From NCBI GenBank assembly GCA_905220665.1, contig CAJNAR010000152.1, positions 186,001-250,000 of the forward strand: a stretch of DNA of 64,000 bases, given 5' to 3'. Within the stretch, counting starts at the first letter, position 1. Each line of letters opens with the position of its first letter. Shown one piece after another: positions 1 to 64,000 of this stretch. Origin of the DNA: Albugo candida (lineage: Eukaryota > Oomycota > Peronosporomycetes > Albuginales > Albuginaceae). The notes beneath the pieces are model-generated. The model had not been told where the DNA came from. It made no database searches and worked only from the letters and a program-made list of their open reading frames with translations. A program made the translations under genes and the position numbers.

Positions 1-506
1 ATCAGCTCGCGATGCAAAAGACAAGAAGGACAGTACCAAGGTCCATCCGCCTTCGTTCGAAGCAGTGCTCCAAAGCATTCCTCGTGAACTCTTGTACCAC
101 ATTGATCGCGACCACACCCAATGACTTTTCCACTCGACCATAAGCCTTCACAAATATTGCAATTTTCCTTTGGTACATAATGCGGAATGAAGCACTCATC
201 CACATACTCTTTCAGCCTCTTTAGAGTCCATCCGTTCAATTTATCAAGATCTATAGAGCAGTCTAGATGGTGTGGTTGCTTCCAGGTATGTGGTAGCACG
301 GAAGAAGCCTGAGTGGGAATCGACGATATCTCACGCATTTCAAGAAGAGGTTCCTCATCGACGACAGGATTATCGTTATGAGTGATGCTATAAAGTAATA
401 AAAAAGCGCCTTTGAGGTCCGGTGGCGAAAGATTGGCAATATCGTCAGCCAATTGGCGACGTTGATCCCATGTCATATGTGCGGGAAACTCGGTCTCAAT
501 TTCCAT
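1..506 (-). CDS. NET-domain plus PHD-finger chromatin reader (partial)
   Basis: One open exon of 168 codons runs from an ATG at 506 to the window edge, so the C-terminus is missing. The N-terminal part looks like the NET (extra-terminal) domain of BET proteins: an early segment with MTWDQRRQLADDI and then DLDKLNGWTLKRLKEYV, which matches the conserved helix pair that ends this fold. It is followed by a PHD zinc finger with the ordered ligands CNIC, C..C, HEEC and WYCPSC. PHD fingers bind histone H3 tails and NET domains bind peptide partners, so a nuclear chromatin-reader role is inferred. The gene has the same orientation as the glycosyltransferase-like gene and begins about 105 bases after that gene ends. 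Whether a bromodomain follows beyond the edge cannot be seen. Confidence 0.82.
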   Translation of the reverse strand, partial: MEIETEFPAHMTWDQRRQLADDIANLSPPDLKGAFLLLYSITHNDNPVVDEEPLLEMREISSIPTQASSVLPHTWKQPHHLDCSIDLDKLNGWTLKRLKEYVDECFIPHYVPKENCNICEGLWSSGKVIGCGRDQCGTRVHEECFGALLRTKADGPWYCPSCLLHREL

Positions 507-610
507 TTCTAAATAACTTAACAGTTAGCATAGCGGTTATGTGAGAAAGAAACACGTTGTCGATGCGGCCTACGTCACGTTTGCACATGCGCAATCAATC
601 CTTAAAGCTA

Positions 611-2401
611 CTAAGCTACGTGAGCCTCGAGATCGACTGTTTGGTACAATGCAGTGGTTTCCATATGCTTATCCAAAAACAGGATCGAATGCTTCCAAAT
701 GTGTACGTCCAGTTTTGGAAAAGTAGCTGACGTATCGTCGGATCTCTGTTGCGTCCTGGTATTGAGATAAATCTGTACGGCGAGTTTGACGGTCTGATGA
801 TAGATAACAAGGCGATTTCGTCTCTTGCTAGAGTCCGCCCAGATTTTAGACGAGACGTCGGGGATAAAGAAGGTCTCTGGACGCACATTGTTCATAATTC
901 CCACCAATGTCTGCAAGATGTCTGATGCTGAAGTTTGGTAAGGGATCAAATCTATATCTTTTTCCGATGTAGTTTGCCCAAAATTTTGTCTCATGTTGTA
1001 ATATCGGATCGGATGCTTGATTTTTGGCTTCAAAGCATAGTATTCACAATTTGTGACTTCACAGAGTGCGATTGAGGCATTGATCATACCCGCTATATTT
1101 TGCTCTATAGCACCTCGAAAAACGACCGCGGTCTTTCCGGCACCACACCAAGGAACGGAACGTGTGCGGTTTTGTCTTGAGGTGCATGAGCTCACTTTTT
1201 GATGAAAATCTAGAATGTCATCCACAGTCTCCGCATATACTAAAGTTTGTATAGGCTGCTCCATCCCTGCGATCTTATTTCCCCTCCCAAGCTCGTGGTC
1301 GAAAATGTATTCACGTAAATCGAGAGCTTTGCCTTTTGTAGCTTGATGCTTCTTGCGGATATTAAGTAATTTGTACGCTGCATTGCCACCGTATGTCTCC
1401 AAATTCAGATATTTGCGCACAACGTGAGAGAGGTGCATATCCTCAGCAGTTTCCCAGCTGGGTATCCGCTCTTTGAAAAAAAACTCGAGCCATTTTTGCT
1501 CAAAGAACCACATACCACTCAAGTAATCCTGAGTGACATATTTCTTGGTCGAGTTCACATAATGTTTTGGCCAGCTCGTGTATTTTTCAAAAGTAGGTGC
1601 ACGCAAATGGCCTCGATTTCCCCAGACTCCACGTTTATGCTTCATGCATTGGATGTATGCAGCAACAGTCGTGTTATCTATCATACGATCGTCATCAACG
1701 ATCAGCACATACTTTGTCGTTGCCATATAAGCCAACAAAAATCGACCATGAAATTTGTAATTGTAATTTGAGCTTGTGAATACAATATCTTGGCTCGTAT
1801 TTGCTCGAACTTTTGCCACAACCTTTTCATAGTCCTTGTATTTTGACGAATTGAAACACATGACCCATACTTCAGGTCGTTCGACACGTTGTTGATCCAG
1901 TGCCTCTCTAAGCTGTTTCTCAAGAACGTCTTCCTTGCCCTTGAAGACGTTAAATATGATAGTAGTTGACGTCGTGTTCTCTGCGAATTCAGATGTATAA
2001 AAGCTCTTTCGCATTGGCCAGTTTTCAACTGTTGGAATATCTTTCACTTTGATATGCGTGCGTGAGTGCCTTTGATAACCATGAATTGAAGGTTGAGATT
2101 TCATTGTGAACGAAAAGATGCTTGAAAAAGATACAAAGAACACTGGACATACAATCAGACATAGGATTATATTTCTCCAGTGCCAGAGTTTGAAATGGAG
2201 GAGCCATTTCTTGTAGATGTCGAAACGTTTCATTGATTTTATTGCATGCAAAAGATGCCGAGCGCCGTTTACCAGCAAGATCGATAAATTGTACCGGTTT
2301 TCTGGCGGTACGAATTGGATGTTACCGTCGAGAAGAAAAAAGCAAGCGGTATAAGGAAAGCATGCAAATAATGATGATGCACTCTCGATAGAAGAAATCA
2401 T
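611..2401 (-). CDS. Type II membrane glycosyltransferase-like protein
   Basis: This 596-codon intronless reading frame has a hydrophobic segment near residues 78-100 (NIILCLIVCPVFFVSF) preceded by basic residues, the layout of a Golgi type II membrane enzyme. A lumenal region with GT-A character follows: a strand reading TTKYVLIVDDDRM gives the aspartate-rich nucleotide-sugar/metal motif, and ETAEDMHLSH resembles the acidic ED motif seen near the acceptor site of such enzymes. A second conserved-looking block starts at SVPWCGAGKTAVVFRG. The family is not certain; a GT2- or GT64-like enzyme is the best guess and the sugar substrate is unknown. The true start may be the methionine at residue 57 (MKRFDIYKKW), which would place the membrane anchor close to the N-terminus. 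Confidence 0.7.
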   Translation of the reverse strand: MISSIESASSLFACFPYTACFFLLDGNIQFVPPENRYNLSILLVNGARHLLHAIKSMKRFDIYKKWLLHFKLWHWRNIILCLIVCPVFFVSFSSIFSFTMKSQPSIHGYQRHSRTHIKVKDIPTVENWPMRKSFYTSEFAENTTSTTIIFNVFKGKEDVLEKQLREALDQQRVERPEVWVMCFNSSKYKDYEKVVAKVRANTSQDIVFTSSNYNYKFHGRFLLAYMATTKYVLIVDDDRMIDNTTVAAYIQCMKHKRGVWGNRGHLRAPTFEKYTSWPKHYVNSTKKYVTQDYLSGMWFFEQKWLEFFFKERIPSWETAEDMHLSHVVRKYLNLETYGGNAAYKLLNIRKKHQATKGKALDLREYIFDHELGRGNKIAGMEQPIQTLVYAETVDDILDFHQKVSSCTSRQNRTRSVPWCGAGKTAVVFRGAIEQNIAGMINASIALCEVTNCEYYALKPKIKHPIRYYNMRQNFGQTTSEKDIDLIPYQTSASDILQTLVGIMNNVRPETFFIPDVSSKIWADSSKRRNRLVIYHQTVKLAVQIYLNTRTQQRSDDTSATFPKLDVHIWKHSILFLDKHMETTALYQTVDLEAHVA

Positions 2402-2456
2402 GCAATAAAAGCGATTGCGTTAAAAATTCCGCTTCATTTACGCAATACTTTAATGT

Positions 2457-2957
2457 TTATGATCTTTGCAGTGTGAATTCTGGGAATTGCATATCTTGCT
2501 GCCAAATACCTTGAATGCTAGGACATTTCGTGATAACTGGACGTTTCATTTTAGTCATTTTACGCCCGCTTGAGTCTCTTAAGCGTTGTAGCTTTCATAC
2601 CAGAAACACAATCAGAGTTGAAATATAAAAAGGAGTAAAAGCACGAGACCTGCAGCATGATCACTTTCTGTTCCTTATTTTTGACATCGCACACTTTTTG
2701 CTGGTTTGTGACTCATTATATCGCAAGTTAGAGTTATTGTGATCAAAGTAACGAAATTATAATTTACCATAATCGCCAATTAGAACAGGATGTCGACCAG
2801 GTTTGAGCTCTGTTCGGAAAGAGACTTGAGGATTCTCTTTCACAAACTCTAGAAACTGCTTATTGCTCAGAAAGTCTCGTACGTGACGACTACTTCCGCT
2901 GTGCTGACAGTAACGGATCGTGACCTCTTTCAATTGCCAAATACCGCGAGTTGCCAT
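2457..2957 (-). CDS. MRPL43: Mitochondrial ribosomal protein L43
   Basis: Three exons can be joined: 2957-2768, 2711-2650 and 2591-2457, giving 128 residues. The product begins MATRGIWQLKEVTIRYCQHS, the hallmark of the L43 (L51/S25/CI-B8 thioredoxin-like) family, continues through GSSRHVRDFL, and ends with RDSSGRKMTKMKRPV followed by a PSIQG.W motif typical of the family's C-terminus. It is a structural protein of the large mitochondrial ribosomal subunit. The first intron (GTAAAT...ATGAG) and the second (GTCTCG...GAAAG) are about 56 and 58 nt. The second donor is unusual; an alternative donor 15 nt upstream in the exon would shorten the protein by five residues. The gene is divergent from the complex I subunit gene to its right. 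Confidence 0.88.
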
Positions 2958-3995
2958 GTTTATTGTCCAGGTTCGATTCTTAAGTGCGCAATGTTAGCGC
3001 TAGGTTCCCAAACAAATGGACAGTGCAGTCAGAACGAAGAAGCGCTCAAGTATTCGTTTAATCGTGTTTACATCGAGCCGACGTATGTACCTATAGAGCA
3101 ATGCTGAGTGCATGGTGACGTAAAGCAGCTATATAAAAAGAGTCTTTCAATATGGTTCCATTACACCACAATATATATATCGATTCTACACTCAACACTA
3201 TCCATTTCTTGTAAGAAGATGTATCAAAGTTGCAAGACTTGAAGAATTCAATAACGGATCGATGAGCTTATTTGCACGCTCTGGTGTATAATAGGAAGAC
3301 CGATCGGACGTTCCACGCGTTAGATAGTTGCCTTATAATTCGATTAGTGCAACTGACAAGACGTGATGTCGTCGTGCCAGAATGTCATCTAAAAGTAGTT
3401 TGGTACGTTGCATCGCTTCCAAACCGGCTACTTTTACCCAGTAATATTGGCTATTCCGGCCTTTTGATACAACGTTTCTTATAACGGGCTATATTGTTTG
3501 TGATCAAGTGCAATCGCATTTAAGCTATAGCGGTCTTAGCTGATTGAATTGCTTTCACAATCGCTTAACAAAGAATCTCTATTATTCCTCGCGGAACACT
3601 TATGCTCTTGATGCATCGCTCCGCTTGTAGAAAACGAGATTTATCACTTCACGTAGACTCCACTTTCTTCCGTTATCATAATACTAATACCAGTGCTAAG
3701 CTTACAAAACTTGATGTCGATCGATCGTGTACTGTATCCTTTCAAACGCGTCGCAAAACCGTTATTAGGATAGGAAATCACAGTCTTTCATAATTCAGTT
3801 CTCAAATCTCTATCAAAACTTCTCTTGAGCGATTGCAAAAGATGTAATGGTTCAAGAACGCGTTACATTTCGACTGACTCATACGCCATGACAGGTCGCT
3901 GACATCTCTAACCGATTGTCTAAAAATCAATTAAGTTCTTAAAGCTGAGGCGATTGGAATCCCATTTGCTTCATTTTCACCAATCACATAAAAGA
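2958..3995. other. Intergenic stretch, no gene recognised
   Basis: This is the roughly 1 kb gap between the divergent MRPL43 and NUXM-like genes. Open frames here (for example 3272-3484) are short, lack homology I recognise and show no intron-joined continuation. AT-rich patches such as the run near 3169-3180 are present. It presumably carries both promoters. Confidence 0.6.
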
Positions 3996-4392
3996 ATGGA
4001 TCCGGTGATCAATTCAGTGCCACGGAATCCGAATGATCCGCGTTTCCCGGTGCTTTCAGCTCAACCAAGCTCAAAAGAAGTGCGTCAGAATTTCAACTTT
4101 TCAGACATTATGCAGTGGGGAGCGTTAACAGCCATTTCTTTTCCTGTTGGATACATTTCCGGTAGAGTACTCTTCGAATCAATCGCACCAAATCTTACTA
4201 TTTTAGTTTTCTTAAGGAAACCGAGTTGACAGGTTTCTGGCGCGTCCATCCATGTGGGTTACTGGACTTTTAGGATCTCTTGGCGGCTATCTTTTAGCGT
4301 ATCAAAACTCATGTTTCCGTCTGCGAGGATTTAAAGATAATCGTGGGGACATTCGAGGATTTCAGTCGCAGAAGAAAGAGCAAGGGCGATGA
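3996..4392 (+). CDS. Complex I NUXM-type (21 kDa-like) subunit
   Basis: Two exons, 3996-4161 and 4226-4392, give 110 residues. The first carries MDPVINSVPRNPNDPRFPVL and a membrane segment (WGALTAISFPVGYISG). The second reads RPSMWVTGLLGSLGGYLLAY and then SCFRLRGFKDN. This matches the small two-helix NADH-ubiquinone oxidoreductase subunit family with a GG-LLAYQ-S-RFWG-type signature found in fungi and protists, so a role in the membrane arm of mitochondrial complex I is likely. The acceptor is the CCGAG at 4221-4225; the more obvious CAG at 4230-4232 would break the frame of the conserved second half. An upstream in-frame ATG at 3954 is ignored because the family starts near MDPV. Confidence 0.8.
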
Positions 4393-4907
4393 GTTCTATT
4401 TCTCCATGACACAACATGAAATAAAGCGTCTTATGACCTCATTGTTCGCCATTGTGTACTGTATAGCTATGTTCATGCTCTTGGTGTAGTTGAGAGCCAC
4501 TTTGGCTACTCACAAAGACCTGAAAGCTCCAAGTCATATAGAATCTGGCAATTTATTTGAGATTTCGAAGCGACTTGCTATTCCTCAGATCGTTTTTAGT
4601 GTCGTATACGAATACGGAGCATCGGTATGCTTGGTCAACGCACGTTACTACTGTCAACCGAAAAAGTAATCGACTCAAGCAATAAGCTCTTCCGTTGTTC
4701 GAGTGGTTTTTCGTGAACGCAACATCAAACTTTTGTTCCTTTTTAAAAGCCCGGGAAAAGCTTATTGTCGAGACGCGTTCATTAAACCGTCCATTTCAAA
4801 GGCCCCATGCCTTCAGTAGCTCTACACGTTGTTATTTTCATTCAACAAAGTTCAGACTTGACGATGAATTGACCAAATCCCCGTCTCTATCGCTACCAAA
4901 ATTGCAT
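4393..4907. other. Intergenic stretch between convergent genes
   Basis: This region lies between the 3' ends of the NUXM-like gene and the PUS1-like gene. The frame at 4695-4913 is antisense to the last PUS1 exon at its right end and has no recognisable product. An AATAAA at 4421-4426, shortly after the NUXM stop, could serve as a polyadenylation signal. Confidence 0.5.
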
Positions 4908-6742
4908 CTATGATTTGGTTTCCAGCTCCATTCCTTCCTTGGCGAGTTTCTCAACGCCGTACGCACTTGCATATGATAATATTTCTTGCTCAGTAGAGTG
5001 GAGTGGAAGCTTACCCTGCTTTAGATGCTACGGAAATAATGTGAGTCATGCGTTTAGGTAGTGATTCATTAAGTATCACCTCAATGATGCCATTTTGTAG
5101 ATACACCACAAAACTTCCCGGAGCTATAATGAAATGCATGCAGAGTGCGGTTGCAAATTGCTTAGGAAGCACATCTCGTCGCCGGTGTTTTTGTGTCATC
5201 CAATCCAATCGATTCTGAAGAATAAATGCCGCGTGTCTCTGTTGTAAATGTGCTTTTTGCTCTTTTCTTTCCAGCAAAATAGCGCTCAATCGCGGTTCTG
5301 ACAACAATTCGTCATTCTTGTCGAGATTGATACGTAAGTATTCACACCAGGCTTCCCATGGAGCTCCTAAACCTTCAAGATTCCTCCATGCTCGAGTAAT
5401 CTCACGGTAAATCACTTCGTGACGAAATGTTCGGGCAAGAGCTACTTCACGGTCATTGAGAAGCACTCGATGGACAGAAGGTGAATTCGTTGAAAAATCT
5501 GTGTTCCAGTCCCGCATAAGAGATACTCGATGTCGTTTTCCACCAAATGAATTGCTTCGTAATAAAAGGCCTTCAGCCGGTGCGATTGGAACTCTCACAA
5601 TCTGATCCGTATACAAAGATGCGTCAAATACCGTATTTGACATTCCGTTGGTAGCAAAACTTATCGCTCCACCGATCATACATCGTATTTGATGCAGTAG
5701 AAATGCTTGACCAGTGATGTGAATCTTAATGTACGGTTCCCCATAGAAATCCTCGATCAAACTACCTCGACATTGATATACAGCGCGACGGTGACGGGGT
5801 AACTTTGGTCGAAAGTGGAACGCGGTGTCGCCCGGAGCGGCAGGAGCCTCATCGGTGCCGATAGAAGCGGATGAAGTGTCTTCTTCTGTGGCTTCTGCAT
5901 TGCGTCTGTTGTATTTCTGCATTTTCTTTTCGTGCAATTTGTAAAAGTGCGCACGCGACCGCGTAAAGTTGTGGAAGTCGTGTATCCCTTCGTATTGCTC
6001 GAGCGCCGAAAAAAATCGCTGTACCATGATTTTCATCTGTCCTTTCATTAGTTGCTGATTCTTTGTGATACAACTCGCTGACAAAAAAGCTAATGGAAGA
6101 AAATACTCGTATTCTCGTAAAGCGCACTCCGTTCGAGCATTAAAGCTATTACACACACGAGTGACCGAGAAAACTCTTATATTTGGTGGTAAGTTTGCAT
6201 TTAGAGCCTTTGTGAGCCCGGAGACACGCCCGGTAACTGGGTCAATTACGTCTTCATCAAGCAGTAATTTTCCAGCAAACTGAAAGGAGAAGAAAATAAA
6301 TCAGCTTTTATTTTGTGTACAAGTATCGACATACCACAATCGTACTTGCGTGAACTCCTTTGTCAGTTCGGCTACTGCGCGACCAGTCAATTTTGTTCAG
6401 ATCTTGATAATTCGACTCGCGCAGAGCTCCAATCTGGAACATTGCTTTGCGTAACTCATTCTCAATGGTTGGGACATTTGGATTCAATTGAACACCGTGA
6501 TAGCCACTACCATTATATCCAGCGACAATGGCAACACGGCGCTTAACAAGTGGACTGGGTTGCGCACCCGAATTGGTGCTCATAACGCTGATCTCACTCA
6601 TTGTACATTGTTTGCGATGCTGACACGTGTGTGGGATCTTGTAGGCAATGAGTTGTATTGAGCGTACGTGTGCGTTACGACCACATTTCCACTGCAAAAC
6701 GTCAATATACGCTCTGTGAATAGGTCGAGTCATTGATGCCAT
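4908..6742 (-). CDS. PUS1: tRNA pseudouridine synthase, PUS1/TruA family
   Basis: Three exons, 6742-6335, 6279-5015 and 4965-4908, give 576 residues. The first holds the family N-terminal motif VAIVAGYNGSGYHGVQLNP and the catalytic loop SRSSRTDKGVHAS, in which the aspartate of RTDKG is the nucleophile common to TruA/PUS1 enzymes. The second contains the Arg-rich YEYFLP strand and the conserved GQAFLLHQIRCMIGG helix. The enzyme isomerises uridine to pseudouridine in tRNA (and some mRNA or snRNA) in nucleus or mitochondria. The N-terminal extension before MSEISVMSTNS is Arg-rich and could be a mitochondrial presequence, with a second start giving the nuclear form. The large second exon includes a charged insert (EATEEDTSS) not expected in bacterial TruA. 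Confidence 0.9.
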
Positions 6743-6864
6743 TGCATTATCCGTAGTTATTTACACATAAATGCTTAATCTACCAGTTATTTCGTGTAAC
6801 AGCCTTTTGGTTACTAACATTAACATTTCTAGCCAGTAGTACCGGTTTGAAGATTCAAATCGGA
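6743..6864. promoter_or_regulatory. Short bidirectional promoter region
   Basis: Only about 122 bases separate the divergent start codons of the PUS1-like gene and the kinesin gene, so both promoters must overlap here or extend into coding sequence. No specific oomycete initiator motif could be assigned by eye. Confidence 0.4.
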
Positions 6865-9800
6865 ATGGAAACCAATAATGAAAATGTCAAAGTTTTCTGC
6901 CGAATCCGTCCGCCTGTGGAACATGAAAAATGCAAATCTGGGAGCTCCTCGATATTCTCAATTTCTAGTCCATTCTCGTCTCGAAAGTGTATTTCTGTAC
7001 CGAAAACTCACGGCGCCAGTAAAACGATAAATGTTCATTTGAAATCGACTCCACAGACTCCAAAAAGCTTTACCTTTGATCGCGTTTTCGACGAAGAATC
7101 CTCACAGGACGATGTGTTCCAAATAGTGGGCGTCCCTCTCACAAGAGCGTGTTTGGCGGGATACAATGGAACGATCTTTGCGTATGGACAAACGGGTTCC
7201 GGGAAGACTTTCACAATGCAAGGACCAGAGAATTCATTATGGATGGAAAGCCACTCAGGATCGGTGGTAAAGAGCTCTTCTTTACGTGGTGTGGTGCCGC
7301 GTGTGTTTGAGTATTTGTTTGATGAGAAATCACTTTTGGATTCCACAAAATCAGAACAGCCAAATGAAACAATCGAAATGGATTCATTTACAGAGAGAAT
7401 AGAACACAAATTTACGTGTTCCTTCTTGGAAATTTATAATGAGAGAGTATTTGATCTGTTGGATCCGCGTGGAAATTCAGGAGCATCGAATGATTTTGGT
7501 GGATTACAGCTGCGGGAGAACGGTCGAAGAGGGGTTTTTGTAGAAGGATTGATAGAAAGTGTGGTTGAAAATGCCCAGCAAGCCACCGCATTGATGAAGC
7601 TGGGTGCACGAAATCGTCATGTGGGTCAGACTCTGATGAATCGAGAGAGCTCCCGCTCACACAGCGTATTTATACTCCAAATACAAACAAAACAAATCAA
7701 AAGGGATGGTATCACTCGTATGAGAACATCTCGGTTCAATTTGGTCGACTTGGCAGGCTCAGAACGACAAAGAAGCACGGAAGCGTCCGGAGATCGACTG
7801 AAAGAAGCTGGAAGTATCAATAAGTCTCTTTCAGCACTCGGAAACGTCATTATGGGTCTGGTCGATAAATCAGCTGGCAAAAATCGTCATGTTCATTACC
7901 GTGACTCGAAGTTGACATTTTTGCTGAAAGACTCGCTTGGCGGCAACTCCAAGACTTTCATGGTTGCGACTGTTTCTCCTTCTAGTGAATCTGCCCACGA
8001 GACATTATCCACACTGAAATTCGCACAACGAGCCAAGTCGATCCGAAACGAAGCCGTAATCAATGAAGCAACAACGGGGAATGTTACTGTATTACAGCAA
8101 GAAATTCAGCGGTTAAAATTGCAATTGCAGTCACATCAAGGACGTGGGAATGAGATGTGTCGCGAAGTCGAGAAATCGGAGATGCACGCTCCGTCCATGC
8201 AGTCCAGCCTGGCATTGAAAGCTCCGGATGACCACTCTGCTATCGACGCCTCATCCAACACAAGACTTTGTGAGCTGGAGTGTACCTTGGCACAGCTCAG
8301 CGATCAGTACATCGATCTTCAAAAAGCTCACGAGCGATTAAAGGAAGGGAAAGCCCGCACGGAGAACCTGATGACGAGTATGGAGCAGAAAATATCACAT
8401 CAGAGATTTCTTCTTCGACTTTTGCAACATTCAGGCAACGACAAAGAGAAATCACCACAAGGATCCAACGTTCGAGACTCTATCGACGCAGAACTGAATT
8501 ATACTCCAACAGTAGATGCAGTCCAGTGGCGCAACAAGTATGAAGAACTCGAAGAAGCGTACGTGCAATTGTTGGAGCAGAGTGACGACCAGCATATAGT
8601 GGATGGTACGCTTGGCGGATCCTACAACCATAGGGAGCTCATCGATGAATTCGAGAAACTCAGCAAGATGTATGTGTCACTTTCGTGTCAGCTATCCCGC
8701 ATCATCAGCGACAAACAAGAGCTCCAAAATGTACTGCGTGGTATGCGAAAAACGGAGGAGACGGTCGAATGCACACACGAAAGCTGTAAACAATCTCTGG
8801 AGAAGAAGCTGGCGGATCAAGCGTCAGATTTCGGGTGTCGATTGGCTCAGGCGAAAAAGTTGCAAGAAATTGTGGAACAAAAGGCAGCTGCTACTTCGAT
8901 GGACTTGCTACAGAGCAAGCAAAAGGAGATGGCGCTCACAGCGCAGCTTTTCGAGGTGCAAAGAGTCTGTCAAGAAGCACAATTCTGTCTCAATGAAGAA
9001 ACGCGCTCACGTGAAACTTTGACTCATTTGCTGCTCACAGAGAAAATGGAGAAGAATGTGTTGGAAGGAAAAATACAACGACTATGCGGTCTGGAATTGG
9101 AATGGGAGATTCGGTTCGCAAAGCAAAGAGTGCTGAATCAGTTGATGGATAAAGCCAATGAGCGTCGATCTAACGAAATGGCAGTGAGAGAACAAGTTGC
9201 TCAACAAGAGGTGCAGCATTTGCAGAATACTCTTCATTCAATGAGTATGGAACTACAGTTAAGCGCGACGTCGTTGGAGTCTCTCACAGAGTCAAATTGT
9301 CAAATTTTGTCCGATTTCGAGATCTCACAGGAGAGAAATACTGCCTTAATGGAGGAGAACGCGAAGCTGACGCAACATATTGACCAGAACAAATCGCTAA
9401 TGAGTCAAATGGATTCTGAGCATGAACTGATAACAGCTCATCAAAGGAAGAGAATCAAGCATTTTGAAGGATTGATAGAGAGGAAGAACAAGCATATCTC
9501 AGCTGTCAACAAGCAGCTTGATAGAGCATTCGGCGTTCGATCTAGCCTTCGAGCCCGTCTCCATGAAGTGGAGCTCATGTCGAAGGAAGAGAATACTGCA
9601 TTACATATCAAGCACCGCATTCTGATTAAGCAACTTCTCTTCGCGGAAGATCTCTTACAGTCAAAGGATAGGGACCTTTTGGACGCCAGGAACGAAAGCG
9701 ACGCGAGATTAAGGGAAAGTGAAGCTCTCAAATATGAGATAGAAGACGCGAGAAGCAGAATGGCGTCGGTTCTACTGACGCGAGAAGAAGAACTCGCTCG

Positions 9801-12036
9801 TCATCAACACGCATATGATCTACTCCTTGAGCGATCCAAGAAGAGTCAAGAAGCGCAGAAGCAAGCAGAATTGTCAAACGCAAAACTGATTAATGAGATG
9901 AATCGGATCAGAAATCAGCTTTCAGTGATCCGTACGAATTTTGCCGCAGAAAAATCCGAAATTGATCACAAACTCTGTGATATGAAATTATTATTTGAGC
10001 ATTCGACCGGCTTTATGACTCAAACGACAGCCAATTTGGAGTGCGAACGATGCAATTTGGACAATATTGGGTCTAAGATGAGCAGCTTTGAGATGTATGT
10101 TGGACGAATTGAAGAAAGGTACAGAGCACTCGCTGGTCGGATAAGTCAGATGCAAGCCACTCTATGTGCAACGCAAAACCAATCTGCGTCATTGAATGTC
10201 AGTTATGTCAAGGCGCAAGAAAGGATTGAAGAGATGGAAATTTTGATTAGCAATCTTAGCGATGAAAAGTATCACTTGGCTGACAAATTGCATGCACAAA
10301 AGGCCCATGAAGATCTGATTCTCAATGAGAAGAACCGAGCACTTTCTAATATGGAAAGCGAACTGAAGATTTCACAGCTCCGTACTGAGCAAATGAATCG
10401 AAGACTGATCGAAGTGGAATCAAGTCTTACCCAAAGTACATTGAGAGCGGATCAACTGGATTCGGACAATGCAATATTGAAAGATACAAGCTCGAGGATG
10501 ACGGAGCAATACAAGGCATTGTGTCTCACGCAATTAGACATGAAAAAACGACTTGTTATCATGGAAGAGGAACAGAGACGTATCGAGGAAGCTCATCATC
10601 TTGCTCATGAAGATATTGATGGGCACAAATATCGATATCTTCAGCTACGACTCGAGCACATAAACCTCGAAAATGTCGCTATTTGCCGCGAAAAGAAGCT
10701 TCACGAGATGGAAATCAGTTACCTCGCAGAAATGAAGCAACTCAGAGAAGGAATCGAGTCTCTTGAAAGATCTCTGGCAAAGTATCGGACCAATTACGAA
10801 AATCTCATTTGTGAGAAGAAACGAGAGATTGATCAGGTCAGTCTTCAAGTCGAAGATATGGAGAGCAAACTTTACACTTCGCTTCAAAAACAGCGAACTA
10901 AGGAGACAGAATACAAAGATCGGAAGGAGCGATTGGAACGAGAGCTATCAGCGACTCTGAAGACTTGCGATGAGCAAAAGAATCACATAAGGTCGTTGTT
11001 GGTGAAATGTGCCACAGTGGATGAATCCAGTAGAGCTTTGAGGAGACTTGGGATGGAGTTGAACAAATGTGAGATGAAAGTGGAAGAATGCAATCAGAAG
11101 CGATGCGAATTGGAAGTCGCACGGACATGCGCGCTGGGGCTATTACATGCTGAAGAAAATAGAGCGAAATTGGCTACAGAGGACATGGTAGCACATCGAC
11201 TCGAGATAACAGCTCTCAATGATAAAGTGAATGGGCTGAACGCCTCCTACAAGTCGACTTTAGATAACAATGGGACTCTGCAGAAGACCATTGAGACATT
11301 GGGCAATCGCAATGAGTATCTAGAGCAAACGATTATCAAACTGAAGCAAGAACAGAGTACACACAGAGAGATTTCGGCTTACCGGAATATCGAATCGCTA
11401 CAACTCACAGTGGAAGACTTGTTGTCTCGATTGATGTGCGCTCCTTCCAATGATATGAAGATCTTTCGGAATCAACTGCCAAAGACAAACAAAAGTGAAG
11501 TGAACGTGCCCAAGCAACGACGAGGCCAAAGACTCGAGCTGAAACACGAAAAAAGGCAAAGTAAAAGCGATACCATTCCGAGTGACGCGTCATCCAAAGG
11601 AAAAGCAATGTCTTCATTACGAATGGAAAATGCAGCTTTATTGAAAGAAAAGAATCGATGGAAGCAGGAAGCTCAAGCTTTGACGAACAAGCTCAAAGAT
11701 CTTGCAAAAGAAACCGATCAATTAGTCAGTCATCACAACAAACGCCAGAAAATTCAGCATCATATCAAAGTGAAAGAAGAGAACAATCGCTTACAAGATG
11801 TCATTCGCACGTTGACGGAAGATAAATACAAACTGCAATGTAATCTGCAAAAGCTGCAAAGTACATTTGATAAGCAAATGTGCTCCAATACCTCTGAAAG
11901 GGGCAAAGAAAACACTCTGTTTGATCAGAATACATCCCGGAAAGCTTCAAGTGACAACAGTACTGTATCTAGTTGCGATAGCGGCCTTGAAGACCGAGCA
12001 TCTGTGCGATTGACAAAGAAAACGAAAAGAGTTTGA
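6865..12036 (+). CDS. Kinesin-12-like (KIF15-type) motor with very long coiled coil
   Basis: An uninterrupted 1723-residue frame starts at METNNENVKVFCRIRPP. The open frame extends upstream only to a TTG, so the ATG at 6865 is used. The motor domain (about residues 8-400) has the P-loop GQTGSGKTFTM at 108-118, switch I NRESSRSH at 259-266, switch II LVDLAGSE at 293-300 and the HVHYRDSKLTFLLKDSLGG helix. The neck reads AKSIRNEAVINE, as in kinesin-12/KIF15. The remaining 1300 residues are almost entirely heptad-rich coiled coil, ending in a basic tail with KKTKR. Such N-terminal motors move toward microtubule plus ends and act on spindles or division-plane arrays. The whole gene has no introns despite its size, unlike several neighbours. 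Confidence 0.95.
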   Translation: METNNENVKVFCRIRPPVEHEKCKSGSSSIFSISSPFSSRKCISVPKTHGASKTINVHLKSTPQTPKSFTFDRVFDEESSQDDVFQIVGVPLTRACLAGYNGTIFAYGQTGSGKTFTMQGPENSLWMESHSGSVVKSSSLRGVVPRVFEYLFDEKSLLDSTKSEQPNETIEMDSFTERIEHKFTCSFLEIYNERVFDLLDPRGNSGASNDFGGLQLRENGRRGVFVEGLIESVVENAQQATALMKLGARNRHVGQTLMNRESSRSHSVFILQIQTKQIKRDGITRMRTSRFNLVDLAGSERQRSTEASGDRLKEAGSINKSLSALGNVIMGLVDKSAGKNRHVHYRDSKLTFLLKDSLGGNSKTFMVATVSPSSESAHETLSTLKFAQRAKSIRNEAVINEATTGNVTVLQQEIQRLKLQLQSHQGRGNEMCREVEKSEMHAPSMQSSLALKAPDDHSAIDASSNTRLCELECTLAQLSDQYIDLQKAHERLKEGKARTENLMTSMEQKISHQRFLLRLLQHSGNDKEKSPQGSNVRDSIDAELNYTPTVDAVQWRNKYEELEEAYVQLLEQSDDQHIVDGTLGGSYNHRELIDEFEKLSKMYVSLSCQLSRIISDKQELQNVLRGMRKTEETVECTHESCKQSLEKKLADQASDFGCRLAQAKKLQEIVEQKAAATSMDLLQSKQKEMALTAQLFEVQRVCQEAQFCLNEETRSRETLTHLLLTEKMEKNVLEGKIQRLCGLELEWEIRFAKQRVLNQLMDKANERRSNEMAVREQVAQQEVQHLQNTLHSMSMELQLSATSLESLTESNCQILSDFEISQERNTALMEENAKLTQHIDQNKSLMSQMDSEHELITAHQRKRIKHFEGLIERKNKHISAVNKQLDRAFGVRSSLRARLHEVELMSKEENTALHIKHRILIKQLLFAEDLLQSKDRDLLDARNESDARLRESEALKYEIEDARSRMASVLLTREEELARHQHAYDLLLERSKKSQEAQKQAELSNAKLINEMNRIRNQLSVIRTNFAAEKSEIDHKLCDMKLLFEHSTGFMTQTTANLECERCNLDNIGSKMSSFEMYVGRIEERYRALAGRISQMQATLCATQNQSASLNVSYVKAQERIEEMEILISNLSDEKYHLADKLHAQKAHEDLILNEKNRALSNMESELKISQLRTEQMNRRLIEVESSLTQSTLRADQLDSDNAILKDTSSRMTEQYKALCLTQLDMKKRLVIMEEEQRRIEEAHHLAHEDIDGHKYRYLQLRLEHINLENVAICREKKLHEMEISYLAEMKQLREGIESLERSLAKYRTNYENLICEKKREIDQVSLQVEDMESKLYTSLQKQRTKETEYKDRKERLERELSATLKTCDEQKNHIRSLLVKCATVDESSRALRRLGMELNKCEMKVEECNQKRCELEVARTCALGLLHAEENRAKLATEDMVAHRLEITALNDKVNGLNASYKSTLDNNGTLQKTIETLGNRNEYLEQTIIKLKQEQSTHREISAYRNIESLQLTVEDLLSRLMCAPSNDMKIFRNQLPKTNKSEVNVPKQRRGQRLELKHEKRQSKSDTIPSDASSKGKAMSSLRMENAALLKEKNRWKQEAQALTNKLKDLAKETDQLVSHHNKRQKIQHHIKVKEENNRLQDVIRTLTEDKYKLQCNLQKLQSTFDKQMCSNTSERGKENTLFDQNTSRKASSDNSTVSSCDSGLEDRASVRLTKKTKRV

Positions 12037-12767
12037 GTTCACGATATTGTGAATGAATGTAATGACATTTGTACCAAATTTGGTGATAGAGTTATTCTTA
12101 TTAGAGCGCCGTCTTGTCCGAAGAATTCTATCGCTATAAATGGCTCTTATAGACTGATATGACGCGCCTTAGCAAGCGACTTGAGGGATGCAGGTAGCGG
12201 TAGGAATACCAATCCAGGCGTCGATTACTAGTAATGAATTGTGGGTTCGTGGTATCGGATTGTGGAAATAGATAGGAGTGACAATATGGACCAGAGCGTC
12301 TGCCTGGTCTTACAGTTCATAAATTGGGTACAAATCGATTGTGTTCGATCTGAACCACCAAAGTATGATGAGGAAGTAATAGAATGTGATCAGTATACAT
12401 GCAGCTGCGTGAAATGTCATATTAACTGTGTGGATGAACGGGAAGACGCATCTCCACTTTTACTAAGAAAACCCCTGTGACAGAGCCAATGATTGTGGTT
12501 CCAGATTGGAAAGAATCTGATGCATCAAAGACGGGCATCGTGAAAAAGCACATGGAAAGAAGATTCACGTTCTGAGAGGTCCGATTGCAAAGAATCTATA
12601 TGCGCAGGATGTCATCCATTGAGTAGATAGGTAATTTAGAAGGAATGAAGTGGATCCATAGATCCCATCTCAAAAGATGGAAAAACTCGAGAGTATTCGA
12701 TTTGAATCCTATATTGAACATACGTTTGATTCATTCTACATTTCGGACTATCAATATCGCCAAACTC
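12037..12767. other. Intergenic stretch with a possible degenerate coding fragment
   Basis: This gap separates the 3' ends of the convergent kinesin and UPRTase-like genes. Most of it shows nothing recognisable. The only feature with coding character is the cysteine-rich frame at 12241-12480, listed separately. Confidence 0.45.
12241..12480 (+). pseudogene. Cysteine-rich fragment, possibly NPC1-like remnant
   Basis: This 79-codon frame has no proper ATG at its left end and stops abruptly. Its distinctive part is YDEEVIECDQY followed by TCSCVKCHINC. The CSCxxCxxxC spacing after an acidic stretch resembles the cysteine cluster before the first membrane segment of NPC1-type sterol transporters. 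No membrane segment follows, so this would be a relic rather than a gene. Coincidence is quite possible. Confidence 0.2.
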
Positions 12768-14099
12768 CTACACAATCGATTCTTGGGGATGTTTGTTGCG
12801 TGGAGCTAGATGGAGCCAATATCGTGCGTGAAATACATCACGATAAACGGAGGAAAAATCAGAAAACTGATCCTGATACAAATTCGTGCAGAACACAGTG
12901 ATCCCTGCAGATACATCTGTGTGTTAGAAAAAGACACGTTGCATGCGACAAATGTCAAACGTACTCGGAAATTGCCATGCGAGACGCTGGGCACCGGCAG
13001 CTGAACTGAACAATGCAATATAGCATATGTCGGATTCTTGAATATGAAATTGGGTCACGAGATGCTGAACAACAGCACACACTTCTTCTCCGGTATCACA
13101 GTCAAGATCCAGCAAAAAGTATTGAACGCCTTTAATGATTTCCAAATCAAATTGAACAATGCAGTTAGGTGCGACGTAATTCCCATCCCTCTCGTCCCAA
13201 AAAGATAGCGACACGCACCCAACTTTCGACCATGGATACAATTGGGAAAATGTACGCAACATAACGTCTTCGCCTAATTTTCTACGCATCATGAGCCCAC
13301 AGATATTCTGATCTTCCCACTCAGATTGAGCTCTAGAATTAGATGTACAGAATAAACGTGATATATACGCAACAGCTTCTTCAATCAGAAGCCGAACAAG
13401 ACGATCTACCAGGTGCCGGAACTTTACTGAGCTGACTCGGGGATCGTTCAGCATGTTCAAGATATTTTGAATGGGTACCGAATGCGAGTCCATCTGAAAC
13501 AATCGCGAGCTTCTGTGTTGAAAGCTACCGATCTGTACCGATTCTAATGGCGTACGTATGGGAGACTGAACTCGACTCTCGCTGGATTCGACACGATCGG
13601 TGATTTCTTCTTGCGACTTGTGTTTTTTATAGAGATTGCATATAGCAGCTCTACTCACAGCATATTCATTTGCTAAATAGGATTGTTTTTCTCCAACCTT
13701 GATACGAGCTATGATATCAGAACGCTCTAGTTTAGTCAAGTAACGTGATCTTCGCCGTCGGAAGGAATCATGCGCTTGACACCGCGAATGCTCCTGTTTC
13801 TTGGTGGTCGGTATCATGGCGGATGTTGAATCGTAGGCTTGTACAGCGACAGTATTGGCGACTCCCGCAAATGGCGCTTGATAATGGAGGTTTCCAGGTT
13901 CAATACCGAGCCCGTGAGACTGAAGCCATTTCTGACCATCGGGTTGCAGCATCTGTAGGCTAATATCGCCTTGTCTCAACCTCGGTTGAGCAGAGGATAC
14001 TGTGCGTAAAGTCTGATGTGCTCTACCGTCGTCGCCGGTATTGCCCATTGCTTTGCCCGGAAAAGGTACAAGTGGTGTTACCACTAAATGTATATCCAT
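12768..14099 (-). CDS. Helix-turn-helix protein fused to a UPRTase-like domain
   Basis: Two exons, 14099-12965 and 12904-12768, joined across a 60-nt intron with a GTACGT donor, a TTCTAAC branch site and a CTGCAG acceptor, give 423 residues. Residues about 118-162 form a basic helix-turn-helix-like region (YLTKLERSDIIARIKVGEKQ, then VSRAAICNLYKKHK), similar in style to Psq/CENP-B or transposase DNA-binding domains. From about residue 213 the chain aligns by eye with uracil phosphoribosyltransferases: NDPRVSSVKFRHLVDRLVRL, then VQYFLLDLDCDTGEEV where the PRPP loop should be, then IALFSSAAGAQ and ITVFCTNL. The usual loop with ATG or STG is changed to CDTGEE, so catalysis is doubtful. The function is unknown; a DNA-binding or regulatory role is inference. 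Confidence 0.72.
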
Positions 14100-16289
14100 T
14101 TGTCATCGATGGAAGATGGGGCTATATTATCACACTTTCGAAGTATGTAAATGAGGTGAATGCAAGGCATATCGACTCAGATCGTACAAGAAGAGTATGC
14201 ACGAAACGAGACATTCGTCGGCAAGAATATATTACATAATCATATATGGTATGTCCGGATATTAAGTATTTGAAAAGACGATTTGATTATGTGAAAAACG
14301 CAGACAGCTTATGGCTAGCTCTACATTTGGCGGTTTATGTGTTTTAAAAGGTTTTCTAGCCGAAGGCAAATGTATACAAAACAAAAGCTGCATCCATCTG
14401 CGACAAATAGGTCACGTGAAAGCGTAGACACAGCGCAACCCTACATCGCCGGCGATGCGCCTTCTTCGAATTCACCAAAAAACACCTCATTCAATCTATT
14501 GGGCACTATACACTACAAGTTTATATGTAAATTAGTATGCTATAATTGCAGATATTTGTTTACGAAACCATCGCTACGTACGAAATCGTGGAAAATCAAA
14601 TCATGTCCTGCTGTATTCAATTATGTTAAAGTGTTGCTACATTCAGATGTTCTTATACTGAACGTTTTTGTACAGTAGCAAGCCCTGTTACACGCACTAA
14701 TCTACTAGACATTACTAACGGCGCTATTGCCTCTATATGGGTAAAATATTAGACCTTCGCAAATAGAGATCTGCGACATGAGCCGATGGAGCAATATCCT
14801 GGCTCTATTTTATATTGTATTACTAATACAAACAACCTTTCACTGCCCCTAATAACATTTTCACGTCAGTGTTAGTCGACTTCGCGCAGGTGGTGCTGAA
14901 CTCATTTTCGCGACAGAGAACATGTTCGCGGAGATCGTTGTCAATTGTGTTTGATTAAAGACATGGCGAGAGTCGCTATTGTTGTGTCTGATGTTTGACG
15001 GGTTATTGTCCATTCCACTATGCACGAATACGCCTTTTTTCACAGATGCAGGTGCGCAGATTTACCGCCAGATGCACGAGCCCGAGGCCATAAATCGCAA
15101 TAAGTATACCCTGATCGGTAATCGATAACGCCAGCGCTTTATTTACGATCAAGTATGACTATTGAGCGATAGATGCGTTAAGCTGTAAATACTCGGTTGT
15201 GCGCAATGGCATATCTTAATCTCCTCAAACGCGTCGATATTGATCGCTTTTCGACCGAAAAGTTTTTAATCGAGGTGCCAAAGTTTTCCAATGTAGCTGA
15301 CTGGACCGGGATACATAATGAAATTCTGAACAATGTTGTCATCTGATTGCATCCACATCTCGTTTTTCTTAGCAGATCCATTCCCGAATCTTGAGAATGT
15401 AAAAGGATGGCTGCTCGCATCGCTTGTCATTTGATAAATATACTAATACTTGAGTGCTCAGTTCGCTTCTGACTGATTTTTGTGCCACATTAAATGATTC
15501 CGTCTTGCTTTATACAGCATGCTCTTACAGTCATTTCACTTGTCTAATAAGAATTCAGATTTTCTCTTCGACTCAAAGAACATTCCATTCTGATTTCCAT
15601 TGTCATCGCATTTTAATATCTGGTACTTGAACAAGCCCAAGCGCTCACTTGCTTTAACGTCTTCGTGTTCCTTCTTACTGACTCCTTTTGAGAAGCACGA
15701 TGCCAAGATCATGTTTGAAGATCCTTTCCGAGATTCGCGATTTATCAGTAGTCAGTTCCATAGTAATGTGGTGATGAACGTCTATTTGGAAGCTCTTGTA
15801 GCATCGATGCTGTATAAAAGCAGACATAGCTCCTTTTCCAAATGAATAATCTTTAGTTATGTATACTACATTATCTATTATCATATAGAGGTCAAAGCGC
15901 GGAAATATGGAAAATGTTCGGTGAGATCTTAACTTGCCAGAGCCACAAAAATCTCGATTAAGTAATAAAAAGATTGAAAGGTCTATTGATTGATTGATTT
16001 GGTGAGAGCATCCAGCGGCTGATGAAGTGTCGCTAATAGGTTCGACTAAGTTCTCTCACTTGAGAAAACAGAGCGATCCGCAGAGCATGTCATGGTCTAC
16101 TGCTGCTTGAGCTTTACACGCTTCTAATGTGCAAAATAGTACAAGTTCAATAAGCACATGAAAGGAATGGTTAGGGAGCGCAACGAAGACCAGGAAGCTC
16201 CACGTACATAATACAGTCACCTGTTCTCTAAATCATGCGCACATTGTCTTACCTGCGCACGCTTCACATCATACGGATCGAGCGAAATT
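14100..16289. other. Gene-poor stretch
   Basis: No reading frame here has recognisable content or convincing splice continuation. The longer frames (14337-14678, 15178-15420, 15600-15845) are low-complexity or begin at non-ATG codons. It forms the left part of a roughly 7.5 kb gene-poor island that also holds the foldback-like element. Confidence 0.5.
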
Positions 16290-17221
16290 GTAAATTTATC
16301 CATGGGTTGCGACTATTGCCACAGACAAAACACCTCTGATTGGCTAATCGGTTTAAACGATATGTAATTGCTCGACAGGGTGGCTATGTTACTGCTTCTA
16401 CGTAAGATACATTATAAAAGAGCGATACAATGGAATGTTCTCTAGATCGGAAATCTGTTACACGAAGAAAAGTCTATTACTGCTCACAAATACCATCGTG
16501 AAGTGAAAGAAGAGCATGGCCTGTTAGAATATCTGTACCTTTGGATCGGTCTTCTCCAGATCAGAACTTCTTCCGAAGTTATGCATTTGTTGCTGCGTGA
16601 CTTTCAGTTGCTTAGTTTACTCTGCGGCAGCACGTATCAAAATCCTCCTAAAAAGCTCAGCTGATGCCGCTTCACATGACATGAGCTGTTCACGCATCGT
16701 TCAAGGAAAAGCAGTACATCAAAATTCGTGAGAAATTGCCAAAACTTGGATCGGAATTGCGATATGCACAACGAAAAGGTTATTAAACATCTTTTGCAGA
16801 AAGTCGAGAAATCTCACAATAGTGTTGTGTGGTTTCTTTAACCGCCTTGCGTAAGCACGACGACAAAATAAAAAATTAGTGCGAGGGGACAGAAAGAAGA
16901 ACTTTTGGTATCATATCTTCAAACGTCATGAAGATTGAGTTTAAGTACATGGAATTTTCCATTCTCTGCTCCAGAGGAATTTTACGAATGCGAACTTCGA
17001 AGACTGAAGTGGAGAAAGCTTACTGATTTCAATCAGCGACCAGTTTTCTGATGGCGCTTCGTCGCCAAGCATATTTGGCACGGTGCCTAGGATATTCTGA
17101 ATAACATATAAATGCTTCAAAATTATCAGTACGACTATACGAATGTCTTGTACGAATACGAAAAATGATATACGTGAGCGTATTCAGCGCCGATGTTATT
17201 TTGGCTATTTTGACTTGATAA

Positions 17222-17440
17222 CCATTCTTCAGCCGCCACCCTCTATAAATTAATGAAAAGTGTGGCCTCTGGGTGGTCTAGAAAAATATAACGGAAAAAA
17301 TGAAAAAAAATCACGGGAATCGCTACTCAGCCCCACCCTCCATAGATCAATGGCAATCGTGGTCTCTGATTGGTTTGAATATATTTAGCGGAATAAAAAA
17401 CAAAAATCACAAGAAAAATTTCGGCTTCTGCAAACTTGCA
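17222..17440 (+). repeat. Inner left arm with two tandem repeat units
   Basis: Two successive units of roughly 100 bases each run from a CCACCCTC box through GGCCTCTGGGTGG or GGTCTCTGATTGG to an A-rich tract. The first ends in the CACGGGAATCG box. The arm pairs, inverted, with 17990-18160. Confidence 0.6.
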
Positions 17441-17989
17441 CAACTAAATTTTGATTTTAAATCTAAATCTACTGCTGCAGGTGTTGTTGGTGCTACTGGT
17501 GTACCAGCCACCAATGCTGATCAAAATCATTACCAGACAGTGGTACCACTTCATGACGAAAAACATGGGCGCAAGGATAGCCCATTGTGGATGCCAATAC
17601 GCCTATTAGTAAATTGAAGTTGCAGTTAGTTGCAGTTAATGGCACATAGTTGCGATTGCTTGCACTTGATCACAGTCTACAACCCTTGAAAACTCGGCCA
17701 TCAGTAAGCCACTACTGGTACTGTAGATAAGCTGCGCGCGGAAAAATCTTTTCATCACCTTCAAGAGCATGAAACCAAGCTGCATTTGGACTATAGCCCG
17801 CTGCTTTGCACTTTGCTGGACAATGAAAGCAAGCTGGACTTTGCAGGCGAGGCGAACTGCTGAATCTACTGAGAGCACTGAGAGCAGATCATCTGCAATG
17901 AATTAATTGTCAGATAAATATGACTGTTGACAGCACAGTCAGCATACAATACAACTTAACTGCTGACACAGAGATTCATTTTTTGAGTA

Positions 17990-18160
17990 CAAAGTGTGTG
18001 ATCTATTACTTTATGGAAGGTGGGGGCGAAGAACGATTCCCGTGGTTTTCTTTTTCTTTATTCCATTGCAATAATTCAGACCAAACAGAGGCCATGCGCT
18101 CCATTGATTTATAAAGCGTGAGGGCTGATTAAAAAAAAGGTGGGGGCTGTATAACGATTC
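17990..18160 (-). repeat. Inner right arm, inverted partner of the left arm
   Basis: On the minus strand this reads CGGGAATCG, CAGCCCCCACC, an ATAAATCAATGG box, GGCCTCTGTTTGGTCTGAAT and CCACGGGAATCG, in the same order as the units at 17222-17440. The match is imperfect, as expected of an old element. Confidence 0.6.
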
Positions 18161-18466
18161 CCGTTTCATAATGTACGTCACGTAGAAGTAGTATTATGGA
18201 CATCTTATCGACCAATCATACTAATTTGGCTTACATAAGTTAGTCAATCAGAGGTGTTTCGTCTGTGGCAACCTTTTACCCACATATCATCTTTATGATT
18301 TTTCGATTCAGAACTGTGCAGATGCAAATCAATTCTGTTTTATTGACAACTCCTCATAGTTAGTTGCGCGAAACATTGACTCACTTGCGCAATGAATTGA
18401 GTGCAAACGTCTTCTCCAAGATGTATCGCTCAGACTCGTCCTTTCGATTCGACAGGGTAGCGATGT

Positions 18467-18673
18467 ATGCGAAAACACTTCTTTGTCACACTCTTTCTAC
18501 ACTGCAGCCTTTTTTACATGGGACTCTTTGTCTCTGATAGCTTTGCAACATGCCTTGGTCTATCAGCGCTAAGATTGCGCGAGCTACTCCACTTGTATAC
18601 AAAATGGCCTAAAGCGAGCTGCTGTGAATCGATGCGGGACCAAATGTATATGGACGCAATAAATACAATCTGA
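18467..18673 (+). CDS. Possible small secreted peptide (doubtful)
   Basis: A 68-codon frame starts with an ATG and a hydrophobic, signal-peptide-like N-terminus (MRKHFFVTLFLHCSLFYMGL) ending near DSFA. A short mature part of about 40 residues with three cysteines follows. It lies alone in gene-poor DNA immediately outside the foldback-like element. Oomycetes place many secreted effector candidates in such regions, but chance hydrophobic frames are common in AT-rich DNA, no known effector motif (RxLR, CHxC) is present and no homology is recognised. Confidence 0.25.
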   Translation: MRKHFFVTLFLHCSLFYMGLFVSDSFATCLGLSALRLRELLHLYTKWPKASCCESMRDQMYMDAINTI

Positions 18674-21559
18674 ACGACTCATTGGCAACCCCTTGAAGCA
18701 TCCTTTTTTAAAAAAAAACGGTAACACTTTGGCGCGATCAGAGTCAGTGAGCTTGAGCCACTAAAATCATTTTCCAGGGTTTGAGACTTTCAATGAAAAC
18801 GAGTTTTTTACCATCGTCGCCTACTCCAATAGCCATAGTCTGATAGTTATCCGATTGCTAAAGCGGGTTTGTACTCACTGATAGCTCTAGAAACTTTCGT
18901 TAGAAGGTACTGCTGCTTTGAGCGCTTGCGTAACACCTTGCGATAATCTGGTCGATCGCATAAGACTTTACACATACTGCTAATCTTCGCCTCAGTTCCC
19001 TTTCCAAGCAAAGTTCTAGCAGTAGAAGCGCAAAGTGATGCCCTTGTTGCACAATTCACTTCGATAATTTAATTGTGTCTGGTGCCGTTCTCAGCTTTTC
19101 CTTCACTGAAAAGGTATTTTGATGGCAACACTAACATCTGTATCGGCAGTTCCACCACCATAGACCGGAATGTACTGTTACGCACAAAACGTTTTCTGCA
19201 AATCTTGACCACATTTCAGTAATAAGATCGTTTCACGATCTGCTGCGTTTATGCAGGTCTGATCATTTGCACAATAGCATTCATTGTTCGCCTAAAACAT
19301 CTGCAACTCCTGTTCATCCTAGTATGTTTGCTCTATGATAAGAGCGTATGGGTAATTTCAAGAGCTGTACAGACCGAAATAAACAAGAATTGTCACCTTT
19401 CGTGAGTTTTGCACTTTTCAAAATTGTAAAACTGCCTGCCTGTAATGAAGCTTCTATCATTCGCCGTGAAGTCAAGATACAGCTCTTTAAGCTCCTGAGG
19501 GCATTTTTATTACATTTGGCAGAACTTCCAAACTTGTCCAGAATCAGTCCAATTCCATGTAAGAAAAAATAAAGGTACACAGAGCGTATCTTGCTTTCTT
19601 CAGGTCAGAAAAATTTTGCCCGCCTCGTTTCAGGGTGTTTGGGCTGAAGAATTGATGGATATAACATAAAGCTCCAGATCTATGCTTTCAGGAATGCTGA
19701 AGTACATCATCCAAAGAGGGTTGTAGAAGATTCGAACCGAATAGCTATCATGTGCTCTTGCAACGCAAATTTTTTGAATAACCCCATCCGACCTCTTATG
19801 AATCCTTAGTTCTAAACTGGGGAATATAGAACGGTGTCGTATCTTTGCTGTCTATGCACGGATCTCTTCATCTCACACTACGATTAATTGATTACGCGTG
19901 ACACAGTTCTACATACGATCGAAATACTCTAGCGGTTTATACATTTTGACTCGAGGCACAAAAAAGAATTAGACTATTGCTGAAGGTAAGATCACGGCGC
20001 TGGCTCGTGCACCAAGAGAGGATTTTGTATAAGAAAATTTGAACAATCCAAGTCACTTCAAGGGTTCATCATCACAAATATCGTCTGGATCGTATTCTGC
20101 GCCTAGCGCTCCTCTGTAAAAAACAAGCAACGCAACATATTTTGATGACGTGATGCTCTTGCCAGACAGCAGTTTAGTGAAGAATATCGAGATAGGTTTC
20201 TTTGTTAAATATCGAGTATCAGTAAAATAAAAATATAAATTCACAGCTGTCCAAAATTTGTCTCGATGGATGGGAAAAGATTTTTTCCTGCGGTGCTCAT
20301 TTTTCATCCATCTAAGGTAGTGAACGTTCAACTCATCTCTGACGCAAACAGTGTTATATAGACAGCATTTCGGCGTGTGTACTCTGTTACCAGGTCGCTC
20401 CATCCACAAATATTCATTCCGAGCAAGTAAGAGTCTCTTGCGCCATGAAATTTATTTGAACCTCAACATACATCAATGCATCACAGCTCTCCGAAGTACT
20501 GGCACAAAGATATCGAAAGAATACCCGCCCTCCTCTACAATCAGACGTGACGATCAACTAACTCCCATTTTTTCCTACAATTTCGCCAAGCACAGCAATG
20601 GATGGTGGCTATCACAATACACTATTCCCCGACTTTTATGTTCATGGACGTGAAGCATGCCTAAGGCGCTGCTCAACGAAAAGCACTTTTTTGTTTTGTT
20701 TGTCACCAGTGGCATGATTAGTGTGGTGAATTCCTCAACAGACATCAATTTGTAGGATGTTGATGTATTTCAATGTCAGCATTCTTACAAGCGAATTACC
20801 GTGGATGCGTGGAGGAAGGCCGTTGCGCGAGATATCCGCAACGAACTTCGTGAAAAAGAGAAGTTTACATCCCAAATAACATCAGTATATAGAATAATAT
20901 ACTAACAGACGGGTCAGCATTGTGGGTCTCCACATCGGCAATTTGACAACGAACGCGTGCGCAAAAATGTACAGGGCCCCAAGGAGTACGAAATACGAGC
21001 ATCAGACTGGTACAAGATAGGCATTTTCATAATCGAGATGCGAATTCAGGATACCACTGGGATCGGGCGGTCATCTGATGCAGCCAATATTTTCGGAGAA
21101 AATTGACAATAGCACTGGACCGAGAAGGCTCTGCGAATGTAGAAGCACATGTGAATATTACGCAGTGAACATCATCATATTGCTTTAACGATACACATAT
21201 CTTATTCTATGACTGAAAGAGAAAAATGACGCATGGCGGTAACTCACGGCTTAATTCAAGTCACCTTGAAAGCAAACCGCTGATCGTAAGTCAATTAGCC
21301 TGGTATCAACGGAGACTAGAAGAGCATGGTGCGTTCTCTGATTGAATAACGAATGTTGGATTTGACTTCAGCGAGATAAGAACAGGCTATCTGTCAGTAT
21401 CGAGGTGTGAATACTGGCTGAATCTGATCATCTCTCGAGAGAATTTCGAAAAGCGTTCATGCATCATCTTCTTAATTCAATGCTTTATCTGATACCTCTA
21501 GGGAGTGTTTGTAGTATTTCCCTCTATCACGATAAAGACTGGTAAGTTTGCTCGAATTT
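18674..21559. other. Gene-poor stretch with one unresolved exon-like segment
   Basis: Most of this region shows no recognisable gene. On the minus strand, 20403-20053 is open for 116 codons. It contains a convincing acceptor (TTGTTTTTTACAG) just before GALGAEYDPDDICDD and a conserved-looking segment DELNVHYLRWMKNEH, so part of it may be exons of an unidentified small gene. I could not build a consistent model, and no family is recognised. Confidence 0.35.
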
Positions 21560-21919
21560 TTAAGAGATGCAACACTGTCTCACATGTACAAGAACGTCTA
21601 AGGATGGAAAGGGTTGAATACTAACTTGTATTGTATAATTCCATGGAAATTGGCGATTGGTGGGCGCTGTGTAAGGAGCAAACCTTAGTGTGAAATCTTT
21701 GACGTTGAAGAAGTTATAGCCAAAGTAATTCATCCACACGATTTTCAAAATTTGTATAACAAAATGAGCATGAAGTCCCCACATATACAGGGCCACGCAA
21801 ACGCGATTAGATGCAGTCACCAAGCCGATCAAGAATTCACTGAAAGTGATGGTAACACACGAGGAGTAGACACGACAAGTAACGATAGGTACAAGTCGCA
21901 GCCGTAAAGCAGCGTTCAT
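21560..21919 (-). CDS. Unidentified small protein (model uncertain)
   Basis: This 119-codon frame starts at an ATG only 85 bases from the divergent DHHC gene. The middle and end (YFGYNFFNVKDFTLRFAPYT, then NRQFPWNYTIQ) look like genuine protein rather than random translation, and a hydrophobic stretch (WGLHAHFVIQILKIVW) precedes them. A good donor (GTTAGT) after YTIQ and an acceptor 51 bases on suggest a last small exon ending CCIS and stop. I do not recognise the family. A small mitochondrial membrane protein is one possibility, purely by composition. Confidence 0.35.
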   Translation of the reverse strand: MNAALRLRLVPIVTCRVYSSCVTITFSEFLIGLVTASNRVCVALYMWGLHAHFVIQILKIVWMNYFGYNFFNVKDFTLRFAPYTAPTNRQFPWNYTIQVSIQPFPSLDVLVHVRQCCIS

Positions 21920-22004
21920 GGAGCCGAGTTTTCATTGACTTCGGTCGTTTAGGTACGCGATACTTAGTACTAATATCCGCCCGGCTGCATCGACTTGGTA
22001 GAGA

Positions 22005-23002
22005 ATGGGATGCTGTGAAACGCAAGTTCCCGCGCAATGCCGTTTTGTTCCTGTCATTCTAGTTCACACATTGATAGTCTGGCTTTATGGAGCTTTCATA
22101 TTGTACTCTCAACCACTTCTTTACAAAGTAGCTGATATACAAGAGCTTGCAGCCTTCCACACCACGTTTGGATTGCTAGCATGGGCTTTAACGCAATGTT
22201 TGATGTCAACAGATTCCTTTTTGAGATCACCGGATGCTTCTGACCATACTCTTTACAATGCTTCGAGAGCGGTGGAAGTGAAATATAACGGAGAGCGACG
22301 ATATTGTCGCAAATGTAAAGCAGCAAAACCGGATCGAACACATCACTGCAGTACTTGTGGCTGCTGTATTCTAAAAATGGATCATCATTGCATTTATATC
22401 AATAAGTACGTTATGCTTGGTGATACTTTTCCCTTGGCTTGATAGCTGATCTTGATCTCAGGTGCATTGGGTTTTACAATTACAAGTTCTTCCTTCAGTT
22501 TATTGGATGGAGTGCGGTGACTTGTCTGCAACATAGCTACCTTAACTTCCGATATATATCTGATCAGCATCTACAGCAGCTACTTTTAATGCTTTACTGG
22601 AGAAGAATCGATTTTTTTTCCGCAAGCTATCAGGTGAGATGATTATCCTGGATATTGGCACGATGAAAGGTTTGGTTGATGGTTTGTGGAAAGATTGTAG
22701 TTTCTTCCCTTACCAGTACATGCTTGGGTATTGCGTTGACTTTATTCTGGATGGTTCATGTGTATTTCATTTCTGTAAACATGACCACGGTGGAGTACTG
22801 CGAGAAGCGAAGAGATGGAGACTACATCAATCATTACGATGTTGGTATACTACAAAACTTTAAGCAGGTGTTTGGAACGTTACGTGAAATTCCATATTGG
22901 ATTCTACCTTTACAAAGTCCAAGTGTTCTTAGACGCGGTCCTAGTGAATTCCCAGTCAATACGCTACAGCATACTCTCGAGACGAAATTAAAATCGTCGT
23001 GA
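22005..23002 (+). CDS. DHHC-type protein S-acyltransferase
   Basis: Exons 22005-22405, 22462-22633 and 22670-23002 give about 301 residues. Two membrane segments are followed by the cysteine-rich domain [20 protein letters not shown] and the active-site DHHC in [20 protein letters not shown], which is complete only after splicing the first intron. A TTVE motif ([12 protein letters not shown]) and [14 protein letters not shown] follow the later membrane segments, both standard for this family. The enzyme palmitoylates cysteines of membrane-associated proteins, usually in the Golgi or ER. The second intron as drawn is only 36 nt. A further 60-nt segment inside exon 2 (GTGACT at 22518 to CTACAG at 22577) also looks like an intron, so the middle of the protein is uncertain. 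Confidence 0.82.
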
Positions 23003-23247
23003 ATGTATAGGACTTTATTATGCTCGTTTCAAGTGATTTTGTGCAATCACGGTCTATTTCAGGTTCAGTTTAACCGTAACTTGATTGGCTGAACCGAAGA
23101 CTGGTAAACGGTTCGCAGCGAAGTTGTAGCCGCGAAATTCTATCTGCCTGCATTCTTACAAGGTACCATAATCATGTCGCGAGATACGTGGTGCTATGGG
23201 CTACTTTATGACTAACTTCTGTGCATGCTCCCATTTTATATGTTCAG

Positions 23248-23709
23248 ATGGTGCAAGTAACCCCTGTAGTTCGACACAAAATTGTCAAAAAGAAAGTGAC
23301 CAAATTCAAACGACATCAATCGGACAATTTCATCCGCGTGCCTGTGAGTATCTGAAATGAAATACCAGTGTACAAGTCAACTGATTTCATGATGTAGACT
23401 TCATGGCGCCGCCCAAAAGGTATTGATGGTCGTGTCCGTCGAAAGTTCAAAGGTGCAATTCGCATGCCAAACATTGGTTACGGATCTAACAAGAAGACTC
23501 GTCATGTGCTACCCAATGGATTCAAGAAGTTTTTGGTGAAGAACATTGCTGAGCTTGAAGTTTTGCTCATGCACAATCGCAAATACTGCGCGGAGATTGC
23601 TCACAACGTATCCGGACGCAAGCGAACTGCGATAATTCAACGTGCAGAGCAGCTCAACATCCGAGTTACCAACCCAAATGCCCGTGTTCGTGCTGAAGAG
23701 AACGAATAG
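23248..23709 (+). CDS. RPL32: 60S ribosomal protein L32 (eL32)
   Basis: Exons 23248-23343 and 23398-23709 join across a 54-nt intron (GTGAGT...TGTAG) to give 135 residues, the family's usual length. The first exon reads [20 protein letters not shown] and the second [18 protein letters not shown], then [14 protein letters not shown], all strongly conserved in eL32. It is a structural component of the cytosolic large ribosomal subunit. The start ATG directly follows a TTCAG, so an additional intron in the 5' untranslated region is possible. It is followed in tandem by COX11. Confidence 0.96.
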
Positions 23710-23890
23710 GCGATACGAGTCACCCGATTAATAGTACTCAGCATTGCACTTTGAGTCGAATAGACTCCCATCTGTTAAGCTGTTAGAATAAGAGCAGAAT
23801 TGGCGCAAGCTTTTGTAGTTTCTTATTTCGATCAAGTACCGTACTTGCTGTATTAAGAGCTCACAAGCCTGTACTTTTGATTCGCGTTCG

Positions 23891-24562
23891 ATGAGGATGC
23901 GGTTGTCTACGTTACGTTTGACGGCGTTCGTTAGCCGCTTTAAAATGGGATCTGTCTATCGACAATATTCCAATTCACACTATGAAAAGTTACGAGAAAG
24001 AATGCAAAAAGAAACCAGGGAGAAGAATCGACGGGCTCTGATATATTTGACAGGATTTGCGATCTCGTGGTTGGGAATTTCATATGCTGCTGTTCCGCTC
24101 TACAAAGTGTTCTGCCAAATGACGGGATTTGGCGGTACAACACAACGAGCGACTTTAGAGAAAGTGGAAAAACTGACACCACGAGAAGGAGCCAAACCCA
24201 TCAAGATCACATTTGATGCAGGAGTGAGTAGCGTTCTGGAATGGAGCTTCCGTCCACAACAACGTGACGTTGTTGTCCTTCCTGGTGAAACAGCTCTGGC
24301 ATTTTATACTGCGAAAAACAAAACGGAAAAGCCTATCACAGGTGTTGCAACGTACAATGTATATCCTCCCCAGGCTGGTGTTTACTTCAACAAAATTCAA
24401 TGCTTTTGTTTCGATGAACAAAGACTAAAAGCTAAAGAAGAAATTGATATGCCTGTTCTCTTCTTCATAGATCCCGAGATATGTGAGGATCCCTCACTGG
24501 CAAATATCAGCAACATCACATTGTCTTATACATTTTTCAAAACGGACGATGTTATAGAATAG
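23891..24562 (+). CDS. COX11: Cytochrome c oxidase assembly protein COX11
   Basis: This is an intronless frame of 223 residues. A basic N-terminal mitochondrial presequence is followed by one membrane helix (IYLTGFAISWLGISYAAVPL), the PLYKVFCQMTGFGGTTQ segment and the copper-binding CFCF in KIQCFCFDEQRL, ending with a DPEI block, all diagnostic of Cox11/CtaG. The protein is anchored in the inner mitochondrial membrane and delivers copper to the CuB site of cytochrome c oxidase. Length and motif order match the family and the protein looks complete. Confidence 0.95.
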   Translation: MRMRLSTLRLTAFVSRFKMGSVYRQYSNSHYEKLRERMQKETREKNRRALIYLTGFAISWLGISYAAVPLYKVFCQMTGFGGTTQRATLEKVEKLTPREGAKPIKITFDAGVSSVLEWSFRPQQRDVVVLPGETALAFYTAKNKTEKPITGVATYNVYPPQAGVYFNKIQCFCFDEQRLKAKEEIDMPVLFFIDPEICEDPSLANISNITLSYTFFKTDDVIE

Positions 24563-24733
24563 GACCTAGGAAGCCTGTTGTCTCGTAACCAGAATGCTAA
24601 CAGACTCGTGCTTTTCTGGTAAAATCCTGATTGGATCAATCTGCCCAATCCAATCTTTGGATATGATGAACATTCCAGCTGATACGAACGATCTTCCGCA
24701 TTCGCATAACGATTTCTGCTGTGTACTTCCTCG

Positions 24734-25527
24734 ATGATCTTCTCTAAATTCGGACTGGATTCATATGAAAGCATCAAGCTTGATGAGATTCAGGCGGCGT
24801 TTCTTCAGACACGAAAAACAGAGGTATTGAATGATACGCAGCCGATGGAATTCTCGAAATGGGAACGATTCAAACAAAACGTGTTTACAAAGCTAATATG
24901 CTGGAATATGAGGGTTGAGTCTGATCTTCATGAAGTAGTATCCACCCATGACGAGATGGAAGAGGAAATAAAGGCGGAAATCAGCTCGACTGCGGGGACT
25001 ATGGCAAATGAGTTCATACGATGGCGAGAGCGCATTAGCTCCACTCAGTATGACGTGAAATGTGGAAAACTTTTAGAGAATTTATCCTTAAATGCAAGCA
25101 CTGTAAGTGATTTGCAAGATAAGTCGAATGAGGCGGTACATAGTCTGCGTCCCAGCTACCGGCACGTGTAAACTAAATGCGTTAGGGAAACTAAACTGGA
25201 AGGAGTGGATGAATTTCACGTATCATCTCCGCACAACATGTGCGAAAAATCTCGATCAAAACTAAACTTCGAATTATAGTTTGTTATATAGGCGTGATCC
25301 ATAATAATCTCCGCCATCGTTCGATACACACGAGAAGGCCAACAAAGAAGCGAAAACGGAATTATTTTGGTATAAAGGGTGAGGAAGTGATAAATGCGGA
25401 AGAAACAACCGCGCGCTTTATACCCATAAACAAGAAGAGAGAGTTTGCCTTTCTCAAATTCTCGTCACAAACCGTGGGAGCAACCTCATCATCACCGATC
25501 CAGCTTCGTCCTGTGAGATTGTATTAG
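24734..25527 (+). CDS. Unidentified protein, exon structure unresolved
   Basis: A first frame (24734-25171, ATG start, up to 145 residues) is acidic and helical, with WERFKQNVFTKLICWNMRVE and STHDEMEEEIKAEISS. A GTAAGT donor lies at 25100 and several AG acceptors lie downstream. A second frame ending at 25527 carries a basic segment RRPTKKRKRNYFGIKGEEV. They may be parts of one spliced gene or two small genes; no combination could be confirmed by eye. Composition suggests a nuclear or coiled-coil scaffold, but no family is recognised. Confidence 0.4.
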
Positions 25528-25806
25528 CTTATTGTCCGTAACAGCTCACTTGATGAGAGAAATCAAACCATTCGAGCGCGAGTGTGTGGTGTTAGCGGAG
25601 GTATCGCATTGCCTAGAAACCGTGCACACAACCTTAAGGCTTTGACAATTATGTTTTGGTAATCTACTTGGTATAGTATAAGAGATAAATATTTCAAGTA
25701 TCGATCATCTTGCAGTTATCGAGTGCGCTTTAACTCGCTACTATTGCGATAACTGATATGACGACCGGTACTTTACAAGTATTAAAATTCGACTGGCAGA
25801 AACGAA

Positions 25807-26016
25807 ATGGCGATTTATGATGAGATTGAAATCGAAGACATGGAATTCGATGAAGTTGAACGAATTTATTACTACCCGTGTCCATGTGGTGATAAGTTCT
25901 TTATACCTTTAGACGAATTACTAGAAGGAGAAGATATTGCAACGTGTCCGAGCTGCTCACTGATCATTCAAATCATTTATGACCCTGACAAATTGCCGCC
26001 ACTCAATAAGCCGTGA
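25807..26016 (+). CDS. DPH3: Diphthamide biosynthesis protein 3 (CSL zinc finger)
   Basis: This is a complete 69-residue intronless frame. It has the acidic start [16 protein letters not shown], then [13 protein letters not shown] with the first CxC pair and [14 protein letters not shown] with the second CxxC pair, the four zinc or iron ligands of the CSL domain. The length is normal for DPH3/KTI11. It donates electrons to the radical enzyme DPH1-DPH2 in the first step of diphthamide formation on elongation factor 2, and also supports Elongator-dependent tRNA modification. It converges with the transporter gene on its right. Confidence 0.95.
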
Positions 26017-26154
26017 GGTTTATGCTCAACTTATGCAATACACACGTTTCAGGTTAATGTGTACAACAATCATTCATTGATCATATAAAACAAACCGAGT
26101 GAGCGGCAAATGTACAGCGCTAAGATCTACAACTGTTACTTTACACACACTCTT

Positions 26155-28002
26155 CTAATGTTCGATTTGATCGTATTCCTTTCTCCCTTTTCGTCTTCCG
26201 CGAGTAAATAAATTCTGAATCGCTTCGAGCGGGAGGCCCTTGGTTTCAGGAAGCGCATGATATAAATACATCCATCCTGCGAGAGCAATTATACCATACA
26301 GCCAAAACGCACCATAAGGAGCAAGACTCTGAATCATCGACAGGAACGTGAATGACATGATCAAGTTGCTGAACCAGTTGACAGTTGTGGATATACTAAG
26401 AGCGTAACTGCGAATCGCAAGAGGATATATTTCGGAATTGATGGTCCATGGCATTGGTCCCATACCACTCGCGAAAAATGCCAAGTACATGAACAAAGCG
26501 AAGAGAATGAGATATCCTGGGAGTTTGCTCTCATTCACGCAATTGCCATACGACCAATTTCCTTGTGCACAGATGCCAAACACATCGCTTGTTCTATTAC
26601 CAAGCAAGCACAAGTTGGTATTCATCTGTAGTGGAGGTGCAGCTGGTCGACTTTCGATGCAAAAGCCACACAACTCATTAGACACACAATCGAAACAAGT
26701 TCCAGCATGTCCACAAGCGCCAGCCCCCAAAACAGGAGCTGACTGTGTATGTGCAAAATAAAAGCTACATCCCAAGGCAAAAAGGAAGAGGACCACGCCG
26801 GCCAGGCTACACAGAGTAAGTACTCTTCTACCTAAGCGGTCCACAAGATGGAGGCCAACAAAGGTGAATATAAAGTTGCTGAATGAAATAAGAGCTGCCA
26901 TCCATATTGCGACAAAAGGCTCATTGAACCCAGCAATCTGGATTATGGTAGCCCCATAATACATCACTGTATTGATTCCAGAGAACTGCTGCAAAGCATT
27001 GAGTAGACAGCCAAGAACGAGGGAGCGAAGAACTGGTCCTCGTCCAAGCTCGCACCAGACACTCGTACGTGGCAAATCTCGATCGTTTTTTTTGACTTCA
27101 TTCAAAATTTGATCAAACTCCTCTGTTACGTCTTCCGTTCCTCGTATTTTTATCAAAGCTGCAAAAGCCTCACTGTGTTGAGATTTCTTGGTAATCAAGA
27201 ATCGTGGGCTTTCTGTTCGATACAAATGTGAGCTTGATGATTACAAAGTGCTATAGAACAGAACCTGGGAGCATAAGAAACCCACAAAATTGAATACCTG
27301 CTGGTACTGCTCCTATGCCTAGCAGATAACGCCAACCCTTAGCTTTAGTACTCAAGAGGGCACTCAGGATGCAAGCAAAGAATTGCCCTCCTGTCACCAG
27401 AACGGTATTCAAGGAGACCAGTCGACCGCGAATACGTGGTGGAGATATCTCGGCTATATAGAGGGGTACTACATCAACACAATTAGATAGACGAATCGGA
27501 TATATAAGACATGCCATAGAGAGTACCTGTCATGGAAGAAAATCCAAGCCCGAGACCGACGATGAATCGACCACATAAAAGGACTTCATAGGTATTCGCA
27601 ACACCCATCAAGAGACTCCCAAGTGTGAACAGGAAGGAGGATAGAAGGATGACCGGTTTTCGACCGAATATATGATTGCTGAAGCTACTCAGTGATGCTC
27701 CAACTATAGCACCAAGAATGGCAGCTGAAACCACACTCTCACTTTGAAATATGCTCAAGCCAAAAACGTCTGGACTTTTAATCAAAACTAGTACTCCAGA
27801 AATGACGCCCTATTCCAACAACCATCAATACAGCACCAAATGTGAAAATTTTGACTTGTTTACGTACAGTGTCGTAACCAAAGAGAAAACCACCGATTGT
27901 TGAGCAGATCATGAGAAGCCATAGATAATGACTGTGTTTTTCTTTGATTGATTGTACTTCCATATCGTTTAGCGTGGTGCTTGGAACATGGAAACCTTCC
28001 AT
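26155..28002 (-). CDS. Sugar/myo-inositol transporter, MFS, with PSI-like loop
   Basis: Four exons, 28002-27868, 27809-27527, 27468-27265 and 27212-26155, all with GT-AG ends, give 559 residues. Sugar-porter signatures are in order: [13 protein letters not shown] in the first helix, [20 protein letters not shown] and [21 protein letters not shown] at the loop, [10 protein letters not shown], and PETKGLPLE near the end. Twelve membrane segments are expected. A long cysteine-rich loop between late helices ([10 protein letters not shown], then CGFCIESR and NWSYGNC) resembles the PSI-type extracellular loop of plant and animal proton-coupled myo-inositol transporters (INT2, HMIT). Myo-inositol or hexose uptake at the plasma membrane is therefore the best guess. 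The first 30 residues are cytosolic and acidic. Confidence 0.9.
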
Positions 28003-29224
28003 TTATGTCGGAATACTTGTAGAATTCTTAGAAAATGTTTTGGACCAATCGAGCAAGCTTGCCAATTTTGAAAGCTGTGTTACCATCAATCCTTGCTTCG
28101 TCCAAGGTTAAAGCCTCGCAAATTGAGCGAAGCTGTCATTCTCTGACTCTTTGAAGGCTTTCCGAGTGTCTACCCTTTACGCTCAAAGCACTTTATCTAG
28201 TATTTGATTCTACATTATACCCTTTGCAAGTCCATACCTACAAAGGTCCTAACCCAGCTACACAAATGCAAACGCAAGTCACCTTGAAAATTCTAGACAT
28301 CAGGCTTTTGGTATCTGAAGATTCCGAGCTATCAACAATACAAACATAAAGGATAAAGTTTGTTAAATCCTTCATCATGTGCCAAGAGCAAGGTTCCTTC
28401 AGTACATCCCTGCCACCTTTAAGTAGTCTTTCCTATTCATTCACGTCGCATGGTCGTAAAAAGGCACATTCACATACAAATTGGCTTATCTAAATCAGTC
28501 TTTAAACGAAATCCGACTGATTACTTACCAAAAAATTAGTGGCTGAGTACATCAATTAGTGCAATGTATGCATGGTTTTGGCAATAAATAATACTATTCC
28601 GTCACGGTCAAAGATACGTAAGCCCGTAAAGCAGCAAAGTACCTTTCAACACTTGCTATGCCATAACAGCAAAATCGTGATTCTTCTTCGTGTGGTTGTA
28701 TGATGTACTTGATACAGCAAAAATTATCATGTACATAAGGGTAATCTAGCCTTTTCCAAAGACGGTGAGTAAATCAAGTCGAAAAGATAATACATTGTCG
28801 TATCGCTGTGCATTGTATATGAACTCTCAAAAATTTACATAATGAGCGCTGATGTACACCTTGCTTGAAATATACCACTTGATGCAATTTTTCCCCTCAG
28901 TCGTACACCACTAATGAAACAATAAATAGATATGCTCGCTGAATATATCTTAGACTTTGCGATTGCAATTGTTGGGAATAACAGACCATATCCACCCAAG
29001 ACTTTTAAGAAACCTGATCACATATAGCAGTTTTGGTATCGGGTGAGCCTGCATCATAATGTGCATGCTTTTATAATCCGACGCCATTTGAATGCACAAG
29101 TATCATCTCGGATCATTTCTACCACTCTGGCTTGCTTAAAAGACTAGTTGCAAATTTTCTATTGTGCGATTAGACGCACCAAATGGCACAGCCTGAAATT
29201 CATTATGCAAGAGAGTAGCATGGT
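28003..29224. other. Intergenic stretch, no gene recognised
   Basis: This is the 1.2 kb between the transporter start and the 3' end of the E(z)-like gene. It is AT-rich, carries no frame of note on either strand, and presumably includes the transporter promoter and the E(z) 3' untranslated region. Confidence 0.55.
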
Positions 29225-32200
29225 TCAGGGCTCACTAGTTTTAGGTTTCAATAGCTGTGCGTGTGAGCACCCATAATCGAAGAATAATTCTTGTCCCATT
29301 TTGATATTCTCCTTTGCAAAAAAAGCGACCCGCTGATCACCCCTCACAACAACAATTTTAGCTTCCAGAGTTGCCCGAGACATTGGTCGATGGTTCGCGA
29401 ATTTCATTTTATTCCCTTTTCGAGCAGCGTCAATAACTTCTTGTTGGTTCACATCGAACAGATAACTCACTCCTGATCGATCATAAAAATAACCACAGCG
29501 CTGAGCTTCCTCATCTGAAAGAAGAGCACCAACATACTCATACACAAATTCCCCCTTATAAATTCGTTCAAGAGCAAAAGCTCCCCACCCATGAACAGAA
29601 GAAAACGCGATTCCCACCTTCTTGTGTGCACGGCGTGACAAGAAGACATTCTCGCATATTTCCGTTAATTCTAATTTGGTAGAATTTTTTTCATTTGATG
29701 GCGACTTGTAGCCAAACGCGGTGATGGCAAGGCTACTGGCACCACACGAAAAACAAACGTCTGGATCACATTCACGACCGGCGAGAAAACAAACACAGGA
29801 TTTGGTGTTACAGTTTCCGGGTGAGCATTTACAGCCACGAAAGCGATTGATGCAATGACGATCGCAGCTACAAGCAGCTTCACAGCACAGATGCTTCTGC
29901 ACACAATCGCATGAAGCCGTACAAGGTCCACTGTGATTGCAAGGTCGATAGCTCTGATGATGGCCTCCATTCTGCATCCGTTTCCGAAGTTTATGCATCA
30001 AGTAAGCCCGATACGATCCATTCTTATAACTTCGAGATAGCGCAAGTTTGCGTTTGGAGCTTTCTGATGATGCATTTTTCATATCCAAACTTTCAAAACC
30101 GACCGAATTAGTGGCGAATTCTCGCAACATTTCACTCACTTCCCAGCAAAGTAATTTATGAGCATGAAGAATTTTCGTGATAGCGCATGGCTGATGGCCT
30201 ATCACCACCAGAAGCTTTTTGACGATCCCTACTTGTGGTGGTGTCAATTTTTTTGTCAACTTGGTCGTGTAAATTTTCGCCGCATTTGTGCCAATGTAAC
30301 ATCCCTCACTGCATCGAGTCTTGGGATCCAGCAGTAATTGGGTGCAAGGAACGATCGCTTCAAGTAAAAATGCTCGATCCAAGTACTCACTCATGTAATC
30401 GTCTACTCCTGTCACATTCTCTGGTCTTCTGCGATACCGTCTGGAACGAACCTTTATTTGCTTATTTTGAAGAGCTAACCCAGCAGAGGCTTTTGAAACT
30501 ATTTGAGTCTGGGTTCTAGCCGAACGACGACGTCGTAGTTGGGACGTTTCCACATCCAAGTCTTCAACTTGTTCATTATTATCAGCGTCTGACTGAGAGC
30601 TGGTTTCCTTCAGATCATCATTTTGCACTTCAGTATCGCTTTCTTTTAAGAGACTGTCACTGGAGTCTGAGTCTTCTAAGGCTCTGGCTGAAGGTTCATC
30701 CATTCCGTTTGTATTGTTGCCAAGAAAGGGTTGCAGTGGATCAGTGCGCTCTGACGGTAGAGGGTGCTCTATACCGTGTTTACCACAATCGTATATGAAG
30801 CAACGACGACAAAACAGATCGCGGTAACACGAGACAAGAGCGCTGTATTCTGATTCGTTCCGAAGGCCACCATTTTCAGGGGTATTCGCATAATTTGAAT
30901 ATATGGATGCAGTTGGTGCTTGCAATGCCAAAGTCACATCCATCCTTACACCGCGATGGCATGACGATGATTGTACTTCCTCAAGTCGACGCAAATAAAT
31001 CGACGTCTTGCCTTTCTTTTTAGTTTGCAAAACCTTCCGAATTTTTGCCATAGCCTCTTGAGAGTGCTCTTTAGCTATCTCACGTTCTAGTAATTTCTGA
31101 AACTCCCTCTCAGGTTTGACAAAACCATATCCAGCTCTTAGCGTATTGAAAGCCGGCGCAAGTTTTGACTCACTATATTCTGCGATGACCATCTTAAGCA
31201 AGCACTCCATGATTTCGTTCTCTATAGCCGACGGTATAATTTGTTTCAAATTCGCTTTAGCCACCGGAGTAAGTTGATCTGCGTCTATATTATCACCAAC
31301 TATTTCGATAGAGGCAGATGCTGATTCATTTATAATCGAATCATCATCACTATCAGCTACAATTGGTTCCGTAAATGTCCTACTTGCCTTGATCGTTGTA
31401 CCCTCATAAAATGATGCATTAATCGGCACTTGTGTGCTCTTGTCGTCCACATATGGGACATAACGTAGAATTGGATCATCTTCCTGCAGGAAATTGTCCC
31501 GAAGCCCTATATATGTGTTCCACTTGGGCATGTAGCCAACTTGGTGGTGTAGTACACGAGTAACCTTCGAGACAATCGCTGATTGTTTTGCGTGTTCTTC
31601 AATAGAAGTCTCATCATTGCCATCACGGCATATATAAAAGCTACTTATCAGCGGGGATTGATCATGAATCGCCGACACTTCTCCAAGTCGCTTCTGCGTA
31701 ATATGGGTCTCCACGGGACATTTACTATCTATATTTGGACACAAAACTGTGCTTCAGTCAGACAGGTGAGCTGAAGGACATGCTGCGCCTATAGCTTATC
31801 TAACCTGGAACGCCGCATCCTTCTTGTTGGCGGAATGTGGCCAAGTCTTGCAAATACCTCTTCACTTTTTTTCGTACTGAAGTGATAATATGTTCTACTT
31901 GTCTTTGCTGGCAAACTTGCAGCTTCTTGAATAACTTTGAGACGGTCTGGTTGACTCGAGGATCCACTTTTGTGCTTTTGCTTTCCTATTGCATTCATCA
32001 GATTCAGGTTCATGTTGCAGTGGATCTTTTGTATGTTCACGTACAACGAGTACTTGGGTTATAATATCGTCTTGTATGAGTTTTAGCGCCCTCTTTACTC
32101 CTAGCTTGCATTTGTACGAAATGATCCCGGAGACGTCATAGGACGTAAGGCTATGATTCAAATCGACTTGGAACGGAACCATATGAGTTTCAGCTTCTTT

Positions 32201-33195
32201 TAGAAGCAGATTTCGTGGCGCAGCAGAGAAGCGAAGTTTACGCCAAGCTGTTCCATGGGGAATTGCGGGAAATGAGCATTCAACTTCTTCAAAATTGTCA
32301 TCGATAGCCACATGTGAGACGGACCGATCTTCAAGCCCAAGATCGCAAGCAGATACATAATTGTTCGGTTCAAGACTATTTGGAGCTTCGGGCGTTGTTC
32401 GTGATGATATCGTCCTAGCTTGTAGATTTGGGGCACGCGACCGCCTCCTTATTTTGAATCGAGATAGCTCTCTCTCCTGAGCTTGTAATTCTTCGAACGA
32501 AAGGAGCTCACTCGGATTCATGTACCAAGAAAGTGATCTCGAGCCACTTTCTTGATCACCGCTTGATTGAAAATTTCTAGACATTCTTTTCTTTACGCGT
32601 GCTGTATCAGACAATACTCGAACGATCTCGACGTTTTTCTGAGTGTATGATGAAGGCACATTAGATATTATACTCAGGCCGTCGTCGTTTCTATCTATGG
32701 ATGATCTCTTTCTGCTCCTTCGAACCATTTTATTTTCCTCCAATATCACCACATTTCTAGACCGATGAAGAGATCTTTCTTTGCTCTTAGAATTTTGCAA
32801 TGTTAGATTAAGACGACGTATTTTGTTCCGATTTGGACGTTTAGCTACCTCTACTGAGTGATCTTTTGCAGCAGATGTGTGAGCCCTTTTACGCCCACTT
32901 TTATGTTTGGAGGTTGTTCTCATTCTAATGCTTGCTTCTTGTTCAATTATCGACTCATTTGAATTCGTGCCTATCATGTGAACACCTTCTTTAATGGGAA
33001 GGAAAGCCTCTCGGATCTGTTCATTCTGATGTGATACAGCTTCTGTCTCAGCCTCTCCATCATCCGTGCAGGAAGAGCTTTCATCAATCACTATAATCTC
33101 TGTCGAGGTGGCTACAATACGGTGCAAAGTAATTTTCACCGATCAAAACCTGCTAGAATAGAAATTGATTGATGCTGGGTCGTACCTTGGGTCAT
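29225..33195 (-). CDS. E(z)/EZH-type histone H3K27 methyltransferase
   Basis: Four exons, 33195-33186, 33111-32041, 31985-31805 and 31751-29225, give about 1262 residues. The N-terminal 400 residues are basic and poorly conserved. Later come LEEVQSSSCHRGVRMDV and CRRCFIYDCGKHG, typical of EZH proteins, then a CXC domain (about 1018-1090: CNHSGPCTASCDC, CKCSPGNC, CFLAGRECDPDVC) and a C-terminal SET domain (about 1130-1255: HGWGAF, YEYVG, RKGNKMKFANH, QELFFDYG). EZH is the catalytic subunit of PRC2 and silences chromatin by H3K27 methylation in the nucleus. The usual NHSxxPNC motif reads NHRPMSRATLE here (see findings). The 10-nt first coding exon is an inference made to supply an ATG; the frame has none nearby otherwise. 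Confidence 0.88.
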
Positions 33196-35028
33196 TCCTC
33201 TAACAGTAAATATTCGTGCTCAAGCGATCATCGCTTTTCTCATTTGATAGGATTTAGCCAATCAAAACATCAGAGGATAAATTCGTGGCTAGAAGCAACT
33301 GTTGGCGTGAACTACTTTACGCAGCACACAATTGAGCGATAATAGACTGCTTTTTGAGCGCATAATGAGCTTAGTTTATCAATGATCGACGCTTTATAGA
33401 ATGATCTTAGTGCAGAATGTCTGAGACATTCTCATTTCGAAAAAGGCGAAAACGAAATAGAATTAACGTAGTTGTAGGAATCGCATTGCTTATAGTTATC
33501 CAAACTGTATTTGATAGAAGACGGATCAAGATCGAGGCAAATCCTCTTCAATAAAATTAGCTCGTTATTTGCAAATCGAGCCCGCAAGCTTTGCTTTGGT
33601 GGTCTCTTCTCGCAGCAAGAAACTTTAAATACGAGTGCACAAAGGACAAAACTTTCTATCTGAAAGAAAATGTGGAATGAACTAGAAGCTGTTTTTTGTG
33701 ATTTGAAGTTTTGCTTGGTATGTGCGTGTTACTTGCTTTCGACAGTGTTCCTACTTGTGAGCATAATCAAAGATCTTGGCTCGGCAAATTTAACATGCTA
33801 CACTTCTAGATTAATTTTTGAGCACATGACATTTTCTGTCAGACTATTCTACTTTCTAGCCTGCTTTCCGGTGTAGCCAGAAGTCTATGTATAGCGACCC
33901 AGAGATTCAAATGAACAGGAAAACATGATGAAGCCATGTGGATAGATATCCGAGTGCATTTCTCAGTGTCAAGGTTATTATTGTCTGGATTTAGAATGCG
34001 GGAGGTGCTCGTGAATGTTACCTCGTGAATATTTTTAAAAGTGGCTTTACTTGGCCAGATGATTGACTTGAGGCCAAAAACATTTTCGGGTTATGGTCTT
34101 GATGAGATGAGTAAGATAGTGTTAGAGAAGGACTCGAGCATTTTTGTACTCTAGTGCGATCCAGTGCGATCGTCGTACATACAATATAAGCATCCGTTTG
34201 TGACTTGAAGCTTGATGACAGGCTCGTTCAGCCTTTCTAAATTGATCTTATCACTGAATTTCAGAGACGAATACATACGCCCGCACAGCATCTGGCAGTT
34301 TCACTACTTTCTGTCATTAGACGTGCGCTGAACACAAGCTAGCAAAATTAGCACGAGCTGATTCAGTGTGTCATACTAGTCCTGTATATTTTTTTAGAAA
34401 ATTTGGGCCATCGTCCAGCACATTGGCCGTGATGCTTGACATTTTGGCCAGAATCTTCATTCCATTTCGTTTGGTCGTACCTGTGCATTTGAAAAAAATT
34501 GTTCCTCATTGCACGTGATAGCGCGAAATATATTCGTGAATGTCTGTGCAATAGCTGGATTTACCACGGTATGGAGCAAGATGAATGCATTCCTGAATGG
34601 TATTGGGATTCATTGCGGTCAAGGATGGCAAAAATTAAATACAGCCACATTAATGATATGAGTAATGATATGTGGGTACAATGATGGGGTTTTGAGTATA
34701 GAGTCAAGACTTGCCATTATAGCGAACAGGCAGCGAATCGTTTGCCTCTGCCATTTAACTATAGTACTAGCGTTTACATTCTGCACCGAGCTAACGAATC
34801 AGCGATAACTTCTCTACATCATCCAGCACTGAGCCTACCGTTCTCAGCTAGCTCACAAAACAGTCCGATTGAACGTGTTGACGAATGTAGTTGAAATAGC
34901 ATAAAGAAACTGAAAATCAGCCGCTTTAACGGACCGCAGAATGTGACATATCGTATGAATAAAAGAGGGGACTTTAGCGAATTTCTCTACTAAAATAGCG
35001 TTGAGGTGTACATAAACTTTAGGAAGTC
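33196..35028. other. Intergenic stretch between divergent genes
   Basis: This is 1.8 kb between E(z) and the Vti1-like gene. Small frames such as 33670-33876 (hydrophobic, 68 codons) and 34499-34684 have no recognised homology and no clear splice partners. Both promoters should lie here. Confidence 0.5.
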
Positions 35029-36131
35029 ATGAACGGGTCTTACATCACAACAGAGACAAGTTCCTTGGAAACATTCAGCAGTTTGGAAGAGGACTTTGTG
35101 CAAAAGAAACTCTTCGTTAATAACAACATTCACGTCATCCTTCAGAACAATGGTATTGTATTTCATTGTGGACCAATTCAGTCAGATGCTCAGATTGTTT
35201 CTTTTTGCAGGCTCTGTCACAAGCGAGATTCAGCAAGTTGAAGCGGCTATAGCTGAATTGAAGCGATGCGTACGACAGTACCATCAGAAAATATTCTCTT
35301 TATGATAGTACCCAAATCTCAGTTGTATAGTTGAAACTGATGAGCATTGAGTTACGTGGAAAGGCGGCCCAATCGCGCAACCAAATGCAAGGCAAGGTGT
35401 GTAATTTGCCAACTTGATGCAAATAGAAAGTCAACGAGAAAGCAATGGAATAGGTGACAGTATATCAAAATGAAATGGATGGAATGATTCGAGACTTTGA
35501 GAGGGCCAAGTTGAGGGCCAGAGAAAACAAAGCTCTTTCGTCATCGTCTAGGAGAGACCCGGTATGCAATCTATCTCTACTTTAGAATAACGGCATCCAT
35601 TGACTTCTCTTTATTTTTCCCACTAGAACGCTCTTTATGAACGGGTGCAAAGCAGCACTCAGCGACTTCAGCGGTATCACCAGTGTCAACTGCGGCGCTT
35701 ATATTCTAAATGAACTGGCTTTTAGATCATCAACGCAGCTGGAGCAATCCCGTCGTCTAGTTGCTGAAACGGAACAAATTGGTATAAAGCACCATCTTAG
35801 CGATAACTCGGCTCATCGGTCTCACTGAACCACTATAGGATTTTCTGTTCTGGATTCGCTTTCACAGCAACGTGAGGGTTTACTGTCAGCGCATCAAAAG
35901 GTCAGCGCTTGGCCTCTTTCGATATTCTCGCCTAAGCACAAGCTCTGGCATGTATAGGTTCGAGAGACACAGGACGTCACACGAGATACTCGGATACTAC
36001 TAAAACGAATGACTCGACGAATTTTGAAAAATCACTTAATTTTATGGAGCGTGATCGTGCTTCTCGTCATCGCGATATGCTTTGTCATCTATCAAGATTT
36101 TATACGTCCAACACGCTCGTCTTTTTGGTGA
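35029..36131 (+). CDS. VTI1: Vti1-like Qb-SNARE, eight exons
   Basis: Eight exons can be joined without breaking frame: 35029-35152, 35211-35269, 35331-35396, 35454-35561, 35627-35673, 35726-35781, 35839-35900 and 35958-36131, giving 231 residues. The N-terminal half forms the Habc-like helices (LKLMSIELRGKAAQSRNQMQ). The SNARE motif begins TQLEQSRRLVAETEQIG and continues through SQQREGLLSAHQK and RDTRILLKRMTRRILKN. A single C-terminal membrane anchor (LILWSIVIVLLVIAICFVIY) follows. This is the order and length of Vti1, which drives fusion in Golgi, endosomal and vacuolar traffic. The dense introns (50-75 nt) hide it from a simple frame scan. Confidence 0.9.
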
Positions 36132-36235
36132 CAAAAGAGAGAGAGACAAAATTGCATGTAAAATAGAAGTCAATTGCGCTTATTTCTGTTTTTAAGCTGA
36201 ATTCTATCAGACCGATGCGAGTTCTTCTCCGGTCC

Positions 36236-36439
36236 CTACGCTTCGTCTTCAAAGCGACGCTTCTTTGTAGGAACTTTTACATGATTCCTTTCAGAGTAGA
36301 TTGCTAGTGGCGATATCACAACGGCAATGGCAACCAAAGCAACTCCCAGTCTTGATTTCCAATTAGGTACTTCGTGCCACCAGCCACCAGCAGGTGACCA
36401 GGTATGTCTTGGATACGGAAACTTTTCCATCTCGCCCAT
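36236..36439 (-). CDS. Small single-helix membrane protein, probably mitochondrial
   Basis: This is a 67-residue frame with an ATG start. FPYPRHTWSPAGGWWHEVPN precedes one membrane helix (LGVALVAIAVVISPLAIY), and a short basic tail (VPTKKRRFEDEA) closes it. The W-P-GGWW-P-W pattern before a single helix recalls small accessory subunits of mitochondrial complex I in plants and protists, but I cannot name the subunit. It lies between two well-supported genes, 104 bases from the end of the convergent Vti1-like gene. Confidence 0.6.
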   Translation of the reverse strand: MGEMEKFPYPRHTWSPAGGWWHEVPNWKSRLGVALVAIAVVISPLAIYSERNHVKVPTKKRRFEDEA

Positions 36440-36512
36440 TGTTGTCGACAGTATGAGACAATCGATGATATATTAATTCTTACAGCACATGTATCTATTT
36501 ATGAGATGAAGT

Positions 36513-38777
36513 CTAGAATTCGTGGCCATCGCGATAGTCTTCATACTCTGACGGACTAGGAACGGCTTTCTTCTTCTTTCCTTTCCACGATGGAAACTTT
36601 CGAGCGCTGGTGAGTGACTTCACTAAATTAGGCTTCTTTGGAAGAATCGAGCGAGACCATTTGAAACTACGCGCCTTTGGTTGATTCTTCGAGAACTCTA
36701 TATCGTCTTCTTCATCCGGAAAAATGCCCGGTTCACTTGGACAATGTTGAAATTCATGCCGTGATGGCTCAAATTTGGGTGCATTTATGCTCTTTTTGCG
36801 CGTCACAAAAGGGGAGTCCTCCAAATTGATTACGGATTGGACTGGCTTATCTCGTACCCGGTTACTTGGATCCTTTCGTGCAGAAGGATTTTGGTGGGCG
36901 CGCTTCTGCGTACGACTTGAAGGTGCTGATTTCGATACATTAGAACCCGATTTTTCTTTCTTGGATGGATGCACCCAGCTATTTTCTCCTGTTTTATCGT
37001 TCTGATAGTAATATTCTCCAGGATAGCGTCTGCTTTCTAATCTAGTCCAACCTTTTGGTGCAGTATCTTCGTCTGATGATGCTGACGCGGTATCTTCAGA
37101 GTTTCTAGAGCGCGGAGTTGTTCCATTTTTCGGTTGAGCTCTACTTGATACTCGTTTTCTAACAATGTTCATCGCGCTCGTGAGCGGGAATTTACGACCT
37201 TTGATCGCACAGCCCGGCTCGAAAGCAGCGGTACTTCTTTCCTCCTCCTCATTTGCATCTTCAGCTTGTAGATTTGCTCTGCCTTCACGATGCTTTCCAC
37301 GGACAAATGTTGATGTGGTTCCTCCACGGGTCGAGATCGGTGGATCCATCGGTTCAATTTCCTCTTGATCTTCGAATTGGTGTTGATCATCGATTGATGC
37401 ATTTCTTTTCGAAATCGAACGACCTCGAGCGCTTCGTTTAGACCCAAAGAAACCCTTGGGCTTTTCATCTGCAAAAGAGTTCTGCTGTAGCCGAGCTTTC
37501 AAACACTGCTGTTCTTCCAGTTCCTGTTGACACTTCTGCAGCTCCTGTGATATTTCTTCAATTTCCTGTCGTGCTTTTTCTATTTCCGCTTCTTTGTCGC
37601 ACAATGTGGCGGTCAACTTCTCTTCTCGCTGTCGCCAGCGTGCAGAATCCTTTCCGCGGACCGTGTGAGCACGTAACTGCTCGTTCAGTTGCTCTTCTTG
37701 GTCACGCATGTGCACAAGTAATTCCTCCTGCTGCTGGAGTTCATTCGTCGTGATGTCGAACATTTCCTCCATCATTTGTAATGCTGCAAGTAAACTCTCA
37801 GCCGCTCCATTTTCTCTCCGAATGCTCGCCGATAGGCGTTCATGATCTCTTCCTGTCACACTTTCCAGTGTTTGACGACATCTTTCAAGCAAGTCTTCCG
37901 CTTCTTCAGCGATTGATTCTATTCCTTGCTGCAACTCTTCGATCGCTTCCTCGGCTTCCGTTGCGCACTGCTCACCCATTTCTATTGCTTCTTTTTTTTC
38001 TTGCAAGGCTATTTCAAGTTGTCCCTGCACTTTTTCAAGACTCTCTTCGTTGATGCCATGCTGAGCGGCTGCACTAAATCGGTGATCACGCATCGCTTCT
38101 ATCCATTCTGCAGCTTCATCTGCAGCTTTCACGTCGAAAACTATGTCAAGTTGCTCATTTTCTCGCTCTTGAAAATGATCGAACAGGTCGTCTGTGATCC
38201 GCTCGTCTTCCGGTGAGATTCCTATGCAAAAACTCTGCTTGCTTGTTCCGCTAAACAACTGTTTACTCTGATGATTGGTATCATCAGCTCGGCGTTCAAT
38301 ACGTCTCAGATACTCTAAATCAATGACCCCGCAAGGGGAATCATCCTCCTCCGAGCGATAGCAATAAAGAAAAGTAGTTGGACGTAATACACAGTAACGC
38401 CACTCCCATTCTTCTTGAACTTCGTCTTCAGTGTCTAGTTCTTCGCTTCGACATTTGAGATAGCCTGTTTTCGTACCTATTTGCGTTATCGCGTTTGCGT
38501 CTTCGGGCGGAGAAAACTGAACACGGATGCGCTTGTTCGAAGAATTGAGTGGTCTTGTATCGTGCTCTTCGACCGATTTAAATCTCGATTGAAAATGCGC
38601 TTTTTCAATGGTAGGACGCGATCGAGCTATCTTTTTCGTAGCTGCAGTGTACGGCACCGAGTCATTGACAGGAGGTCTACGATAGCCTGACGATGAAGCA
38701 GGTGCATTGCTGTGCAGACGATTTACTCGATTTACCCGCTCTGCTGCATTTCGTTGCGGCACATTTGTTCTTGCCAT
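36513..38777 (-). CDS. PH domain, coiled-coil and WW domain protein
   Basis: This is an intronless 754-residue frame. A basic Ser-rich N-terminus precedes a PH-like domain (about 105-240: TGYLKCRSEE, EWRYCVLRPTTFLYCY, ending in AAEWIEAMRDHRF, the typical last helix). A long coiled coil rich in Glu and Gln follows (about 250-420). After a charged linker there is a WW domain (about 580-610) with GWTRLESRRYPGEYYYQND and TGENSWVHP. The C-terminus is basic. PH domains bind phosphoinositides or proteins and WW domains bind proline motifs, so this is probably a membrane-associated adaptor. The pathway is unknown. Confidence 0.85.
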   Translation of the reverse strand: MARTNVPQRNAAERVNRVNRLHSNAPASSSGYRRPPVNDSVPYTAATKKIARSRPTIEKAHFQSRFKSVEEHDTRPLNSSNKRIRVQFSPPEDANAITQIGTKTGYLKCRSEELDTEDEVQEEWEWRYCVLRPTTFLYCYRSEEDDSPCGVIDLEYLRRIERRADDTNHQSKQLFSGTSKQSFCIGISPEDERITDDLFDHFQERENEQLDIVFDVKAADEAAEWIEAMRDHRFSAAAQHGINEESLEKVQGQLEIALQEKKEAIEMGEQCATEAEEAIEELQQGIESIAEEAEDLLERCRQTLESVTGRDHERLSASIRRENGAAESLLAALQMMEEMFDITTNELQQQEELLVHMRDQEEQLNEQLRAHTVRGKDSARWRQREEKLTATLCDKEAEIEKARQEIEEISQELQKCQQELEEQQCLKARLQQNSFADEKPKGFFGSKRSARGRSISKRNASIDDQHQFEDQEEIEPMDPPISTRGGTTSTFVRGKHREGRANLQAEDANEEEERSTAAFEPGCAIKGRKFPLTSAMNIVRKRVSSRAQPKNGTTPRSRNSEDTASASSDEDTAPKGWTRLESRRYPGEYYYQNDKTGENSWVHPSKKEKSGSNVSKSAPSSRTQKRAHQNPSARKDPSNRVRDKPVQSVINLEDSPFVTRKKSINAPKFEPSRHEFQHCPSEPGIFPDEEDDIEFSKNQPKARSFKWSRSILPKKPNLVKSLTSARKFPSWKGKKKKAVPSPSEYEDYRDGHEF

Positions 38778-41700
38778 TTCGATCGTTTGTGTGATTGTGT
38801 AATCCCTAAAGTATTACCATGCGCTCTTAGCTCAGTCTGTAATGTCATCAGAAACGTGACCTCGAAAGCAAGCATGCTGTTGTGTTGGCAACTGCTGGCG
38901 CCATCTTAATGCACCAATCAGAAACGAGGACACATCATAGGCAACAGATGAACAGGTGTGGCTCAGAACATCATGACGTGGCCTTATTATGTCTTACAGG
39001 TTACGAGAGCTCTCGCATTCTCGCATTTGCAGGGAAAACTCACAATGAACGGATCGAGCCACAAGTTTGATCAAGCTTGCTACCGCGTCTTCTCGAAATT
39101 GCGATAGTACCGCATCTGAGAGCAGTCGAAGTGTACAAGTTTCAGCTTGCATTGTTTTGAACTCGTTGATTTCTCTCTTCGAAAAGTGCGCGTCTATGAC
39201 GTTTTTATTTTAACAAATTCTCGGTCAAGTGTACGACGGCTTATAGATGTCAGCGTTACACAGCATTCTATGGAATTGATCAAAGCGTTTCGTCTGTGGA
39301 TTAAGCGTTCTACCCGTTCATTTCTACTTACAAGTTTTATCGATGATATCGATGCGATTGCGTTGTTCTAATTTCTGATCTCCGGATATATGTTTAAATG
39401 TATTCGTACAAAAGAGAGCGTTCATTAGATGCTTGATTACCTCCACGAAACAAATCACCGTGTCCCCGAACTATCATTGAATCGTTATAAGGATTTTTAG
39501 ACCACATTACATCTTGCGCAACGTGAGGAGTAATCTTCACGCACTCTAGTCCATAATGAGGGCAGCATGCACTAAGATCAACAGCTGATTGTCGGTTCCC
39601 TTTCGCATCATCGGTTATTTATTTCAACAGCAATAGTCCCATCTCATATATCCTCAAAACTATGTTGATTCGTAAATACGGCAAGCGTTTCAGTGTTGAG
39701 TGTCTCATTATTGCAAGATTTGCGTCAGAATGAGCTTTGGAGAAAAGACTTGCACAGAACAATGAGTAAACGCGACAAATCCAAGTGTCAAAGTTCAGCT
39801 GGTTGGAGTCACTTGATTGTGATAAATGCAGACTCAGAGAAACAAAATGACCTAGAAATTCCAGCCGCCAGAAATAAGCTGATTAATCTAGGGAGCTATG
39901 TCGTGTCAGATAATTTGCAGCGAGTAGCATATATATTTTGATGAGAAAGCATGCAGATGACTCGACCATGAAGAGGAGAGAGCGCGACGATCGAACACTA
40001 TATTGTATATTCCCAATAAGAAACTAAGAAGTGGTTTACACAAGAAAAGTGTCAAGAGAAGCTGCTGGATGACGTGGTCGTGTATACACTTCATCTCTGC
40101 CATGTATTTTTTCCGTACGATGCGCTCTCGACAACAGCAGTATAGGGCGCTAGCTCAGAATAAGCCGCTTCAGCTGGTGATCACGATGATACATCAGCTT
40201 TAACGAAATTACAAATGGATGAGAAGTAACAATGCCGACTAAGGAGGGACACCTTATGATCAGTGAGATGGAGAGAAAGAGTCCTTGAACATCTGGATTT
40301 CTAGATAGTAATTATTTGGGAACAACATTTTTGTCGATTTGTAGCGAAGTCTTGATGCTTGGACACTTCACCGAGAACTGCTGTAGACATCTTTATACTA
40401 TTTATTAGCTGGTGGCTATGCGGCGTATTAAATTGTCCCAGACAGTGACTCTATTTTTGTAAGGCAGCAGGATCGATTCACTATATCTCGCATGTTTCAC
40501 CCGGCATATTTTAAATATATAGCTATTCCCGCGGATATGTGTATCGAGCATGTGTCACAGGAACCTCTCCACCGTGAATTCAAAAAATTCGCATGCGGAA
40601 GTTTTATCAAAGGATGGTGGCAAGGTGACTCGAGATTTCTTTCTTGAGATGAAGGGCTTATTATCATCAAAATAATGAGCATGAGCGAAGAGTTTCCCTA
40701 GAGAAAGTAATTTCAAAGGAAAGTGATGGCTAATCGAAAGTGCAATCCCTGATTTTTTTCTCGTCCATAATGAATAATGAGTGGCTAAAATAAGCTAAGA
40801 AAATTGCGAAACGATTGGACAAGGGGAGCGTATGCAAAAGATTGATGCATTCTCTCAAATGAAGATGAAAAGATGGTCTCGTATCTATCAAATGAGAAAG
40901 CGCATAGCTTCCCAATAATTGTCGTTGTAGAGAAAACTGGAGACATAAACGATTTGCAACGATTGCCAGGCGATCACCTCGAAGGGAGACTCGAAGGTGT
41001 TCATGGTGTCACGAATACATACGTGCAGCACTTGGTCAAAAATACTGACATCCACGCCCTTGTGATGAAGTATGTATCTGAAAGCCACTAGTACCATTAT
41101 GCTGGAGAAAATGCTACTAGTGGCTTCCAGATATTTATTTTGTCATCATGTCCGAACAGTGAGGGTACTCGAGCAAATTTTGCATCTCGTATTGGCTGCA
41201 GTATATCATCATGGAACACTCAAAGCAATATACTTCCTTCGTATACAATCTCTGACTACGGCATCACAAAGTAGAGCAGACACAAAATCTACGGGCCGGC
41301 TCATTTTCGCTATCCAGGCTAGCTTTATTGTAAGAACCTTTTTTATCGCTCTCTTGCTACGTGAACTGCTATGGCATTCACTACGAAGATGCAATAATAT
41401 ATTGTTAACCGTTTTTACTAACCTGTGAAAGATCCGATATCTGGATATCAGTTGGCTCAGACATCTACCGATGTGCTCGAATTTCCGGTCCGCAGCATTT
41501 CTATTTTGTTCACGCCTAAATCTGTGTCGCAGTATTTCTCACGCAGTAATGGCTGCAATCGTGTTTCTTCACAATTCCAGATTCATTTTGCGGAAATCGA
41601 GATTTGAGTCTTTGCCGCACTTCCTTCAAAAATTCTTTTAGTTCCGCGTACATATCCTCATCCGCACTAATGCCTTCAACAAAAAATGCTTTGCTTAGTG

Positions 41701-42751
41701 CATTATTTGTATTACTAACTATGCATTTTTTCATGAAGGCGTGACTGTGATGTGGATACGGACGCGGAATTCACCAGGACTGTACCAGATACGGAGGAAG
41801 TGCGACAAAGCCGCACATAGGCGTGCTCGATGATGGCAGAAAATTGCGTAATAACGGACCTGTTTCGAGGAAGATAAGGATACGAAGAGGTTTCTAAAAA
41901 AAAGAAAAATGGTATTACCTATTGACGGCCTTCAAAACGGGCATATTAATGCCGCTTGTGTTCTGTCTGTAACAGCCTATGTGGACGTCTAGACACGGGA
42001 GCAGATGTTGCATTTTGAGATGAAAACGATCCAAGGACGTTACTATTCAAGAATAGATCAGTTCTTTACAAAAGTCGAGGGTTCTGATTGCGTGGATTTT
42101 GGTGAAATAAGGTAGAAATGCACAAGATACGGCTTGGCGTAATTTGAATGGATCCTGGATTGAGGTAATACTGAGAAACCAGATTTGCAGAATTTGGAAC
42201 AGCAAAGCTTAAAACATACTGTGCAGTGGATTGTTGAGAAGATCATAAAATTTGCATAAGTTGAAGAAAAAAATCCGGTTATGTTTCTGCAGATGGCGTC
42301 CAGACTTGCTGAGCAGATCATGGACTGGGAGCCTAAAACGATACGAAAGACTGTGCTGCCATGAGAAGATTACGCAGATGCAAAAGCAGCAAAAAAGTGC
42401 CGCTAAAATACTTTTCACAAGGCAAGATAAAGACGGTTAGACGCAGCAAGCACATATTTGAGTGCTTAAAGTTGACATTACTCATCATTCTACCCAGAAT
42501 TGCCCGTCTATGCACCAGACGAACTGGAGGCGGTGCTGAAACAGCGGAGACACTTTATCAGTAGAAGGAGGGGTAGAAGCAAAGAACTAAGTGGAAAGAA
42601 AACAAGGTGTGTGAAATATAGCGTGGTGAAGTGAGCACGGTGGGCAATATGCCGTTCTGTACTGCACAGTACCCTACCGAAAATATTTGGAATTTTAAGT
42701 GACGTACGCGCTCCCGTCCCATATACTTGTCTCACTTCCCAAAAATAAAAC
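38778..42751. other. Gene-poor stretch
   Basis: About 4 kb without a recognised gene. Frames are short and interrupted on both strands. The only one with some coding flavour is 41734-41516 on the minus strand (72 codons, FFVEGISADEDMYAELKEFL), which has no recognised family and no clear neighbouring exon. This stretch and the one beyond the Tc1 relic look like decayed repeat-rich DNA. Confidence 0.5.
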
Positions 42752-43856
42752 TATGGCCACTCAAACTCTAGAAACGTAAACCTTATCTTTTGAGGATAGA
42801 AGCCATCTAGTCGGATGAAGTTGGCTGGTCAGAAAACTCCCTTGATTGGAGCCCATTTCAGGATTAGTTAAATACAAGTACAGCGCACTGTGAAGCACTA
42901 CAGCAATGAATTTAGTGTTATTCCCAAGAAAAGCCCAGGACGACAAAAAAAAACTTGATGAAAGGGGTGTTGGGCACTTGGTCCGCAAAATTAAGGAAGA
43001 TCGGCGGGCAACACTCCAAGACATCACCAACAAAATGACTGTCCAAGTCAGCTCGTCAACAACAAGAAGGCGACTCCATAGAACTGGATTATTTTCTCGC
43101 GTAATGCCCGAAATTTGCACGGAAAGACAGAAATGCAACCATGCAGTTCTGGAATTCGGTCTGCTGGACAGATGAAGCCAGGTTTGAAATCGGCAAAGAT
43201 TTCCGCAAGCCACTTGCATGGAGAACAGGCTAGAGAGGCACAATCTAGACTGTATAGCGCCCTCTCTCAAATCAGGGAGCTCTTCAGTGATGGCTGGGGT
43301 GCCTTTTAAGGCATAAAGAAGAGTTGATTGATTTTATGGCTCGGAATCGGCGGACAGCAGTTGCCTTTGCTGAACAAACCTATGATATTGAATTGGGCGG
43401 ATTCTGGGCTGAGCTGGATGGGACAGTGTTAATGTAAGATGGCGCTCCAATCCATCAAAGCAATGCCCCTAAGAAATGGAGGGATGAAAGAGGCATCGCA
43501 AAGTTGAATTGGCCACCGGATTCCCCAGACCTGAACCCAATCGAACATGTGTGGGCGAGACTCAAAGATCAGATCCAGAAGCTTCCCAAGGGCAATAAAT
43601 GAAGAAGAACTGTGGCATCAATTGAAGATGTTTGGTCCAAGATAGATGAAGATTGGTTGCAGAGATTAGTCGACACCCTCCAAGGCAGAATTCAGGTAGT
43701 TTTTGCTCCAAATGGTGGTTCAACTCGTTGGTAGCATAACCCAGATTCCAATATTAACAAAATGTCTAAAATTTAATCTATATCAATTCTTTTTAATAAA
43801 ACACTTCTTCATATGTAATAGAACAGTTATTGAAAGTTTGAGAGGCATTGAGCTGA
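42752..43856 (+). mobile_element. Decayed Tc1/mariner transposon
   Basis: A broken Tc1-type transposase (see the pseudogene entry) is flanked by a possible imperfect terminal inverted repeat: ATGGCCACTCAAACTCTAG near 42754 and, inverted, ATGCCTCTCAAACTTTCA near 43850. Identity between these ends is roughly 70 percent by eye, and flanking TA duplications could not be confirmed, so the boundaries are approximate. Confidence 0.6.
42906..43733 (+). pseudogene. Tc1-family transposase, inactivated
   Basis: The reading frame starts with a helix-turn-helix region (GVGHLVRKIKEDRRATLQDI) and TTRRRLHRTGLFSRV. After a frameshift it continues with WTDEARFEI (first catalytic aspartate), then DGAPIHQSN (second) and DSPDLNPIEHVW (glutamate). 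The last two catalytic residues are 34 residues apart, which is DD34E, the Tc1 class. A TAA stop lies directly before DGAPIH, other stops follow the first aspartate, and at least one more frameshift occurs near 43600, so no active enzyme can be made. Confidence 0.88.
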
Positions 43857-46588
43857 AGATGGTTGTGTAACTGTGGTTGAAGTGCGCTTGGATGGGTCTA
43901 AAAAATATGGATAAAAAACGAGAATCTTCTTGGTAAGGTACTGTACTGTAGAGCGATGTAAAAAATATGGCGTGAACGGAATCCTGAAAATGTACATTCA
44001 ACAGAAGTGATCATCCTTGAAAACTTTGAGTACAAGGTTTATGCGAAATCGAAAATCCGAATACTGAAGCAGACCTACAGCAGTTTGATGCGCCAGAAAT
44101 AAAATGTTGGACAGCATACCGGATTGCACAGCTTTAATACAAGATTTGGATGGAACGGCTGGGAGTAGAAAGAAGCAAAATATCATGCATCCATTATTGG
44201 ATGAGCATGGTGGACAGCGAAAGAGAAAAATGTGGAAGGTGAGGTGCGCTGTATGTGATGGTACCTATGGGACATCCAAAGGATACGTGGGATACATGTG
44301 TTTTACAAATACACATCAAAGGACTAATGAGTAGCTATTGTTAAGCAACTGTCTCCGGGTAAATTTCTCACTAGCATTTATAAGCGGCTCATTTAAAGGT
44401 CCATGCAAAAACGGGAAACTATTGTACTCCATAGTGGAAACTTTCAGGAGATTGGGATATTATACATAGCTGCGAGCGAAGGGGTTTGACATGCTCCACG
44501 GTCATCGTAATTTGCTGTTCATCTTCGATCCAAGATATGCTGATAGTAAAATATATTGTTATAGAGCGGACAAGCCACAACGCTGGGATATAGATGCAAA
44601 ACGATCTCACGAGATAGTGGACAAATCGATATGAGTCAATAAAAAACACCTTATATTGATACTGGAGGAGTCCATTAGCTTAAAGATGCGATTTTATGTC
44701 ATACTTGATGTGGTATCAGAAGGCCATCGTGGAATGGCACAAGACTCAGCCTGCTATCAAGGTATGGAATAAAATGCTTACCGACATGAGAGAGGGTCTA
44801 AGACATGTTTTACATGCCTTGATGGCTGAATTGAAAATATTTTAGGCGCTATGAGGAGACGTTCATTGCAACAAAACCCAGAAATAATCTGCATTTCGAT
44901 TTCCTACCTATGCTAAAGTGAGTCTTGACCAGCGAGAGAAAGCAGTGTACAAGAGCCAAATCAATTAGGATACACATTTCTAGGAGCGTTTTGTCCATTG
45001 GATTGGATCGAACGACGCTGAAAGTAGCTGGGAATCAGCACGCATTTTGCTGGAAGAGTTACCGGTGTTGTGTACAGAAAGGGGTATGTCGGGTTCAAGG
45101 CGAAAGCTTTGAGATCTTGCACCCCTATTGAAAGTTCAAGGAGGAGACAGAGAGAAATGATGACTCGATAGCCATCTCTGGGCTTAGGTGGTGTGAGAAA
45201 GCGTGATACTTCTATACAGGGATCACGATCATACACATTGTTTTTCTTTGTAGTGTCAAGAGTCAAACGACAACGAAATCGTCTGCAATGACTGAAGAAA
45301 AGATTTGTTCAAAGGCTCAGAAGGACATCAAAGGTGGCTCTTCATTTTACAAAGCAATAATTCCGGATTTTGACAGACGAAGAAAACTTGAAATAAGACT
45401 CTTCGCCCAATACAATATACTCCAAACTATGCCATATATTCGCTTACGCCGCAGTCAAGTATTGCGTCCACTTCTCTGTCTCTCGATCGTACTTCAAAAC
45501 AGCCGATTACGTTGAGATAACCTCGATTTGGTAAGGCACCAGCACCGATGGTCACCGTGATCTCGATCAGCATGCTTCGTCATTTGTAACATTGCACGAG
45601 ATTTCACGTCGAGGTTTCCTGCTCCTCCATCGAATACTGACAATACACGATCATGGTGTCCCACTCTACCAAGATCACTCAGTCAAAGAGGCTAACGATA
45701 CACATCAAAATCATGACGCACTGAATGGTATATATGATGTGATTTGGCAACACAAGCTTCAGAGTACTTTCTGTCTTTAAGTAATGAAAGGAAATCATGA
45801 AGAACGTTTTTATATTCAAATTAAAGTCATTCGCTTTTTTAAGTGATCTACAAATGACTCGAAGCCAGTAGCTGCTTTGTTTGTCTTGCGTGTGTCCATA
45901 GCGTAACAATTTTGTCATGATGTGTATCCAATTAATGAGCTGATTGAAGATACACAGATGAATTTACTGCTGAGACTGATGTCTCAACAAATGACTACTT
46001 TCGCGACAATTCCCGCAATGATATTTCCATTTAAAAAAAGTGATGACATCTTACGGTCCCCAGACTTGCATCATGTCAAATCAGCCGTAATTTATGTGTG
46101 ACAAGTCATCAAATACTTCCTTTGCTTGGCTCGTGAGTTTAAAGACTTGTGTGCCTCAGAAGTGTGACGATAATACCGCCCGGTCTTTCCACATTCAATC
46201 AGAATCGAAATTCTGAGAAAATAATTCATGCAGATAAATGTGCATAGCTATCGCGTCTTGGCCACGCATACTGTGACGTGACCGTCGTCATGCTTCTAAA
46301 TTGCATCTCTGGTGATCTATTACAGACAAAATAGACAGAATCGAATAGACCGTCATCTGGTATGACTACTTTAAAGTGTAAGCTTTGAAATACTCGTCAT
46401 TAACGGATCTTTTGGCCGAAAAGTAGGTGATACTTTCACTCTGGACGCAATCATGTATCGAAATGGCAGACACTAACAATACATTCTCAACTACTCACTT
46501 CTCTTTTGGTTCTATAAGCTCTGCAAGACCTGCTCAAGCTCGTGAGACGTAGAAATGCACGTACTACAAATGAGCTATTTGCAACACT
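43857..46588. other. Gene-poor stretch
   Basis: This stretch has no recognised gene. A plus-strand frame at 44104-44334 encodes KMWKVRCAVCDG followed by GYMCFTNTH, a loose zinc-knuckle-like pattern that could be a transposase tail, but the support is weak. The rest is AT-rich with short broken frames. Confidence 0.45.
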
Positions 46589-48122
46589 TTATTCAACTTT
46601 AGCATGATCAGGATTCTGATCTTTTTCTATTGAATCGATTGGGATGGTAAAAACCGGAATGCCGAGCACATTCTTTACTTCGTATATCACAGAGATAACA
46701 ATATGCACGTAAGAGATCAGCGACAGGAAGAAAAACTCTTTGATGAAAAGCGCTTCATTGATGACCTCGTGAAACCCTTCCATAACGCTAAAAGCGCAAT
46801 GTGCGGCAACGAAAAAAATTGGGACGAGCGTTTTGCGGAATGGACGATATTCTTCTCCACACAGGTGAGCCAGCATCAAATGTAGCTACAGCAGTAGAAT
46901 TAGAAACTATTTATTCGGCAAGTATAGAAAACACAGTGTACTTACAACGAGTTTATTGCTCAAAAGCCCAAGCATCCAAAGAAAAAGACGGGGGTAATGC
47001 TGAAAGATTTTGCCGGGGGAAAACAATGCCCAAAGAATACCCATTCCATTGGTAATGATAAATGGACCCAAGCGAGTGATGGCGACAAGGATTGAATCGT
47101 TGCGTGACCGCACTGCGTGTAACACATTCTTCGCACTGGACCATAACAAAATGAGCTACATGGCGAATTCACAACACAAAAAGCCACTCACTTGATCATC
47201 AAAGTCATGACAGTAGTGCCAATGACAGTGAACAGGAAAAGCGTATTATTCTGAAAACCGAGAAACCACTCCTGAATCCAGAAACCAGGACCAAATATCC
47301 CCGTGATAAATTGCAGTACAATTGCGATAAGAATGCCTTCAGTAGGCCCATTGATTGCCGGTAATTGAAGTGATCCACAATAATATCTTTCATAGCAAAT
47401 ATGCTCAATATGTCAGGTGTAGAAAAAGCGGCTTACTCTTCCCAAGTCGCGGTGATAAAAAGGAGATGACCACTTAATACAAAAACCAACGCTTTCCACG
47501 TTGCTCCAAGTTGAAGAACGCAAGCCATTGTGAGTGTGCCAACTGACATATTCAAAGCATCACAACCATGATCAAACAGCAATCCAAGCGGGGAGGACGT
47601 TCTCGTCCGACGCGCTTGTTTCCCGTCCAAGTTATCCAGGGTCTAATAACCTCATTAGTGTGCACAGAATCCCCATCATCGACATCACCTGATACGCAAA
47701 AAGGGCCAAGCAAGAGGCAAAATATAGCCAGGAAGGCGCCTCTCCAGCAAGGGCCGGGCAGTAAAAGATGAAACAAGCATGCGTAAATGCAACTAGAAGC
47801 AGTCCCGTCAATGTGATCTACATCAGCATCTGAAGTTACATCGTCTATACAATTGAGCCTGAGCCACTGTACTTACAACATTGGGCGCAAGCCACATAGG
47901 TAGAAATTCCACTAATTTGTTATTCATTGGTGTGAGCACATGCTTATAAATCAGGGAGTTATCGCCGCCGTGGTACTCATATGTGAGCAGCTTTTCTGAT
48001 CCTTCGTGGCTCACGTACTTTTGAAAGTACGTCGACTTCCCTTCCGTCGTGGTTCGATGGCGAACCCTCCGATTCAGCAAAGCTCCGGACGTCATTGCCG
48101 CACTATGGAAATGATTGGACAT
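46589..48122 (-). CDS. CEPT1: Choline/ethanolamine phosphotransferase (CDP-alcohol)
   Basis: Six exons, 48122-47877, 47817-47689, 47642-47437, 47386-47192, 47135-46946 and 46885-46589, join in frame to 420 residues. The CDP-alcohol phosphatidyltransferase signature is complete after splicing: DNLDGKQARRT followed by SSPLGLLFDHGCDAL, giving the DG..AR........G...D...D pattern whose aspartates bind metal and CDP. Other family blocks are WLAPNVITLTGL and TWEEYYCGSLQLP with NGPTEG. About eight to ten membrane helices are expected. The enzyme makes phosphatidylcholine and/or phosphatidylethanolamine from CDP-alcohol and diacylglycerol in the ER or Golgi; sequence alone does not tell which alcohol is preferred. 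It is divergent from the 1112-residue gene. Confidence 0.93.
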
Positions 48123-48440
48123 AAATAGACGATCGCGGCCAAATGCGACCGATAAATGATTTGCGATATGCTTCTTGCAACAGCTATCTACTAGCGCTCA
48201 CTCCGAGTCCGACGCTATAGTAGAGGTTTTTCTGTACATAAGTAATCTGTCGTTGACATCAGAGATAGCCATCCCGCTAATCTATAACGCGTAAAAACTG
48301 ATGTAACTAATCCCTACTTGATGAGATGAGCAAATTCGTCGCTGTTTTGGCGCTATTTTTGATCTTTGCGCAGAAAAACGACCAAAACAGTTTCAATCTG
48401 TTAACGTTGCAGGTGACTTTGCTATTTTGCGTCGACGAGA
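48123..48440. promoter_or_regulatory. Bidirectional promoter region with possible 5' UTR intron
   Basis: This is 318 bases between divergent start codons. A TTGCAG just before 48412 and the short open frame starting at 48325 suggest that the rightward transcript may carry a spliced 5' leader or an upstream frame. No defined motif was assigned. Confidence 0.35.
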
Positions 48441-51400
48441 ATGGTGGACAAGATTAAGGATTTTTTTCGGAATTTTATTCTGACAAAATCGGCATTTCAA
48501 GATAACAATGACGACAGAGGCGAACAATCTCTAGTGAAGAGTGATCAGAACAATGAGAAGGGTGATACGATGCCTGAAAATGTCATAAACGGATCTGTAG
48601 GGAGCGGAGGAATTCCACGTGTGTCGTCAATGCAACAAGTAGCGTCCAACAAGTTACACAGCAAGGCGGATAGCACTTATACACATTCGAGAGACGCATT
48701 ATCGGTCATGCAATTGTCGTTCGCAATCAACGATCATAAAGCGCCTTCTGGCTCAAGCGTATTGTCTGCAGCATTGAAGGCCGGGCACTACCTCACAACC
48801 GATACTTTTGATCGAACGCTGAGATGGGACGTGGTTTTATATAAACTTTATCAATTGATTCGGGAAGCTCTTCGAACGACATGTCTGATCTCAAGCGCTG
48901 GTTCACCACTCACGAGATCGATGAAGAATAACCCAGGTAGAATGACAACAATGAACTCAAACCTCCAAACAGACTCAATTGCGTTTGATCACGAAAATAA
49001 CTTTTACATTCCAAGTGCACAAATGCATGCGGTTGTGGAAATGTTGAAGCAGATGGGGACCCGAGAAATTCAGCTGCAAATCTTTCGATACTACCGCAGT
49101 GGTATTACGTGCTCTGGCCGAATGCATGAGAATTCTGCCAAAGCTTGTAACTCGAATCGAATTGGAATAAATGAAACTGAACGGATGGAGCTGCTTAATA
49201 ATTGTCGCCGAGCCCTTCTTGACTGCTGGAAATTCGCTCTTGATCAGCTGAATCAATTCACATTTCGGCTATATGAGCATGATCGAGAGGACATTGTCTA
49301 CTTGTATTATGAATTGATTTGCCATGTTGCTGAAAGATGTGAATTTCATCCACCTGGTCATTTTGAGTATCAAAAAGACTCGCATGATGCAAACGGAAAC
49401 GAAGTGGAAGCCCATCGCGATATCGATGAGGTGAATCAACTACGGGAAGCAAGCAGTGAGATTGGAAGTGTCAAGCCCCACGATCAGGTTCCAAAGATCA
49501 TAAGAAAAGGGTCGACTTGTACGAGTCCAAAAGATGAGACCGCCGAAAGCGACATAGACGCGTATCGCTGGTCCCTTGTTGCCACATTTCACCACGTTGC
49601 TGAGACAATCGAATATACAAAGCAACATAAACGGCCTGGTCGAAATTGGATCTCCATCAAAGAAGCTCAATTTTCCTCCAAAATGATTGCTATCGCTTTT
49701 GTTCGAATTCCATCGGTTCAAATGGTGATTTTAGAGCATATTTCACTCGCTGTCAAACAAAAAGAATGGTCTTTGGATCGAAATGAGGCCAGCAATACTC
49801 CGCAAGGAACGAAATCCTCTCGACGTCGTCACTCATCGGGTAGCAATTCCAATGATTTGCAAAAGTTCTTACAAGAATGGAGCGGTTGTGCTGACAATTT
49901 CAAGAAATGTGGTCGATCCAAAAAAGCGCATGGAAGAAGTTTAGACGGTGTCGACGAAAATCAAGACTCATACATTCCAAACAGCGCACCAAATGATATG
50001 AAAAACCTGCGCAAATGTGCAAGTATGGATACAGATACTCTGTCATTGGTTCATTCTTCCGACACCTTCAAATTTCTCAACGTCGGGGTACGAAAACGTT
50101 CATTGTCTCCAAGAAAAGCATCGAGACAAGAGAGGATTGTGGATAATACGCATGCTTTTACTGCTGACCCATTGGCATCAAAGGCGTGGGAACAAGAATT
50201 TCCAGCGCTTTTTGGGTGGACGATGTACAAACCATATCTGGCTTCATCTTTGGACGTGGAGTTATACTCAATTCCCTCCTTGCAGGGTCAAGATTTTCCA
50301 TCCTGGCTCGACAAGATTACTCACGATGGAGAATTTTTTGCATGGTTCATGTCATCGTACTTTGAGCATCTCGCTATCTCGTCGTATAGCGTGAAATACC
50401 CGTCAGCATTTCGACCCATTCCGTGGACAGCACTTCCAGGCTACGCTCTTTTGGTCAAGACGCTGCTTCTTCTTGTTCGAGAGGCAGCGTGGGAACAATG
50501 GCAAATGACTTGTCGAAGTTATGAAGATGACCTGAAAGCTTTTGTCAACGAGACTCCATGCGTATCTCTTTTTTTCGCTCTTTCTCGTCGCGGGATCACG
50601 ACAGTATTGGACCAGGTGCATCATTGGCTTGGAGTGAATCCAGGTTTGTTGGATCCATGCGTCTTAGCTCTGCTCGAATGTACGAATGCTTACAGTATCA
50701 AAAGTGTCAGCCAGTGTCTTTCCAACTTGGAAAAATGGTTCAGTGCTGCTGCAATACCCCGAAAGTATCCATCCAACAAAATTTCAACTTCTTTGTGGCG
50801 GTTGCCAACGTCATTCCAAGGGCTTAAATTCGTATACGCTGTGCGTCGGCTGGTGTCAAGCGAGAATTTTGAGATTTTGAAGCGGGTGCTACTGTTTCTG
50901 TATCGTCGGATGGACTACTTTGAGGACACGTTGCGTCAGCAGACTCTCAAGATACTCATACAGCGTCATATGAGCCTTTTTCTCCACTGGAATTACGAGG
51001 TTCGACGATATTATCACCATCTTTTGGTTTTTCGTGTGGCTAGAGTATCACGAACAGCACTTAAATCATCCACAGACTATCTTCTCGTTCGGAAGGATTT
51101 CGATGGTCTCTCTTGCTTTGACAGTCGATTTCTTCTTCCATTTGATACTCGGCTCAATGGGAGCGTGAGTGTGACATCATGTTACGACGACTGTGTCACA
51201 AACTCTGCTGATGATTCAATGGCAGCAAATAGTCCGCCCGAAATACAGGAATTACTGAAAAAGACAAATTTGAAACAATTATGGACGAGAAGCGATTTGA
51301 AGTGGTTGCGAAGAGAACAAGCGTTTTGGCGTGCATTTGATGCTTGCATCGCGACGATATGCTGCGATGAACGGAAAAGAGCACACGAACGAAATCAGCA

Positions 51401-51779
51401 ATTCCAACAGGAACAAGAAGCTATTCACATCCGATCGTTGTCTTTTCATAAGCTGCATACGAATCCAGACACTTCATTCAAGATCAACTCGGTCCATGAG
51501 GGACTTCCAGGGGCCAAATTGGGATGCGGACAACAAGAGGTCGACAGGTTGAGTCGGGCGTTATGTCGTCAGCCTCCATACTATCTTCGATATCTTCCAA
51601 CTGAGCATGTGGGCTACTTGCAAGAACTCAAGAGATTAGCTTCTCACTTCAAATATCCCGATAATTTGCAGGTGTACGCTCCAACATCTCTGCGTGAGTA
51701 TTCCGACACTCTTACAAGCTACTTTCAAGAGTTTAATCGCTATGGAGTCGTTGAAGCAACTCCTTTAGAATTTTGCTGA
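48441..51779 (+). CDS. Large protein of unknown function, possibly DUF1765-like
   Basis: This is an intronless 1112-residue frame with an ATG start. No signal peptide or clear membrane segment is seen; the chain is helical with a basic Ser-rich central linker (about 430-550). The region from about 580 to 880 (PALFGWTMYKPYLASSLDVE, then FEILKRVLLFLYRRMDYFED and FLHWNYEVRRYYHHLLVFR) recalls the fungal DUF1765 pattern, in which an RLFLHWS-type block follows a helical repeat. This match is from memory and by eye. The C-terminus contains a QPPYYLRYLPTEHVGYL motif that looks conserved. The cellular role is unknown. Confidence 0.65.
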   Translation: MVDKIKDFFRNFILTKSAFQDNNDDRGEQSLVKSDQNNEKGDTMPENVINGSVGSGGIPRVSSMQQVASNKLHSKADSTYTHSRDALSVMQLSFAINDHKAPSGSSVLSAALKAGHYLTTDTFDRTLRWDVVLYKLYQLIREALRTTCLISSAGSPLTRSMKNNPGRMTTMNSNLQTDSIAFDHENNFYIPSAQMHAVVEMLKQMGTREIQLQIFRYYRSGITCSGRMHENSAKACNSNRIGINETERMELLNNCRRALLDCWKFALDQLNQFTFRLYEHDREDIVYLYYELICHVAERCEFHPPGHFEYQKDSHDANGNEVEAHRDIDEVNQLREASSEIGSVKPHDQVPKIIRKGSTCTSPKDETAESDIDAYRWSLVATFHHVAETIEYTKQHKRPGRNWISIKEAQFSSKMIAIAFVRIPSVQMVILEHISLAVKQKEWSLDRNEASNTPQGTKSSRRRHSSGSNSNDLQKFLQEWSGCADNFKKCGRSKKAHGRSLDGVDENQDSYIPNSAPNDMKNLRKCASMDTDTLSLVHSSDTFKFLNVGVRKRSLSPRKASRQERIVDNTHAFTADPLASKAWEQEFPALFGWTMYKPYLASSLDVELYSIPSLQGQDFPSWLDKITHDGEFFAWFMSSYFEHLAISSYSVKYPSAFRPIPWTALPGYALLVKTLLLLVREAAWEQWQMTCRSYEDDLKAFVNETPCVSLFFALSRRGITTVLDQVHHWLGVNPGLLDPCVLALLECTNAYSIKSVSQCLSNLEKWFSAAAIPRKYPSNKISTSLWRLPTSFQGLKFVYAVRRLVSSENFEILKRVLLFLYRRMDYFEDTLRQQTLKILIQRHMSLFLHWNYEVRRYYHHLLVFRVARVSRTALKSSTDYLLVRKDFDGLSCFDSRFLLPFDTRLNGSVSVTSCYDDCVTNSADDSMAANSPPEIQELLKKTNLKQLWTRSDLKWLRREQAFWRAFDACIATICCDERKRAHERNQQFQQEQEAIHIRSLSFHKLHTNPDTSFKINSVHEGLPGAKLGCGQQEVDRLSRALCRQPPYYLRYLPTEHVGYLQELKRLASHFKYPDNLQVYAPTSLREYSDTLTSYFQEFNRYGVVEATPLEFC

Positions 51780-52020
51780 GAGCAAAAGTTGATTTTGCAC
51801 ACCATAGCGATAGATTGCAGTTGCTCTTTGGCTACTTCCTGGAGGATTTTGATTGGTGCTTTGTCATTGAAAAGACTGAAAGATATGAAAACGAAACGGA
51901 TAGCAGTTCTTTCATATTATCCGATTTTAACGTCACAGTTACATAAAAAGACTTCAAAATGAGAAAAGAATCACAATATCAGTTCTCAGATACTTTGCTG
52001 GAGATCAGGAGCTCGATGGT

Positions 52021-52533
52021 TTAAGAGCTTTTGTCTGCGTCATCGCGAAGGTTCAGGTTGAAATCCTCGATCGGCTTGAATGTAACGGGAGCGCTCTTGT
52101 TTGCATTTGCAACTTCATACCAATTGGACGTATCGTTATCCGTCTTGGCGTTCCCACCATTGTCCACCGTGCCATCTTCACCGTTATCCATCTTGGCCTT
52201 ACCATCATTACCCATCTTGCCATCTTCACCATTATCTATCGCGACCTTTCCATCATTACCCATTTTGGCGTTCCCATCGCTATAGCTTTTGTAAACTTCC
52301 TCGCCATTGTTGTTGGAGTCCCCGCCATTATTGTATTTGGAGTCCTCGCTATTATACGCTTTGGCCATTTCATCATTCTTGCCCACATTAGTCGCACCGT
52401 AAGTCTGATTGCCACTCGTGTTTGCGGAAACATTGCCTTGAAAGGCATTCACCGAGTTGTTATGATTATCCTGTTGGCCGAATGACGCGACTTGTGCAGC
52501 GGATAGTACAGCGATAAGAGCGGATACGCGCAT
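52021..52533 (-). CDS. Small secreted Asn/Asp/Gly-rich repeat protein
   Basis: Starting at the ATG at 52533, the product is 170 residues. The N-terminus MRVSALIAVLSAAQVASFGQ is a strong signal peptide, so this start is preferred to one 15 codons upstream. The mature part is very rich in Asn, Gly and Asp, with imperfect repeats around MGNDGK and DNGEDG (about residues 85-130) and possible N-glycosylation sites (NNS, NVS, NTS, NQT). No cysteines or known domain are present. It could be a cell-wall, extracellular-matrix or host-interface protein; this is inference. It lies between the two largest genes on the right of the window. Confidence 0.7.
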   Translation of the reverse strand: MRVSALIAVLSAAQVASFGQQDNHNNSVNAFQGNVSANTSGNQTYGATNVGKNDEMAKAYNSEDSKYNNGGDSNNNGEEVYKSYSDGNAKMGNDGKVAIDNGEDGKMGNDGKAKMDNGEDGTVDNGGNAKTDNDTSNWYEVANANKSAPVTFKPIEDFNLNLRDDADKSS

Positions 52534-52822
52534 GGTCAGTAGATGATTGGTTTGGTAGAGTTTCTTGGAGTTGTTCAAGCTGTCTGAAAATCTGGAAATG
52601 AGCCATTGAATCGCCTAAATAGCGGCGACACACTTTCTCAATTTAGACGGGTCATCGCATTGAGAAAATACGGCAGCAATATTGTTTCTCTATTCTGATA
52701 AACTTTATTAAGGAATACAAACAGACTTTTGTATATCCGAGCACTCATGTTTGACCACAATTGTACTATCATAATTTATTGAACATCACTACGGAAACTT
52801 CAACCGAAACTTCAACGCACAA

Positions 52823-55800
52823 TTAGGAAAGATTACTTCCGCCAGTTTGCGGTGGACATCGATACTCCTCAGGAAGTAACGAGCGCTGTATAGCATTGAA
52901 CGCATACATTCTTCTTCCCGTATTTTTCCAACAGTTTTCAATCCGCACGCCTTCCGATCGCATAACCGCCACAATCTCTGCCTTTTTAGTTTCAGGCAGA
53001 TTATGATTCGTGACCAAAATACGTCCTTGCTCCAACGTTACAGACATTCCCGTCCGGTCTTTCGCGCTCTTGCAGCACGTCACTCTTCCACCGCCTATTA
53101 ATCGAACTAAATCAGAGCTCAGTTGTAATATTTCCGGTCGTTTCTTGCGCGTTTGATGTGACAAACAGATCAGATTTTCCAATTGCGCTAATGTTTTCTC
53201 AATCAGTTCACGACTTGGCATACCGTCAACGGCGTTGACATTCACACCGCTTTGTGTGCGCGCAGAAAAGCTGCTATATCGCTCACAATACGACCGCAAA
53301 GAGCGCAAACTCGCAGTATTGATAACATCCTGAAGCTGTCGTGTGGATGGCTTTGTGCTGTTTGCAATGGTCTGTTTCTCATTAATCCCTTGGGAGAAAA
53401 GCACAGGGCACACTCGTATCATTGCTCCGTCACACAGCGAGCGACCTAGTGGAACGTGAGTCGTCCGCAATGTGACTCGGATCACGAGATGCGTATACCG
53501 AAAAATCCGATGGAAGAGCTGGTTCCATATCTGAGACATTGGAATGCATCCGAAATCGCCTTCTTCTCGAGCGCGTGGTCCAATTCTCAGCTGTTTACTT
53601 TTGCGGAAAATGGAATGGAGTAGCTTTTGGCCGCTTGAGAGCATCGACGTCGCACGATCCATACCGGAAAACTCGACTGTGCGATTATTACAGCGAGATT
53701 GGCTTCCGCTATGGCTGCTATCATCACTGCTGCAGCTATGCCGGTTTTCATTTGGAGTCTGCCAGAACGGATGATTTGGATACTTTTTCAGAGCTTTTTC
53801 GATACTGCTGAAAACGTCCACGCGAGTGACTCCAGCTTGGTCGTAGAAATTGTTCAGCACGGATGAGCAAGTATCGGTGTTGATGTCAGTATTTCCGGAA
53901 TAGAATGTGGCTTCCGAATCTGGATGGAAACTATGGCGACTATCGCTTGTGGTGGCGGTGTTGGAAACCGAAGTTGTGGCAGTGGTAGCGGCATTCGTGC
54001 TCGTTGTGCTTACAGCTGGTGCGACTTCACACGAGTTCGAAGTTTGCATGTTCAGTGGTCGATCGTGATGGGATGGCGGTACATTGCGATGGTCCGGGTT
54101 CTTGGGAACTTCATGCTGTTCTTCAACAAGGATGAATTGGACATTACGAAGCTCGTTCACAGCTGCTGCCATATCTTCAAGCATCCCTGCTTCATTCCCG
54201 TGTGTAGAAAGCAAACTCTCTACATCAAAGAGAAAGCCAACCTTTTCGAATTGATCCAGCATTCGTCTTCCGATGGATTGCGTCGATACTTGAACAGCAA
54301 AATCCAGTTTTCTCGTAAAGGCGGTTACAAGAGCAGCGATAGCTTGTGGGAAACAAACATCCATCCGTTTTTGAATTTCCCATTCCAAATCTTCAGCTTT
54401 CTGTTGCGATTCCGTCCAAAGCGGATCTTGACGTGTGTTTTGACAATGATCATCAAATTCTCTTCCCTGCATTTTCGTCCGTTGTTCTTGCAAGCCAAGA
54501 ATGCCTCCTCCACGGAATTTGTACACATGTGCGGCCATAGCGCCCACCGTCACCGTATCGTACACAGCCGATCGCTCGACTGTACTCGGCTTGGATCGAT
54601 CGTCTCCAGCGGCATTTTGGCTGATACACGATGACTGTGAAGCAATTTGCCGGGATTTCGCCAGCGAATCGACTTTGGCGACCCACATTTCATGTAAATG
54701 AAGGTTTACCGGCAAAAAACGAAGTGTGGCATTCTTCTTTAGGGTGCTCGGTTTGAAGTACTGCTGGTTCTCATCTCTCCGTTTGTACACCTTACGCAAT
54801 TGGTACAGCAGCTTCACGTACTGTTTGCGTGCATCCAGCCTCCGTGAGAGCCATTCCCGGCAGCGTGTCAGATCACCATCATTCTGGATCTGCTCAATGA
54901 GGTTTTCGTAGATATTGCGACTTGAAGTTTTGGCACGAACACGATCGTAGCTGTCGACTCGACTGAGGTCCTGTTGTGCCTGCAGTAGACATTTAGCTCG
55001 ATGATGGACAATGATCTCAACGACCTGGCGCGGAATCAAATTGTTGAAGCGACCTTCAGTCAGATCCTCAACCACAAGCAATCCTTGCTCTCGAATGTGA
55101 TACTGGCTACTGATCGATTGCGATAGCGGCATTCCATTCACAGCATTCGCTGCAGCCTGGACGCCCCCTGCTTGACTGAAACGAGGCATCACAGGATGAA
55201 TGAGCAATTTTGGCGGTGTTGCGACAACGCTGGATTCTCGTATCGTACGGAAAGATTGCTCGGCTGCAATAAGTGACATTTGTTCTCCTCGTGAGCCGTA
55301 TTCTACAAGCCGATCCATGGAAACCCCAAATTCAGCGACAACGGTCCATTGCGACGCGAGCGCTGGCCTTTCTTCCTGAACAACCTCATCATCCTCATAA
55401 TCTGATTCATCCTCAAATAAATCCTCAACGGCCTGTGAGCCAAATTCGTCTTCTGTCTCATCAGGAATCCCACCGCCAGTCGCTGTGAATTGGCGCCAAA
55501 GTTCTGCTTGTTCGAGTGCGTTGTTAGTACTTTGGTCGATACTGGAAGAATGGAGTCGAGCGATGACAGCCTCAGCGGTGATGACTGATGGATCCCGTCG
55601 ATCCATTGCTGACAAAAGCTCTTTGACCGAATACACAACGAGCCGAAGCTTCTCTTCAGCGAGGAACCCGAGTGGAATCCGAGGAACTGACATGAACGAG
55701 TATACCTGCCGTCCCAAAGGCCCAACGACCGCTATATTGCTGGAATGCACAGTGTCTGTGTTGCTGATCTGTTTCCATATGTATCGATTCGTATCGGCAT

Positions 55801-58711
55801 TCCATTCGAGGCGCTGGATACCGATATAACATCCTTGCTCAAAGACTTCATTGATTTCTAGAATGAGCGAAAGGCTGATGTAATGCGTGACTTCTGCTCC
55901 ATTTTGCTCCTGGACGATAATGGATCCTTTGTCGTCATACGTATGGATGGATGCTGCGCGTTGGCTCTGACGTTGAAGCATCGAGACACTGGCACGAACC
56001 TCATTTTCTTTGATGAGAGCATCGACCAATTTGGAAGTATCTCCCTCGCTCCATGAAGAAGACGCAAATGAACAGCTCGGGGTTGCCACTTGTTCGTATT
56101 GTCCATCCGACATTTCCGATTGAGAATCTGTGAATCGAGACTCATTTGGGACTTCTCGAAGCGATTTTGCGGTGGAATTCCATTGCAGAAACACGAGACA
56201 GCAAGGCGGAATCGAGTATGGAAGCCACACAGTGAAGATGTAGTACCAGGGATACGGGATCGGATCTTTGCTTAAAAGTTGGACAATCCACGAGAGAAGA
56301 TAAATTAGTGTGACGACGCCAATGAGAGCGTAATAGAGCCGAAGAGCTTTCCGGAGCACCAATTCATGAAGCCCCGTCATCTGACCAAGTAATGAGCGCC
56401 CTCTACGCATTACCATGACACCCAACGCCATGACGACAACTGTCAGCGCCAGAAACACTGCGTACGTGATAGTTGTGGACACGAGAAAAATTTGCTCTTG
56501 ATCATTGACGTAACAGCTCCAAAGATATCGAGGTAGATCGGAAAATGCGCTGGAAAGAAGCTGAGCATCGTCTCCTTTGCACTGTAAATTCATTAATGAG
56601 GAAGGATCTTCTTCGTAAGCGTACACGCGGTCGATGAGGTCAATGTGAGCGAGCAGAAAAACCAATTGGAAGCCGTAAAAGGCCGCGTTTAGCAGCACAA
56701 ACGCGAAGCATACTTTTTTTTTCGGTAATTTTCGAAGACGAAGACTCAAGACTGTTCCCCAATGAAACGATACGGCCAGCAGCATTGTGAATGTAAAGCA
56801 CAGCTGTACACGCGATATGTAGAAATACGCACTTGAGCGCATAATGGTCCAAAATATATTGTTCACAATGGCAGTGGATAGCTCCAAAACAGTGCAAACA
56901 GCTGTGATATCTGTCCAAATAGAGCCCAATGAGAATGAAAGTCCATTGGATCGGATGACAGCACTGCAGAAGAGCAACGAGCCGACAAGAACGACAATCG
57001 ATACGTAGCTGTACGAGCTTGCACTCGCTCCAGTCATTGAATCAACCGAGATGGAAGAGATCGTACCGTCCACTACGAGGTTGTCATTGGGATCATAAAC
57101 GCCCAACATGATCTGATTCAGACCCGTGTATGATACCGAAGGATTCTGGACTTGGCTCACACTCAATAGGACCCAGCCTTTCTCGATCGCCTGTGCGACT
57201 TTGAGCTGCCATTGACCTGTAGAAGCTGTATGACGAGTGTGCAGAATCGGAGAAACATTCGCTTCTCCATAGACGGAAGCGTTTGTGTCGGTTGGTACAT
57301 TGGGTACATCAGTGCCAGGGGACTCCATGGAAGACGTCAACATCCGATTTGTGGTGTTGGTACCATTTATAGAGGGATCGACCCGTGTGGCGTCCCATCC
57401 TGTCTCAATGTACCACGTTTCGGATCCTGTGAATGTCCATCGTCGATCGAATGTGATAGATATCGTGCTTTTTGCTGGTATTCTCGCATTTGAATAAAAG
57501 GATAACGATGCATTTCCTGCATTACCGGGATATATATTTTCTGGGACAAAAGATGCGCTTGAGATGGAAGCGGCTTCGAGAGGAGATACGCGAAGGAACG
57601 AAGAGAATACGCCGCCATTTTCATCATCAAATATGTAATGGATTGGCGTGAGATTGGAATCGGTCGTGTAGATGAGTGTGGGACGATCGCCATCTTGTAA
57701 AGTACGCAGTTGGGACGCATTGAGTCCTGTTGGCGTATTCACATGATCAAAAGTAAGACGCAATGGGTCGTATGTTAATTGGTGCTTTGATGGGACGTTG
57801 ATGGTCAAATACGCACGCGTGACACCTGTACCACTACTATTGGAGTATAAGGAAACAAAACAAATTGTTTTAATCAAGCTTGGATTGGACGAGTCTGGGG
57901 CATTTGTCGTTACTGTATCGTTTTGGTACAATTCCACACTGCAATAGGGATTCGTGGTTGAGAAATTGTATCCAATTGGACTTGCAATCATAATCTGCTT
58001 CAATCGTTTGGACGGATTGTCGCCGTAGAAAGAGCTCACAAAATCGTCACGTTTTATTATGACCGAGAATGTCGCATTGATTTGGCCAGGATATGCTGAA
58101 GAGACGCCTTTCCAAACATTCGTTCGCAATACGGCTTCGTGACAGCATGGGTCACTACACTCAAAGTTGGCTAATTCTGTGTACGACCAGGTGGTACTTC
58201 CACTGCAGAACGATTGTTTAGACGAGTTGAATCGACAAGATGGAAAGTTCATGCACGGAAACCACGTCTGATGGTTTTGCGCTTGTCGTCCACCATACGT
58301 GCAGCATGGTAGTCCACTACATTCTCCATTCGGAGTGTTGAACAAATTGGAACTTGTTGGTACGCAACACGACGGGACCAAAGCTTTGTCGACGGATACA
58401 GCGTCCCCTACTTGACAACATCTGGAACAATCATCGTTTTGGTACGACAGTGGAAATGGGTTCGTGGTGCCGGTTTCCGGACCGTTATCCCACGTACCAT
58501 CAGCGCTCAAGTCTTGACTCGTCACAGCCGATGGAATTACAATAATCAGACTAATATATGTCCATATCCTTGCGAATCGAATCAACGGAAACTGTTTTCG
58601 GTTAGAGATGCACACTCGGGTCCTAATGCAAGATCGTTTCTTAGGGGACACTATAAGTTCAGGCAACATGTCATGTGTGTGACATTTTTCTGAATACCGA
58701 CTCGCGCGCAT
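52823..58711 (-). CDS. GPCR-like receptor fused to an INPP4-type inositol phosphatase
   Basis: A single intronless frame of 1962 residues (ATG at 58711; the frame extends upstream only to a GTG). After about 45 basic residues there is a signal-anchor-like hydrophobic stretch, then a cysteine-rich ectodomain (DDCSRCCQVGD, LPCCTYGG, DPCCHEAV) with many N-glycosylation sites up to about residue 560. About seven membrane helices follow (roughly 565-845). The cytosolic remainder has an acidic region, then a long domain resembling type I inositol-3,4-bisphosphate 4-phosphatases, ending with the catalytic Cys-x5-Arg loop CCKSAKDRTGMSVTLEQG near residue 1880. GPCRs fused to catalytic domains (GPCR-bigrams) are known in oomycetes. 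Ligand sensing coupled to phosphoinositide dephosphorylation at a membrane is the inferred role. Confidence 0.88.
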   Translation of the reverse strand: MRASRYSEKCHTHDMLPELIVSPKKRSCIRTRVCISNRKQFPLIRFARIWTYISLIIVIPSAVTSQDLSADGTWDNGPETGTTNPFPLSYQNDDCSRCCQVGDAVSVDKALVPSCCVPTSSNLFNTPNGECSGLPCCTYGGRQAQNHQTWFPCMNFPSCRFNSSKQSFCSGSTTWSYTELANFECSDPCCHEAVLRTNVWKGVSSAYPGQINATFSVIIKRDDFVSSFYGDNPSKRLKQIMIASPIGYNFSTTNPYCSVELYQNDTVTTNAPDSSNPSLIKTICFVSLYSNSSGTGVTRAYLTINVPSKHQLTYDPLRLTFDHVNTPTGLNASQLRTLQDGDRPTLIYTTDSNLTPIHYIFDDENGGVFSSFLRVSPLEAASISSASFVPENIYPGNAGNASLSFYSNARIPAKSTISITFDRRWTFTGSETWYIETGWDATRVDPSINGTNTTNRMLTSSMESPGTDVPNVPTDTNASVYGEANVSPILHTRHTASTGQWQLKVAQAIEKGWVLLSVSQVQNPSVSYTGLNQIMLGVYDPNDNLVVDGTISSISVDSMTGASASSYSYVSIVVLVGSLLFCSAVIRSNGLSFSLGSIWTDITAVCTVLELSTAIVNNIFWTIMRSSAYFYISRVQLCFTFTMLLAVSFHWGTVLSLRLRKLPKKKVCFAFVLLNAAFYGFQLVFLLAHIDLIDRVYAYEEDPSSLMNLQCKGDDAQLLSSAFSDLPRYLWSCYVNDQEQIFLVSTTITYAVFLALTVVVMALGVMVMRRGRSLLGQMTGLHELVLRKALRLYYALIGVVTLIYLLSWIVQLLSKDPIPYPWYYIFTVWLPYSIPPCCLVFLQWNSTAKSLREVPNESRFTDSQSEMSDGQYEQVATPSCSFASSSWSEGDTSKLVDALIKENEVRASVSMLQRQSQRAASIHTYDDKGSIIVQEQNGAEVTHYISLSLILEINEVFEQGCYIGIQRLEWNADTNRYIWKQISNTDTVHSSNIAVVGPLGRQVYSFMSVPRIPLGFLAEEKLRLVVYSVKELLSAMDRRDPSVITAEAVIARLHSSSIDQSTNNALEQAELWRQFTATGGGIPDETEDEFGSQAVEDLFEDESDYEDDEVVQEERPALASQWTVVAEFGVSMDRLVEYGSRGEQMSLIAAEQSFRTIRESSVVATPPKLLIHPVMPRFSQAGGVQAAANAVNGMPLSQSISSQYHIREQGLLVVEDLTEGRFNNLIPRQVVEIIVHHRAKCLLQAQQDLSRVDSYDRVRAKTSSRNIYENLIEQIQNDGDLTRCREWLSRRLDARKQYVKLLYQLRKVYKRRDENQQYFKPSTLKKNATLRFLPVNLHLHEMWVAKVDSLAKSRQIASQSSCISQNAAGDDRSKPSTVERSAVYDTVTVGAMAAHVYKFRGGGILGLQEQRTKMQGREFDDHCQNTRQDPLWTESQQKAEDLEWEIQKRMDVCFPQAIAALVTAFTRKLDFAVQVSTQSIGRRMLDQFEKVGFLFDVESLLSTHGNEAGMLEDMAAAVNELRNVQFILVEEQHEVPKNPDHRNVPPSHHDRPLNMQTSNSCEVAPAVSTTSTNAATTATTSVSNTATTSDSRHSFHPDSEATFYSGNTDINTDTCSSVLNNFYDQAGVTRVDVFSSIEKALKKYPNHPFWQTPNENRHSCSSDDSSHSGSQSRCNNRTVEFSGMDRATSMLSSGQKLLHSIFRKSKQLRIGPRAREEGDFGCIPMSQIWNQLFHRIFRYTHLVIRVTLRTTHVPLGRSLCDGAMIRVCPVLFSQGINEKQTIANSTKPSTRQLQDVINTASLRSLRSYCERYSSFSARTQSGVNVNAVDGMPSRELIEKTLAQLENLICLSHQTRKKRPEILQLSSDLVRLIGGGRVTCCKSAKDRTGMSVTLEQGRILVTNHNLPETKKAEIVAVMRSEGVRIENCWKNTGRRMYAFNAIQRSLLPEEYRCPPQTGGSNLS

Positions 58712-59435
58712 TGTAAAGTGTACCACGTCTCGTCGGTGCTACGGCGATATCCGGTGCTGGATCGCAAAATGATAAATCGGAGCAGCAGAAGTCTTCTATG
58801 ATGTACTATATCGATACGAATATTATACGACAAACAGTTGCACGTGTCGAGCTCACCAATGCACGTCGCACGACAAGATTGCTTCGAGAGAATGGAATTT
58901 GGGCACAAACGAGGTGTTAGTAGCGTTCTAGTTTGGCTTTGCTTCGAGAAATGACCAATCATATTGCATTACAGAAAGTTCAGGGATTTCCCATGAACCC
59001 TAGTGGCACCGTAGTAATGTCATTTAAAATTATCAGATTGCCAAGTCGACGATAACAGTTAAAACATTCACCTTTATTGCTTACTTGCGGTGTATTCGAA
59101 TGGTTAATAGCGTAAAAGTAGATCGGATACGGGCTTTCCCAGATGACCAGATGACCAGATGACCTCATAAATGCTCTCTACAAATCCAAGCACAACAGCG
59201 CGCTGCATTACAACGGACAAGAGTGGTTTTTATTGAGCTTCATAGCTACAGGGTCGCCGTCATCAGCCACTCAAAAGCGTCCGAAATTTGCTCACTTCGA
59301 AGTCATATGTACCGTAGGAAACAACCGTTCCTATTTGTGCATTTAGTATGTCCTTTATCGTATCATAACAAGCACTAGTGTCTGTAAGCTAGTAAACTGA
59401 TTATTGACAAATCAGATAGAAATCCGTGGAAACTA
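58712..59435. other. Intergenic stretch between divergent genes
   Basis: This gap lies between the receptor-phosphatase and legumain genes and should hold both promoters. It includes a small perfect tandem repeat, three copies of CCAGATGA at 59139-59162. Otherwise nothing is recognised. Confidence 0.55.
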
Positions 59436-60927
59436 ATGAAAAGTGTTGGGTCCATTCTTGAGCCGCTCACCCTCATCCATTTGTGTCTACTGTATGCGAC
59501 TGCGGATCATTGGGCAGTCATTGTTGTCGGATCGAGAGGATACTGGAATTACCGCCATCAATCAGACGCATGTCACGCTTACCATGTTGTTCACGATCAC
59601 GGTATTCCGAAAAAGAATATAATCCTGATGATGTACAATGACGTGGCACACGATTCTAAAAATCCATTGCCTGGTACACTGTATAACCGCCCTACTCTTT
59701 CGCGCTCGACGGGTCAAGTTACCGAACCCAAAAATGTATATGACGGATGTCATGTAGAATACGCCGGTGATGCGGTCACACCTCAAAATTTCATGAATGT
59801 ATTGCTTGGTAATAAAACGGCATCAAACGGAAAACGGGTTTTGGAAAGTATCAAAACGGATCGAGTTTTCATCAATTTTGTGGATCATGGGGCAAATGGG
59901 TACATTGTATTCCCAGGTACAAAAAAACTTACTGCACGACAATTGCACAGTACACTATTGCAAATGTACACCGAGAATAGATACAAAGAAGTTGTACTCT
60001 ATATGGAAGGTAAGACACTACCTTTTCTATAAAGTACGCTGCTTACTGATGGAATAATATGCAGCGTGTCATTCCGGCTCTATGTTTATAAATCGACTGC
60101 CCAGAAAATATAACATTTTCGTCACAACTGCTGCCAATCGACACGAATCTTCGTGGGCAACATACTGCCCGCCTTACGACAAAGCCTACAATCACTCTAT
60201 AGGTTCGTGTTTGGGCGATTTATACTCCGTGAATTGGATGGACGATAGTGATTTGGCAGATCTCTCTACTGAAACTTTGGCGCAGCAGCATGAGAAAGTC
60301 AAGCGAGAGACGACAAAGAGCCACGTGAAGAGGTTCGGATCACAAACCGTTGAAAACGAGATTGTCGGTAATTTTCAGTCAGTCGATGACATTTCAGTTA
60401 TAGAAGCAACCGCGCGCAATGCAAGCGACAAAGTCATTACGCCGATAAGCGCGCAAGATTTAAAAGTAATAAGTGCCGTAGAGACGTACGATGTCGAATT
60501 GATTGGGAAGTTTTATCGGTACCTTCGCTCAGAATCGGCATCTGATCGTACGCGCTCTGTTTATGACTTGATGGAGGAGCTAAGAAAAAGAATCCGAGCC
60601 GATGAAGTCTTTGACCGGTTGAATACCGTTGCCAGAAATGTAGTGGACAGAGTACAAGGGTCAGATTCTGGCTGGGAGTGTTATGAGAGGGCTTTGAAGA
60701 TGTTCGATGTTAGTTGTGCGGGGCTGGGAGATACTGAATTGGGTGGTGCATTCACTTCCTACAGTCTCAAGTATACGGAAACTTTTGCTGCGCTTTGTGC
60801 CTCCTATAAGAATCACTCGGCTGGCGTAGAAAGGAAAATGGAGCAGGTTTGTTTGGAATTACAAAAAGATGAAAGCTTCTTTAAAGGAGTAAACGATCGT
60901 CATAGTGGAAAGGTCGATTTGAGCTGA
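59436..60927 (+). CDS. Legumain-type asparaginyl endopeptidase (C13)
   Basis: Exons 59436-60009 and 60065-60927 give 478 residues. A hydrophobic N-terminal segment (LTLIHLCLLYATADH) serves as a signal peptide. The catalytic domain follows: HWAVIVVGSRGYWNYRHQSD, then VFINFVDHGANGYI with the catalytic histidine, and YMEACHSGSMF with the catalytic cysteine, which is restored exactly at the splice junction. TTAANRHESSWATYC and YSVNWMDDSD are also family hallmarks. Legumains cleave after Asn or Asp in acidic vacuoles or outside the cell and activate other proteases by processing. The last 180 residues correspond to the helical prodomain, so a full zymogen is expected. GPI8/PIG-K was considered, but the length and prodomain favour legumain. 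Confidence 0.93.
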
Positions 60928-61424
60928 CAAACAGTCAGCCTCATCTGCGTTGTACATGTTTTAATTGCCATACTCTAATTTTGTCAATTCAGATTGTTTT
61001 TTTCCTTTGCAACTTTATGATAGCGACTTTTCAAGTGAATTACACGATACGAAACATTCAAGCGACAAAGAAAATCCAACGAGTTGTGTTGCTCAGACGT
61101 CCAATGAAACATCGAACCATGAAAAAAGTCTTTGATCAAGTGACGAATAATGCTTCTGCATTCTAAATCCAAGTTTGTGTTGTCACGGAAGGGTAAGATA
61201 CCGTTTGGCAAATTTCGGGATTTATTACGTCCGCTTGTTCGCCTCTGAATAACAACTCACGTTGTTAACACTCCTAATAAAAATAAATACAATGGGAATT
61301 AGAACGACTCTATAGCTACCTGCAAGAGCTTTAGTTTGATTGTCGTCACATGCATTGATATCAGGTAATACGCCCATGTGACAGCTCGAGCTGGTTGGTA
61401 AGTGTTTTGCTGCGGTTGTGATCC
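60928..61424. other. Intergenic stretch between convergent genes
   Basis: This is 0.5 kb between the legumain and ZNHIT1 3' ends. A 49-codon frame ending at 61166 (basic, MKHRTMKKVFDQVTNN) has no recognised family. Possible polyadenylation signals such as AATAAA near 61276 lie on either side. Confidence 0.45.
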
Positions 61425-62014
61425 CTAAAGTCCAAACTTGAGACATCCTGTTTTCTTATGTTGGTCCCCACATTTGATTCTGCAAAATCGAGAGCCGCAT
61501 CGAGTGCACGAATAGGAAGCAAAATACCCACAAATGCAGCAAAAGTGTCTCGCAGGAGTGGTGGACGGTTTCGCCGCCGCCGTCAGGTAATTGGGAGCAG
61601 AGGACCATATTGATTTATAACGCTCGTTTGACTGATCTGCAGACGATTTTCGGCTTAAGGAAGCAAGAAATGAGGCTTCTGAATGCCCAAACTCTTCAAA
61701 TACAAGTTGAGCAAGCCGCTTAGCTGGGTATCTCGCTTTCAACAATTTCTCGATTTTATCACGAGGTTTCTTAGAGACTCGTGGTGAGTTGTTTTTGGGT
61801 ACAGCCTATTCAACATATTGAATTATGTGAGCCATTGGTTATACAGTTTGATTATATGATTTACTTTTACTTTCTCATCGATGTACAATTCATCTTTCAA
61901 ATCCGCTTGATCGGTGATGCAATCCGCTTCATCAATTCCATAATTGTCTGCTTCTAACGATTCTAATCGCGCATTCCGAACGATCGCGCGTGTTTCCTCG
62001 TCAACATGCTTCAT
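61425..62014 (-). CDS. ZNHIT1: HIT zinc-finger protein of the SWR1/SRCAP complex
   Basis: Exons 62014-61871 and 61805-61425 give 174 residues, close to the animal ZNHIT1 length. The N-terminus reads RNARLESLEADNYG, matching the LEALENDNF block of ZNHIT1/VPS71. A charged linker follows, then PNYLTAAAKPS and the C-terminal HIT finger: HFCCICGYFASYSCTRCGSR, FCRIKCGDQH and GCLK, which supplies the expected paired Cys/His ligands. The protein helps the SWR1-type remodeller exchange histone H2A for H2A.Z. It is divergent from the MINDY-like gene on its right. Confidence 0.92.
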
Positions 62015-63039
62015 TGTTTTACTTAGCTTCGTGGTGCGCCCTGACGCAAAGAGCTATGATAAAACATATCGGAATCAGTCGTACATGCAAACGTACCAGA
62101 ATACCGTTTTTGGGCGCTCAAAGCTGCTGCAGGTGCATTTTTAAATGCTTGTGCTGCAATCGTCTCGTTCCATCGCCGTTTGCCATCATGAAATTTGCCC
62201 ATAATCAAGCGGATATTTTGTCCAATACAAAAGGTGCTTACCAGACTTCTCATTCAAGTTGATGCCATAGGATCCACCATATGTGATAAATGGCGTTGTC
62301 CACGCAAATTATGGTGAAATGCAGTACTTCTAGCTATCTTATCAAAGTAACAGCTTTCCGAGTATTTCTCACACGAGAGACTATACACTTTAATATGTAG
62401 GAGCCTTCTCATTATTGCAGCTCAAGCCAGGATGATTCAAAAACCTCGGGCGCTACACATTAAGATTGCACTCGTACAAGCGGCTGCCTGACTTTTAAAT
62501 CGAGTGAGTTGCTTTGTATTGTACATCAGATTCCGTTTTCTATGTATTTCACAACTTTTGTTGTTATCAAAATATTTGAAAGCAGACAGAGACCACCATT
62601 GTGCACTGAATAAATTTCTCATAGAGCAAACAGTATCCCAATTCGTTTTGTATGCGTCCGTAACCCGTTGAATTGACCCTTATGGCTGTCAGATTGCTGC
62701 AAATCTTTTTGATTTGATGATTTGTTGTTCAATGTATCAATAATTATACAGGCAGTGACTCTGTGAACCATTTTTTGAGATGAAGCAAACCCTGGCTTCT
62801 TAAGACGATCGTATACAATTACTCAATTCTAATGTCCCGCACTGTGCGCACACAAATGCTGAATCGACGCGTTGCCCTTTGAATATGCACTTTTGGAGTT
62901 TTTTAATACACACGTTCCGAGTTCCATCCATAAATATATTATTATCATACTCTTTCGCATCAGTGTTCATAATCGCTGACGTCTATTACTGACATATCCG
63001 CTTACCTGCCCACTTGGCACCATATAACCGTTATTCCAC
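62015..63039. other. Intergenic stretch, one weak frame
   Basis: This gap separates the divergent ZNHIT1 and MINDY-like genes. On the minus strand a short ATG frame ending at 62023 (MGKFHDGKRRWNETIAAQAF) looks mildly protein-like but has no recognised family. The rest is AT-rich and without features. Confidence 0.45.
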
Positions 63040-64000
63040 ATGGAGTTTTATGCCGTTAAACAATCGACTTTTCTTGGTGCGTCGGTGCATTATGTATGCC
63101 AGAATGTCAATGGTCCATGTCCGCTTTTGGCGATATGTAACGTACTAATACTGCGGAGACATTTGAACATCCAGCCATACATAAAGAACCAGCAAATCTC
63201 GTCGGATAACTTGATACAAGCTGTGAAAGAACGTCTGATTGCCTCCAACCAACCAGTAGGTCTCTCACTCGTATCCTCATTCAATACTGATTCTGTACAC
63301 AACTGAAAGGCAGCAGAAAAAGATGAGCTTACCCGCCTAACAAAGGAGAAAATAATTCAGGATGTGATTCACTTACTGCCCAGCTTACTCGTTGGCCTCG
63401 ATGTCAATGTTCGATTTCAGAGGTACTCAATGCATGGTATACATCCTCCCTCACTCTGATCGTATACGTGAGGTAGCACCACCGACTTTGAGTACACTGT
63501 TGCTTGCGCAGTCTTTGATATGCTCGACATCTCCCTTCTGCATGGATGGATCGTCGATGATCAGGATATTCTCACCGTACGGCTCTCACTGATTCTCTAT
63601 CGATGAAACCTCATCATTGAGGCTCTTGTAGATGAGTGTGATAGGCCACAAGTCATACAATGAGCTGATTGAGATTTTGGCTAATTTTCGAGCCAGTCTT
63701 ATGAACGAGCAAACGTCAAACATGAGCACAGAAACAGCTGAGAGTCTGCAGGGTGAAGATCCGGATAGAAATCGGGCAGTAAAAGTAGAGTTAGAAACTG
63801 AAGATGCGCGACAAAGTTGTTGTCGAGAGTCTCTGCAAGCTTTGGTCGATGAAGCAGGCACAATGAGCTTGGATGAAGTAAAAAAAGCTACCGAGTTACA
63901 AGAGCAAGGTCCTATTTTGGAGGAATTCTTTAATGCTTCAGGCAGTCAATTGACATATTTTGGTCTCATCAAGCTTCACGAAGATGTGCGAGAACGGCAA
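63040..64000 (+). CDS. MINDY-family deubiquitinase (partial)
   Basis: Exons 63040-63255, 63310-63422, 63477-63576 and 63632 to the edge remain in frame across three short introns; the C-terminus is missing. The N-terminus carries CQNVNGPCPLLAICNVLIL, which includes the oxyanion glutamine and catalytic cysteine (NGPC) of MINDY/FAM63 enzymes. Further blocks are LPSLLVGLDVNVRF, TTDFEYTVACAVFDMLDISL, LHGWIVDDQD and KSYNELIE, and near the edge ASGSQLTYFGLIKL. MINDY enzymes trim K48-linked ubiquitin chains. The catalytic histidine should lie just past the window. An acidic insert between KSYNELIE and the LTYFGL block is longer than I would expect. Confidence 0.92.

Follow-up and report, generated by a model that had tools for sequence, protein, structure and literature searches.

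The window, the 64,000-nucleotide stretch of Albugo DNA analysed here, belongs to an assembly of 38.9 Mb in 196 contigs. On its minus strand it carries a frame that starts at an ATG at 58711 and ends with the stop codon 52825-52823, within a stop-to-stop frame of 1971 codons. The predicted protein combines a cysteine-rich ectodomain, a seven-helix membrane block, a C2-like domain and an INPP4-type phosphatase domain (Table 1). Plus-strand coding of the region was rejected, the longest stop-to-stop frame there being of 255 residues. The neighbouring frames were ordinary eukaryotic genes. On the plus strand, two adjoining frames (59388-60032 and 60082-60927; E 2.2e-56 and 4e-28) match a legumain-like C13 peptidase and presumably belong to a single gene with a short intron between them. 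Just downstream, on the minus strand, a 197-residue stop-to-stop frame (52021-52614), whose first Met lies close to a hydrophobic stretch and which contains Asn/Gly/Asp/Lys-rich repeats, possibly codes, judged by eye, for a secreted low-complexity protein. The window also holds a 1112-residue frame with a DUF1765 domain (48441-51779, plus strand, E 7.7e-19), an Ezh2-like frame with CXC and SET domains (29225-31744, minus strand) and, farther off, a kinesin frame.

Table 1 Features of the receptor-phosphatase frame, with positions counted in the window.
Feature	Residues	Position	Strand	Evidence
Whole coding frame	1962 residues plus stop	52823..58711	-	Open reading frame; collinear with A. laibachii F0WVL0
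Putative core of a signal peptide, preceded by an unusually long N-terminal stretch	46-66	58514..58576	-	Hydropathy
Ectodomain Cys-rich module, 14 Cys	95-190	58142..58429	-	Conservation of all 14 Cys, each in 23-29 of the 31 rows aligned
Predicted beta-sandwich (Ig-like) ectodomain part with N-glycosylation sequons	197-556	57044..58123	-	AlphaFold model
Seven-transmembrane block with HW and WLPxxxPP...QWN signatures	566-852	56156..57016	-	Hydropathy and alignment
Predicted C2-like domain, broken by a low-confidence acidic insert	941-1180	55172..55891	-	Fold support only
INPP4-type inositol polyphosphate 4-phosphatase domain	1196-1962	52826..55126	-	Profile and fold
CX5R catalytic loop CKSAKDRTGM	1880-1889	53045..53074	-	Identical in 8 of 8 animal INPP4 proteins (P0054-P0061)

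The closest other protein among 5.8 billion was A. laibachii F0WVL0, collinear with the query at 89% identity and 100% coverage, with regional identities of 84% (ectodomain), 98% (seven-helix block), 91% (middle part) and 92% (phosphatase part). This closeness points to an Albugo, perhaps A. candida, as the source of the window. Thirty further family members (P0003-P0032, with P0032 partial) showed 44-50% identity over 61-97% of the query, and 18 of them came from Phytophthora, Pythium, Globisporangium, Peronospora, Peronosclerospora, Bremia, Plasmopara, Hyaloperonospora and Lagenidium. The collinear A. laibachii protein and these 30 matches exclude a chance frame. The poorly conserved stretches in the alignment (residues 1-80, 441-480 and 1641-1680) also occur in the A. 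laibachii protein, so that no intron has to be invoked. That two adjacent genes were accidentally read as one frame is barely credible, since single predicted proteins of many genera keep the identical order of parts and the frame contains neither a stop nor a frame break. The single intronless frame of 1962 residues proposed by the sequence-only reading thus appears sound on these comparisons.

At the N-terminus, hydropathy peaked at residues 41-59, a position typical of a signal peptide. The long lead before the signal-like segment (residues 1-45; 58577-58711, minus strand) is present in A. laibachii, with some positions gapped in 29 of 31 rows, and the P. infestans relative P0013, judged by eye, begins directly with the signal-like segment; given this lead, the true start of the frame, or an upstream exon, is uncertain. 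The ectodomain was Cys-rich, as expected from the first reading of the sequence, with 16 cysteine residues at positions 95-284, every one conserved in 23-31 of the 31 aligned sequences; two of them, at 257 and 284, lie beyond the 14-Cys module. The sequons N212, N331, N353 and N400 were kept in 19-27 of 31 rows. The AlphaFold model of the ectodomain showed a loop-rich Cys-rich start followed mainly by strands, and over residues 197-556 most 10-residue blocks had a pLDDT of 67-90, with a stretch near 441-483 below 50. A first fold search with the N-terminal model returned beta-sandwich rows only. The loose fold matches of the ectodomain model, to tandem beta sandwiches of bacterial adhesins (rmsd 11.9-12.9) and to integrin legs (rmsd 7.3-7.8), suggest a general Ig-like arrangement and give no family assignment; a viral fold library was uninformative, its best beta-sandwich hit having an E of 1.1e-4 and its viral GPCR hits E values no better than 3e-3. 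A search with the ectodomain by itself (residues 85-560) against 5.8 billion proteins gave no match (0 of 6206 candidates at E<=1); because the candidates were proteins of 0.55-1.75 times the query length, long relatives could not surface in it.

The hydropathy scan gave seven peaks at residues 568-842, in the same frame as the enzyme domain, which bears out the earlier estimate of about seven membrane helices. H650, W651, Q843, W844 and N845 were conserved in all 53 aligned rows, and W829, L830, P831, P835 and P836 in 52 of the 53, the remaining row being a gap. The model of the block contained six long helices and a seventh split in two, with uneven confidence (10-residue block means of 34-85 over model residues 501-790). 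The loop from helix 3 to helix 4, RLRKLPKKK, is basic; the next one, from helix 4 to helix 5, is acidic and contains Cys. These loop charges predict an N-out, C-in topology, which would not place the phosphatase end outside the cell. Pfam GPCR families were absent from six of six seven-helix segments, and the profile of these segments retrieved no PDB chain at E<=10; the corresponding alignment, A6, held six of the ten seven-helix segments. The block could be a non-GPCR seven-helix membrane fold (e.g. TMEM87-like), and the protein a membrane-anchored phosphatase with an adhesive ectodomain. We consider this rather unlikely. The lack of a GPCR sequence match is compatible with kinship because GPCR classes diverge strongly.

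An N-terminal C2 domain is typical of INPP4, and fold comparison predicted a C2-like domain between the helices and the phosphatase. Whole-domain homology to INPP4 reached a hhalign E of 7.9e-44 over 519 columns, and the upstream half alone (residues 1195-1440) an E of 9.2e-17. In Pfam, the full protein gave nothing near the cut-off (one row, E 1.3) and five paralogues gave nothing at E<=0.1; the INPP4 assignment therefore rests on profiles and folds built in the present analysis. PF22785, tried as an INPP4 model, was rejected as a different phosphatase family, Tc-R-P (10 matches). The domain contains a CX5R loop of the CKSAKDRT type, and 52 of the 53 7TM proteins in the alignment have C-K-S-A-K-D-R-T; the remaining one, P0032, ends before the loop. 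The phosphatase domain is homologous to that of INPP4A/INPP4B-type 4-phosphatases, which act on PI(3,4)P2; the eight animal proteins with the identical loop (seven of them from butterflies) have, unlike the Albugo protein, a PH domain in Pfam and no match to the seven-helix block, and their sole rows against the query ectodomain were insignificant (E 0.55 and 0.57). The INPP4-type domain and intact loop read from the sequence are borne out by these comparisons.

P-Rex1 and P-Rex2 are Rac exchange factors without a seven-helix block, and their INPP4-like domain is held to be a scaffold rather than an enzyme. The Albugo domain could likewise be a scaffold, and the protein an ordinary receptor or a G-protein docking site, as P-Rex1 and P-Rex2 were the sole solved relatives of the domain found by sequence and structure 6pcv shows P-Rex1 bound to a G protein, which we take to be beta-gamma. 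An inactive-domain model is also among those listed in PMC6033456. We judge this reading distinctly improbable: P-Rex1 and P-Rex2 keep just the Cys and Arg of the loop and not the residues between them (CGTGMQRSTL, CSSGVHRCTL), whereas the Albugo protein has the full INPP4 loop, and C-K-S-A-K-D-R-T is present in 31 of 32 family rows (the other truncated) and in all 21 paralogue rows.

Querying with just the seven-helix region brought in P0063-P0068, of which five come from Aphanomyces, Achlya and Saprolegnia. Their ectodomains matched the query at E 8e-6 to 2e-26, their seven helices showed 38-51% identity and both enzyme halves matched; the C2-like part matched weakly (E 3e-4 to 0.1). Judged from this distribution, the architecture probably dates back to the common ancestor of the oomycete orders concerned. 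Among the paralogues P0033-P0050 and P0051-P0053, the seven-helix block was 28-31% identical (E 4e-16 to 4e-34) and the phosphatase 37-42% identical to the query in the best aligned piece; the query ectodomain and middle part had no BLAST match in them at E<=1. Two paralogous families that have the 7TM block and phosphatase in common, and the ectodomain not detectably so, would fit one ancestral 7TM-INPP fusion whose outside part was later replaced or strongly diverged.

All 38 proteins of the seven-helix search were family members or Saprolegniales-type relatives. CKSAKDRT occurred in 35 of them, the others being P0066 with CTSGKDRTAM, the truncated P0032 and P0065, a disrupted gene model. 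None of the 38 joined the block to another enzyme; because the search covered proteins of about 1080-3430 residues and missed all 21 paralogues P0033-P0053 despite their homologous blocks, it leaves room for other fusions (e.g. GPCR-PIPKs). P0032 was omitted from alignments A3 and A4, and P0062 was in no alignment. Alignment A4, which served for the cytosolic model, also lacked 10 of the 18 sequences in paralogue family B and every one of the eight animal INPP4 proteins; the earlier alignment A2 contained six of those eight.

GPCR-INPP bigrams, as described in PMC5784254 and PMC6033456, carry N-terminal seven helices and a C-terminal inositol polyphosphate phosphatase in one protein; the former counts seven for P. 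infestans and between one and nine for other oomycetes, and also reports them in the alga Nannochloropsis gaditana. The Albugo protein has both parts in this order, and the text consulted for the two descriptions (van den Hoogen et al. 2018; van den Hoogen and Govers 2018) gave a likeness in architecture and no defining difference. The class was thus already known, as the sequence-only reading had stated, and we hold with high confidence that this Albugo protein is a genuine GPCR-INPP bigram, both conserved and intact. A C2-like domain, ectodomain anatomy or family, or subfamilies of GPCR-INPPs were not found in the available text of PMC5784254, PMC6033456, PMC9694693 and PMC11554144, and the accessible portions of the literature yielded no published expression, ligand or enzyme data for any GPCR-INPP.

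In the mechanism we propose, the ectodomain would face out and bind a ligand; its modelled adhesin-like arrangement suggests that this may be a component of a surface or cell wall. The bound cue would shift the seven helices and so pass a change to the cytosol, where the C2-like domain would set the phosphatase on the membrane. By analogy with INPP4 enzymes, the phosphatase would strip the 4-phosphate from PI(3,4)P2 and related inositol phosphates, and helix movement may control it directly or via G proteins. The interpretation in the sequence-only reading is thus supported in part, its route without a G protein being a hypothetical one. If active and receptor-controlled, the protein would be an enzyme-linked seven-helix receptor acting directly on phosphoinositides, a mode called unprecedented in PMC6033456. 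Oomycetes include major crop pathogens, and the domain borders given in Table 1 make the catalytic question easy to address on the soluble part.

A wider and improbable extension is that the seven helices, C2-like domain and INPP4 part are one ancestral signalling core that was conserved while the outside part was exchanged or became unrecognisable. No fewer than three types of receptor would then respond to different cues with one output, the removal of PI(3,4)P2. On this view the INPP4 part may also carry a P-Rex-like G-protein docking surface, with which the protein would integrate G-protein signals rather than bypass them. GPCR-PIPK bigrams likewise join seven helices to a phosphoinositide enzyme, with a kinase where the Albugo protein has a phosphatase, and PMC5784254 speculates that GPCR-INPPs and GPCR-PIPKs run a phosphorylation-dephosphorylation cycle. 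As INPP4 substrates are PI(3,4)P2 and related inositol phosphates (PMC9694693) and the PIPK product is PI(4,5)P2 (PMC5784254), a simple cycle would look less direct for this subfamily.
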